In this document: in pieces, positions 1 through 64,000 of the stretch
Numbering within the stretch: position 1 is the first letter of the stretch
Layout of the letters: every line of letters begins with the position of its first letter
From: Terriglobia bacterium
GTDB taxonomy: Bacteria; Acidobacteriota; Terriglobia; Terriglobales; Acidobacteriaceae
NCBI GenBank assembly: GCA_020072815.1
Contig: JAIQGE010000001.1
Location: 682,001-746,000 of the forward strand
DNA: 64,000 bases
Reading direction: 5' to 3'
The notes under the pieces: generated by a model
The model's database searches: none
What the model saw: the letters and a program-made list of their open reading frames with translations, nothing else
Told to the model about the DNA's origin: nothing
Position numbers and translations under genes: made by a program

Positions 1-8
1 TCAAAAAG

Positions 9-311
9 CTATTTCGCTCCAAACCACAAGTCGCGGGAAATGTAGTCGCTCAAGCTGAGCGTGATCAGGATCAGCAGCCAGAAGAACCCCGCGGCCACCG
101 TCACCATGGTCAGCTTGTTGCTGTAGCGCACGTGCATAAAGAACAGCACCACCAGCACGGCTTTGGTGCAAGCGATAGTCAAGGCCACCACCGGGTTCCA
201 GATGCCCATGTCCCAGGTGGCGGCAAAGTACGTGAGTACGGTGCCCACAAAGAGGCAGGACACGATCAGCAAATACAGGAGCGGAGTCGGATGCGATTTT
301 TCGTCTGACAT
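9..311 (-). CDS. Cytochrome c oxidase subunit IV family protein (caa3-type)
   Basis: Small membrane subunit of the caa3 oxygen reductase, last gene of the act-cox operon. About 100 aa with three hydrophobic segments (roughly residues 11-30, 41-60 and 66-88). Residues such as FFMHVRY in the second segment match the bacterial subunit IV (CoxD/CtaF) family. I start it at the ATG at 311 (MSDEKSHP), preceded by AAAGAGAATT; an upstream in-frame start at 326 adds only five residues. It follows coxIII closely. In this family the subunit is thought to stabilise the core, not to carry cofactors. Confidence 0.85.
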   Translation of the reverse strand: MSDEKSHPTPLLYLLIVSCLFVGTVLTYFAATWDMGIWNPVVALTIACTKAVLVVLFFMHVRYSNKLTMVTVAAGFFWLLILITLSLSDYISRDLWFGAK

Positions 312-328
312 AATTCTCTTTGCCAACC

Positions 329-1105
329 TCAGCCGTTGTGCGTCCGGTTAATCAGGTACAGCAACGGGAACAGGAAAATCCATACGATATCAACAAAGTG
401 CCAGTACAGTCCGCCCAGTTCCACGGGCGTAAAGTAGTCCGGCCCAAATTCTCCGCTGTTCGCCCGCAAGGTGAGCCAGGTGAGCAGTCCCAGGCCAATT
501 ACCATGTGGAACGCGTGCAGGCCGGTCATCGCGAAATAGAAGGAGAAGAAAATCTGGGTCTGCTTGGCGGTCTGCTCGGCGAAAACTTCGGTCACCGGCT
601 TCCCCATCCGCTCCTGATGCTCCATGAATTCTTTGGCAATGTTGCCGGTGGTGCAGCCCGGCCCGCCGGTGGCGTTGAACGGTTTGCCGATGAAGCTTCC
701 CGGGATGTGGCACTCTTTGTATTTGTCGGTATATTCCACGGCCTTCACGCCCAGGAAGGCCGCGCCCAGAATCATGGTCAGGATCAGGAAAACGACTTGC
801 TTCTTGCGGTCACCCTTCTGCGCCGACCACACCGCCATGGCCATGGTAAAGCTGCTGGCAATCAAGACCAGCGTGTTGGCGAATCCCCAGGTGACGTTGA
901 TGCTGCTGCTGCCGGCTTCCCAGGCGGCATAAAACTTTAAACGGTAGATCAGATAGGAGGCGAACAATCCGCCGAACATCATGATTTCCGTCAGCAGGAA
1001 CACCCACATGCCAAAGGTGGAGGCTTCCTTCTGCTGCTCCATGCTGTCAAACTGATGGACCAGCGCCGGATGATGGTCGGTAGTGGTTGTCTGGCTAGTG
1101 GACAC
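329..1105 (-). CDS. coxC: Cytochrome c oxidase subunit III
   Basis: Membrane subunit III of the caa3 oxidase, about 258 aa. The family signature is visible as an N-terminal [16 protein letters not shown]-type helix and a C-terminal HAFHMVIG and [14 protein letters not shown] stretch. The best start is GTG at 1105, because AGGAGG lies exactly six bases upstream, inside the end of coxI. The in-frame ATG at 1120 sits upstream of that Shine-Dalgarno sequence and is less likely. The gene therefore overlaps the coxI 3' end by 11 bases, which suggests translational coupling. Confidence 0.93.
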
Positions 1106-2732
1106 CGTGCTCCTCCTCATCGTCTCCGTAGTTGTAAGGATCTTCGGTCACAACCGGTATCTCATGGAAATTGTGCGTAGGCGGCGGCGAAGTCGTCTGC
1201 CACTCCAGTCCCTTGGCATCCCACGGGTTGTCGCCGGCCACTTGGCCGTACTTCAGCGACCACAGGAAATAGACCAGCGGCATGATGAATCCGACGGCCA
1301 GCACAGACGCGCCCGCGCTGGAAAGCACGTTGAGCACCTGGAATTCCGGCGGATACATGTGATAGCGCCGCGGCATGCCCAGATAGCCAAGAATGAATTG
1401 CGGGAAGAACGTCAGGTTAAAGCCGATGAACGTAATCAGCGCTGCCAGTTTCGCCGGCGCTTCCGGATACAGCCTGCCCGTCATCTTGGGCCACCAGAAA
1501 TGGATCCCGCCCAAATACGCGGTGACCATGCCTCCCACCATGACGTAATGGAAGTGCGCGACCACAAAGTACGTGTCGTGGATGTGAATGTCGGTCCCCA
1601 GCGCCGCCAGGAACAGTCCCGTCAGCCCTCCGATGGTGAACAGCCCGATGAACGCCAGAGCGTAGAGCATGGGCGTGCTCAGGGTCACCGACCCTTTGTA
1701 CATGGTCGCGGTCCAGTTAAAGACCTTCACCGCCGAAGGTATGGCCACCGCGAAACTCAGCAGGCTGAACACCAGCGCCGAGTACTGCGAGATGCCCGCC
1801 ACGAACATGTGGTGCGCCCACACGATGAACCCGAACACGGCAATGGCGATGGAAGAGAACGCAATGAACGTGTAGCCGAACACCCGCTTGCGCGAGTAGC
1901 AAGTAACAATCTCGCTGATCACGCCCATGCCGGGCAGAATCATGATGTACACGGCGGGATGCGAGTAAAACCAGAACATGTGCTGGAAAAGGACGGGATC
2001 GCCGCCCAGCTTGGGATCAAATACGCCGATGTGGAAGCCGCGTTCCAGCGCCACCAGAATCAGCGTGATGGCGATGACCGGCGTCCCCAGGATCATGATC
2101 AGGCTGGCCGCGTAGTTGGCCCACACCATCAGCGGCAGGCGTCCCCAGGTCATGCCCGGAGCGCGCATGCGATGGACGGTGACAATAAAGTTCAGCCCGG
2201 TAAAGATGGACGCAAACCCGGCAATCAGAATACCCACCGCCAGCACAATCACCGGGGTCCTCACGTAGCCGGTGCTCAGCGGAGTGTAGAAAGTCCAGCC
2301 GGTGTCCACGCCGCCGCCCACCAGCGCCGCCAGGCCGAATCCCGCGCCCACAATAAAGATGTACCAGCTCAGCAGGTTGATCTTGGGAAACGCCAGATCT
2401 TTGGCGCCCACCATGATGGGAATAATAAAGTTCCCCAGCACCGCCGGCACGGATGGAATCAGGAAGAAGAAGATCATGTTCACGCCGTGCATGGTGAACA
2501 GTTTGTTGTAGGTGTCTGACTGGAAGAGGTCGCCTTCCGGCGTGAGCAACTCCAGCCGGATCAGCGCCGCGAACAGGCCGCCCAGGAAAAAGAAAAACGT
2601 GATCGTGACCAGGTACAGCACGGCGATCCGCTTATGGTCCTTGGTCAGCAGCCAGGACCGGATCCCGTAGTTATCGTTCAGGTAATGCTTGGCCGGCATG
2701 ACCGGCTTGACTGTGGTAGCGGCGGTACTCAT
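1095..2732 (-). CDS. coxA: Cytochrome c oxidase subunit I (A2-type caa3 oxygen reductase)
   Basis: Catalytic haem-copper subunit I, 545 aa, with 12 expected membrane helices. It reduces O2 to water at the haem a3-CuB centre and pumps protons. The CuB/tyrosine motif reads [15 protein letters not shown], with Ala where A1-type enzymes have Glu (HPEVY). YSHPxV is the signature of A2-type enzymes, such as Thermus and Rhodothermus caa3. [14 protein letters not shown] supplies the haem ligands. Its ATG overlaps the coxII stop by four bases, and it is followed at once by coxIII and IV. Confidence 0.97.
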
Positions 2733-3778
2733 GGTTTCTTCCCCGGTGTTGCGGGCTCGTTGCCTCTGCCTTTTAATTCTTGCTGGATGGTTGGGACCTC
2801 AGTATCGCGGAGTTCCCCGGGGTTGCTTCGGTTGTTGATCGGTTCTGACTCCTGCTGCGACAAGTGCTTGATGTACTCGGTGATCTGGATCAGCCCTTCT
2901 TCGCTCACCACACCCTGGAACGTGGGCATGATCGGCTGGAAGCCGGACACCACTTTCGCGTTGGGATTCAAAATGGATTCGCGGATGTAATTGTCGTCGG
3001 CGATGACCACCCGGTTGTCGGACAAGCGCACCGGCCGTCCGTACAGCCCTTGCAGGTTAGGGCCGCGCGCACCCGCGTCCGGACGGTGGCAGGTAGTGCA
3101 ACCGAATTCCTGGAACAACTTTTCGCCCATGGAAGCCATGGAGCCTTCCGCTTTGCCGCTGGCCAGCCATTCCGCGTAGTCTTCCGGCTTCATCACTACC
3201 ACTTCTCCGATCATGCCGGAGTGTTTGGTGCCGCAGTACTGCGCGCAGAAGAGGTGATAGGTCCCCGGCCGCGTGGGCGTAAACCAGGTGTGCATGTAGC
3301 GGTTGGGCAGCACGTCAGTCTTCACGCGAAACGCGGGAACAAAAAAGTCGTGGATCACGTCTTGCGAAATCAGCGTGACCTTCACCGGACGCCCCGTAGG
3401 CACGTGCAGCGAGTTGATTTCGCGCTGGCCGCCGGGGTGCTGGAACTTCCACATCCATTGCTTGCCCACGCCGTAAATCTCCAGGGCATTTTGCGGCGGG
3501 TTTTGGATTTGATAATAGAGCCACGCGCCCCATACAAAGATCACCATGGAGATGGCCAGCGGAATCGCCGTCCAGGTAATCTCCAGCAAGGTCGAGCCGT
3601 GGATCTGTTCCGCCTGGCGTTCCGGGGTCTTCCTGTATTTGATGATGAAAAAAATGATCATCAAGGCAATGAGCAGGGAGAAAAACGTGGTGATCAGCAC
3701 CAGGAACAGGTAGAAATAGTCCACCTGGGCCGCGATGCTTGAGGCCTGCTCCGGAAATAATGGCAGTTTGAAGTCCAT
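2729..3778 (-). CDS. coxB: Cytochrome c oxidase subunit II with fused cytochrome c domain
   Basis: Electron-entry subunit of the caa3 oxidase, 349 aa. Two N-terminal membrane helices (about residues 20-45 and 63-90) precede a periplasmic cupredoxin domain. The CuA ligands are in [14 protein letters not shown]-terminal cytochrome c domain carries CTTCH at about residue 230. The fusion makes this caa3 rather than aa3, so electrons can pass directly from alternative complex III. The gene directly abuts SCO upstream and overlaps coxI by four bases. Confidence 0.96.
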
Positions 3779-4663
3779 CTATTCGGCTGTCCTAGTCTTG
3801 AAACGGCTCTGCGCGGCGGCGTGCAAATCACGGCGGAACATGATGATCACAAATCCGCCCAGCACCAGCACTGTCGCCAAAGCACTCATCCTCATAATGT
3901 TTAAAATCGCGGCTCCATACTTCCCTTTGGCCGGATCGTAGTGGTAGCAGTAGAGCAGCACTTGGTCCACCACGTTTCCGATCTTGCCCTTGGAAGCTTC
4001 GATGATGCCGAACTGCAGATCACGCGGCGCGTATTCAATGCCGTAGTAGTACTGCGCGACGCGGCCGTCCGGCGTGAGCAGCATGATGCCGCTGGCGTGC
4101 GCGAACTGCTGGATCTCCGGGTCCCACTGATAGCGGAAGCCGACCGCTCCGGCCAGCGCGGCAATCTGTTCTTTGCTGCCGGTCAGGAAATGCCAGCCCT
4201 GTTCCGCTCCGCCGCGGCGATAGCGACGCAGGTAGCTGCTCTTGTTGGCCGCCGCGTCTTTCGCCGTATCGCGTGGATCAAAACTCACCGTCACCACTTC
4301 AAAATCACGGCCTACGTTGAAGCGCACAATCCCGTTCAGCGCGCCCGTCAATCCGCTCAACACCTGCGAGCACAGCATGGGGCACTGGTAATACACCAGC
4401 GACAAAATCACCGGCTTGCTGCCGAAATATTTCCCCAGCTTTACCTGCTGGCCGTTTTCATCCGTGAACGTAAGGTCCAGCGGGACCTGCTGGTTCAGCT
4501 TTTGCTCGATTCCCACTTGGTCGAAGATGGCCAGCTTCTGGTTGGTTCCGCCTTCGCCCGGGTTGACGATGGGCGCAGCCGCCTGGGCCCCGGCAGCAAC
4601 GCTCATGAGCGACGCGGCGAGCAGCGTAGCGGCCAGATTCCGAATTGTGTTTCTATACTTCAT
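3779..4663 (-). CDS. SCO1/SenC family copper chaperone
   Basis: Thioredoxin-fold protein that delivers copper to the CuA site of subunit II; 294 aa with an N-terminal signal peptide (residues 1-29). The copper/redox motif is YYQCPMLC and the distal His is in FAHASG at about residue 195. Unlike many SCO proteins it has an additional C-terminal membrane segment (about residues 255-280), which is common in the acidobacterial and Bacteroidetes versions. Its place between the complex III genes and coxII fits an assembly role. An unusual tandem repeat lies just before its start codon. Confidence 0.93.
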   Translation of the reverse strand: MKYRNTIRNLAATLLAASLMSVAAGAQAAAPIVNPGEGGTNQKLAIFDQVGIEQKLNQQVPLDLTFTDENGQQVKLGKYFGSKPVILSLVYYQCPMLCSQVLSGLTGALNGIVRFNVGRDFEVVTVSFDPRDTAKDAAANKSSYLRRYRRGGAEQGWHFLTGSKEQIAALAGAVGFRYQWDPEIQQFAHASGIMLLTPDGRVAQYYYGIEYAPRDLQFGIIEASKGKIGNVVDQVLLYCYHYDPAKGKYGAAILNIMRMSALATVLVLGGFVIIMFRRDLHAAAQSRFKTRTAE

Positions 4664-4723
4664 TTGCTTCTCAACTTCTTTTGCTCAACTTCTTTTGCTC
4701 GACTTCTTCTTGCTCAACTTCTT
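4664..4723 (-). repeat. Tandem repeat in the SCO leader
   Basis: Four imperfect copies of a 14-17 base unit (TTGCTCAACTTCTT on the plus strand) fill the whole gap between the upstream membrane-protein gene and the SCO start codon. The last copy overlaps the stop codon of the upstream gene. On the transcribed strand the unit reads AAGAAGTTGAGCAA, so it also provides the purine-rich region in front of the SCO ATG. Confidence 0.8.
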
Positions 4724-5306
4724 ATTTCCTGGCCGTGCTCTGCATGGGGACCATGGGCACCGCGGTGGGCAACGTTGGCGGCTGCCACGGCCCGCTTACC
4801 GCCGGAAGCCCGCGCTGCGCCAGCAACTCAATGGCCCGGTCCACGGGGATATGGATGTTGCCATTGGCATCCTTGCCCGTGCTCTTGAGCCACTGGTCTT
4901 CGGAGTCGCGGAAGATCTTCATGTCGTGCTCGTCGTCATACTGCAAGCGAGGGCGCGGGAAAGTCCGGCTCAACTGTTCTTCCATCTGGCGGCGGTCTTT
5001 GCCCTGCCCGTACCATTCCGGAGTGGTCGCGGCTTCTTCCTCTTTGGCCGTTTCCGGTGCGCCGGCTTTGGCGCCGCTGCGCTGGGTTAGCAATTGCTTC
5101 TCCATGGGGGTCATGGGCGCGGTCTTGGCCACCTGCTTCTCCTGGAACCACTGCAGCCCGTGGTAGAAGAAATACATGGAGACAAAAGCGAATATGCCGG
5201 AGACCACCAGGAACACGCCGAACCACACGATTCCTTTTATGCTCAGGTCAGTCTCTTCGTGGCCTTCTCTCAAGTGGCCGCCGGATTGAGGATTCTTGTT
5301 ATCCAT
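4722..5306 (-). CDS. Conserved single-TM protein of the ACIII-caa3 operon
   Basis: 194-aa protein of unassigned function. It has a short cytoplasmic N terminus, one membrane helix at about residues 27-50, then a periplasmic domain rich in Pro, Gln and charged residues. The C-terminal part contains IHIPVDRAIELLAQRGLP; I recall a similar IPIDRAM-type motif in small proteins next to oxidase-assembly genes. It overlaps actF by eight bases at its start and precedes SCO. An accessory subunit or assembly role for complex III/oxidase is an inference from position; it could correspond to the extra single-helix subunits reported in some ACIII complexes. Confidence 0.75.
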   Translation of the reverse strand: MDNKNPQSGGHLREGHEETDLSIKGIVWFGVFLVVSGIFAFVSMYFFYHGLQWFQEKQVAKTAPMTPMEKQLLTQRSGAKAGAPETAKEEEAATTPEWYGQGKDRRQMEEQLSRTFPRPRLQYDDEHDMKIFRDSEDQWLKSTGKDANGNIHIPVDRAIELLAQRGLPAVSGPWQPPTLPTAVPMVPMQSTARK

Positions 5307-6558
5307 GGTGTTCCGCTTCCATCATTTGCGCAAAATCAGGATCGTTCACCGGCATGATCGCGCGCCGGCCCAGTTGCCAGTAAAAGAAGAACAGCCAGAT
5401 GCCGCCCATGGCGATGGGGCACAGCACGTACATCAGGCCGTCCGTCAGGTGGAAACCCGTAAGCCCTTGAGCGTCTTTGCCGTAGCCCTGGTAGAAGTTC
5501 GGCGCGGTCAGCCAGAACAGGTCCACCATGCGCATGAACATCACGAACAGCGCAATCTTCACCACGCGGCCGGTGGAGCGCTTGGTGTTGCGCGAGAGCA
5601 GCAGCGCAAAGGGAAACACAAAATGGGCAAAGATCAGGATGGTCCCGAAATACTGCCATCCGCTGTTCAGCCGGGTCAGGTACCAGCTGATCTCGCTCTG
5701 CAGGTTGCCGGACCAGATAATGATCCACTGCGAAAACGAGAGGTAGGCCCACAGCACGACGAACGCAAACATCAGCTTGCCGAAGTCGTGCAGGTATTCG
5801 GCCTTAAAGATCTTGGACATGGGCTCAATCGGCGACAACTTCACCAGCAGCCAGATAGTGAAACAGAACGTGGTGAGCACCTGTCCCACCATGAACAGCA
5901 TGCCCCAAACCGTGGACCACCACTTGGGATCCAGCGACATGGTCAGGTCAATGGAGAGGAAGGTGATGGCCGCGCCGTAAAAGACAATGCCGAAGCCGCT
6001 CAGGTTCTGGATGCGGACAAACTTCTGCGGCGTGGTTTGCCCGGCTTCTTCTTTGTCCGCCCAGCGGCGCAGGACCCACAGGATCAGCATCCAGATAGCG
6101 AAGATCACCAGGCCGCGCACCCAGAACCCGGTGGGGTTCAGGTAGAACCTGACCTTTTCCTCGCCCAGCGCGGCAACGGCTTGATCGCGCGACATCTGCG
6201 CCCAGGGATAGAGCCTCTTTATCCCAAAAGCGATGGGAAGCCAGAAGATCACCATCAGCCATAGGTTGCCTGCGCCGGCTTCCCATATGCGGCGGCCCAG
6301 GCGTCCCCAGTTGCCGCCCGTGGCGTATTGCAGGCAAAGCAGGCACAGCGCGCCGGTGGTGGGCCCCAGCCAGAACATATAAGAGAACAGCCAGGAGCGC
6401 AGGAACAGGTCCCAGTTGTGGGTGACCATGGTGATGACCACCAGCGCCACCGCGCCCACCACGCCGACAATTGCTGCGCGCGTACGCATGCGGCCGATCA
6501 GCGCCGGCGGCGCGAAATCCTGCGGGGTGACGCGAACTGTAGCTGTAGTTTCGCTCAC
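5299..6558 (-). CDS. actF: Alternative complex III subunit ActF (quinol:cytochrome c oxidoreductase)
   Basis: Integral membrane protein of 419 aa with about ten hydrophobic segments, distantly related to the NrfD-like ActC. In alternative complex III, ActC and ActF form the membrane core where menaquinol is oxidised and protons may be translocated. The assignment rests on the polytopic profile and on its fixed position after actE in a complete actABCDEF order. Its ATG overlaps the actE stop by four bases. Confidence 0.9.
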   Translation of the reverse strand: MSETTATVRVTPQDFAPPALIGRMRTRAAIVGVVGAVALVVITMVTHNWDLFLRSWLFSYMFWLGPTTGALCLLCLQYATGGNWGRLGRRIWEAGAGNLWLMVIFWLPIAFGIKRLYPWAQMSRDQAVAALGEEKVRFYLNPTGFWVRGLVIFAIWMLILWVLRRWADKEEAGQTTPQKFVRIQNLSGFGIVFYGAAITFLSIDLTMSLDPKWWSTVWGMLFMVGQVLTTFCFTIWLLVKLSPIEPMSKIFKAEYLHDFGKLMFAFVVLWAYLSFSQWIIIWSGNLQSEISWYLTRLNSGWQYFGTILIFAHFVFPFALLLSRNTKRSTGRVVKIALFVMFMRMVDLFWLTAPNFYQGYGKDAQGLTGFHLTDGLMYVLCPIAMGGIWLFFFYWQLGRRAIMPVNDPDFAQMMEAEHHG

Positions 6559-7283
6559 TTCGCGCCTCCTTCAGGCTTGGGCTGTTCGGGCTTCGGCGTT
6601 TCGGTTTTCGCCGGCGGCGGCATGGCCGTGGGACTGGTGTATGACGAACTTGGAATCCTGATTCCTTCTCCTTGTGGCCCGCTCAACTTGCCGCGATCTT
6701 CAGCCGCTACGTCGGCTTCGGTTGCGTTCTGGCTTAACTGCAGCACGCGGATGTAAGCCGCGATGGCCCAGCGGTCCGCGGGATGGATCTGCGTGGCGTA
6801 GTCCGGCATGGCGCCCAGGCCGTGGCTGATGACGTCATAAAAATGTCCGATAGGTGCATTGCGCAGCCGCGCCTGGTGGAACGTGGGCGGATGCTTGAAC
6901 CCGCGTTGCACGATCATGCCGTTGCCGTCGCCCACCGCGGAGTGGCACGGCGTGCAGTAGATCTTGTAGCGGTCTTCGCCGCGCAGCAGAAGATCGCGGT
7001 CCAGCTTGATCTGCGAAGGCAGATCGTTGCCGAACATGGCGCCATGCTTGCCGCTGAGGAAGTAGCTGTTGGGATTAAGCTGTTCCTTGTCCACCGCCGC
7101 GTCTTCCAGACGCGGCACCGTGCCGGGCATGGGATAGCGCGCCGACCGGTGGTCAGGGTAGAACTCGCTGGAGCGCAGCGGAATGAATTTGGGCTGGTTG
7201 TGCATGTCCTGGCGGCAGCCGGAGAGCAACGCGGCCGCGGTCACAGCCAGCAACAGCGCGCGGAATTGTGCCGGGGCCTTAAT
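6555..7283 (-). CDS. actE: Alternative complex III subunit ActE (monohaem cytochrome c lipoprotein)
   Basis: Periplasmic cytochrome c of alternative complex III. One haem site, CTPCH, is visible with a downstream Met-containing region, and a lipobox LLSGC marks a lipid-anchored mature protein. The start is unusual. No ATG or GTG gives a proper signal peptide, and TTG at 7253 yields a start with no positive N-terminal charge. An ATT codon at 7283 lies six bases after GGAGGTG and gives a basic signal peptide, IKAPAQFRALLLAV. With that start the protein has 242 aa and overlaps the actD stop. Confidence 0.88.
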   Translation of the reverse strand: MKAPAQFRALLLAVTAAALLSGCRQDMHNQPKFIPLRSSEFYPDHRSARYPMPGTVPRLEDAAVDKEQLNPNSYFLSGKHGAMFGNDLPSQIKLDRDLLLRGEDRYKIYCTPCHSAVGDGNGMIVQRGFKHPPTFHQARLRNAPIGHFYDVISHGLGAMPDYATQIHPADRWAIAAYIRVLQLSQNATEADVAAEDRGKLSGPQGEGIRIPSSSYTSPTAMPPPAKTETPKPEQPKPEGGAK

Positions 7284-7815
7284 ACGGCACCTCCGAGACC
7301 ACCTGCGGATGGTACGTCTGCAGCAATTTTCTTGTATCGCTCAGGCTGAAGTTGGGGTCCTGCGCTTCAATGCACAAAAAGAATTTGTCACGGCTGGCGG
7401 AAGTAAAGTTGGGCGCGTTAAACACCGGATGGTACGGTTGCGGCAGCCCGTTCAGCGCCAGCATGCCAAACACCGCGGCCAGCGACGCCCCCAGCACCGC
7501 GCACTCAAACGTAACCGGGATGAACGATGGCCAGGAGTGGAACGGCTTGCCGCCGGAGTTGATGGGGTAAGCGATGACGGACACCCAGTATTCCAACGAA
7601 TATCCGCCGATCATCCCCAGCATAGCCCCCACCAGCGTGATCAGCGGTACGCGGTTATGGTGCGAGCCGATGGCTTCCGCCGCTTCCTCCAGCGGATACG
7701 GCGTGTAAGCGTCCATCTTGCGGTAGCCGGCGCCGTACGCAGCCTTGGCGGCATGCACCAGGTCGGTCGGGTTGTCGAACTCAGCCAGCAGTCCGTAAAT
7801 CGGTTCCGCGGTCAT
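7279..7815 (-). CDS. actD: Alternative complex III subunit ActD (DUF3341)
   Basis: 178-aa membrane subunit. The N-terminal domain (YGLLAEFDNPTDLVHAA) and the two central hydrophobic segments, with TPYPLEE and SLEYWVSV between and after them, match the DUF3341/ActD family. ActD is a two-helix subunit on the complex III membrane core with a cytoplasmic domain and no cofactor. Its start overlaps the actC stop by four bases. Confidence 0.92.
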   Translation of the reverse strand: MTAEPIYGLLAEFDNPTDLVHAAKAAYGAGYRKMDAYTPYPLEEAAEAIGSHHNRVPLITLVGAMLGMIGGYSLEYWVSVIAYPINSGGKPFHSWPSFIPVTFECAVLGASLAAVFGMLALNGLPQPYHPVFNAPNFTSASRDKFFLCIEAQDPNFSLSDTRKLLQTYHPQVVSEVPY

Positions 7816-9197
7816 TCCTTCACCTTCGATTGCGGCAGCAGCGTGCGAATTTCAAAAATGGAAATCGAGGGCATCAGCCGGATGAACAGGAAGAACAAGA
7901 GTGTGAAGAACCCCATGGTGCCCACTAGGGTCATCACGTCCCACTTGGTGTACCAGTACATGCCCCACGAACTGGGCAGGAAGTCGCGTTGCAAGCTCAT
8001 CACCACGATCACGAATCGCTCCAACCACATGCCCAACTGGATCACGCAGGAAACCAGGAAAAGCATCAGCGGCGACGACCGCACCTTGTTGAACCACAGC
8101 GACTGCGGAATGATGATGTTGCACAGCACCAGCATGAAGTAATAGTAGGAATACGGGCCGTGCAGCCGGTTGTGCACCATGGCCAGCTCATACTTGTCAT
8201 GGCTGTACCAGCCCATAAACATTTCCAGCACGTAGGCGTACGCCACAATCATGCCTGTGGCCAGCATTACCTTGCCGCAGTTTTGCAGATGGCGCAGGGT
8301 GATGAAGTCCTGCATGCCATACAAAGCCCGGAACGGAATGGCCAGGATCAGCACCATAGCAAATCCCGAGAAGATTGCGCCAGCAACGAAATACGGCGGG
8401 AAGAACGTGGTATGCCAGCCGGGAACAATCGAAGACGCAAAGTCCAAGCTCACCACGCTGTGCACGGAGAGCACCAGCGGCGTGGCCAGACCTGCCAGCA
8501 GCAGGTAGGCCGTCTCGTAGCGGTTCCAGTGGCGCGCCGATCCTCGCCAGCCCATGGCCAGCATCCCGTAAATGCGGCGGACGACCAGCGACTTGGCGGA
8601 ATCGCGCAACGTGGCGAAGTCCGGAATCAGTCCAATGCCCCAGAACAGGAAAGACACGGTGAAGTACGTGGACACGGCGAACACGTCCCAGATCAGCGGG
8701 CTGCGGAACTGCGGCCACACGCCCATGGTGTTGGGAATGGGGAACAGCCAGTACGCCGCCAGCCACGGACGTCCGGTATGCACCAGCGGGAACAAGCCGG
8801 CCTGCATCACGGCAAAGATGGTCATGGCTTCGGCAAAGCGGTTGATCGAAGTACGCCAGCTCTGCTTGAACAGCAGAAGAATCGCTGAGATCAACGTTCC
8901 GGCATGGCCGATGCCGATCCACCACACAAAGTTGACGATGGCGAATCCCCAGCCCACGGGAATGTTGATGCCCCAGATGCCGGTGCCGCGCATGAGCAGG
9001 TAGCCGACGGCCGTATTGAACATGCCAAAAATGGCCACGGAGACGGCGACGATGGCGAACCAGAAGATAGGCGTGTGCTTGGTAAGCACGATGCCGGCAA
9101 TCCGGTCGGTGACCGTGCCCAGCGTCTGTCCCGGGCCGATGATCGGCGGCCGTACGCCTTTCGGCGGCAGTTGATCTACTTGGTCATTCAGGGCCAT
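7812..9197 (-). CDS. actC: Alternative complex III subunit ActC (NrfD-like)
   Basis: 461-aa polytopic membrane protein of the NrfD/PsrC family with about ten helices. In alternative complex III it forms the main quinol-binding membrane subunit, next to the Fe-S clusters of ActB. Typical stretches such as WWIGIGHAGTLISAILLL and GWYSHDKYE-type loops are present. It lies three bases downstream of actB and overlaps actD by four. Confidence 0.95.
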   Translation of the reverse strand: MALNDQVDQLPPKGVRPPIIGPGQTLGTVTDRIAGIVLTKHTPIFWFAIVAVSVAIFGMFNTAVGYLLMRGTGIWGINIPVGWGFAIVNFVWWIGIGHAGTLISAILLLFKQSWRTSINRFAEAMTIFAVMQAGLFPLVHTGRPWLAAYWLFPIPNTMGVWPQFRSPLIWDVFAVSTYFTVSFLFWGIGLIPDFATLRDSAKSLVVRRIYGMLAMGWRGSARHWNRYETAYLLLAGLATPLVLSVHSVVSLDFASSIVPGWHTTFFPPYFVAGAIFSGFAMVLILAIPFRALYGMQDFITLRHLQNCGKVMLATGMIVAYAYVLEMFMGWYSHDKYELAMVHNRLHGPYSYYYFMLVLCNIIIPQSLWFNKVRSSPLMLFLVSCVIQLGMWLERFVIVVMSLQRDFLPSSWGMYWYTKWDVMTLVGTMGFFTLLFFLFIRLMPSISIFEIRTLLPQSKVKE

Positions 9198-9200
9198 GCG

Positions 9201-12200
9201 CTATGCCTTTTCCGCCTTCTCAAGATCCGGGTTAGGGTTGCTCACCGCGGCAATATAGGTGGTTCGCGGACGCGTGTTCAGCTCCGCCAGCAGCGCGTAA
9301 TCGCGCTCCTGTGCTTTCATTTTGGAAACGCGGCTGTTGGGATCGGCAATATTGCCGAACACAATGGCCTGCGTGGGACACGCCTGTTGGCACGCCGTAA
9401 GGATTTCGCCATCGCGAATGGCGCGGTCCTGCTTTTCCGCGTTGATGCGCGCGGCATTGATGCGCTGCACGCAATACGTGCATTTTTCCATCACGCCACG
9501 GCTGCGGACGGTGACATCCGGGTTGCGTCCCAGCTTGCGGCTGGGCGAATCAAAATCCGCGAACAGCAGGAAGTTGAACCGCCGGACTTTGTATGGGCAG
9601 TTGTTGGAGCAGTACCGCGTGCCCACGCAGCGGTTGTACACCATGTCATTCAAGCCCTCAGTGCTGTGCACCGTGGCGCCCACCGGGCATACCGGCTCGC
9701 ACGGCGCGTTCTCGCACTGCATGCAGGTCAAGGGCTGGAAATAGACGTTGGGATTGGCCGCGTCGCCTTCGTAGTAGGTGTCAATGCGGATCCACATCAT
9801 CTCGCGCCCGCGCTGCACCTGCTCCTTGCCGACCACGGAAATGTTGTTCTCCGCGTAACACGCCACCGAACACGCCTGGCAGCCGATACAAGAATTCAAA
9901 TCAATGGCCATGCCCCAGGCGTATCCCGGCTTCTTGTACCAGCCAAGGTCACGGAAGTCGGGATAGAGACTCTCGTTCTTTGCCGGAGCCGGCTCGCCTT
10001 CGCGGGCGAACCCGGGGTCCTTCTGGAACTTCGCCAGCGTGGCCGCTTTGACCGGCTCGCGATTGTCCATGGTGAAGTGGCCTTGGGTCACGGCGATGTC
10101 CCAGTACTTGCCGGTACCTTTCACTTCGCCGGTGCTCACGTAAGCCGTCGCTGTGGTGCGGACGGAGTAAGCGTCGTAACCGCGCGGATCAGGCTTGTCA
10201 GCGTTCTTGTCGGAATCCATGGCCACGCGCCCGGCTTTTCTCCTGCCGTAGCCGAAGAACAAGGTGATCGAATTATCAGGATGACCGGGCTGCGCCCAGG
10301 CCGGGGCTGTTACCTTGCGGCCATTCACCGTGATTTCAATCACGTTCAGCGCATCGGACTGGTGGTCCTTGTTGATGTTCTTCGGCGGGTCAGACTCTTC
10401 GACCTTTTCGCCTTCCATCTCCAGGAAACCCATGCGGTGGGCCATGGCCGGGCTGACCAGGACCACGTTGTCCCACGTGGTACGGGAAAGCGGCTTGGGA
10501 GTTTCCTGCAGCCATCCGTTGTTGGCGAAGCTGCCATCGTAAATGGTGGGATCAGGACGGAAGATGCACTCAACTCCGCCGGCATCCACCACGGCCGGCA
10601 GCGCGCCCAGCTTGGCCGATACCTGCTTCGCCGGGAAAGCGCTGCCGCTGATGTAGCCGTCATGCACGGAGCGCCGCCACCAGGCTTCAAAGTCGTCGCC
10701 GGGGTGCTGCGAGCGCCAGTAGGAACGCACCAGATCGTAGCCCGACGTGCCCGGCTGGTCAGTAAAGATCGCGGCAATCTCATGCGCGCTCTTGCCGTCA
10801 TACAGCGGCGCGATCATGGGCTGGATGATGGTGGCTGTGCCGTCGTAGGCCCGGCCATCGCTCCAGGCTTCAAGATAATGCGTTTCCGGCACTTCCCAGG
10901 TAGCGTAGTCGCTGGTTTCGTTCTTGTAGTTCGAAAGATGAATGACCGTCTTGCCTTTTTCCGCCAGGCCAGCCAGCGCTTTTTCAAAATCCACGTCCGC
11001 GGGCGCATGGTACACCGGGTTGCAGCCCATGATGACCAGCGTTTCCACCTTGCCGGCCCGCATGTCGTCAGCCAGCTCGCGGATGGACTGCGCGTTGTCC
11101 ACTGGATCAACCTCGACCGGGTCGATGAAGCTGACCGTCTGGCCAACATTGCCCAGATGCGCGTTGATGGCGTGGGCGATGGCGTTGACCGCGGCGCTCT
11201 GGAACACGCCCGGCGCCACCAGGCTCCTGCCTTTGTGCTGCGTCAGATCAGCGGCGGCGGCGTCCACCCACTTCTGATGCTCGCCTTCAAGATGTTCGGC
11301 AGCCGCGCCGGGGACGCCGAGCTTCGCCGCCAGCGCGCGCGCAATCCTGTCAATCTCGATGTGTCGCGCCACGATCTTGCTGTCCGCCTTGGCGCCGGTG
11401 GTGGTGGGCGAGCTTTCCGCCACGTACAGGCGGTTCATGCCTTTGGCCGGATCTTTGCGGCGCGCCATGAAGTCGCGCGCGTAGCGCACAAAGCCCGGGA
11501 ACCACGAGCCGGAGAGGAAGTCGCCATCAAGCGAGACCACGATGTCGGCGGCGTCGAACTTGTAGACAGCGTCATAGTTCGCGCCGAACGCCAGCTTGCC
11601 GCCGGCACGCGCCGTATCGCGATGTAGCGGCTCCCAGCGGTGCCACTTGGACTCGGGGAAAATCTGCTGGATGGCCTTCATCTGCGAGCCCAGCGTGGGC
11701 GACGAGGTTGCGCCCGTCAGGAATCGCAGCCCGGCGCCTTTGTTGGTCTTGTGGAACTGCACCACGCCGCGCGCCGATCCCAGGAACTCCGCCCAGGGAC
11801 GCGGCTCGCCCTTATAGGTGATGCCGATGGTGCGGTCGGGATCATAGAGGTCCAGAATGGAAGCCTGCGCAAACAGGTCACTCGAACCCAGGCAGGCTTC
11901 GTGGTTGGGATTGCCTTCTACCTTCGTCGGACGAAATTCGTGCGTCTCCACCAGAAGCGGGTGGGCGTAGCCGGCAAACGGCATGGCCGTGGCGTAATAG
12001 ATCGGCTTGCCGGGAATCAGGTCTTCCGGCTGGCGGACGTACGGCAGAATCTGCTCCAGCGGCTGCTTGGTGCAGCCCGCGAGCCCGGCCAGCGCCAGCG
12101 ACGCTCCGGCCAGCTTCAGGAACCCGCGCCGCGAAACCGGATCCACCCATTCGGAAGCCTGCCGGGGGAACTCGCGCTCCAGCATTTCGCCAAAGGCTTC

Positions 12201-12347
12201 CTGGTCAGCCAATTCTTCCAGCGTGCGCCAATAGCGGGGACCACGGGCCTGCGACAGCTTCTGCCGCACCGCATCCAGGTCCAGCCGCGCCGGTTTGATC
12301 TGCCCGACGGGAACCAAGTTCAAATTTGAATCGCTGTTATTCGACAT
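9201..12347 (-). CDS. actB: Alternative complex III subunit ActB (molybdopterin-oxidoreductase-like plus Fe-S)
   Basis: 1048-aa periplasmic fusion. An N-terminal twin-arginine motif (SRRGFLK, about residue 73) is followed by a hydrophobic stretch and a lipobox-like AGC. A long domain resembling molybdopterin oxidoreductases comes next; in characterised ActB proteins it holds no molybdenum. The C-terminal ferredoxin-like part (from about residue 810) carries CIGCQAC, CMQCENAPCEPVCP, CVGTRYCSNNCP and CTYC...CQQACP, enough for four Fe-S clusters. It transfers electrons from the quinol site to the cytochromes ActA/ActE. Confidence 0.96.
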   Translation of the reverse strand: MSNNSDSNLNLVPVGQIKPARLDLDAVRQKLSQARGPRYWRTLEELADQEAFGEMLEREFPRQASEWVDPVSRRGFLKLAGASLALAGLAGCTKQPLEQILPYVRQPEDLIPGKPIYYATAMPFAGYAHPLLVETHEFRPTKVEGNPNHEACLGSSDLFAQASILDLYDPDRTIGITYKGEPRPWAEFLGSARGVVQFHKTNKGAGLRFLTGATSSPTLGSQMKAIQQIFPESKWHRWEPLHRDTARAGGKLAFGANYDAVYKFDAADIVVSLDGDFLSGSWFPGFVRYARDFMARRKDPAKGMNRLYVAESSPTTTGAKADSKIVARHIEIDRIARALAAKLGVPGAAAEHLEGEHQKWVDAAAADLTQHKGRSLVAPGVFQSAAVNAIAHAINAHLGNVGQTVSFIDPVEVDPVDNAQSIRELADDMRAGKVETLVIMGCNPVYHAPADVDFEKALAGLAEKGKTVIHLSNYKNETSDYATWEVPETHYLEAWSDGRAYDGTATIIQPMIAPLYDGKSAHEIAAIFTDQPGTSGYDLVRSYWRSQHPGDDFEAWWRRSVHDGYISGSAFPAKQVSAKLGALPAVVDAGGVECIFRPDPTIYDGSFANNGWLQETPKPLSRTTWDNVVLVSPAMAHRMGFLEMEGEKVEESDPPKNINKDHQSDALNVIEITVNGRKVTAPAWAQPGHPDNSITLFFGYGRRKAGRVAMDSDKNADKPDPRGYDAYSVRTTATAYVSTGEVKGTGKYWDIAVTQGHFTMDNREPVKAATLAKFQKDPGFAREGEPAPAKNESLYPDFRDLGWYKKPGYAWGMAIDLNSCIGCQACSVACYAENNISVVGKEQVQRGREMMWIRIDTYYEGDAANPNVYFQPLTCMQCENAPCEPVCPVGATVHSTEGLNDMVYNRCVGTRYCSNNCPYKVRRFNFLLFADFDSPSRKLGRNPDVTVRSRGVMEKCTYCVQRINAARINAEKQDRAIRDGEILTACQQACPTQAIVFGNIADPNSRVSKMKAQERDYALLAELNTRPRTTYIAAVSNPNPDLEKAEKA

Positions 12348-12377
12348 TCGCTTCCATTTTGTAAATGTGTCCCGCCA

Positions 12378-13076
12378 TTACCGGTGGCAGGTGGAGCAAC
12401 TGGTAATGTCCTGCACCGAACGCAGGCCGTACTTCTTATGCAGCGCTTGGCCCAGCTGCAACTGATCAGTGAACTTGACGCCGTCCACCTCCACCGGATT
12501 GTCCGGGTTCGGCTGCTGGTACGTCATGTTGAAAACCTGGTCTTTGGGCCGCAGGAATTTCTCCGTTTGACGATGGCAGTTCAGGCACCACTCCATCTGC
12601 AGCGTGTTCTCTTCATACATGAGCGGCATCTGGTCCACCTGGCCGTGGCAGCTCTGGCAGCCCACGCCTTTGGCCACGTGAATGCTGTGGTTGAAATAAA
12701 CAAAATCAGGCAGATCATGCACTCGCGTCCACTTCAGCGACTCGCCCGTGCGATAGCTGTAGCGCACCGGCTCCAGCATGTCCGCCTTGGTCCAAAGCTG
12801 GGCGTGGCAGTTGATGCAGGTCTTGGTGGGCGGAATTCCCGCAAAACTCGATTCCTCCACCGACGTATGGCAGTAACGGCAATCCAGCCCCAGCCCGCCC
12901 GCGTGGTGCTGGTGGCTGAAAGGCACCGGCTGGTCCGGCGCGATGTGCTGGTTGGTCACGTAGGGAGAACGCTGAAACTGCATGAGCGCCGCTCCCACCC
13001 CCGTAAGGAGCAGGACCAGCCCTAGAAGGCTGGCGCGAGCAAGAGTGTTCGCACTGCGGTGGAAGATCTGTGCCAT
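12378..13076 (-). CDS. actA: Alternative complex III subunit ActA (pentahaem cytochrome c)
   Basis: First gene of the respiratory operon, about 232 aa from the ATG at 13076 (MAQIFHRS). An N-terminal membrane anchor is followed by five CxxCH haem motifs (CRYCH, CINCH, CQSCH, CLNCH, CSTCH), as expected for ActA. In-frame extension upstream to 13163 has no ribosome site and spoils the N-terminal helix, so it is rejected. Thirty bases separate it from actB. Confidence 0.94.
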   Translation of the reverse strand: MAQIFHRSANTLARASLLGLVLLLTGVGAALMQFQRSPYVTNQHIAPDQPVPFSHQHHAGGLGLDCRYCHTSVEESSFAGIPPTKTCINCHAQLWTKADMLEPVRYSYRTGESLKWTRVHDLPDFVYFNHSIHVAKGVGCQSCHGQVDQMPLMYEENTLQMEWCLNCHRQTEKFLRPKDQVFNMTYQQPNPDNPVEVDGVKFTDQLQLGQALHKKYGLRSVQDITSCSTCHR

Positions 13077-13183
13077 GGAATCCCGGTCCTGGATGAAAGC
13101 GCCTCCGCGCTTCATCACAGCGCTACTCGGGGGCCAATCTTCCAGTTCGCTGGCGAGCCCCAAGCTCGCCGCGAAAACGGATG

Positions 13184-13189
13184 ATTATA
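13184..13189 (-). promoter_or_regulatory. Probable -10 element of the act-cox operon
   Basis: A perfect TATAAT (read on the minus strand) lies about 110 bases upstream of the actA start. No convincing -35 hexamer was found at 16-18 bases, so this is a candidate only. It is the best promoter-like site in the 245-base gap that precedes the operon. Confidence 0.35.
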
Positions 13190-13322
13190 AACAAAGAGTG
13201 CGAGATTCAGCTAGCCTTGATGGTGGAAAATCAAAAAAATTCTCTGCTTGGCAAAAAAAGGATCCGCTAATGGGTGGAAAATCGGGTTTGTTGGCGGCGA
13301 AGAAGGTCTTGCCACCGACCGC

Positions 13323-13538
13323 TCAGCGCGTTGTTTTCCTTCGGCGTTGTCGGCGCTGAAGAGCGTACTCCATTTCCCAAACCCGCTCGGCCGGCGTCAT
13401 GGCGAGCCGCCGAATATTCTCCATCAGGTCAACCCCATGATTCTTGGCGGCCTCCAGCTTGCTGCCTTTGGGAGGGTTTAGCACCAGCTTGTACAAACGT
13501 TCTTTCGTTCGGCGAGTCATAATGTTGCCAGTTGTCAT
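13323..13538 (-). CDS. Small basic hypothetical protein downstream of PIN toxin
   Basis: About 71 aa if started at ATG 13538; an ATG at 13520 and an upstream start at 13571 are alternatives. It is not recognised. It is rich in Arg/Lys with a helical middle (KLEAAKNHGVDLMENIRRLAM) and a basic tail QRRQRRRK. It lies on the same strand 50-60 bases after the PIN-domain gene and may be the third gene of that toxin-antitoxin unit, or an independent small gene. Confidence 0.45.
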   Translation of the reverse strand: MTTGNIMTRRTKERLYKLVLNPPKGSKLEAAKNHGVDLMENIRRLAMTPAERVWEMEYALQRRQRRRKTTR

Positions 13539-13594
13539 TGTACGGGTCTTGTTCGCAGAGGCTTGGGCCACGCATTCCTCGGCACATCTGACTC

Positions 13595-14065
13595 CTATTG
13601 GAATGCCAGAGAGAGTGTCCGGAAAAACTCCGCTGGCGTTGCGATTCGCAGGCCGGTACGCTGCGCAACGCCTTGCGTGAAATGCTTTGTATTGTGGGTC
13701 AATAGCCAGTCCGGCTTGCTGGCAACCGCCGATAGAAGTACTGGGACGTCCGGCTCATGCCGGATCAAGTACCTGCCTGCCCGCACGGCACTCGCCTGGG
13801 GATAAGGGATTATCTCGGGGTTGGTCAGTTTGAGCAGGCGGTGATAGTCGCCCAGAAGTTGATCTGCTTCCATGGAAGGGAGCGCTTCTGCATGCAGCAA
13901 GAGGTTTTGTTCCACCTCATCGCGGACGGCTGCCGCCAGCACCAACCGGCACACCCTAGCCGCGCAAAGGGACAAAACCGCCTTGTCGAGTCCCCATTGG
14001 GCCACGATTCCACCCGTGAGAACGTTGGAATCCAGAAACAACCGGAGACGTGCGCGCCCTTTCAC
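13595..14065 (-). CDS. PIN-domain ribonuclease toxin (VapC-like)
   Basis: 156-aa PIN-domain protein. Acidic residues of the metal site are visible in FLDSNVL (N-terminal Asp), VRDEVEQN (Glu) and the C-terminal HEPDVPVLLSA and KPDWLLTHN motifs. Such proteins are Mg-dependent RNases that act as toxins. The start ATG overlaps the stop of the AbrB-like gene by four bases, the usual antitoxin-toxin coupling. It appears full length and intact. Confidence 0.85.
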   Translation of the reverse strand: MKGRARLRLFLDSNVLTGGIVAQWGLDKAVLSLCAARVCRLVLAAAVRDEVEQNLLLHAEALPSMEADQLLGDYHRLLKLTNPEIIPYPQASAVRAGRYLIRHEPDVPVLLSAVASKPDWLLTHNTKHFTQGVAQRTGLRIATPAEFFRTLSLAFQ

Positions 14066-14397
14066 TTTTTCCGGTGTGACCGCCGGGACGCGGACTTCGC
14101 TGTCTTCGCGCGGTAGCGGCGTTCATACAGGCGCTGGCGAATCCCGGGGAGAGTGGCCAAAACCGTCTTCGCCGTAATCCCTGCGCGGGTCAACTTCGAA
14201 CTTACCTGCTCACAGAGCTGCTCAAACCGCTTCTGTTCAGGGAGAAGAATCAGGCCGTCGCCCATCCGCAAAACCGCAAAAGGAGCGCCGGCGCTAAGCC
14301 CCAGCTCCCGGCGAAACTCTTTAGGAACGGTTAGCTGGCCTTTTTCCCCAATTCGGGTTGTTGCCAAATATTCAAGCGCTGCGATTTCAGAGGACAT
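14062..14397 (-). CDS. SpoVT/AbrB-family antitoxin
   Basis: About 111 aa from ATG 14397 (MSSEIAALEYLA). Residues 14-60 form a swapped-hairpin AbrB domain (GEKGQLTVPKEFRRELGL), typical of MazE/VapB antitoxins. The C-terminal part (to RAKTAKSASRRSHRKK) is long and very basic, which is unusual for the antitoxin and may bind DNA or the toxin. The operator palindrome directly upstream overlaps the longer in-frame extension to 14442, which argues for the 14397 start. Confidence 0.85.
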   Translation of the reverse strand: MSSEIAALEYLATTRIGEKGQLTVPKEFRRELGLSAGAPFAVLRMGDGLILLPEQKRFEQLCEQVSSKLTRAGITAKTVLATLPGIRQRLYERRYRAKTAKSASRRSHRKK

Positions 14398-14407
14398 ATT
14401 TTGCACC

Positions 14408-14426
14408 TGGTAGGAATATCCTACCA
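14408..14426. promoter_or_regulatory. Palindromic operator before the AbrB/PIN module
   Basis: Perfect inverted repeat TGGTAGGA-ATA-TCCTACCA, ending 11 bases upstream of the antitoxin start codon. Position and symmetry fit autorepression by the AbrB-like antitoxin, as in most type II modules. Binding is inferred. Confidence 0.7.
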
Positions 14427-14472
14427 CATTCGAGTTCCGCAAAAATGCCGGCGTTGGGCGTGGCCCAAGGGA

Positions 14473-17400
14473 TCAGCCTTTACCCGCGGCGATCAAAACT
14501 GCATCTCTTGAGGCCCCATCTGCGTCGGCGCCGGACCGGCTCTGCTGCTCGCGGATCGCCATCTGCAGCACTTCCGCAATGTGCAGCGCCTTGCGGCCGG
14601 TGAGCTGCTCGATCTGCTCCATACAACTGAAGCCGTCCGCGATGATCAGCGTGTCTTCAGCGGCTGCGCGTACCGCCGGCAGCAATACGCGCTCGCCGAT
14701 CTTCACCGACACGTCATATTTATCCGCCTCAAACCCGAATGACCCTGCCATCCCGCAGCAACCGGAGTCCAGCACCTTGAATTCCAGCCCGATGCGCTTG
14801 AGCAGTTCATGTTCGGAATCAAACTTCAGCACTGACTTGTGATGGCAGTGCCCGTGCACCAGCGCCTTGCGCTTGAGTTGCGGCGGCGTGTAGCCGGCCT
14901 TCTTGACCAGAAATTCGCTCAGCAGAACAGTCTGCTCGCGCAGGCGATGAGCGTCGCGATCGTGCGGCATCAGGTTGACCATCTCGTCGCGAAAGACAGA
15001 GACACAGCTCGGTTCCAGACCGACCAGCGGAATTCCCGCCGCAATCTGCGGACGCAGCTCCTGTAACACCTGTTCCAGCAAATGCCGCGCGGTCTTCAAC
15101 ATGCCGAAGTCGTACAGCGGACGCCCGCAGCATAGCGAAGCTTCTGGAATCGTCACCTGATATCCGGCGTGCTCCAGCACTTCCACCGCCGCCTGCGCGA
15201 TCTGGGGATGAAAGTGGTTGTTGAGCGTGTCCGGCCACAACATCACCTGCGGCTTGTCTTCACTTTGAACACCGCCCGAGCGGATCGTTGCACCATTGGA
15301 CCGCCTTTCGCGAAACCACGCAGCAAACGATTGTGCCGCGAACTGTGGAAGTTTTCTTTGCGGTGCGATCCCGCCCAGGAACTTCACCACGCGCGAAATC
15401 CCGGGCGCTCTGCTTACAAAATTTGCCAGCCCCGGCGTAATTCTTGCCAGCTTTACCCAGCGATGAATCAGCCCCATCGCGTACGCCGCGCGCGGCCGCA
15501 AACTTCCTGCGTGGTAGTGCGACAGGAATTCAGCTTTGTAGGTCGCCATGTCCACGTTCACCGGACACTCCGTCTTGCACGCCTTGCACGCCAGGCACAG
15601 GTCCAGCGCCTGCTTCACCGTCTCATTCTTCCATCCGCGTTTCAGGGGATCGCCCTGCAGCATTTCAAACAGCAGGCGCGCGCGGCCCCGGGTGGAGTAC
15701 ATCTCCTCTTTCGTCGCCATGTAGCTGGGACACATGGTCCCGCCTTCATCTTTGCGGCACTTGCTCACGCCCACGCACAAGTTCGTGGTCTCGGCAAAGT
15801 CGCCGTGCTCTTCCGGAAAATGAAAGTGCGTCTTCAACCGCGGCGGGTTGTAGCCGGTCCCCAGACGCAGGTTGGCGTCCAGCTTGTTGGCGTCAATCTT
15901 TTTGCCGGGATTCATCTTCCACTGCGGGTCCCAAATGCGCTTGAACTCGCGGAAAGCCTCCATCAATTCCGGGCCATACATGATTTCCAGCAGTTCGCCG
16001 CGGGCCTGGCCGTCGCCATGCTCGCCGGAAAGCGAACCGCCCAGTTTCACCACCGACGCAGCCGCCTCTTCCATGAATGACCGGAAATTCTTGATGCCTT
16101 CGGCGGTGAGCAGGTCAAAATCAATGCGGGTGTGCACGCAGCCATCGCCAAAATGCCCGTACAGTGGCGACTTGTATCCGTACTTGCCGCATATGCGGCG
16201 CAATTCGCGCAAGTACGCGCCCAGCTTTTCCGGCGCGACGGCGGCATCCTCCCAGCCTTCCCAGGCTTCTTTGTCGCCGGGCACGCGCGACGTGGCGGCC
16301 AGCCCGGATTCGCGGGCCTTCCACACCTTCAAGATTTCGTCGTCGTCTTCAAACAGCTTCATGGCGATCAAATCCGCGGAGCCGGTCATCCGCGACATCA
16401 GCTCGCGCGCCTTGCCGGTTGATTCCTCTTTGGTCTCGCCGCCAAATTCGGCCAGCAGCCAGCCTTTGCCTTCCGGCAACATCCGGATGCTCGGAACATG
16501 CAGGTTCTTCTTGATCATGTTCTCGATGAGGATTTCGTCCATGCCTTCGAGGCCAATGGGTTTCGATTCGCACACCTTCGGCACCACGTCCGCCGCGGCG
16601 TAGACGTCTTTGAAGCCCATCACCAGCAGGCTGCGTTGCTTGGGCCAATCAACAAGGCGCACTTTCGCACCCAGAATGATCACGCAGGTGGATTCCGCCC
16701 CCACCAAGGACTTGGCGACGTTGAATCCGTTTTCCGGCAGCAGCTCATCCAGGCTGTAGCCGGAAACGCGCCGGGGAATCTTCGGGTATTTCTGGCGGAC
16801 CAATTCGGCGTACTGGTCGCGCAGCGCGCGCAGCCGGGTGTAAATCCGTGCGCGCCGCCCGTCTTCCTTGATGATGGCTTCCCATTCCGCGTCCGAGGTC
16901 GGCCCCACGCGCAGGCGCAAGCCGTCATAGGTAAGGACGTCGAGTTCCAGCACGTTGTCCACCGTGCGCCCGGCCATGACGGAATGCACGCCGCAGGAGT
17001 TGTTGCCGATCATCCCGCCCAGATTGCAGTACTCGTGGGTTGAAGGATCAGGCCCGAAGGTCAGGTTGTGCTGGTTGGCCTGGTTGCGCAACTGGTCCAG
17101 CCGCACGCCGGGCTGCACCCACGCATATTTTTCCCGCGGATTGAGTTCGATGATCTGGTCCAGGTACTTGGAGAAATCAATAATCACCGCGACGTTGCAA
17201 CATTGGCCGGCAAGGCTGGTGCCGCCGCCACGGGCCAGAATGGGCGCCTCATATTTGCTGGCCAGCGCTACCGTCTGGACCACGTCTTCAATGGTCTTGG
17301 GGATCACCACGCCGATGGGCACCTGGCGATAGTTGGAGCCATCAGTGGCATACAGGGCGCGGCTGCCATCGTCAAAGCGGACTTCGCCGGTGATGGCGCT

Positions 17401-17478
17401 GCGCAGCTCCGCGGCCAGAACGCCGGCTTTGTGTTGGGCATCCGCGCCGCTCCATGCCGTCTGGGTTTTTTCTTCCAT
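14473..17478 (-). CDS. FAD-linked oxidase / Fe-S dehydrogenase (YdiJ-like, D-2-hydroxyacid type)
   Basis: 1001-aa membrane-associated dehydrogenase. An FAD-binding type 4 domain (about residues 45-260; RGGGTSLAGQCC and NNSCGVHSVMAGR) is followed by the FAD-oxidase C-terminal domain. A ferredoxin part follows with CRKDEGGTMCPSY and CLACKACKTECP, then a CCG domain with LCCGRPLYDFG and SGCCGMAGSFG. Length and order match E. coli YdiJ, a D-2-hydroxyglutarate dehydrogenase, more closely than the shorter GlcD or Dld. The substrate is inferred only at the level of D-2-hydroxyacids. Electrons probably go to quinone. Confidence 0.85.
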   Translation of the reverse strand: MEEKTQTAWSGADAQHKAGVLAAELRSAITGEVRFDDGSRALYATDGSNYRQVPIGVVIPKTIEDVVQTVALASKYEAPILARGGGTSLAGQCCNVAVIIDFSKYLDQIIELNPREKYAWVQPGVRLDQLRNQANQHNLTFGPDPSTHEYCNLGGMIGNNSCGVHSVMAGRTVDNVLELDVLTYDGLRLRVGPTSDAEWEAIIKEDGRRARIYTRLRALRDQYAELVRQKYPKIPRRVSGYSLDELLPENGFNVAKSLVGAESTCVIILGAKVRLVDWPKQRSLLVMGFKDVYAAADVVPKVCESKPIGLEGMDEILIENMIKKNLHVPSIRMLPEGKGWLLAEFGGETKEESTGKARELMSRMTGSADLIAMKLFEDDDEILKVWKARESGLAATSRVPGDKEAWEGWEDAAVAPEKLGAYLRELRRICGKYGYKSPLYGHFGDGCVHTRIDFDLLTAEGIKNFRSFMEEAAASVVKLGGSLSGEHGDGQARGELLEIMYGPELMEAFREFKRIWDPQWKMNPGKKIDANKLDANLRLGTGYNPPRLKTHFHFPEEHGDFAETTNLCVGVSKCRKDEGGTMCPSYMATKEEMYSTRGRARLLFEMLQGDPLKRGWKNETVKQALDLCLACKACKTECPVNVDMATYKAEFLSHYHAGSLRPRAAYAMGLIHRWVKLARITPGLANFVSRAPGISRVVKFLGGIAPQRKLPQFAAQSFAAWFRERRSNGATIRSGGVQSEDKPQVMLWPDTLNNHFHPQIAQAAVEVLEHAGYQVTIPEASLCCGRPLYDFGMLKTARHLLEQVLQELRPQIAAGIPLVGLEPSCVSVFRDEMVNLMPHDRDAHRLREQTVLLSEFLVKKAGYTPPQLKRKALVHGHCHHKSVLKFDSEHELLKRIGLEFKVLDSGCCGMAGSFGFEADKYDVSVKIGERVLLPAVRAAAEDTLIIADGFSCMEQIEQLTGRKALHIAEVLQMAIREQQSRSGADADGASRDAVLIAAGKG

Positions 17479-17532
17479 CCAATTCCTTCAGCCACGCGCT
17501 CGAACCGGGCTGTTCGCAAAAATTGAGAATGC

Positions 17533-17575
17533 AAAAAAAGCGTCCGCATGAATTTTATTCCATTCTGCGGACGCT
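17533..17575 (-). terminator. Intrinsic terminator of the tyrosinase gene
   Basis: Perfect 10-bp stem AGCGTCCGCA/TGCGGACGCT with a 17-base loop, followed on the minus strand by seven T residues. It lies about 35 bases downstream of the tyrosinase stop. Confidence 0.85.
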
Positions 17576-17610
17576 CTGGTTTTACAGCAGTTTTGTGAGG
17601 AACGCGATCC

Positions 17611-19065
17611 TTACTTTGGCCGCTTCGGCTCGATTTCCGGCCGCCCCGGAACGGCCCCTTCTTTTTGTTCCTGCTGGCGCGCGATCGCGACGTTCACCGC
17701 GCCAATCCGCACTGGCGACTGCACCTTGGGGTGCGAAGGTTTGCCATCAATGAGCGGACCGGTGGGCACAAAGACCAGCGGCAGCTTTTCCTGCCTGGTG
17801 CGCAATGCCGCTTCGATTGCCCGGTTGGCGTTGAAGGTGAAATGCTCCGGCTGGAATTCACCATGAGTATGCGACCGCACGCCCTTACTGAAGAGTGAAA
17901 CCGTTCCCAGGAAATGCGGGCTCTCGGCGTTCATGGCCGTGTTGGGCGGCGCACCGAGATAGACCTCCCAGACAACGCCGGGTTCACGCTCGGCCACCAC
18001 GTTTGCCAGCTCGATGACAAGCTGTTCGTTCTTGCTCTGGAGCAGCGCAGGAATGCGCTCGCGGATTTTGGAGATGTCAATGGGGACGGTGACTTCTCGC
18101 TCGGTCAATTCCACCGGAGGACCGGGCCAGGGGATCAGGACCTGCGCAATCACAAATATCCACCATGGGAAGATGATTTTCAAGCAATACTCCTTGACTT
18201 GCGGCGGCTCCCCTTCATAAGTGTAGTTCAACTGCTCGGCGCAACGCAGGACGTCGCAGCAGGTCATTTTCACTTCTTTGCCGTTCTCGTCAAAGAAGAT
18301 AGAGGTGTGGTTCTTCCAGGTGGCGTCACTGAGAGGATCGTGGCGCCCCCCGCCCTGGGCCAGCCAGAGGTTCCAGTAGCGGTCAATGTTCGAGTGGTGC
18401 ACGAAGAAAACCGGGTCCTGGGCCGCCTCCGAGATATTTCCCATCCAGCCGCCGATATCGACATGCACGTTGTTATGGGGATTGCTCTCAATGTCGCCTT
18501 GCGCGGTGAAGTAGTCGAGTGCGGCCATTCCGGCAGAAGGGTCGACGTGACCGGCCGGAAAAGAGGCGCTTCCGGAATTCCATGCGGACGGGCGGTTGGG
18601 GGCGGCGACAAAGAGTTCGCTGCCAGAGACGCGGAACGGCGGCGGCAGGGTGCGCTGAGCGGGGTCATGATAATCCCAGAACGGCAGGGCCCAGCCAGGG
18701 TCGCCGGACATCTTGCGGATGATGCGCTCAAACCAGTAGAGATACATGCGGTGCCAGCACCAGAACAGGTGCGTTCCGTGTTCACAGGTGTTCCAGGCGA
18801 TGTGGGAGCCGGAAAGAGTGGTTCCATGAATCGCTGCCTGATAGTCCCAACTCAGCGGGTTGGCCGTGGGCAGGAGCTTCATGGCCTTGATGGCTTTGCG
18901 ATAAGACACCAGGACCGGATCGCTGGCAGCCATACCTCCAAGATTGCGGCGCATTACGGGCGCGGCCCAGACTGAATCCAGGTTGAAGATTGAGGAGCCC
19001 AGCACAGTAGACGCGGCTGCGCCGGCTGTGACCAAGAAACGGCGACGGGTGAAATGGTTCCGCAT
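17611..19065 (-). CDS. Tyrosinase family protein, Tat-exported
   Basis: Type 3 copper oxidase of about 484 aa, started at ATG 19065 behind GGAGGTAG. A twin-arginine signal (RRRFLVTAGAAAS) predicts export of the folded copper protein. CuA ligands are in the region HIAWNTCEHGTHLFWCWHR and CuB ligands in NPHNNVHVDIGG and FFVHHSNIDRYW. The roughly 250-residue C-terminal domain resembles those of plant and bacterial polyphenol oxidases, which often shield the active site. The likely reaction is o-hydroxylation/oxidation of phenols to quinones. No caddie protein gene is adjacent. Confidence 0.9.
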   Translation of the reverse strand: MRNHFTRRRFLVTAGAAASTVLGSSIFNLDSVWAAPVMRRNLGGMAASDPVLVSYRKAIKAMKLLPTANPLSWDYQAAIHGTTLSGSHIAWNTCEHGTHLFWCWHRMYLYWFERIIRKMSGDPGWALPFWDYHDPAQRTLPPPFRVSGSELFVAAPNRPSAWNSGSASFPAGHVDPSAGMAALDYFTAQGDIESNPHNNVHVDIGGWMGNISEAAQDPVFFVHHSNIDRYWNLWLAQGGGRHDPLSDATWKNHTSIFFDENGKEVKMTCCDVLRCAEQLNYTYEGEPPQVKEYCLKIIFPWWIFVIAQVLIPWPGPPVELTEREVTVPIDISKIRERIPALLQSKNEQLVIELANVVAEREPGVVWEVYLGAPPNTAMNAESPHFLGTVSLFSKGVRSHTHGEFQPEHFTFNANRAIEAALRTRQEKLPLVFVPTGPLIDGKPSHPKVQSPVRIGAVNVAIARQQEQKEGAVPGRPEIEPKRPK

Positions 19066-19213
19066 TGCACTACCTCCATTTTCTTGCTTGAAGATCAGGG
19101 GCAACACACACCGGGGAAAGACCAAGTACAACAAATAGTAGGCTTCCTCCGGCGAACGTTACGCCTATTTCTCCGCCGCCGCAAGCCGGGAGAAAGTTTC
19201 GCCGCTGGATATA

Positions 19214-21172
19214 ATGAATCCGCTCATGCCTGCCCCCACTTCCACACAGTCTCCACTCAGCTTGGATCGCTCGGCGGCGCCTGCGGGGAAGCGCCTGCGC
19301 TACATCGCGTTCATCGTGCTGGTCTGGGTGCTGGTGTACGCCGCCGCTCTCTTCCGGCCGCCCTTGATGGACGACGCGGACACCGTCCATGCTGAAGCTG
19401 CGCGCGAAATGGCCGCCACCGGCGACTGGGTCACGCTGCACATCAACGGCGGCGTCCGCTATCTGGAAAAAGCGCCGCTCATGTACTGGTGCGTGGCCGC
19501 CAGCTTCAAGTTGTTCGGTGTGAGCGAGTGGTCGGCGCGGCTGCCCATCGCCCTGGGGGTGCTGGCGCTGCTGCTGATCGTCTACCGCCTGGGCCGAAGA
19601 GTCTTTCATCAGGAAAACCAGGGCGAAGAAGCCGGGATGTATTCCGCGCTGGCGCTGGCGACAGGTTTTGGCCCGTTTATCTTCACCCGCATCCTCATTC
19701 CCGACATGATGGTCGGGCTGTGGCTGGCGATCGGCTTTGATTTCTTCCTGACCTCGATAGAACAGAGTGAGTCGGGGAAAAAGCCTTCGCTCTGGATTTG
19801 CTGGGGCATCGCCGCCACCATGGCGCTCAACGTCCTGACCAAAGGCCTGATCGGGCTGGTCTTCCCCATCGGTACAATTTTTCTTCTTCTGCTGCTCACG
19901 CGCAACCTGCGCCATCTGCTGAAGCTGCGCCTGTTCTCCAGCTTCCTGGTTTTTCTGCTGATCGCCGCGCCGTGGCATTTGCTGGCCGGATTCCGCAATC
20001 CCGCGCAAGGCCAGACCAAAGGCTTCTTCTGGTTCTACTTTGTCAACGAACATTTTCTGCGCTACTTGAACAAACGTTTCCCCGCCGACTATGACACTGT
20101 GCCTTTGTGGCTGTTCTGGGGGCTGATGCTGCTGTGGCTGATGCCCTGGACGGCGTTCATTGTGCAGGCGCTGCGGCAGGTACCCGCGAAAATTTCCGAA
20201 TTCCGCAATGGGCTGAGCGCGCAGCAACGCGGAACTCTGCTCTTCGCGCTGTGGGCACTGCTGGTCCTGCTGTTCTTCAGCTTCTCCAGCCGCCAGGAGT
20301 ATTACGTCATCCCCGGCGTGCCTGGGGTGGCGCTGCTGCTGGGCGGATGGTTGGCCCGCGAAGCCGCGTCGCCTGCGGACAGCCCGGAGCGGCGCAGCGG
20401 ACGAATTGCTTCGCTGGTGCTGGCGGCGATCGGCGTGGCGGCGTGCGTCGCATGCGCCTATCTGGCCTGGCAGGCGAAAACGCCGCCGCAGAACTACGAC
20501 ATCGCCGAGTTGCTCAAGAAGAATCCCCAGGAATACGCGCTGTCCTTCGGCCACTTCCTGGACCTCACGCCGCAAGCCATGGGCGCGTTCAAGATCCCGC
20601 TGATCGCCACGGGAATCGCCTTCGCGCTGGGGACGCTGCTGAGCCTGTGGCTGCGCCGCCGCAACCAGGCCTTCTACGCCAACGTGGCCCTGGCGCTGAT
20701 GATGGTGGTGCTGCTGCATGAAGCGCACCGCGGGCTGGAGATCTTCTCTCCGGTGCTGTCCTCAAAAGTCCTGGCGGACGCCATTGAATCGCGCTGGCAG
20801 CAGGGACAAAGCCCGGTGATCGAAGTCAACGGCGACTACGAAGCCGGGTCGAGCGTCAATTTCTATACGCATCGTCAGATTCGGATCTTGAATGGACGCT
20901 GCAACAACATCTGGTATGGCTCCACGTTTCCTGACGCGCCAAAGATCTTTGACGACAATTTGTCTTTCGCGAAGCTGTGGCACAGCGGGGATACGGTTTT
21001 TCTTTTGACGCAGGAAGACGCGAAGCCGGCGGCCGCCGTCAGTGATGCATGCCCGCAAAAAGAAACGCTGCCGGACTACGTTGATCGCAGTTGCGTGCTG
21101 GCCAAGTGGGGCGGCAAGGTGGTGCTTACCAATGAACCGAAACTTTGTCCGGCTTCGGCTCCGCAGCGCTGA
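19214..21172 (+). CDS. ArnT-like membrane glycosyltransferase (PMT/GT-C fold)
   Basis: 652 aa with about 11-12 hydrophobic segments. The first periplasmic loop carries MDDADTVHAEAAREMA and the YLEKAPLMYW motif, characteristic of dolichyl/undecaprenyl-phosphate-sugar transferases (ArnT, PMT_2). These move a sugar from a polyprenyl phosphate to lipid A or another envelope acceptor. The final part (about residues 520-640) is a soluble domain. The 3' end overlaps the convergent HpnI-like gene by 47 bases. A start at ATG 19226 is a possible alternative. Confidence 0.85.
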   Translation: MNPLMPAPTSTQSPLSLDRSAAPAGKRLRYIAFIVLVWVLVYAAALFRPPLMDDADTVHAEAAREMAATGDWVTLHINGGVRYLEKAPLMYWCVAASFKLFGVSEWSARLPIALGVLALLLIVYRLGRRVFHQENQGEEAGMYSALALATGFGPFIFTRILIPDMMVGLWLAIGFDFFLTSIEQSESGKKPSLWICWGIAATMALNVLTKGLIGLVFPIGTIFLLLLLTRNLRHLLKLRLFSSFLVFLLIAAPWHLLAGFRNPAQGQTKGFFWFYFVNEHFLRYLNKRFPADYDTVPLWLFWGLMLLWLMPWTAFIVQALRQVPAKISEFRNGLSAQQRGTLLFALWALLVLLFFSFSSRQEYYVIPGVPGVALLLGGWLAREAASPADSPERRSGRIASLVLAAIGVAACVACAYLAWQAKTPPQNYDIAELLKKNPQEYALSFGHFLDLTPQAMGAFKIPLIATGIAFALGTLLSLWLRRRNQAFYANVALALMMVVLLHEAHRGLEIFSPVLSSKVLADAIESRWQQGQSPVIEVNGDYEAGSSVNFYTHRQIRILNGRCNNIWYGSTFPDAPKIFDDNLSFAKLWHSGDTVFLLTQEDAKPAAAVSDACPQKETLPDYVDRSCVLAKWGGKVVLTNEPKLCPASAPQR

Positions 21173-22334
21173 CCAGCGGAGCAGAGGGGTGAGCAGGACG
21201 GATCTTGCCGTCCTGCAAAATGAAGACTTCGCCGCGCCAGTGGACTTTATGGTCGGCAAAGCTGGCGAACCACACCCAGAAAGCGATCAAGTCGCGCAGC
21301 GGAAGCAGCCAGAGATAGCGCGCCACGGTGCGGTCATGCACCACGCCGGCGCCAACTTGCAGCGCCACCGCTACACGGAGAGCAGAGGCGGCAACCAAAA
21401 GGGCCCATGACCACAACGCGCCTGCAGCCAGGGCCACGGCAATCATCGCCCAGGGCAAGCCGAAGGTGAGCAGCACTCCCAGGTAACCCATGCGGCGGGA
21501 ATCCCGCGTGCTGCGAGCCCAGCGCAACTGGTGTTCAAAGAACCCGCGGAAGGTGTAAGCCGGCAGGTGCGTTTCCACTACCACGCCGGCCAGCACCACT
21601 TCCAAACCGGCTTTGGAGACGCGGTAGCCCAGTTCAAAATCGTCGGCCAGATAATCCACCAGCGGCTCCAGGCCACCGATGGCTTCCAGGGCCGCGCGCG
21701 ATATCGCCAGGGTTGAGCCCAGGGCAAAGTGGATGCCATTCTCAATCTGCCGCGCCGCCAGCACGCCGGCAATAAAATCCGTGCTGATCCCCAGCGACTC
21801 CAGCCGCGACCCCAGCGTGCCCGTGGCGATCCCGCGATAGGGGCAGGTCACCATCCCCACCCGCGGCTGCGCGAACGGGGCCATCACCCGGCGCAGGTAG
21901 TCCGGCTCCACGTAAATGTCGCTGTCGTTGATGATGATGTGGCCGTATTTTGCCAGCGCCAGCATCTGCACCAGGTTGCTGGTTTTGCGGTTGTTGCCCA
22001 GCACCTGCGGGCACACCACGAGTTGAACGCGGCATTGCGGGAACTCCCGCATGAGGCGCTGGACGGCTTCCACCGCCGGGTCTTCAGCTTCACTCACACC
22101 GAAAATGATTTCGTATTCGGGATAGTCCTGCACGCAGTGGCTGCGGAAGCTTTCATACATTTGGGGATCAACGCCGCGCAGCGGCTTCAAGATGGATACG
22201 GGAGGAGTAAAGTCCGGCAGCGGCTTGCGGCCCTGGCGCAGAAAAGCGCGCGCGCTCCACAGGCAAAGCGCATAGAACCCCATGCCGCATACGGCCAGCA
22301 CGGCAGCCACGAGGCTTGGCAAGAGATAGAACAT
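21126..22334 (-). CDS. HpnI-like GT2/GT21 glycosyltransferase (ceramide glucosyltransferase family)
   Basis: 402-aa membrane glycosyltransferase. An N-terminal helix is followed by a GT-A domain with PPVSILKPLRGVD, NDSDIYVEPDYL (DXD-like), YLADDFELGYR and the QLRWARS motif, then C-terminal helices. This order fits the ceramide glucosyltransferase/HpnI family; HpnI adds N-acetylglucosamine to bacteriohopanetetrol. No other hopanoid gene is in the window, so the acceptor is uncertain. It converges on and overlaps the ArnT-like gene. Confidence 0.8.
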   Translation of the reverse strand: MFYLLPSLVAAVLAVCGMGFYALCLWSARAFLRQGRKPLPDFTPPVSILKPLRGVDPQMYESFRSHCVQDYPEYEIIFGVSEAEDPAVEAVQRLMREFPQCRVQLVVCPQVLGNNRKTSNLVQMLALAKYGHIIINDSDIYVEPDYLRRVMAPFAQPRVGMVTCPYRGIATGTLGSRLESLGISTDFIAGVLAARQIENGIHFALGSTLAISRAALEAIGGLEPLVDYLADDFELGYRVSKAGLEVVLAGVVVETHLPAYTFRGFFEHQLRWARSTRDSRRMGYLGVLLTFGLPWAMIAVALAAGALWSWALLVAASALRVAVALQVGAGVVHDRTVARYLWLLPLRDLIAFWVWFASFADHKVHWRGEVFILQDGKIRPAHPSAPLVSAAEPKPDKVSVHW

Positions 22335-22565
22335 GAATTTCCGCTGTCGTCTTTCCTGTGCCTGGTTTCCCGTTTCCTTGCTTCCAGGCGCATTCTACTC
22401 CGGCACTCAAGAATCGCGCGCTCTCTGTCTTCGCTATACCGTTCTCTGAAGCATTTGGATGCCCGCCGGCAACCGGCGGTTACAGCCATCGATCCAAAAA
22501 GCGTTTGGCAAAAAGCGTTCCTTAATCCCCGAAGGCCCGTGGCTTGAGTGGCCACGGCCACACAT

Positions 22566-23276
22566 TTACGGGGTGAGCGCCAGATTCACTTCTTTCCAGT
22601 CAACCTTGCGCAGCAACTGTTGGATGCGATCATCGGCGCCGTAAATCCTGATCTCCACGTTCTCAATAAAAGGGGAGTTCGGCGGATGAGCAAAGTAATA
22701 ATAGAAATAGAGTGAAGCCGGGTCCCATTTGATTGCCTTGGGATTGCCAAAGAGAAGCACGTAAGACGACCCGTAGCCGTAGCGATTGTCCTCATCCTTG
22801 TAGGCCGCGATGGCGCCGGGCACATTCACCGCGTTCTTCTTCCCCGGACCAGGATGCAGGGTGCTCACCAACACGTTGTTATTCACCTGCACGCGAACGT
22901 GCAGCAGGTCCTCAATCAGGGCGTTTTGCAGGTGCTTCTCCGCAGTGTCCTTTTCCTTTTCCATCTTGCGGACCATGGGGACAATCAGCTTCTTGTAGCG
23001 CGGTGAAGTGGTGCGCGCGTCGTAGGTGCGCTGGAACAGCTCGGTGATGTCCAGGGGACGGTTGGAATCCGGATTCACCATGGTGTCCGTCAGTTCGAAA
23101 TCTATCTTCTCCGTCCACTCCGCGCCACGGAACTGGTTCAGTAACTTGTTGATGTGGAGGGCATACTTGGCGATGGCCTTCTGCTCCTCGGGCGTGGGCT
23201 TGCGGGGCATGAGCAGGCCGAACAGGCTCAAGGGGACAACCGCGAACAAGGCGACGACGATGGCTCTGCGTAACAT
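22566..23276 (-). CDS. Secreted hypothetical protein
   Basis: About 236 aa from ATG 23276 (MLRRAIVVALFAVVPLSLFGLL), with a signal peptide or membrane anchor at residues 1-20. It is not recognised. The middle has a helical, charged region (KLIVPMVRKMEKEKDTAEKH) and the end is Tyr-rich (YFYYYFAHPP) with a mixed beta pattern. It lies alone between the HpnI-like gene and the divergent rnpB. Confidence is high that it is a gene and low on its role. Confidence 0.7.
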   Translation of the reverse strand: MLRRAIVVALFAVVPLSLFGLLMPRKPTPEEQKAIAKYALHINKLLNQFRGAEWTEKIDFELTDTMVNPDSNRPLDITELFQRTYDARTTSPRYKKLIVPMVRKMEKEKDTAEKHLQNALIEDLLHVRVQVNNNVLVSTLHPGPGKKNAVNVPGAIAAYKDEDNRYGYGSSYVLLFGNPKAIKWDPASLYFYYYFAHPPNSPFIENVEIRIYGADDRIQQLLRKVDWKEVNLALTP

Positions 23277-23354
23277 GCCTGACTCCTGGAAATTAGGTGT
23301 TGGCTGCAAGTCGCGGAAAAAGATGGTGACGCATATCCGCGCTGAAATACATCT

Positions 23355-23360
23355 TATAAT
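23355..23360 (+). promoter_or_regulatory. -10 element of rnpB
   Basis: Perfect TATAAT eleven bases upstream of the first base of the RNase P RNA P1 helix, the expected distance to the transcription start. No strong -35 hexamer is visible at 16-18 bases. Confidence 0.7.
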
Positions 23361-23370
23361 AGTAGGTAGC

Positions 23371-23800
23371 TGATGCTGGACCGGATGGTCGCTGTCCTAC
23401 TGTGGACGCCAGAGTTTCTCTGGGCTGCGCAGGGGGAGAGAGGAAAGTCCGAACTCCGCAGAGCAGTGTGCCGGATAACGTCCGGGACGCCAGCTTTAAG
23501 GCTGGTAGACGGAAAGTGCCACAGAGAATATACCGCCTTTGGCGCAAGCCTCAGGTAAGGGTGAAAAGGTGCGGTAAGAGCGCACCGCCCGGGCAGTAAT
23601 GTCCGGGGCATGGCAAACCCCACACGGAGCAAGACCAAATAGGGAAGGAATGGGGATGGCGTAAGCTGTTCTCATGCGTGCCGGCTCGGTGCGCCCAACT
23701 TCCGGGTAGGTCGCTTGAGCCGTTCAGCGATGAACGGCCTAGAGGAATGACCGTCACGGCGGCAACGCCGTACAGAATTCGGCTTATAGGTCCAGCATCA
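23371..23800 (+). ncRNA. rnpB: RNase P RNA, bacterial class A
   Basis: Catalytic RNA of RNase P, which matures tRNA 5' ends. The 5' and 3' ends pair in a perfect 12-bp P1 helix (TGATGCTGGACC with GGTCCAGCATCA). The conserved core is present: GAGGAAAGTCCGAACTCC near the 5' end, the central GGTAAGAGCGCACCG and GGCAAACCCCAC segments, and GAGGAATGACCGTC followed by ACAGAATTCGGCTTATAGG near the 3' end. Length is about 430 nt, a little longer than the E. coli RNA. It is followed by an intrinsic terminator. Confidence 0.96.
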
Positions 23801-23805
23801 CTTGT

Positions 23806-23846
23806 GGCCCTCAGATTCGAGAGGATTTGAGGGCCTTCAATTTTTG
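23806..23846 (+). terminator. Intrinsic terminator of rnpB
   Basis: Stem GGCCCTCAGAT with ATTTGAGGGCC (one wobble pair), followed by TTCAATTTTT, starting five bases after the RNA 3' end. The right arm contains the TGAGGGCCTTCAAT sequence that recurs at 25064. Confidence 0.85.
23828..23841. repeat. Direct repeat DR1 bracketing the TA island
   Basis: TGAGGGCCTTCAAT in the rnpB terminator; an identical 14-mer lies at 25064-25077. Confidence 0.6.
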
Positions 23847-23863
23847 GAGAAATATCGCTGGGC

Positions 23864-23930
23864 CCTTCGGCTTCGCTCAGGATTTCGGCAGCTGGCTCCC
23901 GCTTCGCTCACGCCCGCAAAGCGCCTCAAC
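23864..23930. repeat. 67-bp repeat, copy A
   Basis: 67-base sequence beginning CCTTCGGCTTCGCTCAGGAT and ending AAGCGCCTCAAC. It matches copy B at 24561-24627 with four mismatches. It lies just before the 3' end of the ParE-like gene. Confidence 0.85.
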
Positions 23931-23960
23931 TTGTGGCCCTGCGCTCAGAGCCGAAGACTT

Positions 23961-24281
23961 TCATTTCTGCTCCAGACATTTACGACAACGAAAACCAGAT
24001 TTTAAGGTCGGTTCTGAGCAGCATGGTAAACGTGTAAAGACTTCGACGGTTTGTTCCTTGATACGGTAGACAGCAACGTAGGGTAGGCGAGAAGAAACCA
24101 GTTCGTGGGTCCCTGGCTCACGTCCTGGGCGTCCACGGTGTGGGAATGTTTTTAGGGAACGAATGGCTTCGTAAAGCTCAAGGACGGTGGACCGTGCAAG
24201 ATGCGGATGATGCTCAGTGAGATAGTCCTTGATATGCTCGAGATCATCTGCTGCGGCCGGCGTCCAGCGAATACGCATCAA
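23961..24281 (-). pseudogene. RelE/ParE-family toxin, frameshifted at the C terminus
   Basis: 106 codons. Residues 1-80 are a good ParE/RelE fold (RIRWTPAAADDLEHIKDYL, then LPYVAVYRI, then VEVF). After about residue 83 the frame reads an unrelated Cys-rich tail. Removing one base from the AAA run at 24036-24038 restores LHVYHAAQNRP and a stop at 24002-24004, the usual family ending. The toxin therefore carries a +1 frameshift near its end and is probably impaired, unless the tail is tolerated. It overlaps its antitoxin by four bases. Confidence 0.8.
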
Positions 24282-24502
24282 GAAGGGAACAGCCGTTTAA
24301 CACGAGCATCCATTTCATCTTCTTCGATCAACTGGCCACGGTCAGCTTGTTCGATGCCCTGACGCACGGCGGCGCGAAAGCGGGCGTCGTCCTCCAGTAG
24401 GCGTAAGGCGGCTTCTTTGACCAACTGCGCAGGATCAATGCCCTCATGTGTGGCAATTTTCAAGAGCCGCACTTCTTGCTCAGGGGTAAAATGTACTTCC
24501 AT
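24278..24502 (-). CDS. CopG/ParD-like antitoxin
   Basis: 74-aa partner of the ParE-like toxin. An N-terminal beta strand (MEVHFTPEQEVRLL) is followed by helices and an acidic toxin-binding C terminus (LIEEDEMDARVKRLF). It has the size and layout of addiction-module antitoxins with a short N-terminal DNA-binding domain. The stop and the toxin start share an ATGA overlap. Confidence 0.8.
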   Translation of the reverse strand: MEVHFTPEQEVRLLKIATHEGIDPAQLVKEAALRLLEDDARFRAAVRQGIEQADRGQLIEEDEMDARVKRLFPS

Positions 24503-24560
24503 ACTTGTCAGTCTAAGAGGGCATTTCTAACGCTGTCAATAGATGGGTAACTGCGAAGGT

Positions 24561-24627
24561 CCTTCGGCTTCGCTCAGGATTTCGCCAGCGGGCTCCCGCT
24601 TCGCTCACGGCTGCAAAGCGCCTCAAC
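24561..24627. repeat. 67-bp repeat, copy B
   Basis: Second copy of the 67-base repeat (63 of 67 identical to 23864-23930, same orientation). It abuts the stop codon of the HTH antitoxin gene. The two copies enclose the ParE/CopG module. Confidence 0.85.
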
Positions 24628-24951
24628 CTAAGCCGTTGCCTGGTGCTTGGCTGTTTCTGCGCGCCGCACTCGGACTTTGACCTCGACCCGCGAGCCGAAC
24701 CGGTTGATGATGGACATAAGGCGGTCAACGGTGAACCTTCCGAGGTCTGCATGGCGAATCCGCGAGAAGTCCGCTGCCGCAATCCCTCTGCGGGCTTGCG
24801 CCGCGCGCACGCTTAGGCCCTCCCGGTCGAGTGCTTTGATGATTTCGGCTGCGAGAATCGCCTTCAACTGCTCGGCATCCGCGTTCTTGCGTCCGAGATC
24901 ACGGAACACATTCCCGCTTCCACGCACCACTTTCAGTTTTTCGCTTTTCAT
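24628..24951 (-). CDS. HTH (XRE/HigA-type) antitoxin-like regulator
   Basis: 107 aa. The helix-turn-helix lies around residues 48-85 (GLSVRAAQARRGIAAADFSRIRH), as in HTH_37-type regulators that accompany RelE/HigB toxins. The C terminus is basic (VRVRRAETAKHQ). Its ATG shares an ATGA overlap with the short upstream open frame at 24948-25076, so it was probably the second gene of a toxin-antitoxin pair whose toxin is now a fragment. Confidence 0.8.
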   Translation of the reverse strand: MKSEKLKVVRGSGNVFRDLGRKNADAEQLKAILAAEIIKALDREGLSVRAAQARRGIAAADFSRIRHADLGRFTVDRLMSIINRFGSRVEVKVRVRRAETAKHQATA

Positions 24952-25076
24952 CGCAACATCTCCTTCAGCCTCTTTAAACGGTCCTTGATCAGATCAACGT
25001 TCTCATGACCCCGAGCGAGGCGAGTGATCCTTTCATCCACAAATGTCGCAAAGGGCTCGTGTGTGAGGGCCTTCAA
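24948..25076 (-). pseudogene. Truncated gene coupled to the HTH antitoxin (toxin remnant?)
   Basis: A 42-codon open frame ending EPFATFVDERITRLARGHEN...LKRLKEMLR whose stop overlaps the antitoxin start (ATGA). The charged, helical ending fits the C terminus of a larger protein, probably the toxin partner. Its 5' part is missing because the frame runs into the end of the Ycf48-like gene exactly at the DR2 repeat. The only in-frame start is a TTG at 25076. Family identity is not established. Confidence 0.45.
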
Positions 25077-25077
25077 T
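25064..25077. repeat. Direct repeat DR2 bracketing the TA island
   Basis: TGAGGGCCTTCAAT, identical to DR1 at 23828-23841. It overlaps the stop codon of the Ycf48-like gene and the point where the toxin remnant is cut off. Confidence 0.6.
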
Positions 25078-26188
25078 CTTTTCCAGCAGTTTCCGCCGGG
25101 TGGCGAAACGTGGGGCCCTTAATGCCCTTCAAGCCTTTGACGACGGCAGTTTCTACGACCGTCCCCTTGGGGCCAACGGCCCAAATGTAAGTGACGCGGC
25201 CTCTTGCCACAGCAACGCTGTTCAGGTTCAGGCCCTCATCGCCGACTCGTCCCCAACTTTTGTCCCACATGAAGGCCCCGTTGATTCCTACGGCAACGAT
25301 GCTATCCACCCCGTGAGGCGACAGCAGGGCTGTGGACGAAAAGTACACGCCTTTGGGACTGGTCGGTTCCAACGGCTGCCACGTCTTCCCTCCGTCGCTC
25401 GTCCGCAAGACATTAGGCAAATCCGAGCTTTCCGGCTTCTGGTAGTCGCCGCCCACGGCAATTCCGTGCTTGGCGTCCTGGAAAGCCAGGGAAAAAATCC
25501 CCGAAGACGCGTTCGCCGGATGCATCGGCGTCTCCGCTACCTGCCAGGTCCTGCCGCGATCATTGGAGCGGAACACTCGCGCCACTTTTGCTCCACCGGT
25601 GGCGAACCAAACATTCTTTTCGCCTTGCACCACCAAGCAGGAATTGCTGGCGGCAAACGCTCCTTCGTTGGGAAGGGCAGCAGGCAGCGCAGCGGGTGGC
25701 AATTGGTTCCAGGTCAGGCCGCCGTCGTCGGTGATGAACAGCGCGAACTTGCCTTCGATGGGATCGCTCAGCACGATGCCGTGCCGGCGGTCCCAGAAAG
25801 CGACAGCATCAAAGAAAATCCCCGCACGCTTTTCTTCAAAGACTTGCTTCCAAGTCTTTCCGCCGTCGGTGGTGCGGTAGATCTGCGCCTGGCCCTTTTC
25901 GGTCGGGCCGGAGCTGATGATGACGGCCGTCTGGTCGTCGAAAGCGCGAATGCCGCGGAAGTCGAGTTTCTCCGCGCCGGCCACGGTCATGACAGACCAC
26001 GTCTTGCCGCCGTCGTCCGTGCGGATGATGGTGCCGTCCGTCCCGCTGGCCCAGACAACTTTCTCGCTGACAACGCTCAGGCCGCGGAATCCGGCGGTGG
26101 TGGGGATGGGGAGCTTTTGCCATTGGGCGCCGGCGGAGGCGAGAAGGAGCAAGAGTGGAACGAATAGTTTCATTCTGTTTTTCATCAT
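25073..26188 (-). CDS. Ycf48/HCF136-like beta-propeller, secreted
   Basis: 371 aa with a signal peptide (MKLFVPLLLLLASAGAQ). Repeated propeller motifs GGKTW, GGLTWNQL, RGRTWQV and GGKTWQPL mark a BNR/Asp-box-type beta-propeller of the kind called photosystem II assembly factor Ycf48 in plants and cyanobacteria. In non-phototrophs the family is an extracytoplasmic binding or glycosidase-like protein of unknown role, so no photosynthesis is implied. It stands alone; the 3' end meets the TA island junction. Confidence 0.85.
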   Translation of the reverse strand: MMKNRMKLFVPLLLLLASAGAQWQKLPIPTTAGFRGLSVVSEKVVWASGTDGTIIRTDDGGKTWSVMTVAGAEKLDFRGIRAFDDQTAVIISSGPTEKGQAQIYRTTDGGKTWKQVFEEKRAGIFFDAVAFWDRRHGIVLSDPIEGKFALFITDDGGLTWNQLPPAALPAALPNEGAFAASNSCLVVQGEKNVWFATGGAKVARVFRSNDRGRTWQVAETPMHPANASSGIFSLAFQDAKHGIAVGGDYQKPESSDLPNVLRTSDGGKTWQPLEPTSPKGVYFSSTALLSPHGVDSIVAVGINGAFMWDKSWGRVGDEGLNLNSVAVARGRVTYIWAVGPKGTVVETAVVKGLKGIKGPTFRHPAETAGKD

Positions 26189-26517
26189 TGCAGTCTCAAT
26201 CTGTCATCCTGAGCGAAGCGCCGCGAGAGCGCCGAAAAACTCCATGCTGCCGGGCGCGGAGTCGAAGGACCCCGAGAATGCTTGCGGCACGAATACAGCA
26301 TCAAGGCGTTCCCACCACGCGGCGCCGGGAAAATTCACTGAGGCTGCATGGGTGGCTTTGACATCTTCGGGATCCTTCGACTCGCCCTCGTCCCGACAAC
26401 GGGACTCGGGCTCGCTCAGGACGACAGTTCTTAAACGTTGGATTGCCTAAGCTGGATCCGCGCGAATCAGCGTTCATCCGCGCCTATCTGCGTAATCAGC
26501 GGCGAGATTCTTCTTCC
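26189..26517. repeat. Intergenic inverted-repeat element of acidobacterial type
   Basis: No gene is seen here. The gap holds a 227-base element (26201-26427) bounded by inverted repeats: CTGTCATCCTGAGCGAAGC at the left and GCTCGCTCAGGACGACAG at the right. An inner pair is GAGTCGAAGGACCCC at 26259-26273 and GGGATCCTTCGACTC at 26369-26383. The remainder, to the trpE stop, is the common GCGGATCCGCGCGAATCAGC type of low-complexity DNA. Confidence 0.65.
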
Positions 26518-28059
26518 TTACTCCCCCGATCTTGCCAGCTCCACCGCCCGCACCAGCGCCTGCGCTTTGTTCAGGCACTCCTGATACTCGCTTTCTGGTA
26601 CTGAATCGGCAACGATACCGGCGCCGGCCTGCACGTATGCCTTCTTGCCTTTCACCAGCATGGTGCGGATGGCGATGCAGGAATCCAGGTTGCCGGCAAA
26701 ATCGGCGTACAGGACTGACCCGCCGTAAACGCCGCGGCGCACCGGCTCCACTTCTTCAATGATCTCCATGGCCCGCACTTTGGGCGCGCCGGTGAGGGTG
26801 CCTGCGGGGAAGCAGGCGGCAAAGGCGTCCACCGCGCTCAGGTCCTTGCGCAGAGAGCCTTCAACCGACGACACCAGGTGCATCACGTGGGAGTAGCGCT
26901 CCACAAACATCAAGTTGGGGACTTTGACGGTGCCAAAGTCGCTGACGCGGCCCACGTCATTGCGGCCCAGGTCCACCAGCATCACATGTTCGGCGCGTTC
27001 TTTCTCGTCGCTGCGAAGTTCCTGTTCCAGGCGCAGGTCGTCGCTTTCGTCCTTGCCGCGCTTGCGCGTCCCGGCGATGGGCCGGTACTCCAGCCTGCGG
27101 CCGGTCACGCGGACCAGCATCTCCGGCGACGAGCCCAGCACGGTCATGGCTGCATTATTCTGAAAACCGCTGGAGCGCGATTTACCCGCATGAGCGGCTT
27201 CTGCTCTTTCGCCCGCCATGCGCAGAAAATACATGTAGGGTGATGGGTTCACGCGGCGCAGCGCGCGATAGATGCTGAACGGCGGCACGCCGGGCTCCAG
27301 CTCCAAGCGCAGCGAAGGCACGGCCTGAAACACGTCACCGGCCATGATGTACTCTTTGATTTTCTCCACCGTGGCGATGAACTTTTTCTTGGTGGTGGAA
27401 AGCCCAATCTTGACTTTTCCCTCCCGAGGCTTGGCGGCGCGCAGGTATTTCGCGGGCAAGGGCGCGGCCAGTTGCCGTTCAATCTTTTCAACGTCGCGGA
27501 CGGCGCGCTCGTAAGCTTTGCGCGGCGGCTCGCGCCGCACGTCGGCGGTGGCGATGATGTAGATCTCATGGCGCACGTGGTCAAAAGCCAGCAAGCGGTT
27601 GAAGAACATGAGCACGCAGTCGGGGACTTTCAAGTCGTCCTGGGCCAGTGAGGGCAGCCGCTCCAGTTGGCGCACCACATCGTGCGAGAAGAACCCCACA
27701 GCGCCGGCGGTAAACGGCGGCAGGCCGGGAACGCGGGCCGGCCGGTGCTCGCGCAGCATGTGGTCCAGCACCTGGAAAATGCTACCTTGGCTGTGCTGGA
27801 TGCGGCCCTGCTGTTCCAGCGTGATGTCGCGCCCGCGGGAACGCAGAATCATGTACGGGCGGACGCCGAGGAAGGTGTATCGCCCCACTTTTTCCCCGCC
27901 TTCCACCGACTCCAGCAGAAAGGCGTTGGGTTCTTCGGCGGCAATGCTCAAGAACGCCGAGACCGGCGTTCGCAGGTCCGCGCCCACGGTCTTGGCCACG
28001 GGGACCAGCGTGGCATCGCGGGCCAGGGCGGAAAACTGCTTGAAGTCGGGAAAGAGCAT
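26518..28059 (-). CDS. trpE: Anthranilate synthase component I
   Basis: 513 aa; converts chorismate plus ammonia or glutamine into anthranilate, the first step of tryptophan synthesis. The chorismate-binding domain shows VDLGRNDVGRVS, PAGTLTGAPKVRAMEII, YGGSVLYADF and QAGAGIVADSVPESEY. The N-terminal TrpE domain is present. The signature favours TrpE over PabB or MenF. No trpG or other trp gene is adjacent, and no attenuator leader was recognised upstream. It is transcribed divergently from the MBL-fold gene. Confidence 0.93.
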   Translation of the reverse strand: MLFPDFKQFSALARDATLVPVAKTVGADLRTPVSAFLSIAAEEPNAFLLESVEGGEKVGRYTFLGVRPYMILRSRGRDITLEQQGRIQHSQGSIFQVLDHMLREHRPARVPGLPPFTAGAVGFFSHDVVRQLERLPSLAQDDLKVPDCVLMFFNRLLAFDHVRHEIYIIATADVRREPPRKAYERAVRDVEKIERQLAAPLPAKYLRAAKPREGKVKIGLSTTKKKFIATVEKIKEYIMAGDVFQAVPSLRLELEPGVPPFSIYRALRRVNPSPYMYFLRMAGERAEAAHAGKSRSSGFQNNAAMTVLGSSPEMLVRVTGRRLEYRPIAGTRKRGKDESDDLRLEQELRSDEKERAEHVMLVDLGRNDVGRVSDFGTVKVPNLMFVERYSHVMHLVSSVEGSLRKDLSAVDAFAACFPAGTLTGAPKVRAMEIIEEVEPVRRGVYGGSVLYADFAGNLDSCIAIRTMLVKGKKAYVQAGAGIVADSVPESEYQECLNKAQALVRAVELARSGE

Positions 28060-28119
28060 GGGACGCTAGTGTACTCAACCGCCATTTACTCAACTGCCAG
28101 TTTACCCGATGGCCTCGGC

Positions 28120-28133
28120 TGTCCGAACGGACA
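28120..28133. promoter_or_regulatory. Inverted repeat TGTCCG-AA-CGGACA between trpE and MBL gene
   Basis: Perfect 6-bp arms with a 2-base spacer in a divergent intergenic region, a typical operator layout. A related TGTCC...GGACA site occurs at 39383-39398. Confidence 0.5.
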
Positions 28134-28191
28134 CGTCCTTCTTGTGCGGAGAAGTACACCCCTGATCACAGAAATGGCCCAGATTTTGGAA

Positions 28192-28197
28192 TATAAT
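28192..28197 (+). promoter_or_regulatory. Possible -10 element before the MBL-fold gene
   Basis: TATAAT in an AT-rich stretch about 120 bases upstream of the start codon; no clear -35 was found. Confidence 0.3.
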
Positions 28198-28318
28198 TTT
28201 TTTCAAACTTCAAGAGCACTCCCCCAACGAAGTTTCCCGCGTCCCAGCCAGATGAAAGGGACGCGACGCGCATTCCTGCACAACGAGTGGTACGGCTGCG
28301 TCACAAAGGTGAATGTGG

Positions 28319-29137
28319 ATGCTGATTAGGTTTTGGGGAGTTCGCGGCTCAACGCCGACCCCCCAGTTGGAGAATTTGCGCTACGGGGGCAACACCTCCT
28401 GCGTTGAGGTCCGCCTCAACGGGCACATCTACGTCTTCGACTGCGGCACCGGCTTCCGCAACCTGGGCAAACAGTTGCAGCAGGAAACCAACGGCAATCC
28501 GCTGTGCGCGCACATCTTCCTCTCTCATTTTCACTGGGACCACATCCAGGGAATCCCGTTCTTCGCCCCGCTTTACAACAACCCAACCAGCAAGTTTTTC
28601 TTTCACTCATCCAACCGCACGCGCGGTCTGCAGCGGGCGCTGGAAGAGCAGATGTCCGACCCGTATTTTCCCGTCAACATGAATGAAATGGCGGCGCACC
28701 GCCAGTTCTTCAACATTGAAGAAGGCCGGCTGGATTTTGACGATTGTTCGGTGCAGACCATGTGGCTCAACCATCCGCAGGGCTGCCTGGGCTTCCGCAT
28801 TGAAACCAAGGACAAAGTGCTGGTCTATGCCACGGACAACGAACCCGGCCATCCGGTATTCGACAAAAGCGTGCGCAAGCTGGCCGAAGGCGCCGACGTG
28901 CTCATCTACGACGCGCAATACCTGCCGGAAGAATACGCGGCCCGCCGCCTGGGCTGGGGCCACAGCCATTGGCGCGAAGCCGTGAACGTGGTGATGGAAA
29001 GCGGCGCCAAGGAACTGGTGCTCTTCCACCACGATCCTGACCACACCGACCAGTGTATTGACAGCATCGTCGCCAAAGCCCGCGAATACTATCCCAAGGT
29101 GAGGGCGGCGGCTGAGGGGATGGAGATAGTCCTCTAG
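28319..29137 (+). CDS. MBL-fold metal-dependent hydrolase
   Basis: 272 aa from ATG 28319, seven bases after AAGGTG; an in-frame ATG six bases earlier lies too close to that ribosome site. The metallo-beta-lactamase motif is HFHWDHIQGIPFF. Further metal ligands are suggested by YATDNEPG, GHSHWREA and FHHDPDHTD. The RFWGVRGSTP start and this layout match PhnP-like/cyclic phosphodiesterase-type hydrolases. The substrate is unknown. It appears to be a single-gene unit. Confidence 0.87.
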   Translation: MLIRFWGVRGSTPTPQLENLRYGGNTSCVEVRLNGHIYVFDCGTGFRNLGKQLQQETNGNPLCAHIFLSHFHWDHIQGIPFFAPLYNNPTSKFFFHSSNRTRGLQRALEEQMSDPYFPVNMNEMAAHRQFFNIEEGRLDFDDCSVQTMWLNHPQGCLGFRIETKDKVLVYATDNEPGHPVFDKSVRKLAEGADVLIYDAQYLPEEYAARRLGWGHSHWREAVNVVMESGAKELVLFHHDPDHTDQCIDSIVAKAREYYPKVRAAAEGMEIVL

Positions 29138-29171
29138 CAATTAGCAAATGGCAATTGGCAGTTAGCCTTTT

Positions 29172-29280
29172 TCTGTAATCCCGAGCGGAGCGAGGGAACC
29201 CTATCGTGACAACAACTGTCCGGCTCCCCTAAGCTTTTTTTCTGAAACCTTCGAGCGGAGAGAGAGGTCCCTATCGTGAT
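29172..29280. repeat. Two direct copies of a 39-40 base intergenic repeat
   Basis: Copy 1 (29172-29210) and copy 2 (29241-29280) share TCTG...GAGCGGAG-rich cores and end in CCCTATCGTGA; they are roughly three-quarters identical with a 70-base period. A T7 run separates them. Just before (29136-29166) is a copy of the dispersed AGCAATTAGCAAATGGCAAT sequence. No gene is seen in 29138-29383. Confidence 0.6.
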
Positions 29281-29383
29281 CGATCGGCTAAACGCGCTAG
29301 GAGGCGGCTCAGCCCTCGTGTAGGATTGGCAGTTGTCTTTGCAAGCGCGTGCTCGTGTGCCGTCGGCCTGACAGGAGGTAATC

Positions 29384-29989
29384 ATGACCAAGCCTAAAGC
29401 TCAGGACGACCGTGAAAAGAGAATTGAAGAACTAAAACGTCAGGCAGGAGAGCTTTGTGGCGGCCAGATGGAGGTTGGCGGCCTGGACGAATCGCCAGTT
29501 GAAGTGGAAGAGGCATTCTGGAAACACGTGGTGGACTACGAGGAAGCTCCGTGGACGACCCACTTCCAGCAACTTGAGAACGCCGGCGTGTCACTCCCCT
29601 CGCCGAATTCGCTCAAAGACGAGGAACTGACGGCAAAACTCTGGGAGGTAATTCAAAAGCTCGCCCTGCTTCAAGTGTTTATCGAACAGACAGATCATCT
29701 CAGCGACCGCGAGCTCTACACCCGTCTTTGGACCGATTCCCTTCGGGAGGAAACCAAGGCATTGCAACTGTCCGGCAATTCTTCATACCACTTGCAACTG
29801 CTCGGCAGCGGCAGCGAGGAAGATAACCAGCTCTATCTGAGGTATTACGCCGACGATGACTTTCGCCGGCATTGGCAGGAAGACTTTCCCAGCGACCTCA
29901 TCCCCTTCCACGAAAAACCACCTTACGACCGCGACCGTTTGCTGCCCAAACCGAATTACGGTTCGCGTCCGGGCGGGGAGCCAAACTGA
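29384..29989 (+). CDS. Conserved hypothetical protein
   Basis: 201-aa soluble protein with an excellent ribosome site (AGGAGGTAATC ATG). I do not know a function. It is acidic and helical, with an N-terminal charged region (KRIEELKRQAGELCGG) and a C-terminal block GSGSEEDNQLYLRYYADDDF...HEKPPYDRDRLLP. I recall similar blocks in uncharacterised proteins of Acidobacteria and Planctomycetes. No membrane segment or signal peptide is seen. Confidence 0.8.
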   Translation: MTKPKAQDDREKRIEELKRQAGELCGGQMEVGGLDESPVEVEEAFWKHVVDYEEAPWTTHFQQLENAGVSLPSPNSLKDEELTAKLWEVIQKLALLQVFIEQTDHLSDRELYTRLWTDSLREETKALQLSGNSSYHLQLLGSGSEEDNQLYLRYYADDDFRRHWQEDFPSDLIPFHEKPPYDRDRLLPKPNYGSRPGGEPN

Positions 29990-30071
29990 AAATGCCAGCC
30001 TGCCGCTCATACGCTCAGCTCCCCTGTTGCAATCGGGTCGACGTGAAGAAATTCGGAGTGAAGCTGTGAAG

Positions 30072-30908
30072 CTACTTTTTCATCAATTCATTGATCTCCG
30101 CATGTGAGACTGCTCCCTCGGTCATCGCGTTGTAGGTGCCAGTAGCTTTGGCTTCGTCGCACATGCGGCGTAGCAGGCCCATGGTCGAACGCATAGGGCC
30201 GGAGCCGTAACTGATGCGCTTCACGCCCAGCCTGGTCAACTCAGGAATGGACGGCACTCCGGGACCGGCCAATATGTTGATCGGTGACTTCCACTCGCCA
30301 ACCACGGTGCTGATTTGTCCCGGATCGCGCAGGCCAGGGACGAAAATGCAGTCTGCGCCGGCCTTCAGGTAGGCATGGCCGCGTTCCAGGGTGTCGCGCA
30401 GCGCTTCTTCGCGCGAGACGCCCTGGCGCCAATAAGCGTCCGTCCGGGCGTTGATCAGCAGATGGATTTTCAGCTTTTCGCCAATGCGGCGGACGGTCTG
30501 AATGCGGGCCGTCTGGTCGGCAATGCTGAATAGAATGCTGTGACTGGGGTGTCCGGGCACGGAATCTTCCAGGTTCACGCCCACGGCCCCGGCTTCAATC
30601 ACCTGTTCAATGACAGCTTCCAACTGCTGCGCGTCGCTGGAGAATCCGGCTTCAATATCGGCAGTCACCGGGACCTGCACGACCTCGGCAATCCGCTCGA
30701 TGGCCTGGGCCATCTCGGACCACGGGACATGCTGCCCGTCAGCGTAGCCCAGCGCGTTGGCTACGCCGGCGCTGGTGGTGGCGACGGCGGGAAAGCCGGC
30801 ATGCTCCACGATGCGTGCGCTGGCCGCGTCCCAGGCGTTGATCAGGATTACAGGACTTGCTGCGTGGTGTAATTCCAGCAGCCGGGCTGCTTTCTGGGTA
30901 TGGGTCAT
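30072..30908 (-). CDS. Isocitrate lyase/PEP mutase superfamily protein
   Basis: About 278 aa from ATG 30908 (MTHTQKAARLLELH). A TIM-barrel enzyme with INAWDAASARIVEHAGF, the metal-binding TADIEAGFS and GVNLEDS, and LLINARTDAYWR. These place it in the PEP mutase/isocitrate lyase superfamily (2-methylisocitrate lyase, oxaloacetate decarboxylase or carboxyphosphonoenolpyruvate mutase-like). The Cys loop of true isocitrate lyases (KKCGH) is not apparent. Substrate undetermined. The longer in-frame start at 30971 lacks a ribosome site. Confidence 0.85.
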   Translation of the reverse strand: MTHTQKAARLLELHHAASPVILINAWDAASARIVEHAGFPAVATTSAGVANALGYADGQHVPWSEMAQAIERIAEVVQVPVTADIEAGFSSDAQQLEAVIEQVIEAGAVGVNLEDSVPGHPSHSILFSIADQTARIQTVRRIGEKLKIHLLINARTDAYWRQGVSREEALRDTLERGHAYLKAGADCIFVPGLRDPGQISTVVGEWKSPINILAGPGVPSIPELTRLGVKRISYGSGPMRSTMGLLRRMCDEAKATGTYNAMTEGAVSHAEINELMKK

Positions 30909-31134
30909 AAGCTGCCTATCCTTCAAACCAATGTATTTAGGACTGGGTGCGACCGCCACTGATGTAACCAATCAGCCCCCGCCAGACTCAAGTCCTTGCT
31001 GCGGCCGCGCCCGCTCAAAGCCAGGGGAAAGCCGCAAGAGAGGATATAATGTTTTCCGGAACGGCCGATAGGCGCTTGGGGCTGCTGCTCTTGGTGCGAT
31101 TTCCCCTGCCAAGTGTAAGTTGCGGTTCTCCCGC

Positions 31135-31164
31135 TTGCTAGCTGACTGACGGCATCTCTATACT
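31135..31164 (+). promoter_or_regulatory. Probable promoter of the glutamate dehydrogenase gene
   Basis: TTGCTA (31135-31140) and TATACT (31159-31164) with an 18-base spacer, about 33 bases before the start codon. A second TATAAT lies farther upstream at 31045-31050. Confidence 0.5.
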
Positions 31165-31196
31165 CTACCCGTTTGCCCTAATTCCCTGGAGTTCAA

Positions 31197-32468
31197 ATGA
31201 AAACCATATCTTTAGAGCAGGAGCTGAATCCCTGGGAGGCCCAGGCAGCCCGCTTTGACTTTGCTGCGCAAAAGCTGAATCTGGATGAAGGCCTCTGGAA
31301 GATCCTGCGCTACCCCACCCGCGAAATCATCGTGCACATTCCCGTCTCCATGGATGACGGCCGCCTGGAAGTGTTTACCGGCTTCCGCGTACAACACTCC
31401 ATCGCCCGCGGCCCGGCCAAGGGCGGCGTCCGCTATTCGCCCGACGTAAACCTGGACGAAATCCGCGCCCTGGCCAGCTGGATGACCTGGAAATGCGCCG
31501 TGGTCAATATTCCTTTCGGCGGAGCCAAGGGCGGGATCATCGTAGACCCCAAGAAGCTATCTTTGGGCGAACTGGAAAAACTCACGCGCCGCTACACTGC
31601 CGAGCTCATCGAGTTCATTGGGCCGGAAAAAGACGTGCCCGCGCCGGACATGAACACCAACGAACAGACCATGGCCTGGATGATGGACACCTACTCCATG
31701 CACATGCGGCAGACGGTGACCGCCGTGGTGACGGGCAAGCCGATCAACATCGGCGGATCACGCGGGCGCCGCGAAGCCACCGGCCGCGGCGTGATGATCA
31801 ACTGCGACGAGGCCCTGCGCAAGTTCGGCATGGACCGCGAACGCACCCGGGTGATTGTACAGGGCTTCGGCAACGTGGGTTCCAACGCCGCCAAGTTGAT
31901 GGCCGACGCCGGCTACAAGATCATCGGCATTGCCGAATACAACGGCGGGCTGTTCAATGCCAAGGGCATCAACATTGACGACCTGCTGGAGTTCCGCGAC
32001 CGCAACAACAAACACGGCATCGTGGGCTTCCCCGGCGCGGAAGCCGCCGATCCCAAGGAACTTCTGGTCACCGACTGCGAGATCCTGATTCCCGCGGCAA
32101 CAGAGAATGTGATTACCAGCCAGAACGCCGCCGCCATCAAGGCCAAGATCATCTGCGAAGGCGCCAACGGGCCCACTACAGCGTCGGCTGATGAGATCCT
32201 GGCCGACAAGAAGGTCTTTATCATTCCTGACATTCTGGCCAACGCGGGCGGCGTGACCGCTTCCTATTTTGAATGGGTGCAGGACCGCCAGGGCTATTTC
32301 TGGAAAGAGTCAGCGGTGAACGAACAACTGGAGTTCATCCTGAGGGAAGCCTTTGAAGACGTGGTGCACTTCTCCGAGACGCACAACGTGAACAATCGCA
32401 TTGCGGCATACATGCTGGCCATCAGCCGCGTAGCGCATGTCATCAAGGTTAGAGGGATCTACGCGTAG
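31197..32468 (+). CDS. gdhA: Glu/Leu/Phe/Val dehydrogenase (glutamate dehydrogenase)
   Basis: 423 aa; reversible oxidative deamination of glutamate to 2-oxoglutarate with NAD(P). The catalytic region is [13 protein letters not shown] and the dinucleotide-binding motif is [27 protein letters not shown] is also typical. Length and motifs fit the small hexameric enzyme. GGAG lies five bases before the ATG. It is monocistronic, with a stem-loop about 100 bases downstream. Confidence 0.95.
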
Positions 32469-32568
32469 GACGCTTGGTCGCCGGAATTGCCAAAATTGCT
32501 AAGCAGTCGCGGCCAGGAAGAAAGATCGACCAGCAGGTTGGAGCGTAGCGACAAATCGAAAAGGATAA

Positions 32569-32588
32569 GGCCGCGGCGGACCGCGGCC
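32569..32588. terminator. GC-rich stem-loop between converging genes
   Basis: Perfect 8-bp stem GGCCGCGG-CGGA-CCGCGGCC between gdhA (+) and the histone-like gene (-). On the minus strand it is followed by TTATCCTTTTCGATTT, so it probably terminates the histone-like transcript and may work on both strands. Confidence 0.6.
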
Positions 32589-32654
32589 TCTGTACTGGTG
32601 ATTCTTCGTTGAACGGCGCCCAGATGAACGGCGCCACGCGGAACGGCGAAATAC

Positions 32655-33059
32655 TTACTTCTTCTTCTTTCTCCTGACGGCTTTTTTCTTCGGAGCTTTT
32701 TTAGCCGCCTTCTTCTTGCCCGCCTTCTTGGCGGCTTTCTTTTTTCCGCCTTTTTTCTTGGCAGCTTTCTTGGCTGGCTTTTTGGCGGCCTTTTTCTTGG
32801 CCGCTTTCTTTTTGGCAGCTTTCTTCTTCCCGCCGCCGCCTCCGCCGGAGCTGCGCTTAGGTGCTGGTTGGCTGGGAGCAGAAGTCTCACCGCCGCCCAT
32901 GCTTATGCTTCCGCCGCCGGTCTCAGCGCCAATGGATTCTTCTTCCTCTTCTTCGTAGTCCTCTTCAATGGAAGCGCTACCGAAGCCGCCGATGTCGCCG
33001 TAGTCGTCGTCGCTGTCATCCTCATGCCTTGCCTTGAGGGTCTCGTCGTAAAAGCTCAT
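32655..33059 (-). CDS. Histone H1-like protein with acidic N-terminal domain
   Basis: 134 aa in three parts. Residues 1-45 are strongly acidic (HEDDSDDDYGD, EEDYEEEEEES). Residues 46-76 form a Gly/Ser/Pro linker. Residues 77-134 are repeated KKKAAKK/KKAAKK units ending RRKKKK, as in the C-terminal tail of eukaryotic H1 and bacterial H1-like proteins (HctB, AlgP). Such tails bind and compact DNA. The acidic head is unusual and could mask the tail or bind a partner. The start has GGAGG six bases upstream. Confidence 0.8.
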   Translation of the reverse strand: MSFYDETLKARHEDDSDDDYGDIGGFGSASIEEDYEEEEEESIGAETGGGSISMGGGETSAPSQPAPKRSSGGGGGGKKKAAKKKAAKKKAAKKPAKKAAKKKGGKKKAAKKAGKKKAAKKAPKKKAVRRKKKK

Positions 33060-33202
33060 AGTTCCTCCAGAAATTAGGGCCGCTTCTACTTCTCTCCCGC
33101 AGTTGATTCAACTCCGAAACAGGCGCGGATTATAACAATTCACATGAATTGCATGTCAACTCCCGCGCACCAAGTGTGCAACTTGCGGCGGGAATAATCA
33201 AG

Positions 33203-35059
33203 TCACTGCGAACGCGCGCTCAGATTATCTTTCGAGCCCTGCGCGGCGTGAGTTGCGGTTGGCCGTTTAGCCGGCGCCGCGGCCTTGGTCTTGCCGGCCG
33301 GACGGGCTGACTTTTTGCGCCGCACTGGCGGGCGGTCCGGCTCTCCGGGCCCCAATGGCTTGTAAACGACCAGCACGCGGCCTCGGCTTAACTGGTTTCC
33401 TTTCAACCGGTTCCAGCGGCGCAGCCGATCTGGTGGCACGCCGAAATCCTCCGCCACGGAGAGAACCGTGTCGCCGGTGTGAGTACGGTAGCGCGATGGA
33501 TACTTGGAATAGACAATCTTGCCTAGTCCGGCCGCTGAAGCACTTACCGGGATTACAAGCTTCACGTCAACGGCGATGGCGTTGCCTTCCAAATTGTTCG
33601 CTTGGGCCACGGCCCGTTCCGTGGTGTGGTATTTCTTGGCGATGGCCGTGAGGTTCTCGCCCGGCTCAACCTTGTGGTAGCGCCACGCTACGCGCTTGTC
33701 CTCTGGCACGGCGGCGATGGCAGCTTCATACTTTTCCCGCGTCCCGGCAGGAAGATGCAGGTCAAAGGGCTGGTCTTTGGGTGTGGTCCGCCGCAGAAGG
33801 CTGGGATTCAATTCCACCAGCGTGTCCACGGGAGCGTCCACGCACTCGGCCACCAGTCGCAAATCCACGGGATAGTTGACCCGCTCCACGTCATACTGCT
33901 CGGCCGGCTCAGGCTGCACTCCATCCAGACCGTACTGTGCCGGGTTCTTGGACATGATGGTCATGGCCAGGATGATAGGCACGTAATTCTTAGTTTCTCC
34001 CGGCAGCACGTTGCGCTTGTAGAGTTCCCAGAAGTCGGCGTATCCGGTGCGCCGGACGGCCTGCTGCACGTTGCCCGGGCCGGAGTTATAGGCGGCCATG
34101 GCCAGATACCAGTCGCCAAACTGATTGAAAAGATCTTTGAGGTGGCGGGCGGCGGCGCGCGTGGCTTTTTCCGGGTCTTGACGATCGTCAACCCACCAGC
34201 TCCGCCTTAGTCCGTAGCCGACGCCGCGGCTGGCCATGAACTGCCACATGCCGCGGGCCCGGGCGCGGGAAAGCGCCAGCGGTTTGAAGCCGGATTCCGC
34301 CTGGGCCAGATAGATCAAATCCTGGGGCACGCCTTCTTCCTTGAAGACCCGGCGAATCATCTGGCTGTAGCGTCCGGAGCGGACCAGCGCGCTTGCAAAG
34401 ACAGGACGTCCTCGGGTGGAGAAATAACTGATATAGCCGGCCACGTAGTCATTGATCATCAACGGAAGATCGGATTGCATTCGGCCCAAGTCAGCTTCCG
34501 CTTTGGCCTTGACCTTGGGGTCCACCGAAGGCTCCACCAGATTGGCTTCATCGATGGGGGCCGGCTCCGACGGCGGCTCGCTGAAGCCGTCACCGGCCTT
34601 GAAAGCCGTGGTTTCCAGCTTGCTGACCTCTTCGGTGATCTTGTCGAACTCCGCCTGCAGCCGCTCGTCAGACTTAATGGCCACCGGGCCCTGCATCAGG
34701 ATGTCCACAGCGCGGTTGAAGTCCTCTTTGGCTGCGTCCAGGTGGCCAGCCTTGTAGTTGGCCTGGCCGGACTCATACGCCTTCTCGGCTTCCGCGATGG
34801 TGGCGGGCACTGGATCGGCCTTTTCCGGCGGAGGCTGGACCGGCTGGGCCGGCGGCGCAGGAGTTGGCGAAGCCACCGCAGCGGCGGCGGGCTTCTGGGC
34901 GACCGGAGCCATAGCTTCCGGCGCCGGCTTGGCAGCTCGCGACACTTGGTTGCCTCCGCAGGAGGCCAGCAGCAACAGGCTGCCGATGATCGCGGCCATG
35001 AAAGACCCAACTAGAAAGCGTGGGCGACTAAGGATGTTGGAAAGCTGCATTGCTTCCAT
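33203..35059 (-). CDS. LysM lytic transglycosylase lipoprotein (MltD-like)
   Basis: About 618 aa. An N-terminal signal with lipobox LLLASC anchors it to the membrane. A Pro/Ala linker and a helical region lead to an SLT domain (IYLAQAESGFKPLALSRARARGMWQF split by the catalytic Glu; AYNSGPGNVQQA). Two LysM repeats follow (HKVEPGENLTAIAKKY and THTGDTVLSVAEDF). It cleaves peptidoglycan glycan strands non-hydrolytically. The start is ATG 35059 or 35050. The tail is basic and Ala/Pro-rich. Confidence 0.92.
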   Translation of the reverse strand: MEAMQLSNILSRPRFLVGSFMAAIIGSLLLLASCGGNQVSRAAKPAPEAMAPVAQKPAAAAVASPTPAPPAQPVQPPPEKADPVPATIAEAEKAYESGQANYKAGHLDAAKEDFNRAVDILMQGPVAIKSDERLQAEFDKITEEVSKLETTAFKAGDGFSEPPSEPAPIDEANLVEPSVDPKVKAKAEADLGRMQSDLPLMINDYVAGYISYFSTRGRPVFASALVRSGRYSQMIRRVFKEEGVPQDLIYLAQAESGFKPLALSRARARGMWQFMASRGVGYGLRRSWWVDDRQDPEKATRAAARHLKDLFNQFGDWYLAMAAYNSGPGNVQQAVRRTGYADFWELYKRNVLPGETKNYVPIILAMTIMSKNPAQYGLDGVQPEPAEQYDVERVNYPVDLRLVAECVDAPVDTLVELNPSLLRRTTPKDQPFDLHLPAGTREKYEAAIAAVPEDKRVAWRYHKVEPGENLTAIAKKYHTTERAVAQANNLEGNAIAVDVKLVIPVSASAAGLGKIVYSKYPSRYRTHTGDTVLSVAEDFGVPPDRLRRWNRLKGNQLSRGRVLVVYKPLGPGEPDRPPVRRKKSARPAGKTKAAAPAKRPTATHAAQGSKDNLSARSQ

Positions 35060-35151
35060 AATACCTTTGTTTTGACCAATATTGGCGCTGAACGACACTT
35101 TCCCGCAGCAGCTCTGCCTATCAGTTACTCCGTTTGTTTTCAAATTGATAC

Positions 35152-35183
35152 AAAGAAAACGGCCCCGGGGGAATCCGGGGCCG
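35152..35183 (-). terminator. Intrinsic terminator of the TonB receptor gene
   Basis: Perfect 9-bp stem CGGCCCCGG/CCGGGGCCG with a 6-base loop, followed on the minus strand by TTTTCTTTG, about 20 bases after the receptor stop codon. Confidence 0.88.
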
Positions 35184-35201
35184 CAGGTTACTTTGAGGCT
35201 G

Positions 35202-38200
35202 CTACCAGCTCAGCCGCAGGCCAAACTGGAACTGGCGCGGGTCAAACGCCGCGGTAGCCTGGCCGGCTTCGTTGTACAGCGAGTTCACGTCCGCCACGTT
35301 GAAGCGGTTGATGAAATTGAAGGCGTCCATGATGCCTTCCAGCTTGATGCGGTCGCCGAACTTGATGGTCTTGGCAAAGCGCATGTCGGTGAAGATGGTC
35401 ATGGGCCGGGTCCCGCTATTGCGTCCTATGTTGCCATCCAGGGAGCCGGTAAAGACGCCGTCCAGCGGGTTGGCATCAATGAAGCACGGAATCTGGAAGG
35501 CCCCGGTGGGCGAGGCGTTGGAAGCTACCGTGGGATTGCCGCAAGGATTGGTCGGCGTGCCGGGCGCCACGGCGTTCGGACGGTCGGTGGAGGTGCTGAA
35601 GTTAAAGTTCTGGTCGGTGCCGGTGATGATGTTAAACGGACGTCCGGAGCTGAACTCGATGATCGGCGCCACGGTCCAGTTGCTCATCACCTTGCCCCAG
35701 AAGCCTTCGCCCCGGTTCCCGCTCTGGTACACGCCGCTGAAAACGAAGCGGTGGCGCTGGTCAAAGGTGGAATTGCCCCGCTCCAGGTCAGGACGGATGT
35801 CGTTCTGCGGCGAGAGCAGGGTCTGCAGGTCGGTGGAGTCGTCAATGGCGTGCGACCAGGTGTATGACGCCAGGAACTCAAAATGGTTCTTCATGCGCTT
35901 GCGCAGGTTCACGGTCATGGAGTGGTAGACCGAGCTTCCGTTGGAGAAGTTGGCCACCATGTCACTGAATGGGACCGGCGCTCCTACGCCCAAGTTGTAT
36001 TGCGCGGCCACCGCGTTGGCCAGCGGCATGCACGCGGCAAACAGCGTAGTGAGCGAAGGGTTGAATCCCGACTTGCGGAAGAAGCTCAGCAGCGCCGGCG
36101 GGACAAACGGCCCGGCGGGGCCCACGTTGCAGGTGGCGATGGTCAAAGGATTGGTGAACAACGGCTGAGCATTGGCTACCGCCCAGGCATTGGCCTTCTC
36201 CCAGTTTTCAATCAGCGCCCGCGGGTTGGTGGGATTGGCGTTGATCGGGCGGTTCAAATGGTGGCCGCCGGTGAAGTTGTAAACCGCACTGAGGGCGAAC
36301 TCATGTCCCAGATCGTGCTCGATGCCCAAACTGCCCTGTTCGGCATATCCATACTGGAAGCCCTTGCCGGTGGGAAAACCAAACGGCTGGGAGATCAAGG
36401 GAATGCCCGCGCCCAGATACTGCTGTCCGGTAAACAGCGAAGGCGCGTTGGGAGCAGGATTGAAGCGCTGTTGCGCGCCCAGGTAGTTCAAGCCTGACGC
36501 CAAGCCAGCGGGCAGACAGTTGCCCAGTCCCAACAGTCCCTGGAAGGCATTGGTGGCGTTGAGATTCAGCGCGTTCAAGGGGGAAGGCGGTCCGGTGGGA
36601 TTGCAAGGCGCTCCGCCAAACAAGATGAACTGGGGCGCCTGGCTGCCGTCGGCCACATCAGAATCAAAGGCCAGGGCCAGCAGCGGATGGTCATAGAACA
36701 ATCCATAGGATGCGCGAACGATGGTCTTGCTGTCGCCCTTGGGGTCCCAGGCCACACCCAGCCGCGGCGCAATATTGTTGTTGTCCGCCGGGATGCCTTG
36801 AGTGATGCCCAGCGCGTCCTGAGCCGCTTGCGAAATGGAGTTAACAGCAGCAAATACCGGGGTGGATTCGCGGTCATAGCGCACGCCGTAATTCACCGTC
36901 AACCGGTTGCCAATGCGCCAGGAATCCTGTACGAAGAATCCCATGGACGTGAGCGAAAACGAATCGTGCGGGTTTCCGACGCCTTGAATGAAGACCTGGG
37001 GAATGCCCAAACCGTAGGCCTGCACGGCGGAAAAATTCGGCGCGCCGGCGAAGGCCGGGCTCAGCGAGGTGGCGCCGAGTTCGCCAAAGTTGTAAATGCC
37101 GCCGAAGTTCACGGTGAAATCAGCCACGACGGGAAGATGGTTGACGTCCACGCCGAACTTGATGCTGTGGCGGCCCTTGATCCAGGAAAAATTGTCGGAG
37201 ATCTGGTGGCGCTTCTCCGTACGGTTGACGAACGAGAACGGTTCGCGGCCGAAGAAAGCGAAGCCCGGGATGTTCACGGCCACGTCGCCTCCGCCGGGCG
37301 CGGAAGAGAAGTTATAGAGCAAGCCGCGGCGCGAGAACTGGTAGTGGATGTCATTGATCTTGCTGGAGCCCAGGATCCACGTCTCCTGCACGCCGATGCT
37401 GCCGTCGTGATAGTTCTGGGTGGAGGTGCGCGAGACCGCGTTCTGTCCGAAGTCCTGGTTCTGGGCATTCACCTGGATGCCGTTCACGTTGCTGGGACTG
37501 AGTCCGCCGCGCAACATCAGAGAGTTGTTGGCGTTGAACTTGTGGTCCATGCGCAGCGAGTAAACGTCAGTGGCTTCTGAAACCGGATAGTTGCCTACCT
37601 GGCTCAGCAGGCCGTGAAAGGAAGCAGGCAGCGGCGCGCCAGTGGTAGGGAAAAAACCAAGCGGGGTCAACGATCCAGGTGTGCCGGCTAAAGCCACGCC
37701 CGAGCCACCCGCAGCCAGCTGTGCGTAACCCACCGACAGCGGCGAGATGGGGACGGTGGCCAGGAACTGTGCCTGCGCCGGCGTCACCAGCGAGCCGGCG
37801 GGAAGTCCAAAGGAAGCGGCGTTGCCCAGGGGAACAAGTCCAAAATTACCTTCGCCGATGGTGGAGAAACCGGTTTCATGCCGCCGCGTGGTCTCAAAGG
37901 AAAAGTAGTAGAACGTTTTGTCTTTCTTGAGCGCTCCGCCAAAAGCGATGCCGGCCTGGGCGCGCGTGTAGGCGGGGTCAGGCGTATTGCTGAAGGGATT
38001 CACCGCCTGGATGTTGCGGTTGCGCAGGTAGCCAAACGCGCTGCCGTGAAAGTTATTGGTGCCGGACTTGGTGATGATGTTCACTACGCCGCCGGAAGCG
38101 CGCCCGTATTCGGCTTCATAGCCGTTGGTGATGATCTGGAACTCCTGCACGCCTTCTTGCGACAGGGTGGAGCGGATGCCGTTCACCGAGTTGTCCACCG

Positions 38201-38792
38201 CGTCCATGCCGTCAACGTTCACGGCGTTGGAGCGGGCGCGCTGGCCGCCAAAATTCAATCCTGAAGTGGGGGCGGCGCCGATGCTGGGCGCGATGTCACG
38301 CTGCACCTGGGAATTGGTCAGCGAAAAGTTCACGTAGTTGCGCCCGTTGATAGGCAGGTTTTCAATCCGCCCCTGGCCGATGGTGGTGCTGGTGGAGGTG
38401 GTGGCGGTTTCAATCAGCAAAGGCTCGGTGGTGACGGTGACCTCGGTTTGCGTGGTGGCGATTTGCAGAGTCACCGGATACTGCGCGGCCTGGCCCACGG
38501 TAAGCGACACGTTGTTGGACACCATCTTGGAAAACCCTTTGGCCGTGACCGTAAACGTGTAACTGCCAGGAGGAACGGAGAGGAGCACGTATTCACCGGC
38601 GCCATCGCTTTGCGTGGTGCGCTCCACGTTCTTGGATTGATCACGCAAGGTGACCGTGGCGCCCGCGATGACCGCTCCGTTGGGGTCCTTTATCGTGCCT
38701 CTCAGTTCGGCTGTGGCTGCGGTCTGCGCCAAGGCTGAAGCGGCCATGAGTACCACCAACGACAACACCAGAACGCGCTGAATATTTTTCAT
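35202..38792 (-). CDS. Oar-like TonB-dependent outer-membrane receptor
   Basis: 1196 aa. A signal peptide is followed by a carboxypeptidase-regulatory domain (about residues 25-110; LRGTIKDPNGAVIAGATVTL), a plug domain (GRIENLPINGRNYVN, NVDGMDAVDNSVNG) and a long beta-barrel ending in a typical C-terminal strand (FQFGLRLSW). This architecture is strongly expanded in Acidobacteria, where such receptors are thought to import glycans or large substrates. No substrate-specific gene lies next to it. It has its own terminator. Confidence 0.93.
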   Translation of the reverse strand: MKNIQRVLVLSLVVLMAASALAQTAATAELRGTIKDPNGAVIAGATVTLRDQSKNVERTTQSDGAGEYVLLSVPPGSYTFTVTAKGFSKMVSNNVSLTVGQAAQYPVTLQIATTQTEVTVTTEPLLIETATTSTSTTIGQGRIENLPINGRNYVNFSLTNSQVQRDIAPSIGAAPTSGLNFGGQRARSNAVNVDGMDAVDNSVNGIRSTLSQEGVQEFQIITNGYEAEYGRASGGVVNIITKSGTNNFHGSAFGYLRNRNIQAVNPFSNTPDPAYTRAQAGIAFGGALKKDKTFYYFSFETTRRHETGFSTIGEGNFGLVPLGNAASFGLPAGSLVTPAQAQFLATVPISPLSVGYAQLAAGGSGVALAGTPGSLTPLGFFPTTGAPLPASFHGLLSQVGNYPVSEATDVYSLRMDHKFNANNSLMLRGGLSPSNVNGIQVNAQNQDFGQNAVSRTSTQNYHDGSIGVQETWILGSSKINDIHYQFSRRGLLYNFSSAPGGGDVAVNIPGFAFFGREPFSFVNRTEKRHQISDNFSWIKGRHSIKFGVDVNHLPVVADFTVNFGGIYNFGELGATSLSPAFAGAPNFSAVQAYGLGIPQVFIQGVGNPHDSFSLTSMGFFVQDSWRIGNRLTVNYGVRYDRESTPVFAAVNSISQAAQDALGITQGIPADNNNIAPRLGVAWDPKGDSKTIVRASYGLFYDHPLLALAFDSDVADGSQAPQFILFGGAPCNPTGPPSPLNALNLNATNAFQGLLGLGNCLPAGLASGLNYLGAQQRFNPAPNAPSLFTGQQYLGAGIPLISQPFGFPTGKGFQYGYAEQGSLGIEHDLGHEFALSAVYNFTGGHHLNRPINANPTNPRALIENWEKANAWAVANAQPLFTNPLTIATCNVGPAGPFVPPALLSFFRKSGFNPSLTTLFAACMPLANAVAAQYNLGVGAPVPFSDMVANFSNGSSVYHSMTVNLRKRMKNHFEFLASYTWSHAIDDSTDLQTLLSPQNDIRPDLERGNSTFDQRHRFVFSGVYQSGNRGEGFWGKVMSNWTVAPIIEFSSGRPFNIITGTDQNFNFSTSTDRPNAVAPGTPTNPCGNPTVASNASPTGAFQIPCFIDANPLDGVFTGSLDGNIGRNSGTRPMTIFTDMRFAKTIKFGDRIKLEGIMDAFNFINRFNVADVNSLYNEAGQATAAFDPRQFQFGLRLSW

Positions 38793-38971
38793 TGAATGTC
38801 ACTCCTCTAGTCCCATGCGGTCTGCCGGGCGTGCAATCCTCTTAACGGATGGGTAAACAGTTCGACTTTTTATCATTCCCCGGTCACAAAGGCAAGCAAC
38901 TATTTGACTTACCGGCGGGCTGATTCGATAGCGGCGGTCGCACTGAAGAATTCGGATGGGTAAAAGTGAGC

Positions 38972-39271
38972 CTAGCCACCAGGTGTTTCGTCTTTGGCGG
39001 CTTCTTCTCTGACGACTTCTTCCTTTACCACCAGCGTCTCCTCTTTCCCCAGATAGCTCTTCTTGCGGAACCAATCTTCCATGGCCGTCTGCAGGCGGAC
39101 GAGAGAGACGCGCGCGCCTAGTTCGAGCCAGCCGTCGGCCACGGGCAGAGTGTCGTCAAACATGGGGTCGTTGGTGAAATTGCGCATGGCGAAATTGTCC
39201 AGCCACTTCATGGGGCAAGGCTGCAGACGCCCGTCCGCCTTGTACTGCACGCTCACTTTGCGCTGAAACAT
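38972..39271 (-). CDS. Small hypothetical protein
   Basis: About 99 aa from ATG 39271 (MFQRKVSVQYKADGRLQP) with GGAGAG before it. It is not recognised. The first 75 residues look folded (WLELGARVSLVRLQTAMEDWF); the end is a charged Glu/Lys tail (VVKEEVVREEAAKDE). A frame extension to 39466 crosses the operator-like repeats and has no ribosome site, so it is rejected. Confidence 0.6.
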   Translation of the reverse strand: MFQRKVSVQYKADGRLQPCPMKWLDNFAMRNFTNDPMFDDTLPVADGWLELGARVSLVRLQTAMEDWFRKKSYLGKEETLVVKEEVVREEAAKDETPGG

Positions 39272-39367
39272 GAACTCTCCACCAGAAGAACCCCAACACC
39301 GCATTCTAAGCGCGCCGGACCGCGCTAAAGGCTGCAATGCAGCCGGAAAAGTGCGTGAAAGCGCTAA

Positions 39368-39414
39368 CCGCTTTCCAGTAGTTGTCCAAATTAGGACACT
39401 ACCCGCTTTCCAGT
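39368..39414. promoter_or_regulatory. Operator-like palindrome flanked by direct repeats
   Basis: GTAG-TTGTCC-AAATTA-GGACA-CTAC (39378-39402) is nearly symmetrical, with TGTCC/GGACA core arms at 39383-39398. It is flanked by two copies of CCGCTTTCCAGT (39368-39379 and 39403-39414). It lies between two divergent small genes. Confidence 0.5.
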
Positions 39415-39521
39415 TTGGAATGAGGATCCACTTATTTTCGGTACGATGTACTAAGGTAACACCCAACCTTGAAACAATAGGAGCATCCTAGTCACTAGGG
39501 TTATGTAGAGGTACCTCCCCA

Positions 39522-39923
39522 ATGAGTATGTCATCCCAATCCGAGACCCCAATTGACGGACTGGTAAACCATCTGAAGGACCTGACGAGCGAACTAACGG
39601 CCCTTCACGGTGATCTTTACTGGCTGGCAATGCAGGGACCGGATGCTTCCGGCAAGCAATCGCCGGCCCAGTTGAACGTGGACCTTCTCACCGGCCTCAA
39701 AGGCGCGGTGGACAATATGCGCATTTTGCTGTGGAAGTACATTGAAACAGCTTCGCAATTTGACCCCCAGGCAGTACAGGACGGAATGGAGGCGCAGCGG
39801 CTGCGCCGGGTAACTGAATTCCTGGAACTCTTGCGCCAACGTCTTGGCCGCCGGACCGGCCAGGAACCTGTGTCGTTCATAGAAAAGATCGAAGAGCGGC
39901 TCAGCAACGTCAAAGTGGCCTGA
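39522..39923 (+). CDS. Small hypothetical protein
   Basis: 133 aa, all-helical in appearance, with a charged C terminus (RQRLGRRTGQEPVSFIEKIEERLSNV). It is not recognised. The context is a divergent promoter region with palindromes and a CCTAG-TCA-CTAGG inverted repeat at 39487-39499. Codon use resembles neighbouring genes, which supports a real gene. Confidence 0.65.
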   Translation: MSMSSQSETPIDGLVNHLKDLTSELTALHGDLYWLAMQGPDASGKQSPAQLNVDLLTGLKGAVDNMRILLWKYIETASQFDPQAVQDGMEAQRLRRVTEFLELLRQRLGRRTGQEPVSFIEKIEERLSNVKVA

Positions 39924-40029
39924 GCAAAGTGGCCTGAGGCGAGAAACTTAGCGTCAGCGATGGCCAACTGCCTCACCCGAGGCGTTGTTGGCAGTCAAAG
40001 AGATGTCCCGGGTAACATCAAACGTCCAC

Positions 40030-40066
40030 AAAAAAGAACGCCGCCGGAGTAGCGCTCACGGCGGCG
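40030..40066 (-). terminator. Intrinsic terminator of pckA
   Basis: 8-bp stem CGCCGCCG/CGGCGGCG with a 12-base loop, followed on the minus strand by TTCTTTTTTG, about 35 bases after the pckA stop. Confidence 0.88.
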
Positions 40067-40099
40067 AAAAAGCCTTGCTCTGTGACTTGGCGGGGCGGC

Positions 40100-41692
40100 T
40101 TATGCCTTCTTTCCCGGAGCCGCAGCGCGGATGTTGTCCGGCACATCAAACTTCTCAAAGTTCTTGATGAAGCGCGCAGCTAGGTCGGCGGCAGCTTTGT
40201 CATAGGCCGCTTTGTCTTTCCAGACATCGCGCGCGTGCAGGAATTCCGCCGGCACTCCCGGACAAGACTTGGGAATGCTCAGTCCGAACGCTGGATCGGT
40301 TTCAAACTCCACGTCCTTGAGTTTGCCGGCGAGAGCGGCGCTGACCATGGCCCGGGTGTAGGGCAGCTTCATGCGTGAACCCACGCCGTAGGGGCCGCCG
40401 AACCAGCCGGTGTTGACCAGCCAGCATTGCGCGCCGTGTTCTTTGAGGCGGCGTCCCAGCATCTCTGCGTAAACTTTGGGGGCCAGCGGCAGGAACGGAG
40501 CGCCGAAGCAAGTGGAGAAATTCGGCTTCGGCTCTTTCAGCCCGATTTCCGTGCCGGCAACCTTCGCCGTGTATCCGGAAAGGAAGTGATACATGGCTTG
40601 GTCGTTGTTCAGACGAGAAATCGGAGGCAGCACGCCGAAGGCATCCGCCGTAAGGAAGATCACATTTTTCGGGTGTCCGCCAACGCCGGGGATGACGGCG
40701 TTGTCAATGTATTCCACCGGATACGCGCAGCGCCCGTTTTCGCTGTAGCGAACATCGTCATAATCCGGGACATGGGTTTCCGGATCAATGTAGACATTCT
40801 CCAGCAGCGAACCAAAGCGGATGGCGTTCCAGATCTGCGGCTCGTTTTCTTTGGACAGCTTGATGGTTTTCGCGTAGCAGCCGCCTTCAAAATTGAAGAT
40901 GCCGCTGGCGCTCCAGCCATGCTCGTCGTCGCCAATCAAGCCGCGCTCCGGGTCGGCGGAGATGGTGGTTTTGCCGGTGCCGGAGAGGCCGAAGAACAAC
41001 GCGGTCACGCCGTCTTTGCCTTTGTTGGCTGAGCAGTGCATGGGGAAAACGTTGCGCTGCGGCAGAAGGAAGTTCATGACCGAGAAGATGGACTTCTTCA
41101 TCTCGCCGGCGTATCCGCTGCCGCACACCAGCACCAACTTGCGCGCGTGGTTCACCGCGATAAACGCTTCTGACTTGGTGCCGTCGCGCTTGGGATCAGT
41201 AAACATCTTGGGCACGCCGATGACGGTGAACTCGGCCTTGTGGGTCTTGAGCTCCTCATTGGTGGGACGCACAAACATGGCGCGGACGAACAGGTTCTGC
41301 CAGGCTTGCTCGTTGATCACGCGCACCGGCATGCGGTATTGGGGATCGGCGCCGCAATACAGGTCCTGGACAAAAAGCTCTTTGCCGCGCAGGTATTCCA
41401 TGACGCGTTCAAAAATGGCGTCAAACTTTTCCGGGTCAAAGGGCTGGTTGATCTCGCCCCAGGCGACCTTGTCGGCGGTGATGGAGTCCTTCACCGTAAA
41501 GCGGTCTGCGGTGGTGCGTCCAGTGAACTTGCCGGTGAGCGCCACCAGAGCGCCGTTATCGGACAGCTGGCATTCATTCAGGCGGACGGAATGTTCCACC
41601 AGGAGACCGGAGTGCAGGTTGCGGTAAACCCGGTTGCTCTTCAATAGAGTTTCGATTGCGGCATTGGTATCTATGGCTGGAATGGTTGACAT
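40100..41692 (-). CDS. pckA: Phosphoenolpyruvate carboxykinase (ATP)
   Basis: About 530 aa from ATG 41692 (MSTIPAID). It converts oxaloacetate and ATP to PEP, ADP and CO2, the entry to gluconeogenesis. The kinase-1a P-loop is GLSGTGKTT, followed by DDEHGWS; the RMPVRVINE and NTGWFGGPYG motifs are also typical. A frame extension to 41716 is possible but the GGAG at 41703-41706 favours the shorter form. It lies 82 bases downstream of a small gene on the same strand with a CRP/FNR-type site, so the two may be co-transcribed. Confidence 0.96.
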   Translation of the reverse strand: MSTIPAIDTNAAIETLLKSNRVYRNLHSGLLVEHSVRLNECQLSDNGALVALTGKFTGRTTADRFTVKDSITADKVAWGEINQPFDPEKFDAIFERVMEYLRGKELFVQDLYCGADPQYRMPVRVINEQAWQNLFVRAMFVRPTNEELKTHKAEFTVIGVPKMFTDPKRDGTKSEAFIAVNHARKLVLVCGSGYAGEMKKSIFSVMNFLLPQRNVFPMHCSANKGKDGVTALFFGLSGTGKTTISADPERGLIGDDEHGWSASGIFNFEGGCYAKTIKLSKENEPQIWNAIRFGSLLENVYIDPETHVPDYDDVRYSENGRCAYPVEYIDNAVIPGVGGHPKNVIFLTADAFGVLPPISRLNNDQAMYHFLSGYTAKVAGTEIGLKEPKPNFSTCFGAPFLPLAPKVYAEMLGRRLKEHGAQCWLVNTGWFGGPYGVGSRMKLPYTRAMVSAALAGKLKDVEFETDPAFGLSIPKSCPGVPAEFLHARDVWKDKAAYDKAAADLAARFIKNFEKFDVPDNIRAAAPGKKA

Positions 41693-41774
41693 AAAGTTGA
41701 AATCTCCTGGGGCCAAAAGCCGGAGCCGCCCCTGTACCGGGGCATGACCAGCCGCCTTTGGGCGTGATTGACGG

Positions 41775-42149
41775 CTAAGCCGTCGTCAGCAGCGCGTCTT
41801 GAGGCGCGCCAACTTCCTTCAGGACCGAATTCAAATGTTCAAGGGTTTCCTCAAACGTGAGCGCGTACATTTCCCGCCCGTGCTCGTAGCTGCCGGACTC
41901 GATAGCCGTCCTTAAATAACGGCCCGCGGTCTGTATGGCCAGCGGATCGGTAATGATCCGGCCGGTACGCTGGTGGTATTCCACCCACGCAGGATGCGGC
42001 AACGCGATCCATACCGGACGGCCGCTGGCCAAAAACTTGATGTCAACGGCGTCGGCGTGGCGGGTGGCGATGGCCACAATCAAGGCCTGGTAGACGCAGT
42101 GAAGTTTCTGCCCAGTCCAACGGTCGGTTACGTGGAAGTCCTCGTACAT
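41775..42149 (-). CDS. Hypothetical protein upstream of pckA
   Basis: 124 aa, soluble and not recognised (MYEDFHVTDRWTGQKLHCV). It has an aromatic/His-rich middle (WIALPHPAWVEYHQ) and a helical C terminus. AGGA precedes the ATG. A likely promoter has -10 TATCAT at 42190-42195 with a CRP/FNR-type palindrome centred about 41.5 bases upstream of the predicted transcription start. It may form a transcription unit with pckA. Confidence 0.7.
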   Translation of the reverse strand: MYEDFHVTDRWTGQKLHCVYQALIVAIATRHADAVDIKFLASGRPVWIALPHPAWVEYHQRTGRIITDPLAIQTAGRYLRTAIESGSYEHGREMYALTFEETLEHLNSVLKEVGAPQDALLTTA

Positions 42150-42189
42150 TTTCGTCCTAAAACTATATCGGAGCCTGCCAAACCAAGCA

Positions 42190-42232
42190 ATGATAGCCGG
42201 GACACCCGCTGCGGACTGTGACGTTAATCACA
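42190..42232 (-). promoter_or_regulatory. CRP/FNR-type operator and -10 box
   Basis: TGTGA-CGTTAA-TCACA (42217-42232) is a perfect match to the TGTGA-N6-TCACA palindrome of CRP-family regulators. With the minus-strand -10 TATCAT (42190-42195) and a start near 42183, the site is centred at about -41.5, the position of class II activation. The plus-strand gene at 42307 has no matching -10. Confidence 0.6.
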
Positions 42233-42306
42233 ATACAATCAAATACTTGAGAAAAAAGGCCGCTGCAAACAAAATGCCGCTAGTTCTGTAAAAATAGAAA
42301 CCCATC

Positions 42307-43302
42307 ATGACTACCATGCGCGCAGCCTGGATCGCCCGCTTCGGCGGACCGGAAGTTCTGGAAGTCCGCGAAGTTCCCATACCGAAGATTAATGATGATC
42401 AAGTTCTGGTCCGCGTGCGGGCGTCCGCGCTGAATCGCGCCGACCTGCTGCAGCGCCAGGGGAAATATCCGCCGCCTCCGGGATGCCCGGTGGAAATCCC
42501 CGGGATGGAATTTGCGGGCGAAGTCGCCGAAGTGGGCGCGGCCGTACGCACGTGGAAACCTGGCCAGCGAGTCTTTGGCCTGTTGGGTGGGGCCGCGCAG
42601 GCGGAGTACGTCGCTACGCATGAACTGCTGCTGGCGGAAATCCCTTCGAACTTAAGCTGGGCGGAAGCCGCTGCCGTCCCGGAAGTTTTCATCACGGCGC
42701 ATGACGCGATGTGGATTCAGGCGCGGCTGCGTCCCGGCGAAACCGTGCTGATCAACGCCGTGGGCAGCGGCGTGGGGCTGGCGGCGGTGCAACTGGCGCG
42801 CGCGATTCAAGCCGTCCCGTTTGGAACTTCACGCACGCCGGACAAGATTGATCAGGCGCGCGAATATGGCTTGGAAGATGGCCTAACCGTGCGCGATAAC
42901 TTTGACGATCTGGTCGCCGCGGCTGAGAAATGGACGGCGGGAAAAGGCATCAACGTGATGATTGATTTGGTGGGCGGCCCGCACATCAAGGCCGCACAGA
43001 AATTGCTGGGCGCGAAAGGCCGGCTGATTCTGGTCGGGACCGTGGGCGGCGCAGCTTCTGAGCTTGATGCCCGCTACGTGATGAGCAAACGCCTGGAGAT
43101 TCGCGGAACCGTTCTGCGTGCGCGAAGTCTGGAAGAAAAGATCCAGGTGACGCGGGCCTTCGCGGCTGAAGTTGTGCCGCTGCTGGCCTCGGGCATGCTG
43201 CGTCCGACGATTGACAGCAAGTTCCCGCTGGCCGAAATCGGCAAAGCACACGCGCGGCTGGAATCGAATGAGACGGTGGGGAAAGTGGTGGTGGAGATGT
43301 GA
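42307..43302 (+). CDS. NAD(P)H:quinone oxidoreductase (PIG3-like, zinc-independent MDR)
   Basis: 331 aa of the medium-chain dehydrogenase/reductase family. The N-terminal GroES-like domain (VRVRASALNRADLLQRQGKYPPP split around the active-site loop) and the IPGMEFAGEV and NADPH-binding AVGSGVGLAAVQLA motifs match TP53I3/PIG3-like quinone reductases. Zinc ligands of alcohol dehydrogenases are absent. It would reduce quinones with NADPH. It stands alone. Confidence 0.88.
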   Translation: MTTMRAAWIARFGGPEVLEVREVPIPKINDDQVLVRVRASALNRADLLQRQGKYPPPPGCPVEIPGMEFAGEVAEVGAAVRTWKPGQRVFGLLGGAAQAEYVATHELLLAEIPSNLSWAEAAAVPEVFITAHDAMWIQARLRPGETVLINAVGSGVGLAAVQLARAIQAVPFGTSRTPDKIDQAREYGLEDGLTVRDNFDDLVAAAEKWTAGKGINVMIDLVGGPHIKAAQKLLGAKGRLILVGTVGGAASELDARYVMSKRLEIRGTVLRARSLEEKIQVTRAFAAEVVPLLASGMLRPTIDSKFPLAEIGKAHARLESNETVGKVVVEM

Positions 43303-43372
43303 GGTCCACTTTTAATGCCGTTCCAGGCACGTGCAATGTCGGCAGGCAAGGAATCTGTTGGCGACACCAGAC

Positions 43373-44851
43373 TTAAGCGCAAACATCAGCCTGCTGGACT
43401 TGCGATGAAATGTTTTTAGATACCCAGTACCCAAGCGCGCTCAAAGTTAGTATTGGATTGGCCGCACCAACGCAAGGAAATAAAGATGCATCCCCCACGT
43501 ACACGTTGTCCATGCCCCACAGCCTCCCAACAATATCGCATGCACTTGTCTCTGGCGCTGTTCCGATTCGAAGTGTTCCCGCCTCGTGATAGCTACGGCC
43601 CGGAGCCATCGTTTCGATCCTACGCGTCTCGTCCGTGTATCGAGGGGCCGTATCTTCAAGGGGAAAACGCTCTGTAACGTATTCGCCGCCAAGCTCGCCG
43701 ACAATTTCCTGGATTCGCACGCACATGTTGCGTGTCCGTGTTTCGTCTCCGGGGCTAGCTCTCAAGAACGTTTTCGCTTTGCGCACGCCAAACCCATCTC
43801 GTTCGAGGGCAAGCGTGACCATGTTGTCCGGTTGGGGCTCCATCGCCGCAAAAGCGCCGACGTCAACAGTTAAGAATCGCGCGTCGGACGGATCAGGCTC
43901 TCCGCGCAAATGAATCTGGAAACGTTCGCTGGAAGCTCTACCGGACGGCGGAATTACCAAGCTGATTCCATCATTCGGACTTGTTCTCCCCGGCACACGA
44001 ACACGAATCTTGGATCTTCGTTCCACATGCTCGGCCAAGAATCGGCCGACTATCGGCCGGCCTTCGGCCAAGCCGGAATTCAAAACGAGGCGGGCTGATT
44101 CGATCGGGCTCGCTGCCAGCACCAGGTGATCCAGTGGTAACACGGTTGGACGCGTGCCGAGTTGAGTAGTGTCCAGGCAGCACACGGCTGTCGCGCGTTT
44201 CCCGTCGTGAATAATGCGCGTAACATAACAATCTGTCACAATCCGCAGTCTTCCTGGGGATTCGCTGATACTGTCCAAAGCAACCAGCTTCATTAGACGC
44301 TCGGCGGGGCTATCGTACCCGCATGAAGGACTAAAATCGCCGGACGGTTTATCAACCGCGATCCTGGGCGGTGTTGCACAGAATCTGCCGAGCTTCATGG
44401 CTGTCCACTCTTGCGCTGGACATGAAATGTCGCCAATTCTTACCCTTTGCATGAGTTCAGCTTTCGAAAACAGGGCGGACAACTCATCCACGACTTCACG
44501 CGGCCACTCGCCTCCGGGAAAACAGACAAAGTCCTCCTGGTAGAATCTGGGTCGATTGGCTCCAGCCACTGTCCCTCTGCCCCCCAAGCCGGGTACCAAC
44601 ATGCCGCCGACCATCGTACCCAACCAAGGCGTGCTCTTATTGTGATCGATGAATTTTCTCCGAAGCGCGTTTTTCAAAACATTGTTGAAATGAGTTGTCA
44701 ACCCGGCTGGTCCAAGTTCCAACATGGTAATGAGTGCTCCTGAGTGGAGGTAAAGGTCTTCCGCTACCGCTGTTCCCGCCGGCCCCGTGCCCACGATGAC
44801 GATGCCGTGTTCCATTCTGGCTGCTTGCTGGACAGAAGTTGTCAGGCGCAT
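43373..44851 (-). CDS. GMC-family flavin oxidoreductase
   Basis: 492 aa from ATG 44851, with GGAGAG six bases before it. The FAD-binding motif IVIVGTGPAGTAVAEDL and the C-terminal GMC signature (SYHEAGTLRIGT, then NVYVGDASLFPCVGAANPILT) are clear. The His and Asn of those two motifs form the usual catalytic pair. It probably oxidises an alcohol or sugar; the substrate is unknown. Codon and base use look more AT-rich than in the flanking housekeeping genes. It follows an unrecognised gene on the same strand by 110 bases. Confidence 0.85.
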   Translation of the reverse strand: MRLTTSVQQAARMEHGIVIVGTGPAGTAVAEDLYLHSGALITMLELGPAGLTTHFNNVLKNALRRKFIDHNKSTPWLGTMVGGMLVPGLGGRGTVAGANRPRFYQEDFVCFPGGEWPREVVDELSALFSKAELMQRVRIGDISCPAQEWTAMKLGRFCATPPRIAVDKPSGDFSPSCGYDSPAERLMKLVALDSISESPGRLRIVTDCYVTRIIHDGKRATAVCCLDTTQLGTRPTVLPLDHLVLAASPIESARLVLNSGLAEGRPIVGRFLAEHVERRSKIRVRVPGRTSPNDGISLVIPPSGRASSERFQIHLRGEPDPSDARFLTVDVGAFAAMEPQPDNMVTLALERDGFGVRKAKTFLRASPGDETRTRNMCVRIQEIVGELGGEYVTERFPLEDTAPRYTDETRRIETMAPGRSYHEAGTLRIGTAPETSACDIVGRLWGMDNVYVGDASLFPCVGAANPILTLSALGYWVSKNISSQVQQADVCA

Positions 44852-44961
44852 GAGTCACTCTCCGCGGTATCTTGTACGCGAAGATCCGACCGATAGAAGG
44901 AGTGAATAAGAAGGCGCTTCCCCAAACAACGTTAGCTCGTTGAACGAACTGAAATCGCCAG

Positions 44962-45765
44962 CTAAATTGGTTTGGTCACTATCTGATATTTCCAGCGCTC
45001 CACGAAATGAAGATCCCGGAACGGCTGCGGCACCGGATTGGGCTCTGGTACGGATATTTCGACCATGACAATCGAAGGCTTGGTTAGGAGTTGCTTCAAT
45101 AGGCCTCTAAAAGGCGGGAAAGGTTGGGTGCGTAGCAAATAAGCTAAGGCCAAGCCGATTGTCCCACTGACTCCAAACACCACGAGCACGCGCGGGCCCC
45201 TTTTCCCGCTGGGCAGGACAATTGGTTCCGCGTGCAACAGGTATCCCGCGGTCGTTAGGTTTAGCTGAAACGGAGCGAAGTGTAGTCTATCGTCCTTTTC
45301 GTGATAAGCAGCTTCAAAGCGAGGATGCGTTCTGTCTGTCTTGACGTAATACCCCATGTCGGCTCGATTTAGGAATTCGTCCTGCACGCACTCCCGGTGA
45401 TTCAACTGAATTCCATTCCGCGTGCAATACGACAGGTGCTTACGGATGGAATCGAAAACCGCGTGTTCCAGCGCGGTCTCACTTCTCTTCATGGGTTTCG
45501 GCTGGCCTACGACCGGCCGGTCATTGAGTGGCGGGCGCGTTGTCAACACCAGGAAATCGTGGGCCGACATCTGGTAAACGTTCTTTAAGCTGGAGTCTTG
45601 CTGCCCTCTTTCTTCAGGATGATTGATAATCAGGCCACCGTATTCATGACCTAGCTTTGTAAGAGCATGAGACAACTCCACGAACGCATCGCCGTCGCGC
45701 AATTCATGAGGTCTTAAGGCAGCCACTCCAGGCGTTGCAAGATAGCTAAAATGGACAAATTTCAT
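44962..45765 (-). CDS. Unrecognised 267-aa protein next to GMC oxidoreductase
   Basis: No family is recognised. The N terminus (MKFVHFSYLATPGVAAL) is mixed alpha/beta. The middle is rich in His, Asn and acidic residues (HRECVQDEFLNRADMGYYV). Near residue 195 a hydrophobic VLVVFGVSGTIGLALAYLL could be a membrane helix or a Rossmann-like strand-loop-helix. AGGTG precedes the start. Position suggests co-transcription with the GMC gene, and the base use is similarly unlike the core genes. Function unknown. Confidence 0.7.
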   Translation of the reverse strand: MKFVHFSYLATPGVAALRPHELRDGDAFVELSHALTKLGHEYGGLIINHPEERGQQDSSLKNVYQMSAHDFLVLTTRPPLNDRPVVGQPKPMKRSETALEHAVFDSIRKHLSYCTRNGIQLNHRECVQDEFLNRADMGYYVKTDRTHPRFEAAYHEKDDRLHFAPFQLNLTTAGYLLHAEPIVLPSGKRGPRVLVVFGVSGTIGLALAYLLRTQPFPPFRGLLKQLLTKPSIVMVEISVPEPNPVPQPFRDLHFVERWKYQIVTKPI

Positions 45766-46463
45766 GATTTCGCACCTGAACGCAGTTGAAGAAGACGCAG
45801 ACTCGTAGCGCTAAGTTTGTAGCCAATCCGGAATGGAAGTGCAAGGAGTATCGGGGCCGATAAGCCTGACGGCAATGGATTGCGCGCTCCGCGTTGCTGC
45901 GCGCGGGCCGGCGGCGCGCGGAACGGGATTATTCGTTTGTTTACCCGGCACTTATCCCTCATCCCGCGAGGCGGGACTCGGGAACGTGGCCGGGCTACTA
46001 TCTTTCGTCCCTTGCGGGACTTTTGTCAGGTGGTCGCCGCGATTCCACAAACGCGACGGGCGCGGGGCTGCGGCGGAAAAGAGCAGTCAGCAATCAGCCA
46101 AACAAAAGCCGCAGCCGAGGGCGGCTGCGCTCCACGCCTCGTACCGCTACGGCAGTTTTTAGGACCATGAACTACTTCGCGCTTTACATAGCGAACACAA
46201 GACGATAATATTGCGCTGTCAAGTTTGTATCGCTCTTTGAAAACTGAAAGAAAACCGGTACTTGGTACTTAGTATTTGGTACTGGGCAAATACTGTGGCC
46301 CTCAGCCGATTCTTGGGTGACCTTGGGTGACCTTCCACCCCAGCAGGCCAAAACCGGACCTGCCGGGGACCCCGGCTTGGGTGTAATTGGGTGAAACGGG
46401 GGTAAGGGTACCCCCCCCTGAAATTGGGTGACCCTGGTGATCGGGTCATCCGGTGATCGGAAA
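45766..46463. other. Gene-free repeat-rich DNA before the IS element
   Basis: Nearly 700 bases without a supportable gene. It contains GC-rich inverted stretches (45880-45920), a GGTACTTGGTACTTAGTATT run of short repeats (46256-46280), and repeated TTGGGTGACC/TTGGGTGA motifs from about 46311 to 46437. Open frames on the minus strand here translate the repeats only. Confidence 0.6.
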
Positions 46464-46525
46464 TGTCCTGCACCCCAAAAGTGAGACAGTGAAAGAATGC
46501 ACACTTAGCAGGAAAGGAGCTGCGA

Positions 46526-46868
46526 GTGGCAAACGTAAAAGGGGTCAAGAAGAAAGGGCGAGAGTTCTGGCGAGCGGCCGTGGAGCGAATGGAACGCGGG
46601 CGAGAGCGTCAGTGGGCTGGCGGCAGAGTTGGGAGTGGACCTGCGCGGTCTTTACCGCTGGCGGGAACGGTTACAGCCCGGGGAGAAGGATCCGGGGCGG
46701 CAGCGGGAGGCAGCGCTGGCGAAAGAGAACCAACGGCTGAAACGAGCGCTGGCCGACAAGGTGCTGGAGGTGGATTTTTTGCAAGGTGCCTTGCACAAAA
46801 TAGAGGCGCGACGCCAGGGGAGCGGAAGCACTGGCGCGAAGGCATCTACGACCAGATCAGGGAAGTGA
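46526..46868 (+). pseudogene. IS3 orfA (HTH protein), frameshifted
   Basis: The first 24 codons (GREFWRAAVERMERG) are the start of a typical IS3 OrfA. The rest of the domain (ESVSGLAAELGVDLRGLYRW, then the leucine-zipper part to SGSTGAKAS) is in another frame, from about 46600 to 46868. One extra G in the GGG at 46598-46600 explains the break. The start is GTG 46526 behind GGAAAGGAG. The HTH protein cannot be made from this copy without correction. Confidence 0.8.
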
Positions 46869-47842
46869 TGCCGGTGCAAGGCAGCTTGAGTGTGGAACGG
46901 ATGTGCCAGGTGGCGGTGGTAAGCCGTGCCGGGTACTATCGGAGCTTTCAGGAACACAATCCGGTGGAAGAAGAAATGCTGGTGCGCTCGACGATACAGC
47001 AGATCGTGGTGGAGCATCGGCGGCGGTACGGCTACCGGCGGGTGTGGAAGGAACTGCGGGATCGGGGGATGGTGGTCAATTACAAGCGGGTGTTGCGGCT
47101 GATGCGGGAAGATAATCTGCTGGCCGTGCAGCGCAAGCAGTTTGTGGTGACGACCGACTCCAATCACACGCTGGAAATAGCAGTAAATCTGGCCCGTCGA
47201 ATGAAGCTGACGGGAGTGAATCAGTTGTGGGTGGCCGATATCACCTACATCCAGGTGTGGGGCGAGTTTGTTTTTCTGGCGGTCGTGCTGGACGCATTCT
47301 CGCGCAAGGTGGTGGGCTGGGAGTTGAATCGTAGTCTGAGCAGTGGCCTGGCGCTGCGAGCCCTGGAGAAGGCGATCACGGAACGGCAGCCGCCGCCGGG
47401 GTTGGTGCATCACTCGGACCGCGGTGTGCAATACGCGTGCCGGCAGTATGTTGCCCTGCTGGAGAAGCACCAGATGGTGGCGAGCATGAGCCGTCCGGGA
47501 AATCCGTACGACAATGCCCGCTGTGAGCGATTCATGCAGACGCTGAAACGGGAAGAGATCTATGCCAGCGCGTATCGTGACATGGAGCATCTGCGGGCCA
47601 ACCTGGAAGACTTCATCGAGCGCTACTACAACAAGAAACGGCTACACTCGGCGTTGGGTTATCTTTCGCCGGAAAAGTTTGAAGCGATGCAAACCGGAGA
47701 TCAGAGCTCGAAGGCGGCCACGATCACCTGCTCCTTCGGGAGAGCTAGTACATTACTGGATCTGGGGACGGGGACTCAAACGCCGTCCCCTTCCCCAGAC
47801 CCCAACCCCCTGCTGCTGGGGACAGACCAGGAGATCCTATGA
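46775..47842 (+). CDS. IS3 orfB DDE transposase
   Basis: Catalytic part, normally made as OrfAB by -1 frameshifting on TTTTTTG at 46775-46781. The DDE triad is visible in LWVADITYIQ, HHSDRGVQY and ARCERFMQTLK, with exactly 35 residues between the second Asp and Glu. HTH_21-like sequence YGYRRVWKEL precedes it. Because orfA carries a +1 insertion, one uninterrupted frame now runs from 46526 to 47842 through scrambled orfA sequence. The C terminus extends about 50 residues beyond the usual end. Confidence 0.88.
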   Translation, partial: FFARCLAQNRGATPGERKHWREGIYDQIREVMPVQGSLSVERMCQVAVVSRAGYYRSFQEHNPVEEEMLVRSTIQQIVVEHRRRYGYRRVWKELRDRGMVVNYKRVLRLMREDNLLAVQRKQFVVTTDSNHTLEIAVNLARRMKLTGVNQLWVADITYIQVWGEFVFLAVVLDAFSRKVVGWELNRSLSSGLALRALEKAITERQPPPGLVHHSDRGVQYACRQYVALLEKHQMVASMSRPGNPYDNARCERFMQTLKREEIYASAYRDMEHLRANLEDFIERYYNKKRLHSALGYLSPEKFEAMQTGDQSSKAATITCSFGRASTLLDLGTGTQTPSPSPDPNPLLLGTDQEIL

Positions 47843-48091
47843 CATCATCGTCTGTCTCAGTTCAGGGGTTCACCCATAAAAATGACACGTGTGACACTCG
47901 AAAACTGTCTCACCCGAGGGGTGCACCTCAGAAAAACGGGTATCGCCGGGGATGAATCGTGTAAGTCTATATTTTTCGGGGATGAACGGGGAGGGGCTGG
48001 GGATGGAGAAAATTGCCAGAATTGCCAAGATCCCCGGAACTGCCAAATTCGGGTCATTGAAAACCGGTGGTCGCCGACAAGCGCTCCTCAC

Positions 48092-49444
48092 TCACTTCGC
48101 TTCGTCCATCATCAGCTTCAGGTTCTCCGCTTTCCACTGCATGGCGTCGTGGATGCGGTTTCGGCCGCTGGGGTGGTCGAAGAAGATCCACTCTTCCACC
48201 TGCCCGGGACTCATCTTGCGGTATTCGCCCAGATGGATGGCCGCTTGGGCAAAGCCGTCGGGCTGGCGGCTGGCGTTGAGTCCGTACATGTCGGCTTCAT
48301 GTTCCTGCGTGCGGACAAAGGTGTTGGTCACCGGCGTAAGAGCGAACAGGAAGATTGATGCGAGTAGCACGACCACGGGCAGCACCGCGGTATCGCCGAT
48401 GCCCCGGACCTGCCACTTCTCTCCCCAGCGCGCCAACGACCACTCAACTCCCCAACGCAAATAGGCGAACATCACCACGATCAAGACGACGAAGAAGAAT
48501 ATGCCTTTGTACACGTGGTTGAGCACGTAGTGCCCCATCTCGTGGCCCATCACAGCCTGGATTTCTTCCGGCGAGCCGCGGCGCAGCAGGTTGTCATTCA
48601 TGCTGATGCGCATGGTGCCGGCAAAACCGCTCACGTTGGCGCTCATGCGCGTGGTTTGCTTGGAGGCGTCAAATTGATAAACGTCCCGGACCGGGATGCC
48701 GTTGGCCCGCGCCAGGCTCAATATGGGCACGGTAATTCGAGGATCGTTCAGGCGTGTGTACTTGTTGAAAATGGGAGCAAGATATACGGGACTGATGAGC
48801 ACCGCCACAACCAGAAAGAAACTGGCCACCACCGCGCCCCACAACCACCACGAGCGCGGCAAGCGGCGCACCACCCCAAACAACGCCGTGACGACCACCG
48901 CTCCCAGCAACAGGCTCAGCAGAAAGCCTTTGAGCTGGTCGCCCATCCACGGGCCAAAGGTCTGCGTGGCCAGCCCATATTTGCGCTCACGGAAATATCC
49001 TTCATAGACCGTCAAGGGGAAAAACAACACGGACGTCACCGCTACATATTCCGCCCAATAAATCATGGTCTGCAGCGGCTTGAAGCGGGTAATGCGCTCG
49101 GCCAGGTTGCGGAAGCCGGCCGACCACCCCAGGTTGAGCAGCAGTAAGACAACTCCCAGGCCGTAAACAAAATCCCACAGGATAAGCCAATATCCGCCTT
49201 CGAAATAGGCATCCGATCGCGCCTTGGCGCCGGCTGGAATCTGGGCCAGATAAGCGTTGGTGGCCGTATCAGGATCAAAGCTGGCAGACGCCTTGGCCGC
49301 CGGCGGGACCGCCACCACGGACGGCATTTGGTTAGCGGCTTGGCCGCTGGAGGCAGGGGCCTGCTGTGCGGAAAGGAGGCAGGACAAGACAGCCGGTACA
49401 AGGACCATCAACCCAAGAAACCGCAGAGCGCGTGAAATCATCAT
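48092..49444 (-). CDS. M48 family metalloprotease (Ste24/CAAX protease 1-like)
   Basis: About 450 aa from ATG 49444, behind GGAAGGGGAC. A signal-like N terminus is followed by membrane helices and the zinc protease motif VMGHEMGHYVLNH, with the third ligand in QEHEADMYGL. The N-terminal part matches the Ste24 peptidase_M48_N domain. Relatives process prenylated or membrane proteins or perform membrane quality control. It lies downstream of the 291-aa secreted protein on the same strand, 88 bases away. Confidence 0.9.
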   Translation of the reverse strand: MMISRALRFLGLMVLVPAVLSCLLSAQQAPASSGQAANQMPSVVAVPPAAKASASFDPDTATNAYLAQIPAGAKARSDAYFEGGYWLILWDFVYGLGVVLLLLNLGWSAGFRNLAERITRFKPLQTMIYWAEYVAVTSVLFFPLTVYEGYFRERKYGLATQTFGPWMGDQLKGFLLSLLLGAVVVTALFGVVRRLPRSWWLWGAVVASFFLVVAVLISPVYLAPIFNKYTRLNDPRITVPILSLARANGIPVRDVYQFDASKQTTRMSANVSGFAGTMRISMNDNLLRRGSPEEIQAVMGHEMGHYVLNHVYKGIFFFVVLIVVMFAYLRWGVEWSLARWGEKWQVRGIGDTAVLPVVVLLASIFLFALTPVTNTFVRTQEHEADMYGLNASRQPDGFAQAAIHLGEYRKMSPGQVEEWIFFDHPSGRNRIHDAMQWKAENLKLMMDEAK

Positions 49445-49531
49445 GTCCCCTTCCGGGAAGAGATTGTGCTGATACATAGACGCTTGAACGCGGGCAATGT
49501 TTCGTTGCGTGCTGCCTATCTTGCCGCAGGT

Positions 49532-50407
49532 TTACTTCTTGCCTTCCGGCTTCTTTGGAGCCGGGGTAAGCGCCGGAGCCGAAGGTACCCGTTGCAACGG
49601 AGGCGACGACCGCCAGAACTCGGGATCGTCCACAATCCACTCGCCTGCCGGGTTGCTCATGGGCGGGCTGATGGCGAACACGAACGTCTCGGCGTTTTGC
49701 ACCGCCGCCAGGCGCAATTCGCGCAGCCGGGTGCGCTGCGAATCGTCCAGGTCTTCGTCCTGGGCAAAGGGGCTGAGGGCTTCTCCGGCTTCCTGGAAAG
49801 AATGGTAAGGAGAGAAAACCATGTAGCTGTTGGACGCCATGCCGGACACCACCTGGTAGACGGCGCGGTTGTCCACCACGCCGGCGCGCTCGCGCACGGC
49901 GCGAATGATGCGCTGGCCCTCTTCGAAATCTTTTTCGCGGCCGGGATAGACGCGCACCACCGTCACGTTGAAGAACCGCGCCTGGGCTGACACCAGGCCC
50001 TTGTTGCGGCCCAGGTCTTCGCGGTATTCAAGAATGACCGTATGCGGATCGTTGACCAGCGCGGCCTTGGCTTCCATCACCTTGCCCAGTTCGGCGGCCA
50101 GCCCGGCGTTGCGGACGAAAGGCTCCGCGCTTTTCTCCATGGCCGCATAGGAATCAAAGCCGGAGACAAACCAGACTTCCTGCGGTCCGGTGACGGCCTG
50201 CATGGCGAGGTACGGCCAGGTGCTGGCGTGGGCGCAGGCACGCGCCGCTTCGCCTTCCAGCCTGGTGTAGTCCGCCATTTTCCCGGGTTTAACCTGGTCA
50301 CGGTAAATCTCCAGGATGGCGGGCGGAGTCCCGGCGGTTGCGCTCTGGGCCACCGCAGGCACGCTCCACACGGCGAGCAAGGCAAGGGCAAAAAGGCTGG
50401 AATGCAT
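49532..50407 (-). CDS. Secreted hypothetical protein with two ABM-like repeats
   Basis: 291 aa with a signal peptide (MHSSLFALALLAVWSVPAVAQ). Two similar halves are visible: ILEIYRDQVKPGKMADYTRLE with EVWFVSGFDSYAAMEK, and VTVVRVYPGREKDFEEGQ with YMVFSPYHSFQEAGEA. Each resembles a dimeric alpha/beta-barrel (NIPSNAP/ABM-type) unit. The C terminus is Pro/Lys-rich. Function unknown; it may bind a small ligand in the periplasm. Confidence 0.72.
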   Translation of the reverse strand: MHSSLFALALLAVWSVPAVAQSATAGTPPAILEIYRDQVKPGKMADYTRLEGEAARACAHASTWPYLAMQAVTGPQEVWFVSGFDSYAAMEKSAEPFVRNAGLAAELGKVMEAKAALVNDPHTVILEYREDLGRNKGLVSAQARFFNVTVVRVYPGREKDFEEGQRIIRAVRERAGVVDNRAVYQVVSGMASNSYMVFSPYHSFQEAGEALSPFAQDEDLDDSQRTRLRELRLAAVQNAETFVFAISPPMSNPAGEWIVDDPEFWRSSPPLQRVPSAPALTPAPKKPEGKK

Positions 50408-50508
50408 ATGCTCAGGATTTAAACAGACCGCACGCGGCTTGTCATGCGGAAAAGACGGCGGCGTGGAAAAGCTGAGCGTCGAAGAGCTGGGTTCGTCGGC
50501 CGAAATCG

Positions 50509-51948
50509 CTAAGAATGCGCTCCGGCGACGGCCTTGGCGTCCACGAACGCAACCGCCTCGTCGAGCACCTGCTGCACCAGCTCGGGCGACGACGCTTCAG
50601 CGTAAATGCGCATCAGCGGCTCGGTCCCCGACGACCGCAACAGCACCCAAGCTTCCGCGCCATGGTCTTTGATGGGAGCGTCAAGGAAGAACTTGATGCC
50701 GTCCAGGTCTTCTTTCTTGAGGATCTTCCACGGGCCAAGAGAAGCAGTTTCCGGGGCGGCGGCGCGGGCGATGCCCGCATCCTTTACTTCATGGGGAATG
50801 CGCAGATCGCGGCGCCCGTAAAAATGCGGGCCGTATTCTGACTGCAACGCCGCGACGAGTTGTCCCAGGCTCTTGCCTTCGTCGGCCATCACGTTGGCAA
50901 GCAGCAGCGCGTTGAGCAGGCCGTCGCGTTCCGGAAGGTGGCGTTGCAGGCCGATGCCGCCGGACTCTTCGCCGCCGATGAGGATCTGGCGCTCCATCAT
51001 GAGGTCACAGATGTATTTGAACCCGATGCGGCACTCAATCAGCGTGCGTCCGTGCTTGGCGGCAATGCGGTCCAGCATGCGCGTGGTGTTGAAGGCGCGC
51101 ACCACGTCACCGGGCCAGTCGGCATGGCGGGTGAGCAGCCACTGCAGCAGGATGGAATAAATCTTGTGCGCGTCCACGAACATGCCGTCTTCAGCCGCGG
51201 CGCCGATGCGGTCGGCGTCGCCGTCAGTAACGAAGCCGGCGTGGCAATGCTCTTTGACCACCACGTCCTGCAAGGCGCGCACGTGCGGCTCAATTGGCTC
51301 CGGATTGATTCCGGGAAACAGCGGGTTCACTTCGTCCCTGATCTGCACGTACGCGATGCCGCGCTGGCGGAAAATCTCCGACAAAATGTTCCGGCCCGCG
51401 CCGTACATGCAGTCAATCGCGAACTTGAAACCGGCCTGGGCGATTTTGTCCATGTCGGCAAACTTGCAGATGGCGGCGACGTGCGGCGTGATGAGGTCAA
51501 CTTCTTCGATCTTCGCCGGTGTGCCTTGGGGCATCGTGCCGGCGCGGACTTCTGCTTCAATCTGAGCGATGATGGCCGGCGTGGCCGACCCGCCGTAAGT
51601 GGCCTTGAACTTTACGCCGTTCCAGTCCCAGGGATTGTGGCTGGAAGTAATCATCACGCCGCCCGCGGTACGCTGGGTTTTCACGGCGTAGGAAAGCGCG
51701 GGCGTGGAAGTGTAGTCGGCGGCGATCTTCACGGCGATTCCCGCCTGGGCGATCACCTCCGCCGTGGCCTGAGCAAAGCGGCGCGAGCCAAAGCGCGTGT
51801 CATAGCCGATGACCAGCCCGCGCGACGGATCTTCATTCTTGAGGACGTAAGCGGCAATCGCACCGGCCACGCGACGCACGTTCTCAAAGGTGTAATCGTC
51901 GGCGATCACGCCGCGCCAGCCATCGGTACCGAATTTTATGTCTATCAT
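50509..51948 (-). CDS. Phosphoglucomutase/phosphomannomutase family protein
   Basis: 479-aa alpha-D-phosphohexomutase. The four family motifs are TSSHNPWDWNG (catalytic phosphoserine), DGDADRIG (Mg), GGEESGGIG (sugar specificity) and RSSGTEPLMRIY (phosphate). It interconverts hexose 6- and 1-phosphates. As the third member of the manA-manC set it very likely supplies mannose 1-phosphate for GDP-mannose. The start codon lies inside a 115-bp tandem duplication. Confidence 0.9.
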   Translation of the reverse strand: MIDIKFGTDGWRGVIADDYTFENVRRVAGAIAAYVLKNEDPSRGLVIGYDTRFGSRRFAQATAEVIAQAGIAVKIAADYTSTPALSYAVKTQRTAGGVMITSSHNPWDWNGVKFKATYGGSATPAIIAQIEAEVRAGTMPQGTPAKIEEVDLITPHVAAICKFADMDKIAQAGFKFAIDCMYGAGRNILSEIFRQRGIAYVQIRDEVNPLFPGINPEPIEPHVRALQDVVVKEHCHAGFVTDGDADRIGAAAEDGMFVDAHKIYSILLQWLLTRHADWPGDVVRAFNTTRMLDRIAAKHGRTLIECRIGFKYICDLMMERQILIGGEESGGIGLQRHLPERDGLLNALLLANVMADEGKSLGQLVAALQSEYGPHFYGRRDLRIPHEVKDAGIARAAAPETASLGPWKILKKEDLDGIKFFLDAPIKDHGAEAWVLLRSSGTEPLMRIYAEASSPELVQQVLDEAVAFVDAKAVAGAHS

Positions 51949-52165
51949 TTATGTCGCTTCGCTCCACACCGCTTACGAGCAACGGTCGCGCACTTCGATT
52001 CTTTCAGCGCCTGCTGCAAGCCGCTCGCCGCGCTAGTCGGGCTCGCGGCTAATGGTTAGACATTTATGTCGCTTCGCTCCACACCGCTTACGAGCAACGG
52101 TCGCGTACTTCGATTCTTTCTGCGCCGTGGCAAGCCGCTCGGCGCGCTAGTCGGCCCTCGCGGGC
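51946..52165. repeat. 115-bp tandem duplication at the phosphomannomutase start
   Basis: Two adjacent copies, 51946-52060 and 52061 to about 52165, both beginning CATTTATGTCGCTTCGCTCC. The first copy contains the start codon (ATG at 51948-51946) and leader of the mutase gene. The second carries a dead ATG followed after three codons by a stop. The copies differ by scattered substitutions and small indels. Confidence 0.85.
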
Positions 52166-52204
52166 AAGAAAGCAGATCAAGAGTCGCGGTGTTCGCAAAA
52201 ACAA

Positions 52205-53320
52205 TTACGTCAGGTCCGTCATTTTTTTGTCGGACAAGTATTTCACAATCTTGCCGACGTCCTGGGAATGCTGGCGCGTGGTCACCAGGATGGCGTCTTC
52301 GGTTTCCACCACCACCAAGTCATGCACGCCCACGGCAGCGACGAACTTGCCGGGCGCGTAAATATAGTTGCCGGTAGCGTTCGCGGCGTAGGCGCCTTGC
52401 CCGTGTACCACGTTTCCGGCTTCCGGCTTTTGCTTCGCCGCGTGATGATCATACAGAGCCGCCCACGATCCCAGGTCATTCCAGCCGAAATCAGCGCGCA
52501 GGCAGAACAGGTTGGACGCATGCTCGCCTTTGGCTGACCGCGGTTCCAGCACAGCATAGTCAATGCTGATGTTCTCGCACTTGGGATAGAGCCGCGCGTA
52601 AGTCTTGGCAAAAGTCTTCTTGCCCCAGGACGCGGCGATTTCAGCCAGGTAGGGAGCGGCCTTTGGAAGGTGCTCGCGCAGCGCGGCAGTCAGTGTCCGC
52701 GCGCTCCACACAAACATTCCGCTGTTCCAGTAGTAGTTTCCCGCCGCAACAAATTCTTCCGCCGTCGGCTGGTTGGGCTTTTCGGTGAAGCGCTTCACGC
52801 GAAACAGATCGCCATCGAGTTTCTCGCCGGCTTCAATGTAGCCATAGCCGGTCTCGGCGCGCGAAGGCTGGATGCCCATTACCACCATGTTTCCCGGCTT
52901 GGCCGCAATTGCGATGGCTTGCCGCAAGACTTTGCGGAAGTTTTTTTCATCGGCGATCACATGATCAGACGGAAACATGCCGATGATCGCGTCCGGATGA
53001 AGCCTTTCTAACAGAAACGCCGCCAGGCCGATGGCGGGAGCGGTATTGCGCGGCGCCGGTTCCACGACGATCTGTTTCGGCGGCACCGCGGGTAGCTGCC
53101 GCCTGATTTCTTTGCCCAAATGCTCATTGCTGATGATCCAGAAATCTTTCGCCGAGCTTAAAGGCAGCAACCGTTTCACGGTCTGCTGCAACATGGTCTT
53201 CTCGGCGGCTTTGGTTTGGTCGAGGGCCAATACCTGCTTGGCGCGCTTGCGGCGCGACCGCGGCCAGAACCGCGTGCCTGCGCCTCCGGCGAGGATGACG
53301 GGATAGAAATGGTTGGACAA
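52205..53320 (-). CDS. manC: Mannose-1-phosphate guanylyltransferase
   Basis: 371 aa; makes GDP-mannose from mannose 1-phosphate and GTP. The nucleotidyltransferase signature ILAGGAGTRFWPRSR and the FPSDHVI, FTEKPNQPTAEEF and FGWNDLGSWAALYD motifs are clear. It lacks the C-terminal isomerase domain of the bifunctional enzymes; the separate manA gene lies 110 bases upstream. Probably one operon: manA, manC, mutase. Confidence 0.93.
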   Translation of the reverse strand: MSNHFYPVILAGGAGTRFWPRSRRKRAKQVLALDQTKAAEKTMLQQTVKRLLPLSSAKDFWIISNEHLGKEIRRQLPAVPPKQIVVEPAPRNTAPAIGLAAFLLERLHPDAIIGMFPSDHVIADEKNFRKVLRQAIAIAAKPGNMVVMGIQPSRAETGYGYIEAGEKLDGDLFRVKRFTEKPNQPTAEEFVAAGNYYWNSGMFVWSARTLTAALREHLPKAAPYLAEIAASWGKKTFAKTYARLYPKCENISIDYAVLEPRSAKGEHASNLFCLRADFGWNDLGSWAALYDHHAAKQKPEAGNVVHGQGAYAANATGNYIYAPGKFVAAVGVHDLVVVETEDAILVTTRQHSQDVGKIVKYLSDKKMTDLT

Positions 53321-53373
53321 CTAAATGACTCCGGGTTGGCGAAGAGCAAATGGTAAATGGCTTTTGGCTTTTG

Positions 53374-53396
53374 GCTCTTGGCTTTTCGCCAAGAGC
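53374..53396. repeat. Hairpin in dispersed intergenic repeat between manA and manC
   Basis: Perfect 9-bp stem GCTCTTGGC/GCCAAGAGC with loop TTTTC, embedded in runs of TGGCTTTTGGCT and GCTAGTTGCTAGTTGCTA. The same low-complexity family occurs at 29136 and 61840-61955. Confidence 0.6.
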
Positions 53397-53430
53397 TAAT
53401 AGCTAACGGCCAATTGCTAGTTGCTAGTTG

Positions 53431-54423
53431 CTATTTGCTTGTCTTCGGTTCCGCCACCGGCTCCACCGGTAGCGACGCGCACAAAAACTCCACGTCCCAC
53501 TGCGGTTTTAGGATAAACCGTTCCACCGCTGCGGGCACCACCACGGCTTCACCAGCGGAAAACGTCACCGGCGCCGCGCCTTCGGCGGCAATCACCGCGC
53601 AGCCCCGCGTCGCCACCAGGCACCACACGCTGCGCACCGCATGTTTAGGACGCTGGAACTGCCACGGCTGCCTCAGGACAAATTTGTCCACGATGAAGCT
53701 GGGCGACGTGATCAGGTTCACTTGAGCTTTGCCCTGGTGCTCTTCGGCTGTTCCGGCGGCGACTCGCCCGGCGTGCGTGTGCTCTTTGGCCGCGCGCAGG
53801 CCGGCGTCAACGTGCAACTCGCGCGGACGCCCGTAGTCGTACAGCCGGTACGTGGTGTCAGAATTTTGCTGCGTCTCCACGATCACCGCGCCCGGGCCAA
53901 TGGCGTGAATGGTCCCGGCGTCCACGTAATACATGTCGCCCGCGCGCACCTCCATCCAGTTCAGCAATTGCTCCATGCGCGCGTCACGGATGGCCTGCTC
54001 GAGTTCGAGTTTGCTGGTTCCCGGCTTCAAGCCCAATCCAATCCGCGCGCCGGGTTTGGCATCCAGCACGTACCAGCATTCGTTTTTGCCGTTGGGCTGG
54101 CCGGCAAGCCGCGCGGCCGCATCGTCGGGGTGCACCTGGACGGAGAGCTTGTCCTGGGGAAAAAGAAATTTGATCAGCAGGGGGAAGCGCGACAAGTCTT
54201 CCACCATGTCGCCCAGCAGCCGTGCCTCAAACCTGCGGCACATGTATCCCAGCGACCGGCCGGCGAATTCGCCGTTGGCCACTTTACATAAGTCCGCCGT
54301 GAGCCAGGCTTCGCCGATGGGACTGCCGGTGACCTGGCGAGCGTAGAAAGGGGAGAGATCACGCGTTCCCCAAACGCGCTCGTGAAACTCGGGCTGGATG
54401 AGCAGTGGATAGAGATCAGTCAT
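53431..54423 (-). CDS. manA: Mannose-6-phosphate isomerase, class I type
   Basis: 330-aa zinc-dependent cupin; interconverts fructose 6-phosphate and mannose 6-phosphate. Zinc ligands are visible in SVQVHPDD, KNECWYVL and DAGTIHAIG. The C-terminal cupin strand region contains VVVPAAVERFIL. It is the first step of the GDP-mannose path encoded by the following genes. A striking tandem repeat array lies 33-86 bases upstream of the start. Confidence 0.9.
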   Translation of the reverse strand: MTDLYPLLIQPEFHERVWGTRDLSPFYARQVTGSPIGEAWLTADLCKVANGEFAGRSLGYMCRRFEARLLGDMVEDLSRFPLLIKFLFPQDKLSVQVHPDDAAARLAGQPNGKNECWYVLDAKPGARIGLGLKPGTSKLELEQAIRDARMEQLLNWMEVRAGDMYYVDAGTIHAIGPGAVIVETQQNSDTTYRLYDYGRPRELHVDAGLRAAKEHTHAGRVAAGTAEEHQGKAQVNLITSPSFIVDKFVLRQPWQFQRPKHAVRSVWCLVATRGCAVIAAEGAAPVTFSAGEAVVVPAAVERFILKPQWDVEFLCASLPVEPVAEPKTSK

Positions 54424-54455
54424 GCGGGAGTCGCAGAAAACGCGGACGCTGCTTT

Positions 54456-54527
54456 GAATTCAAAATCGCTGAATTCAACATTTGTTGAACTCAAAATCTT
54501 CGAACTCAAGGTTTTTGGATCCAAAAA
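54456..54527. promoter_or_regulatory. Four-copy GAAYTCAA array plus palindrome upstream of manA
   Basis: GAAYTCAA occurs at 54456, 54471, 54487 and 54502, a spacing of 15, 16 and 15 bases. Directly beyond lies the perfect 16-bp palindrome TTTTTGGATCCAAAAA (54512-54527). The AT-rich array contrasts with the GC-rich surroundings. It resembles an iteron-like multi-site operator. Confidence 0.55.
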
Positions 54528-54663
54528 GCTCCTTGATGCCGAAACACAAGGTCCCTCGCCCCTATTCGGACGCTGAAGAGTGCGCGTCCTCATGAACGGG
54601 GCTCGGGATGACGTTCTAGATGGAAATGGCATCATCGTGAAAGTCGGCCCAGACGCGCCGGCG

Positions 54664-55857
54664 CTAGAGTTTGGCGAACCACGCGCGCATCCGCTCCAGG
54701 CCGCGCACAATCTCACCGGAAGACGTGGCGTACGAGAGCCGGATGTGCTCGTTTGTTCCGAAGGCCTCGCCTGGCACGGTGACCACGTGGGCTTCATGCA
54801 GCAGGCGCTTGGCGACCTCCGCCGCGGAGTTGATTCCGGCCTTGCCGAAGTATGCCGACACGTTGGGGTACACGTAAAACGCGCCGTCCGGCTTCACGCA
54901 AGTAATGCCGGGAATTTTGGCAAGCGCCGCCAGCGTCTGGTCGCGCAGGCGGATGTACTCGGCCTTCATGTCGGCCACACATTGCTGTGGTCCGGTCAGC
55001 GCCGCAACGCCCGCTTTCTGTACCATGTGCGCCGTGCTGGAAGTGCTCTGGCTCTGCAGCTTGGACATGGCGTTGACAATAGGCACGGGGGCCAGGGCGA
55101 ATCCCAGGCGCCAGCCGGTCATGGCGTAAGTCTTGGACAGCGATCCGGCAATGACCAGGTGTTCGCGCACGTCGCTGACCGACCCGGCGGAGAAATTCTT
55201 ATCGCGATAGTTTAGATAGACGTAGCACTCGTCGGCGATCACGTAAATCCCGCGCTTGTGGGCCATGCGCAAAATCGCCGTGAAGTCTTCCGGCGTGAGC
55301 ACGGCGCCGCTGGGATTGTTGGGGCTGTTGATGATCACGGCCCGCGTGCGCGGCGTGATCTTGCGCTCAATCATCTCCGGCGTCAGGCGGAAGCCGCCGG
55401 CTTCTTCAGTCTGCGCGTAAACGCATTTGCCGCCGGCGTACTCAATGATGTCTTTGAAAGAAACCCAGTAGGGCACGGGGACAATCACTTCATCGCCATG
55501 GTCCACCAGCACTTGGACGGCATTGAACAGGGCCAACTTCCCGCCGGTGGAAGCAATGGCTTCTTCCGGCTTGTAGTCGGTGCCAAAGTCGGCGGCATGG
55601 CGTTTGACCAGAGCGGAACGCAGTTCCGGAATGCCCGGCACCACGGTGTAGCGGGTGAAGTCCTGCTGGATGGCGGCGATGGCCGCATCCTTTATATGCT
55701 GCGGCGTGGAAAAGTGCGGCTCGCCGGCGCCGAACTCCACCAGGTCAGCGCCCGCGGCTTTCAGCTTGGCGGCTTCGGCTACCACGGCCATGGTGGCGGA
55801 AACTTCAATGCGGTTGATGCGATCAGCAAATTGTTTTACTGCCGGAAGAGTCGTCAT
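54664..55857 (-). CDS. Aspartate/aromatic aminotransferase family protein
   Basis: 397-aa PLP enzyme of fold type I (aminotransferase class Ia/b). The PLP lysine lies in GSLSKTYAMTGWRLGF; NSPNNPSGAVL and the C-terminal RLSYATS arginine motif are present. Sequence style matches bacterial aspartate aminotransferases (AspC-like subgroup Ib). It lies downstream of coaD on the same strand. The 84-base gap between them holds two tandem GCGGC...GCCGC hairpin units (55881-55925). Confidence 0.92.
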   Translation of the reverse strand: MTTLPAVKQFADRINRIEVSATMAVVAEAAKLKAAGADLVEFGAGEPHFSTPQHIKDAAIAAIQQDFTRYTVVPGIPELRSALVKRHAADFGTDYKPEEAIASTGGKLALFNAVQVLVDHGDEVIVPVPYWVSFKDIIEYAGGKCVYAQTEEAGGFRLTPEMIERKITPRTRAVIINSPNNPSGAVLTPEDFTAILRMAHKRGIYVIADECYVYLNYRDKNFSAGSVSDVREHLVIAGSLSKTYAMTGWRLGFALAPVPIVNAMSKLQSQSTSSTAHMVQKAGVAALTGPQQCVADMKAEYIRLRDQTLAALAKIPGITCVKPDGAFYVYPNVSAYFGKAGINSAAEVAKRLLHEAHVVTVPGEAFGTNEHIRLSYATSSGEIVRGLERMRAWFAKL

Positions 55858-55941
55858 GAAAATCCCTCACGTCTTTATTCTCTAACGCGGCACAGGCCGC
55901 GGTCTCTAACGCGGCATTGGCCGCGCGTTTTCAGCGCAGCC

Positions 55942-56451
55942 TTAGCCGCGGTGTTTGGCTGCCGCGCCGTTGATTTTTTCCAGGAGCCTTTGCTCCACCA
56001 GCTCCGGCACCAGGTCGCGGACCGAGCCTCCGAGCTGGCAAACTTCTTTCACCAGGCGCGAACTTACGTAGGAATACGCCTCCGCCGGCATCATGAAAAC
56101 GGTCTCAATCTGGGGAGCGAGTTTGCGGTTCAGCAGGGCCATGCGGAGTTCATATTCGTAGTCGCTGATGGCGCGGATGCCGCGCAGGACCGCTTTGGCG
56201 TCCATGCGCGCGGCGTAATCCACCAGCAGCCCTTCAAAGGTGTCCACGCGGACGTTGCCGTAGCGCCGCACCATCTCCTCCAGCATATCCATGCGCTCGG
56301 CCACGCTAAACAAGGGCGGCTCTTTTTCCGCGTTGCGCAGGATGGCCACAATCAGTTCATCGAAAATCTTGCTGCCCCTCTCGATCAAGTCGAGATGGCC
56401 GTTGGTCAGCGGGTCAAACGATCCCGGATAAATGGCGCGTATGTTCTTCAA
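55942..56451 (-). CDS. coaD: Pantetheine-phosphate adenylyltransferase
   Basis: 169 aa; transfers AMP from ATP to 4'-phosphopantetheine in coenzyme A synthesis. AIYPGSFDPLTNGHLDLIER contains the nucleotidyltransferase TxGH motif; the ISSTxVR-like region reads YSYVSSRLVKEV. Length is normal. It is the first gene of a coaD-aminotransferase pair, divergent from the methyltransferase across the structured element. Confidence 0.95.
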   Translation of the reverse strand: MKNIRAIYPGSFDPLTNGHLDLIERGSKIFDELIVAILRNAEKEPPLFSVAERMDMLEEMVRRYGNVRVDTFEGLLVDYAARMDAKAVLRGIRAISDYEYELRMALLNRKLAPQIETVFMMPAEAYSYVSSRLVKEVCQLGGSVRDLVPELVEQRLLEKINGAAAKHRG

Positions 56452-56785
56452 AAGAGTGCCTGCTCAGTGGGCCTGCTTAAGTCCTGATTTTATGATGGAT
56501 CAAGTCCCGCAGCAAATCAGGGCGGAACCCCGTTTTTCGGTAGTGGGTTAGTTTGGTCCTTTTACCAGTTTTTCGTCTGGCAAGCGCATGTTCATCGCTA
56601 CCGCGATGAACGTCTGCTGATTCGCTTCGCTCACCCAGGACTAAAGTCCAGGGCTGGGGCCCGCGATTCACAAGTGAATCGCTAGACGCTGATACCGGTA
56701 GTGGATCAGGCCAAACTGACCCACTACCAGTTTTTCTCTCCCTTTGTATCGTAGAATGATCAAGTAAGGTTATAGGTTCAATCTC
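56452..56785. other. Structured intergenic element between coaD and methyltransferase
   Basis: No coding sequence. Within 56539-56735 there are several near-perfect hairpins: GTTCATCGC-TACC-GCGATGAAC (56590-56611), GGACT-AA-AGTCC (56638-56649), GCGATTCAC-AA-GTGAATCGC (56663-56682), and a 13-bp stem with one mismatch (56697-56728) followed by AGTTTTTC. The ends also form an inverted repeat, GGTAGTGGGTTAGTTTGG at 56539-56556 with CCAAACTGACCCACTACC at 56711-56728. It may be a small RNA, an attenuator or a MITE. Confidence 0.6.
56697..56735 (+). terminator. Terminator-like hairpin upstream of the methyltransferase gene
   Basis: Stem GGTAGTGGATCAG/CTGACCCACTACC with loop GCCAAA, followed by AGTTTTT on the plus strand. 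No plus-strand gene ends nearby, so it would act on an upstream RNA or as a leader terminator. Confidence 0.5.
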
Positions 56786-57436
56786 GTGTCCATTAATCAA
56801 ACACTTCTCGCGAAGCTAAAAATGCCGCGCCGGCCGTCCTGGACCCAGGAAGCCCTGCTTTTTGCGCGGAATTTTCTGCAGCACCCGAGGATGATGGGTT
56901 CGCTGGTGCCCAGCAGCCGTTTTCTGGTCGAGCGCATGTTGGGAAGTGTGGACTGGGAACGTGCCCGCACCTTGGTGGAGTACGGGCCGGGCATAGGCAC
57001 CTTTACCGCACAAATTTTGCAACGCATGTCGCCGCAGGCGCGCCTGATCGTGTTCGAAATGAACCACGACTTTGTCCACTATCTGGCCCAACGGTTTCCT
57101 GATCCGCGACTGCACGTGGTCCATGCGTCGGCGGAGCATGCACGAAGGGAGTTGCGCCGGCTGGACGTGGATGGCGCAGACTACATCATCTCGTGCGTGC
57201 CGTTCACCACCATGCCCGCCAGACTGCGCAACAAGATATTGGGCGAAACCCGCAAGGTCCTGAATCCCGACGGCAGTTTTCTGGTTTATCAGTACTCCCG
57301 CACGCTGCTGCCTTCCCTGCGCAGCCATTTCTCTCTGGTTCACCAGGATTTTGAGCCCTTCAATATTCCGCCGGCCCGGCTCTTTTGCTGCACGCAGGAG
57401 ACCGCGGCAGTCGCAGGAAGATCACACCGCCTGTGA
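56786..57436 (+). CDS. SAM-dependent methyltransferase (phospholipid N-methyltransferase-like)
   Basis: 216 aa from GTG 56786; ATG 56822 is an alternative. The AdoMet motif I is LVEYGPGIGTFT. The N-terminal FLQHPRMMGSLVPSSRFL region is characteristic of PmtA-like phospholipid and rRNA-dimethyladenosine-type methyltransferases. It probably methylates phosphatidylethanolamine or a related amine, but the substrate is not proven. It is soluble or membrane-peripheral, with no helix. Confidence 0.8.
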   Translation: MSINQTLLAKLKMPRRPSWTQEALLFARNFLQHPRMMGSLVPSSRFLVERMLGSVDWERARTLVEYGPGIGTFTAQILQRMSPQARLIVFEMNHDFVHYLAQRFPDPRLHVVHASAEHARRELRRLDVDGADYIISCVPFTTMPARLRNKILGETRKVLNPDGSFLVYQYSRTLLPSLRSHFSLVHQDFEPFNIPPARLFCCTQETAAVAGRSHRL

Positions 57437-57614
57437 TGGAACGCGTTCCGGCGCTTGCCTGCCGCTGACGCGCACCACCAGCGCCAGGACGGCGAACCCG
57501 CCCAGAATCGGGTAACCCGGCCATCCGGAAATGATGCAGGGAGCAAAACCGCCGGTGTACTTGGCTTGCAGATGGCTTGCAACAATCTTTAGCATGATGA
57601 TGAGGAAATTCTCC

Positions 57615-59333
57615 ATGCGCTCTTTCGCCGCTCTATGTGCCGTGCTGTTGCTGGCCGCAGCAGTTCCAGCTTGGTCCATTGCGCAAGTCCCGCCAAGAAC
57701 TAACGACCAACCAGCCGCTCCCAGTATCGCCGGAGACTGGCAAGGCACGCTTTCTGCCGGGGGAACTGAGCTGCATCTGGTCCTGCACATCGCACAGAAC
57801 GCGGACGGCAGCTTCAAGTCCACACTGGACAGCGTGGACCAGGGCGCGAACGGCCTGGTGGTTACGACCATGTCATTCACCGGCGGCAAGCTGAACTTCG
57901 CGGTTGCGTCCGTCAACGGCACCTACGAAGGCAAGGTCAACGCCGGCGCAACTCTGATTGAGGGCACGTGGTCGCAGGGCACTCCGCTGGCGCTCAACTT
58001 CAAGCGCGCGGTAAAGCCCTCTGACGCTGACGGCGCATGGGCGGGCACTCTGGATACCGGCAGCGTGAAACTGCGCCTGGTGGTCCACATCACCACCACG
58101 CCCGATGGGATGACCGCGTCCATGATCAGCCTGGACCAGGGCGGCAGCGCTATCCCGGCCAGCGCGGTCAAACTTGACGGCGCCAGCGTGAAGCTGGAGT
58201 TCTCGCTGGTTGGCGGCGTATTTTCCGGCACGCTGGCCAAGGATCTGGCCTCGATGGAGGGCACATGGAGCCAGGGCGGCGCCAGCCTTCCTTTGACGCT
58301 CAAGAAGACGGACATAACGGCCGGGTTGCTGGCCCCGGCAGTCCGGCCGCAGGACCCCAAGAAGCCGTATCCGTATCGCGAAGAGGAGCTGACGTACGCG
58401 AATAAATCTGCGCCCGGTGTGACGCTGGCGGCTACGCTGACCATCCCTGAAGGCAAGGGGCCTTTCCCCGCCGTGCTGCTGGTTACCGGCTCCGGCCCGC
58501 AGAACCGCAACGAGGAGTTGATGGGACACCGGCCTTTTCTGGTGCTGGCCGACTACCTCACGCGCCACGGCATCGCCGTGTTGCGCGCCGATGATCGCGG
58601 CACCGCCAAGTCCACCGGCAACTTTGCCACCGCCACAACGGTGGACTTTGCCGGCGACGCCGAAGCCGGCATCGCGTACCTGAAGACGCGGCCGGAAGTG
58701 AATGCAAAGAAAATCGGCCTCATCGGGCACAGCGAAGGCGGGGTCATCGCGCCCATGATCGCGGCGCGCAATGCGGATCTGGCTTTTATCGTGATGATGG
58801 CCGGCACCGGCGTCCCCGGAGACCAGATCATTGCCGAACAAACCAGACTGATCGCCGAAGCCAACGGCGTCACGCACGAAAACGCGGAGAAGGCCGCTGC
58901 CCGGCAACTGGAGCTGCTGGCCCTGGTGAAGCAGGAGAAAGACGACGCCGTTCTGGAAACAAAGTTAAAGGAAAAGCTGGTGGGCCAGGTCCCGGAAGCT
59001 CAAGCGGGCACGGCCCTCAAGCAACTCACTTCACCCTGGCTGCGTTATTTCATCACTTACGACCCGGCCACGGCGTTGCGAAAAGTGAAATGCCCGGTGC
59101 TGGTGCTGAATGGCGAAAAAGATTTGCAGGTGCCACCGAAGCAGAACCTGCCGCCGATTCGCGCGGCCCTGGAGGCTGCCGGCAATAAGCATTTTGAAAT
59201 TGCCGAGATGCCCGGACTGAACCATCTTTTCCAAACGGCCAAAACCGGCTCGCCGGGCGAGTACGCTCAGATAGAAGAGACCATGTCTCCGGCGGCGCTG
59301 GAGAAGATGGCGAGTTGGATTGCGAAACAGTGA
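57615..59333 (+). CDS. Secreted alpha/beta hydrolase with duplicated N-terminal beta domain
   Basis: About 572 aa from ATG 57615 (MRSFAALCAVLLLAAAVPAW, signal peptide); earlier in-frame starts at 57531 only lengthen the signal. Two similar ~95-residue beta domains come first (GDWQGTLSAGGTELHLVLHI and GAWAGTLDTGSVKLRLVVHI, each ending in EGTWSQG). The hydrolase domain has the nucleophile elbow GHSEGG, an Asp in NGEKDLQVP and a His in PGLNHLF. Probably an esterase or peptidase outside the cytoplasm. Confidence 0.87.
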   Translation: MRSFAALCAVLLLAAAVPAWSIAQVPPRTNDQPAAPSIAGDWQGTLSAGGTELHLVLHIAQNADGSFKSTLDSVDQGANGLVVTTMSFTGGKLNFAVASVNGTYEGKVNAGATLIEGTWSQGTPLALNFKRAVKPSDADGAWAGTLDTGSVKLRLVVHITTTPDGMTASMISLDQGGSAIPASAVKLDGASVKLEFSLVGGVFSGTLAKDLASMEGTWSQGGASLPLTLKKTDITAGLLAPAVRPQDPKKPYPYREEELTYANKSAPGVTLAATLTIPEGKGPFPAVLLVTGSGPQNRNEELMGHRPFLVLADYLTRHGIAVLRADDRGTAKSTGNFATATTVDFAGDAEAGIAYLKTRPEVNAKKIGLIGHSEGGVIAPMIAARNADLAFIVMMAGTGVPGDQIIAEQTRLIAEANGVTHENAEKAAARQLELLALVKQEKDDAVLETKLKEKLVGQVPEAQAGTALKQLTSPWLRYFITYDPATALRKVKCPVLVLNGEKDLQVPPKQNLPPIRAALEAAGNKHFEIAEMPGLNHLFQTAKTGSPGEYAQIEETMSPAALEKMASWIAKQ

Positions 59334-59463
59334 GCAAACGGAATTGGTAATCGGGTAATTTGGTGAATGAGTAATTGAAGAAAACCAATGACACGGCTGC
59401 ACACAAGCGCGCCGCCCGTTTAGATAAGGCGGCGCACCTGGCTCAAATTACAAAATCACTCAT

Positions 59464-60420
59464 TTACCCAATGTCTTGCTGCGGCCCCACGGTGAGCACC
59501 GGGCACTGTGCGTCGGCGATCACCTTGGCCGCGGTTGGCCACAGGAGATGCGAGTTGAGCCTGGCGGGTTCGGGGTGGCGCGCGCCCAGAACAATCAGGT
59601 CCGGCCGGACCCTGGCTGCGGCCCCTAAAATCGCGTCCGCGGGCAGTCCGAACTCAACCATGCACTGCGGCTTGCACCACGGCTGGCTGCCTTCCGCAAA
59701 TAACGACGCAAATTGCTTTTCCGTGGGCAGCTCCGGCTGCCAGCGCGGGACGGGAGGAACGTCCGGGTGGGCGTACTCGTTCAGTTCTCCCGGGTTGACG
59801 GCCTTGATCTGCTCCTGGATCTTGTCGTGGACGGCGTGCACCACGGTCAGCGCGGCCTGAAAGTCATTGGCCAGCCACGCGGCATAGGCGGGCGCGGAAG
59901 AATGCGCGTCAAAATCCGTGGCCAGCAGGATGCGCGCGATTTTAAGTTCCTGAACATCGTCAAACTTCACGTCAGGACCAACGGTCAGCACCGGGCAAGC
60001 GACGTTGCGCAGCACGTCTTCCGCAATGGACCCGAAGAGCATCCGGTCGAGGCCTCTGCGTCCGTGAGTTCCCAGGACCACCAGGTCAATCTCACGCCGG
60101 GAGATCACTTCACTGATCAATTCCCAAATGGCGCCGTGACGCAGCGGGACCTGCGTGGGCAGTCCCTGAAAAAGTTTCCGCAGGGCGTCGGTGGGATGCA
60201 GGGCGGCATCCGGCAGCTCGCGGAAGGTGATGTCCAGCGGCTCCGGCTCCAGCAGTTGATACGAATACTCGCCGCCTACGTGGATGGCGTGCAACTGCGA
60301 TCCGTGTTTCTTCGCCAGCGCCCGCGCGTACTTCAATGCCGTCTCCGACGCCGGAGTGAGGTCGGTGGCCAGAAGTATGTTTTTCAGGGAAAGAGAAATG
60401 GCAGGTTCAAGCAGCCTCAT
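59464..60420 (-). CDS. Tandem universal stress protein
   Basis: 318 aa with two UspA domains. The first has an intact ATP-binding-type motif LGTHGRRGLDRMLFGS. The second (ILLATDFDAHSS, LGARHPEPARLNSH) is degenerate at the glycine-rich loop. Tandem Usp proteins are often induced by oxygen limitation or energy stress. A CRP/FNR-type palindrome lies 54 bases upstream of the start, with a matching -10. Confidence 0.9.
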   Translation of the reverse strand: MRLLEPAISLSLKNILLATDLTPASETALKYARALAKKHGSQLHAIHVGGEYSYQLLEPEPLDITFRELPDAALHPTDALRKLFQGLPTQVPLRHGAIWELISEVISRREIDLVVLGTHGRRGLDRMLFGSIAEDVLRNVACPVLTVGPDVKFDDVQELKIARILLATDFDAHSSAPAYAAWLANDFQAALTVVHAVHDKIQEQIKAVNPGELNEYAHPDVPPVPRWQPELPTEKQFASLFAEGSQPWCKPQCMVEFGLPADAILGAAARVRPDLIVLGARHPEPARLNSHLLWPTAAKVIADAQCPVLTVGPQQDIG

Positions 60421-60445
60421 TGTTACACCTCAAAAAGCTGCTATT

Positions 60446-60489
60446 AGTCTAGGAAGGAGGCGCACACGGAAGATGTGACGGTTATCACG
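60446..60489 (-). promoter_or_regulatory. CRP/FNR-type operator and -10 box of the stress-protein gene
   Basis: TGTGA-CGGTTA-TCACG (60474-60489), one mismatch from the CRP-family palindrome. The minus-strand -10 candidate TAGACT (60446-60451) implies a start near 60439, placing the site at about -41.5. The same motif and geometry occur before the pckA unit. Confidence 0.55.
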
Positions 60490-60512
60490 CCGGTGGTGAG
60501 AGAAGCGTGACC

Positions 60513-61022
60513 TTAGTCCCTGAAGATCGGCGGGGCGTCGTCCATCTCAAAGTGCTCGGCACGCTCCAACTGGGGAATGCTTTGCAGCAGCCGCAAGCAG
60601 CGGTTCCAGCGCAGCAGAGCATCGTCATTGTCTTTAGGACGGACTTTCTCGGCCTGCTCGAAGCATTCCATGGCCTTTTCAAAACTGGCCGCCAGGCTGT
60701 GCGCCAGATGTCCCGCGCGCATCTGCGCTTTGGCGCGGCGCTCATACAGGATTCCCAGGTAGTACGCGCGCTCGTACGGGCTGGCGAGTTTCTCAAAGCA
60801 CGTTTGCGCTTCCTGCTGGCGGTCAGCCGCGGCACCGGTGAACTGGTCAGTAAGGGCCAGACCCAGCATGCGCAAAGCCAGTTGGTTCTCAGGATCGGCA
60901 GCCAGGATGTCGCGGCAGATGGATTCGGCTTCCTCCGCCTGGTTCAGATAGCGGTAATGCTGGACTTTGGCCAGCGCTTCGGCAACGCCGTTCTTGGAAA
61001 TGGTCTTGAATGGGCGATCCAT
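60513..61022 (-). CDS. TPR-like helical protein
   Basis: 169 aa, all-helical with TPR-like spacing (YLNQAEEAESICRDILAADP; ALRMLGLAL; ERAYYLGILYERRAKAQ; AMECFEQAEKV). It is probably a scaffold or partner-binding protein; the partner is unknown. It lies on the same strand 60 bases downstream of the Fe-S subunit of succinate dehydrogenase and could be co-transcribed with that operon. Confidence 0.72.
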   Translation of the reverse strand: MDRPFKTISKNGVAEALAKVQHYRYLNQAEEAESICRDILAADPENQLALRMLGLALTDQFTGAAADRQQEAQTCFEKLASPYERAYYLGILYERRAKAQMRAGHLAHSLAASFEKAMECFEQAEKVRPKDNDDALLRWNRCLRLLQSIPQLERAEHFEMDDAPPIFRD

Positions 61023-61082
61023 GATTCAACCTCGCAAGCGCAACTGGGCAGTCTCTCTGACGCGCAAGAAGCAAGCTTTATT

Positions 61083-61826
61083 CTAGTCCGGTTTGGGTGC
61101 GCCGCGTATCTTCCGCACCAGCCGCAAAATGGGATCGTAAAACTCATCCACCACCCGCTCTTTCAGGGGGATGATGGCATTGTCGGTGATGTGGATCTCT
61201 TCCGGACAGACTTCCGTGCAGCACTTGGTGATGTTGCAGTAGCCGATGCCCATGGCGTCTTTGAGCAACTGAGTGCGGGAAACGCCGTCCAGCGGATGCA
61301 TCTCCAGGCTGGCGGTGCGGACAAAGAACCGCGGCCCGGCGAATTCGGCCTTCTTGTCGTGGTCGCGCAGCACGTGGCAGACGTTCTGGCAAAGAAAGCA
61401 TTCGATGCACTTGCGGAATTCCTGCACGCGGTCCACGTCTTTCTGCTGCATTTTCCATTTCACGCCCGGCTTAGGACTGAAGGGCGGAATCTTCTTGTTG
61501 ACTTCGTAGTTCCAGGAAACGTCGGTCACCAGGTCTTTGATGACCGGGAAACTTTTCATCGGCGCGACGGTGATGGGCTTGTCCTGCGGCAGGGCGTCCA
61601 TGCGGGTCTTGCACATCAGGCGCGGACGTCCGTTGACCTCCGCCGAACACGACCCGCACTTGCCCGCCTTGCAGTTCCAACGGACGGCGAGGTCAGGCTC
61701 CAGGTGGCCTTGGATGTAATGGACCGCGTCCAGGACGACCATGCCGGGCGTGATGGGCACGGTGTATTGCTTCGGCGACCCGCCTTCGGCGTTGCCGCGA
61801 AAAACTTCCAGGACTGCGTCGGCCAT
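61083..61826 (-). CDS. sdhB: Succinate dehydrogenase/fumarate reductase iron-sulfur subunit
   Basis: 247 aa. The [2Fe-2S] ligands are in CKAGKCGSCSAE with a distal Cys in RLMCKT. The other clusters are bound by CIECFLCQNVCHV and CNITKCCTEVCPEEI. It passes electrons from the flavoprotein to the membrane quinone. In a succinate dehydrogenase gene order (membrane subunit, flavoprotein, Fe-S); sequence alone does not settle which direction dominates, but the aerobic chain nearby favours succinate oxidation. Confidence 0.93.
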   Translation of the reverse strand: MADAVLEVFRGNAEGGSPKQYTVPITPGMVVLDAVHYIQGHLEPDLAVRWNCKAGKCGSCSAEVNGRPRLMCKTRMDALPQDKPITVAPMKSFPVIKDLVTDVSWNYEVNKKIPPFSPKPGVKWKMQQKDVDRVQEFRKCIECFLCQNVCHVLRDHDKKAEFAGPRFFVRTASLEMHPLDGVSRTQLLKDAMGIGYCNITKCCTEVCPEEIHITDNAIIPLKERVVDEFYDPILRLVRKIRGAPKPD

Positions 61827-61842
61827 GAATCCTCCGAAATCA

Positions 61843-61960
61843 GCAAATAGCAGTTAGCAAATAGCAATTAGCACAGCTAGCGCAGGCGTTCCATGAAACG
61901 ATGCCAGCAGCGGCTTTAGCTGGGCTAGCTGCCATTTGCTAATTGCCAACTGCTAGTCCT
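61843..61960. repeat. Dispersed AGCAAATAGCAATTAGC-type repeat
   Basis: The sdhA-sdhB gap is filled by AGCAAATAGCAGTTAGCAAAT (split copies) and, inverted at the other end, GCTGCCATTTGCTAATTGCC. The two arms can pair. Related sequence occurs at 29136-29166 and 53340-53440. Confidence 0.65.
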
Positions 61961-63677
61961 CCGCCAAGATCTGCTTCAGCTCAGCCGGCAGTTCTTTGGT
62001 CGGGACCTGCCGCAGCTTCATGCTGTCGCCGTCGCGCGAAATCAAATTGTTCTGCGCGCCCCAGCCGGCGTCGTCCAGCTTGGGAAAATCAATGCGGCTG
62101 TGCGCACCGCGACTCTCCTTGCGCGCCAGCGCACTGCGGGTCACTGCTTCTGACACGGTCAGCATGCATTTCAAATCGCGCGCCAGGTGCCAGCCAGGAT
62201 TGAACAGCCGCGAACCTTCCACGCGGACTTTGGCTGCGCGGGCTTTCAGCTTTTCCAGTTCGCCCATGGCTTTGGTCATGTCTTCGTCGGTGCGGAAGAT
62301 GCCCACCAGGTTCTGCATCGCTTCCTGCAGGTCGCGATGAACGGCGTATGGACTCTCTCCCTGGCCGCGATCAAAGGGCGCCAGCATGTCGCGCTCGGCT
62401 TCAGCGATTTGGGCATCGTCCAGCGTGCCTTGCGAAGCTTTCTTGGCGTAATCGGCAGCGCCCAGTCCAGCGCGTCGGCCGAAGACCAGGAGATCAGAAA
62501 GTGAATTGCCGCCCAGACGATTCGCTCCGTGCAATCCCGCGGCGGCTTCACCGGCGGCAAACAATCCCGGCAGCGACGACTGCGCCGTCTCGGCCTCCAC
62601 GCGGATGCCGCCCATCATGTAATGGCACGTGGGACCGACTTCCATGGGGCCCTTAGTGATGTCCACGTCCGCCAGCTCCTTGAACTGGTGATACATGCTG
62701 GGCAGCTTCTGCTTCACGTACTCGGCCGGCTTGTGCGAGATGTCCAGGTAAGCGCCGCCGTGTTCGCTGCCGCGGCCTTCTTTCACCTCGGTGTAAATCG
62801 AGCGCGCCACCACGTCACGGGTGGAAAGCTCCATGCGCTTAGGATCGTACTTCTCCATGAAGCGGTCGCCGTTTTTGTTGCGCAGGATGCCGCCTTCGCC
62901 GCGCACGGCTTCCGTCACCAGGATGCCCTGCACGCCCGGAGGCCACACCATTCCGGTGGGATGGAACTGCACGAACTCCATGTCCATGAGGTCGGCGCCG
63001 GCGTCGTACGCCAGGGACATGCCGTCCCCGGTGTACTCCCAGGAATTGGAGGTAACGCGCCACGCCTTGCCGATGCCGCCGGTGGCCATGACGATGGACT
63101 TGGCCTTGAACAGGACAAATCGGCCTTGCTCGCGCCAGTAGCCGAACGCGCCAACGACGCGGCCGCCATCGGTCAGCAGGCGGATGATGGTGCACTCCAT
63201 GAACACGTCAAAGCCCATCTGCACGCCGCGATCTTGGAGCGTGCGGATCATCTCCAGGCCGGTGCGGTCGCCCACGTGGCAGAGACGCTTGAAGGTGTGT
63301 CCGCCGAAGGCGCGTTGCAGGATGTCGCCGTCAGAAGTGCGGTCGAAGAGCGCGCCCCACTGCTCCAGTTCACGCACGCGCTCCGGAGCTTCCTGCGCAT
63401 GGAGCTGGGCCATGCGCCAGTTGTTTACGCCTTTGCCGCCGCGCATGGTGTCACGGAAGTGGGTCTTCCAGCTGTCAGCCGGATCAACGTTGGCCATGGC
63501 CGCGGCAATGCCGCCTTCCGCCATCACGGTGTGGGCCTTGCCCAGCAAAGATTTTGAGACCACGGCCACGCGCGCGCCCTGGGCCAGAGCTTCAATGGCC
63601 GCGCGCAGGCCAGCCCCGCCGGCGCCGATGATCAGCACGTCATGCTCGTGAATTTCGTATTTGGATTGGTTGCTCAC
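61953..63677 (-). CDS. sdhA: Succinate dehydrogenase/fumarate reductase flavoprotein subunit
   Basis: About 574 aa. The FAD-binding motif IIGAGGAGLRAA, the flavin-region AEGGIAAAM and HGANRLGGNSLSD, and the substrate-site GPTCHYMMGGI are clear. I start it at GTG 63677 (VSNQSKYEI), which overlaps the stop of the preceding membrane subunit (GTGA). In-frame extension to 63710 would lie inside that gene. It oxidises succinate to fumarate. Confidence 0.94.
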   Translation of the reverse strand: MSNQSKYEIHEHDVLIIGAGGAGLRAAIEALAQGARVAVVSKSLLGKAHTVMAEGGIAAAMANVDPADSWKTHFRDTMRGGKGVNNWRMAQLHAQEAPERVRELEQWGALFDRTSDGDILQRAFGGHTFKRLCHVGDRTGLEMIRTLQDRGVQMGFDVFMECTIIRLLTDGGRVVGAFGYWREQGRFVLFKAKSIVMATGGIGKAWRVTSNSWEYTGDGMSLAYDAGADLMDMEFVQFHPTGMVWPPGVQGILVTEAVRGEGGILRNKNGDRFMEKYDPKRMELSTRDVVARSIYTEVKEGRGSEHGGAYLDISHKPAEYVKQKLPSMYHQFKELADVDITKGPMEVGPTCHYMMGGIRVEAETAQSSLPGLFAAGEAAAGLHGANRLGGNSLSDLLVFGRRAGLGAADYAKKASQGTLDDAQIAEAERDMLAPFDRGQGESPYAVHRDLQEAMQNLVGIFRTDEDMTKAMGELEKLKARAAKVRVEGSRLFNPGWHLARDLKCMLTVSEAVTRSALARKESRGAHSRIDFPKLDDAGWGAQNNLISRDGDSMKLRQVPTKELPAELKQILAED

Positions 63678-64000
63678 AGGATTCTGAAGTCCTTGAACGC
63701 GCCGGTGCACAGCATGCGGACGTAGAAATCAGCAAAGCCCACGGAGATCAGGCTGCACCAGGCGAACAGCATGTGGCGGTTGTTGAGTCCGCTCACCGTC
63801 TGCCATATCCCGTGGCGCGTCTCATTGAACGCCGAACAGGAAAAACAATCCAACTTGCCGCCGACCAGATGCCGGAAAGAGTGACAGGAGAACGCGTAGA
63901 AGCTCAGCAGCGTCACGTTGACGACCAGAATCAGGCTGCCAACGCCGATGCCGAAGCGGCCGTCCCACCAGAAGGCGCGGATGGCGTCATACCAAAGAAA
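63674..64000 (-). CDS. sdhC: Succinate dehydrogenase membrane anchor subunit (partial)
   Basis: 3' part of a gene whose 5' end lies beyond the right edge; 108 residues are visible. Two hydrophobic segments and conserved HSFRHLVGG, LDCFSCSA, NNRHMLFAW and FADFYVRML motifs match the single-subunit cytochrome b/membrane anchors of actinobacterial and acidobacterial succinate dehydrogenases. The His residues could be haem ligands. It directly precedes and overlaps the flavoprotein gene. Confidence 0.85.
   Translation of the reverse strand, partial: FLWYDAIRAFWWDGRFGIGVGSLILVVNVTLLSFYAFSCHSFRHLVGGKLDCFSCSAFNETRHGIWQTVSGLNNRHMLFAWCSLISVGFADFYVRMLCTGAFKDFRIL

Follow-up and report, generated by a model that had tools for sequence, protein, structure and literature searches.

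A 190-bp folded element between coaD and a methyltransferase gene is a miniature transposon with IS1-type ends

In the window (the whole 64,000-nucleotide stretch of acidobacterial DNA that we analyzed), coaD and a divergent methyltransferase gene are separated by a gap in which hairpins closely follow one another. The initial annotation reported these hairpins and an 18-bp outer inverted repeat with one mismatch, all of which are present (Table 1). It also judged that chance would not produce such a density of structure, and folding bore this out: for positions 56530-56745, z was -9.1 for RNA and -7.2 for DNA, and in neither case was any of 200 dinucleotide-preserving shuffles as good. A sequence listed as occurring twice, TACCAGTTTTTC, does so at 56563 and 56725. 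One copy is internal and the other spans the junction between terminal repeat and target DNA, so that this direct repeat looks like a coincidence; in other long-form copies of the element the internal TACCAGTTTTTC reads TATCAGTTTTCG. The 190-bp stretch lacks a transposase gene and is too short to encode one, although a 107-aa ORF overlaps it. Our results reveal that it is a miniature inverted-repeat transposable element (MITE), a transposon without its own transposase, rather than an isolated regulator.

Table 1. Parts of the window copy of the MITE and its flanks (window coordinates)
Feature	Position	Strand	Evidence
Left target-site duplication CGTTTTTC	56531..56538	.	8 bp, 7/8 identical to 56729-56736
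MITE proper, 190 bp	56539..56728	+	Ends set by terminal repeats and flanking duplication; copies compared
Left terminal inverted repeat GGTAGTGGGTTAGTTTGG	56539..56556	+	17/18 complementary to right end; outer arms 56539-56556/56711-56728, 18 nt, 94%
Core hairpin 1, GTTCATCGC-TACC-GCGATGAAC	56590..56611	+	Helix 1 in 60 copies, double changes in 7/8 pairs; inner 9 bp (56590-56598/56603-56611) perfect within a 16-nt, 81% hairpin (56583-56598/56603-56618)
Core three-way junction: CGTCT (56611-56615) pairs with AGACG (56684-56688), enclosing two arms	56611..56688	+	Helix 2 (junction stem) of model R1; 92.2% of cells paired, double change in 1/5 pairs
Long-arm variant with GGACTAAAGTCC palindrome, replacing the usual GCC-TAAA-GGC hairpin	56618..56659	+	Same variant in other copies; small GGACTAAAGTCC hairpin at 56638-56649
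Core hairpin GCGATTCAC-AA-GTGAATCGC	56663..56682	+	9 bp, 100% (56663-56671/56674-56682); helix 4, double changes in 8/8 pairs
Terminal hairpin: right terminal repeat (56711-56728; CCAAACTGACCCACTACC ends at 56728) plus inverted partial copy of it (56697-56709)	56697..56728	+	56694-56709/56716-56731, 16 nt, 88%; helices 5 and 6, double changes in 15/15 pairs
Right target-site duplication AGTTTTTC (T-run reported in the initial annotation)	56729..56736	.	

A search for second copies in the source and related genomes, which the initial annotation had proposed, was successful. Querying the source genome (G000) with positions 56500-56760 returned 25 match segments. The strongest second copy, L002, covers positions 38-229 of the 261-position query at 70%. 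Sequence searches of 41 genomes gave matches in 10, namely all nine of the genus (the source included) and one outside it, G015, where the match was weak and to the long arm alone. With a covariance model (R1), copies were found in 8 of 61 genomes, all of one genus (eight of its nine genomes, the source included), while none of the candidates scored from 44 other genera matched. R1 counts are lower bounds resulting from strict filters and the scoring of 62 candidates per genome. Five of the nine genomes have from at least 7 to at least 19 matches each (G000, at least 16; G001, at least 17; G004, at least 19; G005, at least 9; G007, at least 7). There were at least three in G002, at least two in G006, at least one in G008 and, among the candidates scored, none in G003. 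A gapped pattern scan of a contig collection returned 12 stretches, from Candidatus Angelobacter sp. Gp1-AA117 and Acidobacteriaceae or Terriglobia MAGs. Since core identity was equal within genomes (0.698) and between genomes (0.697), with gap columns, long-arm inserts among them, scored as differences, there is no sign of species-specific bursts.

Eighty-seven loci entered the comparison, of which 66 had a recognizable right core, 49 were short-form and 35 had hairpin 1; 32 went into alignment A1. Three loci with odd hairpins (L007, L142, and L153) were left out of A1 by hand, which favors the terminal-repeat form in R1. The list of model matches from 65 loci includes weak antisense matches; in a second set, 60 of 60 matched. 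The family consensus begins with the left end, followed by a hairpin (TTCATCGC-NNNN-GCGATGAA). In the middle, a CGTCT/AGACG stem surrounds GCC-TAAA-GGC and GCGATTCGC-AA-GCGAATCGC, and is followed by CTGATAC. At the 3′ end, the right terminal repeat and an inverted copy of itself form the last hairpin. In the window copy, the left half is long and the GGACTAAAGTCC long arm takes the place of GCC-TAAA-GGC, a variant also present in L006, L109-L113, L127, L128, and L137. On its own, with no other part of the element, the long arm occurs in L149 and in L166, the latter from another genus. As a pattern, it matched only seven times in 31 genomes, all within the genus. We considered whether the long arm is a separate RAYT-linked palindrome and rejected this, as it had no match at the Y1 loci fetched. 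Its similarity to Acido-Lenti-1 RNA (RF01687) is weak (12.1 bits, E 3.2). A 36-bp element in the source genome (L078, G000:C15, near 19897-19932) consists of two abutting terminal repeats between flanks GGGGTGCG and GGGGTGTG (7/8) and looks like a minimal palindromic relative.

Duplicated flanks like those of the window copy accompany other copies. Both ends scored above our thresholds in 23 of 66 copies. Duplications of at least 7/8 flanked six of the 23, two of them being 8/8, compared to 0.4% of controls in which left and right flanks were taken from different copies. When each end was allowed a 1-base shift, 8 of 23 had such a duplication, compared to 1.4% of controls. The six found without a shift, namely the window copy, L115, L120, L126, L136, and L140, measure 131-190 bp. 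L118, which by eye has a perfect duplication, TGGTCTTT, is not among the six because automatic end-finding mis-set its left end. It counts against the MITE reading that no more than 23 of 66 copies passed our thresholds for both ends, and that several of the 23 look like chance matches lacking a duplication.

Gaps between the same neighbors are often empty. The methyltransferase gene is present in eight of nine genus genomes (the source included), and the element lies at one of these eight loci, that of the source genome. In G004, G005, and G006, coaD is beside the methyltransferase gene (synteny judged by eye) and the gap lacks the element. In the rpsI-rpsB gap, the element occurs in three of nine genomes, with one orientation in G004 and G007 and the opposite in G001. 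Upstream of trmFO, it occurs in G000 and G005, at two of seven testable loci, with L233 truncated by a contig end ahead of the site and L234 left out. Shared sites were rejected as proof of selection. L118 has a perfect duplication, so the gap that it has in common with L003 may have received two insertions; L128 is oriented opposite to L119 and L124; and L024 and L142 differ on their right side. Of the shared sites compared, two pairs, L119/L124 and L158/L162, have the look of a single old insertion, and no others do. Near 2060-2280 of L226 (the place of L024), about 26 bp of the trmFO start (GGCGCCGATGATC...) are imperfectly repeated beyond the element, a repeat far longer than the usual 8-bp duplication.

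An end-pattern search of the source genome revealed a facing pair of ends at G000:C4:116666 and 118632, marking a 1984-bp insertion sequence (IS) (G000:C4:116665-118648; locus L077) with 17-bp ends (GGTAGTGGGCCAGTTTG) and a perfect 8-bp duplication (CGTTATCT). Its end, GGTAGTGGGCCAGTTTGG, differs from the left end of the window copy at 2 of 18 positions, and its ends are one base off the MITE family consensus. A 296-aa ORF within it scores 24.4 bits with Pfam DDE_Tnp_IS1 (cut-off 24.1) and 64 bits with the NCBIfam IS1 model, below the cut-off of 100. Relatives of this transposase occur in seven of nine genus genomes, its own included. At two further transposase loci, two ends are recognizable and are flanked by a perfect 8-bp duplication: L086 (GAAGAACA), where the transposase frame contains stops, and L094 (CAGGCAAG). 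Thus, 8-bp duplications are found at all three transposase loci with a good end on both sides. IS1 family elements duplicate 8-9 bp of target. The two bases that follow GGTAGTGG vary in the IS ends (GC, TG, CT, GT, and others), as they do in the MITE left ends (GT, TA, AA, TT). Judged from these sequences, the 1984-bp IS1-type IS is the likely mobilizer of the MITE.

The same IS carries a tRNA gene that ARAGORN reads as tRNA-Stop with anticodon tta (L077 2518-2607; Rfam tRNA, 54.7 bits), which is predicted to be of a kind that would read UAA stop codons. In a scan of 22 transposase-match loci, this gene was seen at no locus other than that of the same IS, and our literature search returned nothing on a passenger tRNA-Stop in an IS. 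Acido-Lenti-1 RNA (RF01687, 44.7 bits) matches L077 at 770-816, about 250 bp outside the IS.

We are highly confident that the window element belongs to a family of non-autonomous MITEs of IS1 type which occurs in numerous copies in these soil bacteria and, by the covariance model, is confined to one genus among the genomes searched. The initial annotation had named a MITE-like mobile element as one of its possibilities, and this is the one favored by the dispersed copies, the terminal repeats with 8-bp duplications, the near-matching IS, and the three empty syntenic gaps. While the anatomy can be read directly from the copies, we infer the action of the transposase. An IS1-type transposase encoded at another genomic locus would act in trans on the terminal repeats and insert the element with an 8-bp duplication, in this case between coaD and the methyltransferase gene. 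The internal hairpins would travel with the MITE as inherited parts. They might be kept because they aid its spread or make it more tolerable to its host; alternatively, one arm of a palindrome may serve as template for repairing the other.

Two other readings of the locus have to be weighed against a MITE. The initial annotation suggested a small RNA ending in an intrinsic terminator, or a leader attenuator for the methyltransferase gene, and the fold is indeed very stable. The T-run after the last hairpin is real, but it is not a terminator tail of the element, as it is target DNA that lies on both sides of it. A terminator is therefore not supported as a property of the element, although the T-run and last hairpin could terminate transcription by accident at this site. 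Our scans detected no promoter-like site and one terminator-like site (chance rate 0.6), which is not the terminal hairpin; that hairpin was not called, the scan allowing no mismatch and its stem having one. No Rfam family matched the element at gathering score, and only weak matches lay below it. (Elsewhere in the window, bacterial class A RNase P RNA occupies 23373-23802 on the + strand, with 297.4 bits.) Three relatives have the same gene pair without the element, and the orientation of copies relative to neighboring genes is not constant. A crude gene finder based on codon usage, some of whose zero distances are reading frames running into the element, classed 50 of 76 copies as lying between co-directional (35), divergent (11), or convergent (4) gene pairs; in the 35 co-directional cases, the genes ran along the element in 14 and against it in 21 (p 0.31). 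This mixed orientation speaks against one shared RNA function. We consider the small RNA or attenuator very improbable, and at the window site the element may have no effect on coaD or the methyltransferase gene. A REP/BIME-like repeat mobilized by a RAYT (Y1) transposase would fit the nine Y1_Tnp matches in the source genome and the GTAG with which the base of the terminal hairpin is marked. However, the element was absent from all eight Y1 loci fetched (examined within 1.5 kb where the contig allowed), several copies have lost GTAG while keeping the hairpin, and the element shares its 8-bp duplications and terminal repeats with an IS1-type IS. We hold this reading to be extremely unlikely. 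The nine Y1_Tnp matches (e.g., L009-L016) represent a sizeable RAYT-like set in their own right.

We determined how well the structure is maintained among copies, a check in homologues that the initial annotation had called for. Among the outcomes that it said would leave an incidental repeat were the lack of a second copy and the lack of covariation, and on both points our results were the opposite. In 60 aligned copies, 92.1% of cells pair, compared to 82.8% after shuffling. Double changes occurred in 32 of 39 modeled pairs (shuffled mean 14.4; slid 14-17), and the covariation score was 0.260, compared to 0.099 for shuffled and at most 0.076 for slid alignments. These values come from an alignment (A3) that was fitted to the structure. 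Unfitted RNAalifold on A1 (32 copies) gave 15 pairs, six of them with double changes, and did not recover the terminal hairpin or the junction stem. Double changes were concentrated in the simple hairpins (helices 1, 4, 5, and 6), where they affected 30 of 31 pairs, compared to two of eight in helix 2 (the junction stem, 1/5) and helix 3 (the small GCC/GGC hairpin, 1/3) together. In the short form, about 40 nt separate the arms of the junction stem. Helices 2 and 3 vary little.

The three-way-junction core also outlasts the left terminal repeat, and the hairpin that follows it changes in sequence while mostly retaining its pairing. Mean core identity to consensus was 0.939 in 16 copies with the left end, 0.928 in 20 copies with hairpin 1 but not the left end, and 0.888 in 21 copies with neither. 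Of the 66 copies, these classes include the 57 that had at least 36 of 50 core positions, and the copies were collected by core similarity; both choices favor persistence. No separation of the classes was seen in rank tests (p 0.32, 0.18). There is a weak correlation between core identity and end score (rho 0.32, p 0.014), which would be expected if copies decay with age. After CTGATAC, a stem of at least 9 bp is present in 53 of 66 copies, compared to none of 66 downstream controls and none of 66 shuffles. Such a stem is found in 10 of 14 copies whose terminal repeat is unrecognizable (at most 11/17), some of which look like diverged terminal repeats. Ordinary MITE decay does not predict a core kept nearly as well without a recognizable left end, nor the right-hand stem in those 10 copies, with the caveat for both points that core similarity was the basis of collection. 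A possible but doubtful reading is that the conserved unit is the structured core and not the ends, that is, a genus-specific folded RNA or DNA motif carried by IS1-type ends that persists and covaries after the ends are lost.

Selection or palindrome-templated mutation could explain the covariation. If the core (hairpin 1, three-way junction, and terminal hairpin) were a functional RNA or DNA under host selection, with the IS1-type ends only its vehicle, the double changes, the covariation score, the persistence of the core without a left end, and the retained terminal stem would all be expected. So would the orthologous rpsI-rpsB copies of G004 and G007, whose cores differ at three positions and whose terminal hairpins retain 12 of 13 pairs despite changes at 14 of 31 positions. 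Against this, the rpsB leader itself may be what maintains that hairpin, collection by core similarity over-represents conserved cores, the unfitted fold recovered far less than A3, sites are mostly unshared (as in the rpsI-rpsB gaps and trmFO regions), and orientation to neighboring genes is mixed. Host selection of the core is, in our estimate, unlikely. The alternative is that template switching during replication improves quasi-palindromes, such that both arms change together in the absence of selection. This would account for the contrast between the simple hairpins and helices 2 and 3, although the latter vary so little that they offer few chances for double changes. It would also fit L128, where the final codons of rpsI and its stop lie in one hairpin arm, to which the second arm is matched. 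Template switching does not explain the conserved unpaired and junction sequence (CGTCTGCC, CTGATAC). We give a mutational origin of the covariation close to an even chance, and the helix pattern leans to palindrome-templated correction over selection.

The nearest described kinds of element that we found are MITEAba12, the bcr elements, and GTAG/CGTC-tagged REPs. Searches of the literature on IS1 MITEs, Acidobacteria intergenic repeats, Angelobacter repeats, bcr1-like repeats, and structured MITEs returned no title or abstract describing the window family, subscription papers being mostly outside their reach. In the accessible part of their description, insertion sequences whose nearest relative is the IS1 family member ISAba3 have ends GGTGGTGTTTC... 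and bound an insert with 8-bp duplications; MITEAba12 copies are 111-114 bp, with only weak predicted secondary structure (PMC6382973). Like the IS1 family as described there, the window family has ends that start with GGT and 8-bp target duplications, and the candidate mobilizer encodes a transposase that passes Pfam DDE_Tnp_IS1. Unlike that family, the window element lacks a transposase and the candidate transposase falls below the NCBIfam IS1 cut-off. As far as the same source describes it, MITEAba12 resembles the window MITE in being short, having ends in common with a co-resident IS, and showing duplications in part of its copies, but the window MITE differs in its covarying multi-hairpin core, variable length, and right end doubled into a hairpin.

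The bcr elements of the Bacillus cereus group are, like the window MITE, intergenic repeat families of one bacterial group. According to the portion available of the report on them, bcr1-bcr3 are MITE-like while bcr10 and bcr18 have conserved secondary structure (PMC3446304). In the window family, known here from its sequence, both properties occur together. GTAG/CGTC-tagged REPs, in the consulted excerpt, are 20-40 bp long with an unpaired tag (PMC3733652). They resemble the window MITE as palindromic intergenic repeats, and both GTAG and CGTC occur in the element. However, compared with REPs as that excerpt presents them, GTAG and CGTC are base-paired in our model, copies with good duplications are several times longer, and the eight Y1 loci fetched showed no link to Y1 genes.

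Thus, what was a puzzling structured gap becomes a defined mobile family with a likely mobilizer, and the terminator or attenuator lead is explained away. If the covariation is selective, a transposon would be spreading a folded element through a genus. If it is mutational, the family would be a natural data set in which palindrome-templated repair imitates the covariation signal used for calling structured RNAs.

At some sites the hairpin 3′ of the core involves host sequence. In L142, the core directly abuts a palindrome, both arms of which are coding sequence for the C terminus of an acetyltransferase (family assigned by Pfam only, on the G000 homologue) that aligns by eye with G004, G001, and G002 proteins whose genes lack the element there. 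On the doubtful reading of the core as the conserved unit, a hairpin of whatever sequence on its 3′ side might be something that the core requires or is attracted to. In L150, the hairpin lies inside a predicted open frame. In the rpsI-rpsB gap (L217-L225), a leader-like stretch before rpsB (TTCCCTCCCGC...CGGGAG...) is conserved in all nine genus genomes. By eye, a GGTCC...GGACC-type stem mostly precedes this stretch in gaps without the element, and in G004 and G007 the element's hairpin occupies the place of that stem.
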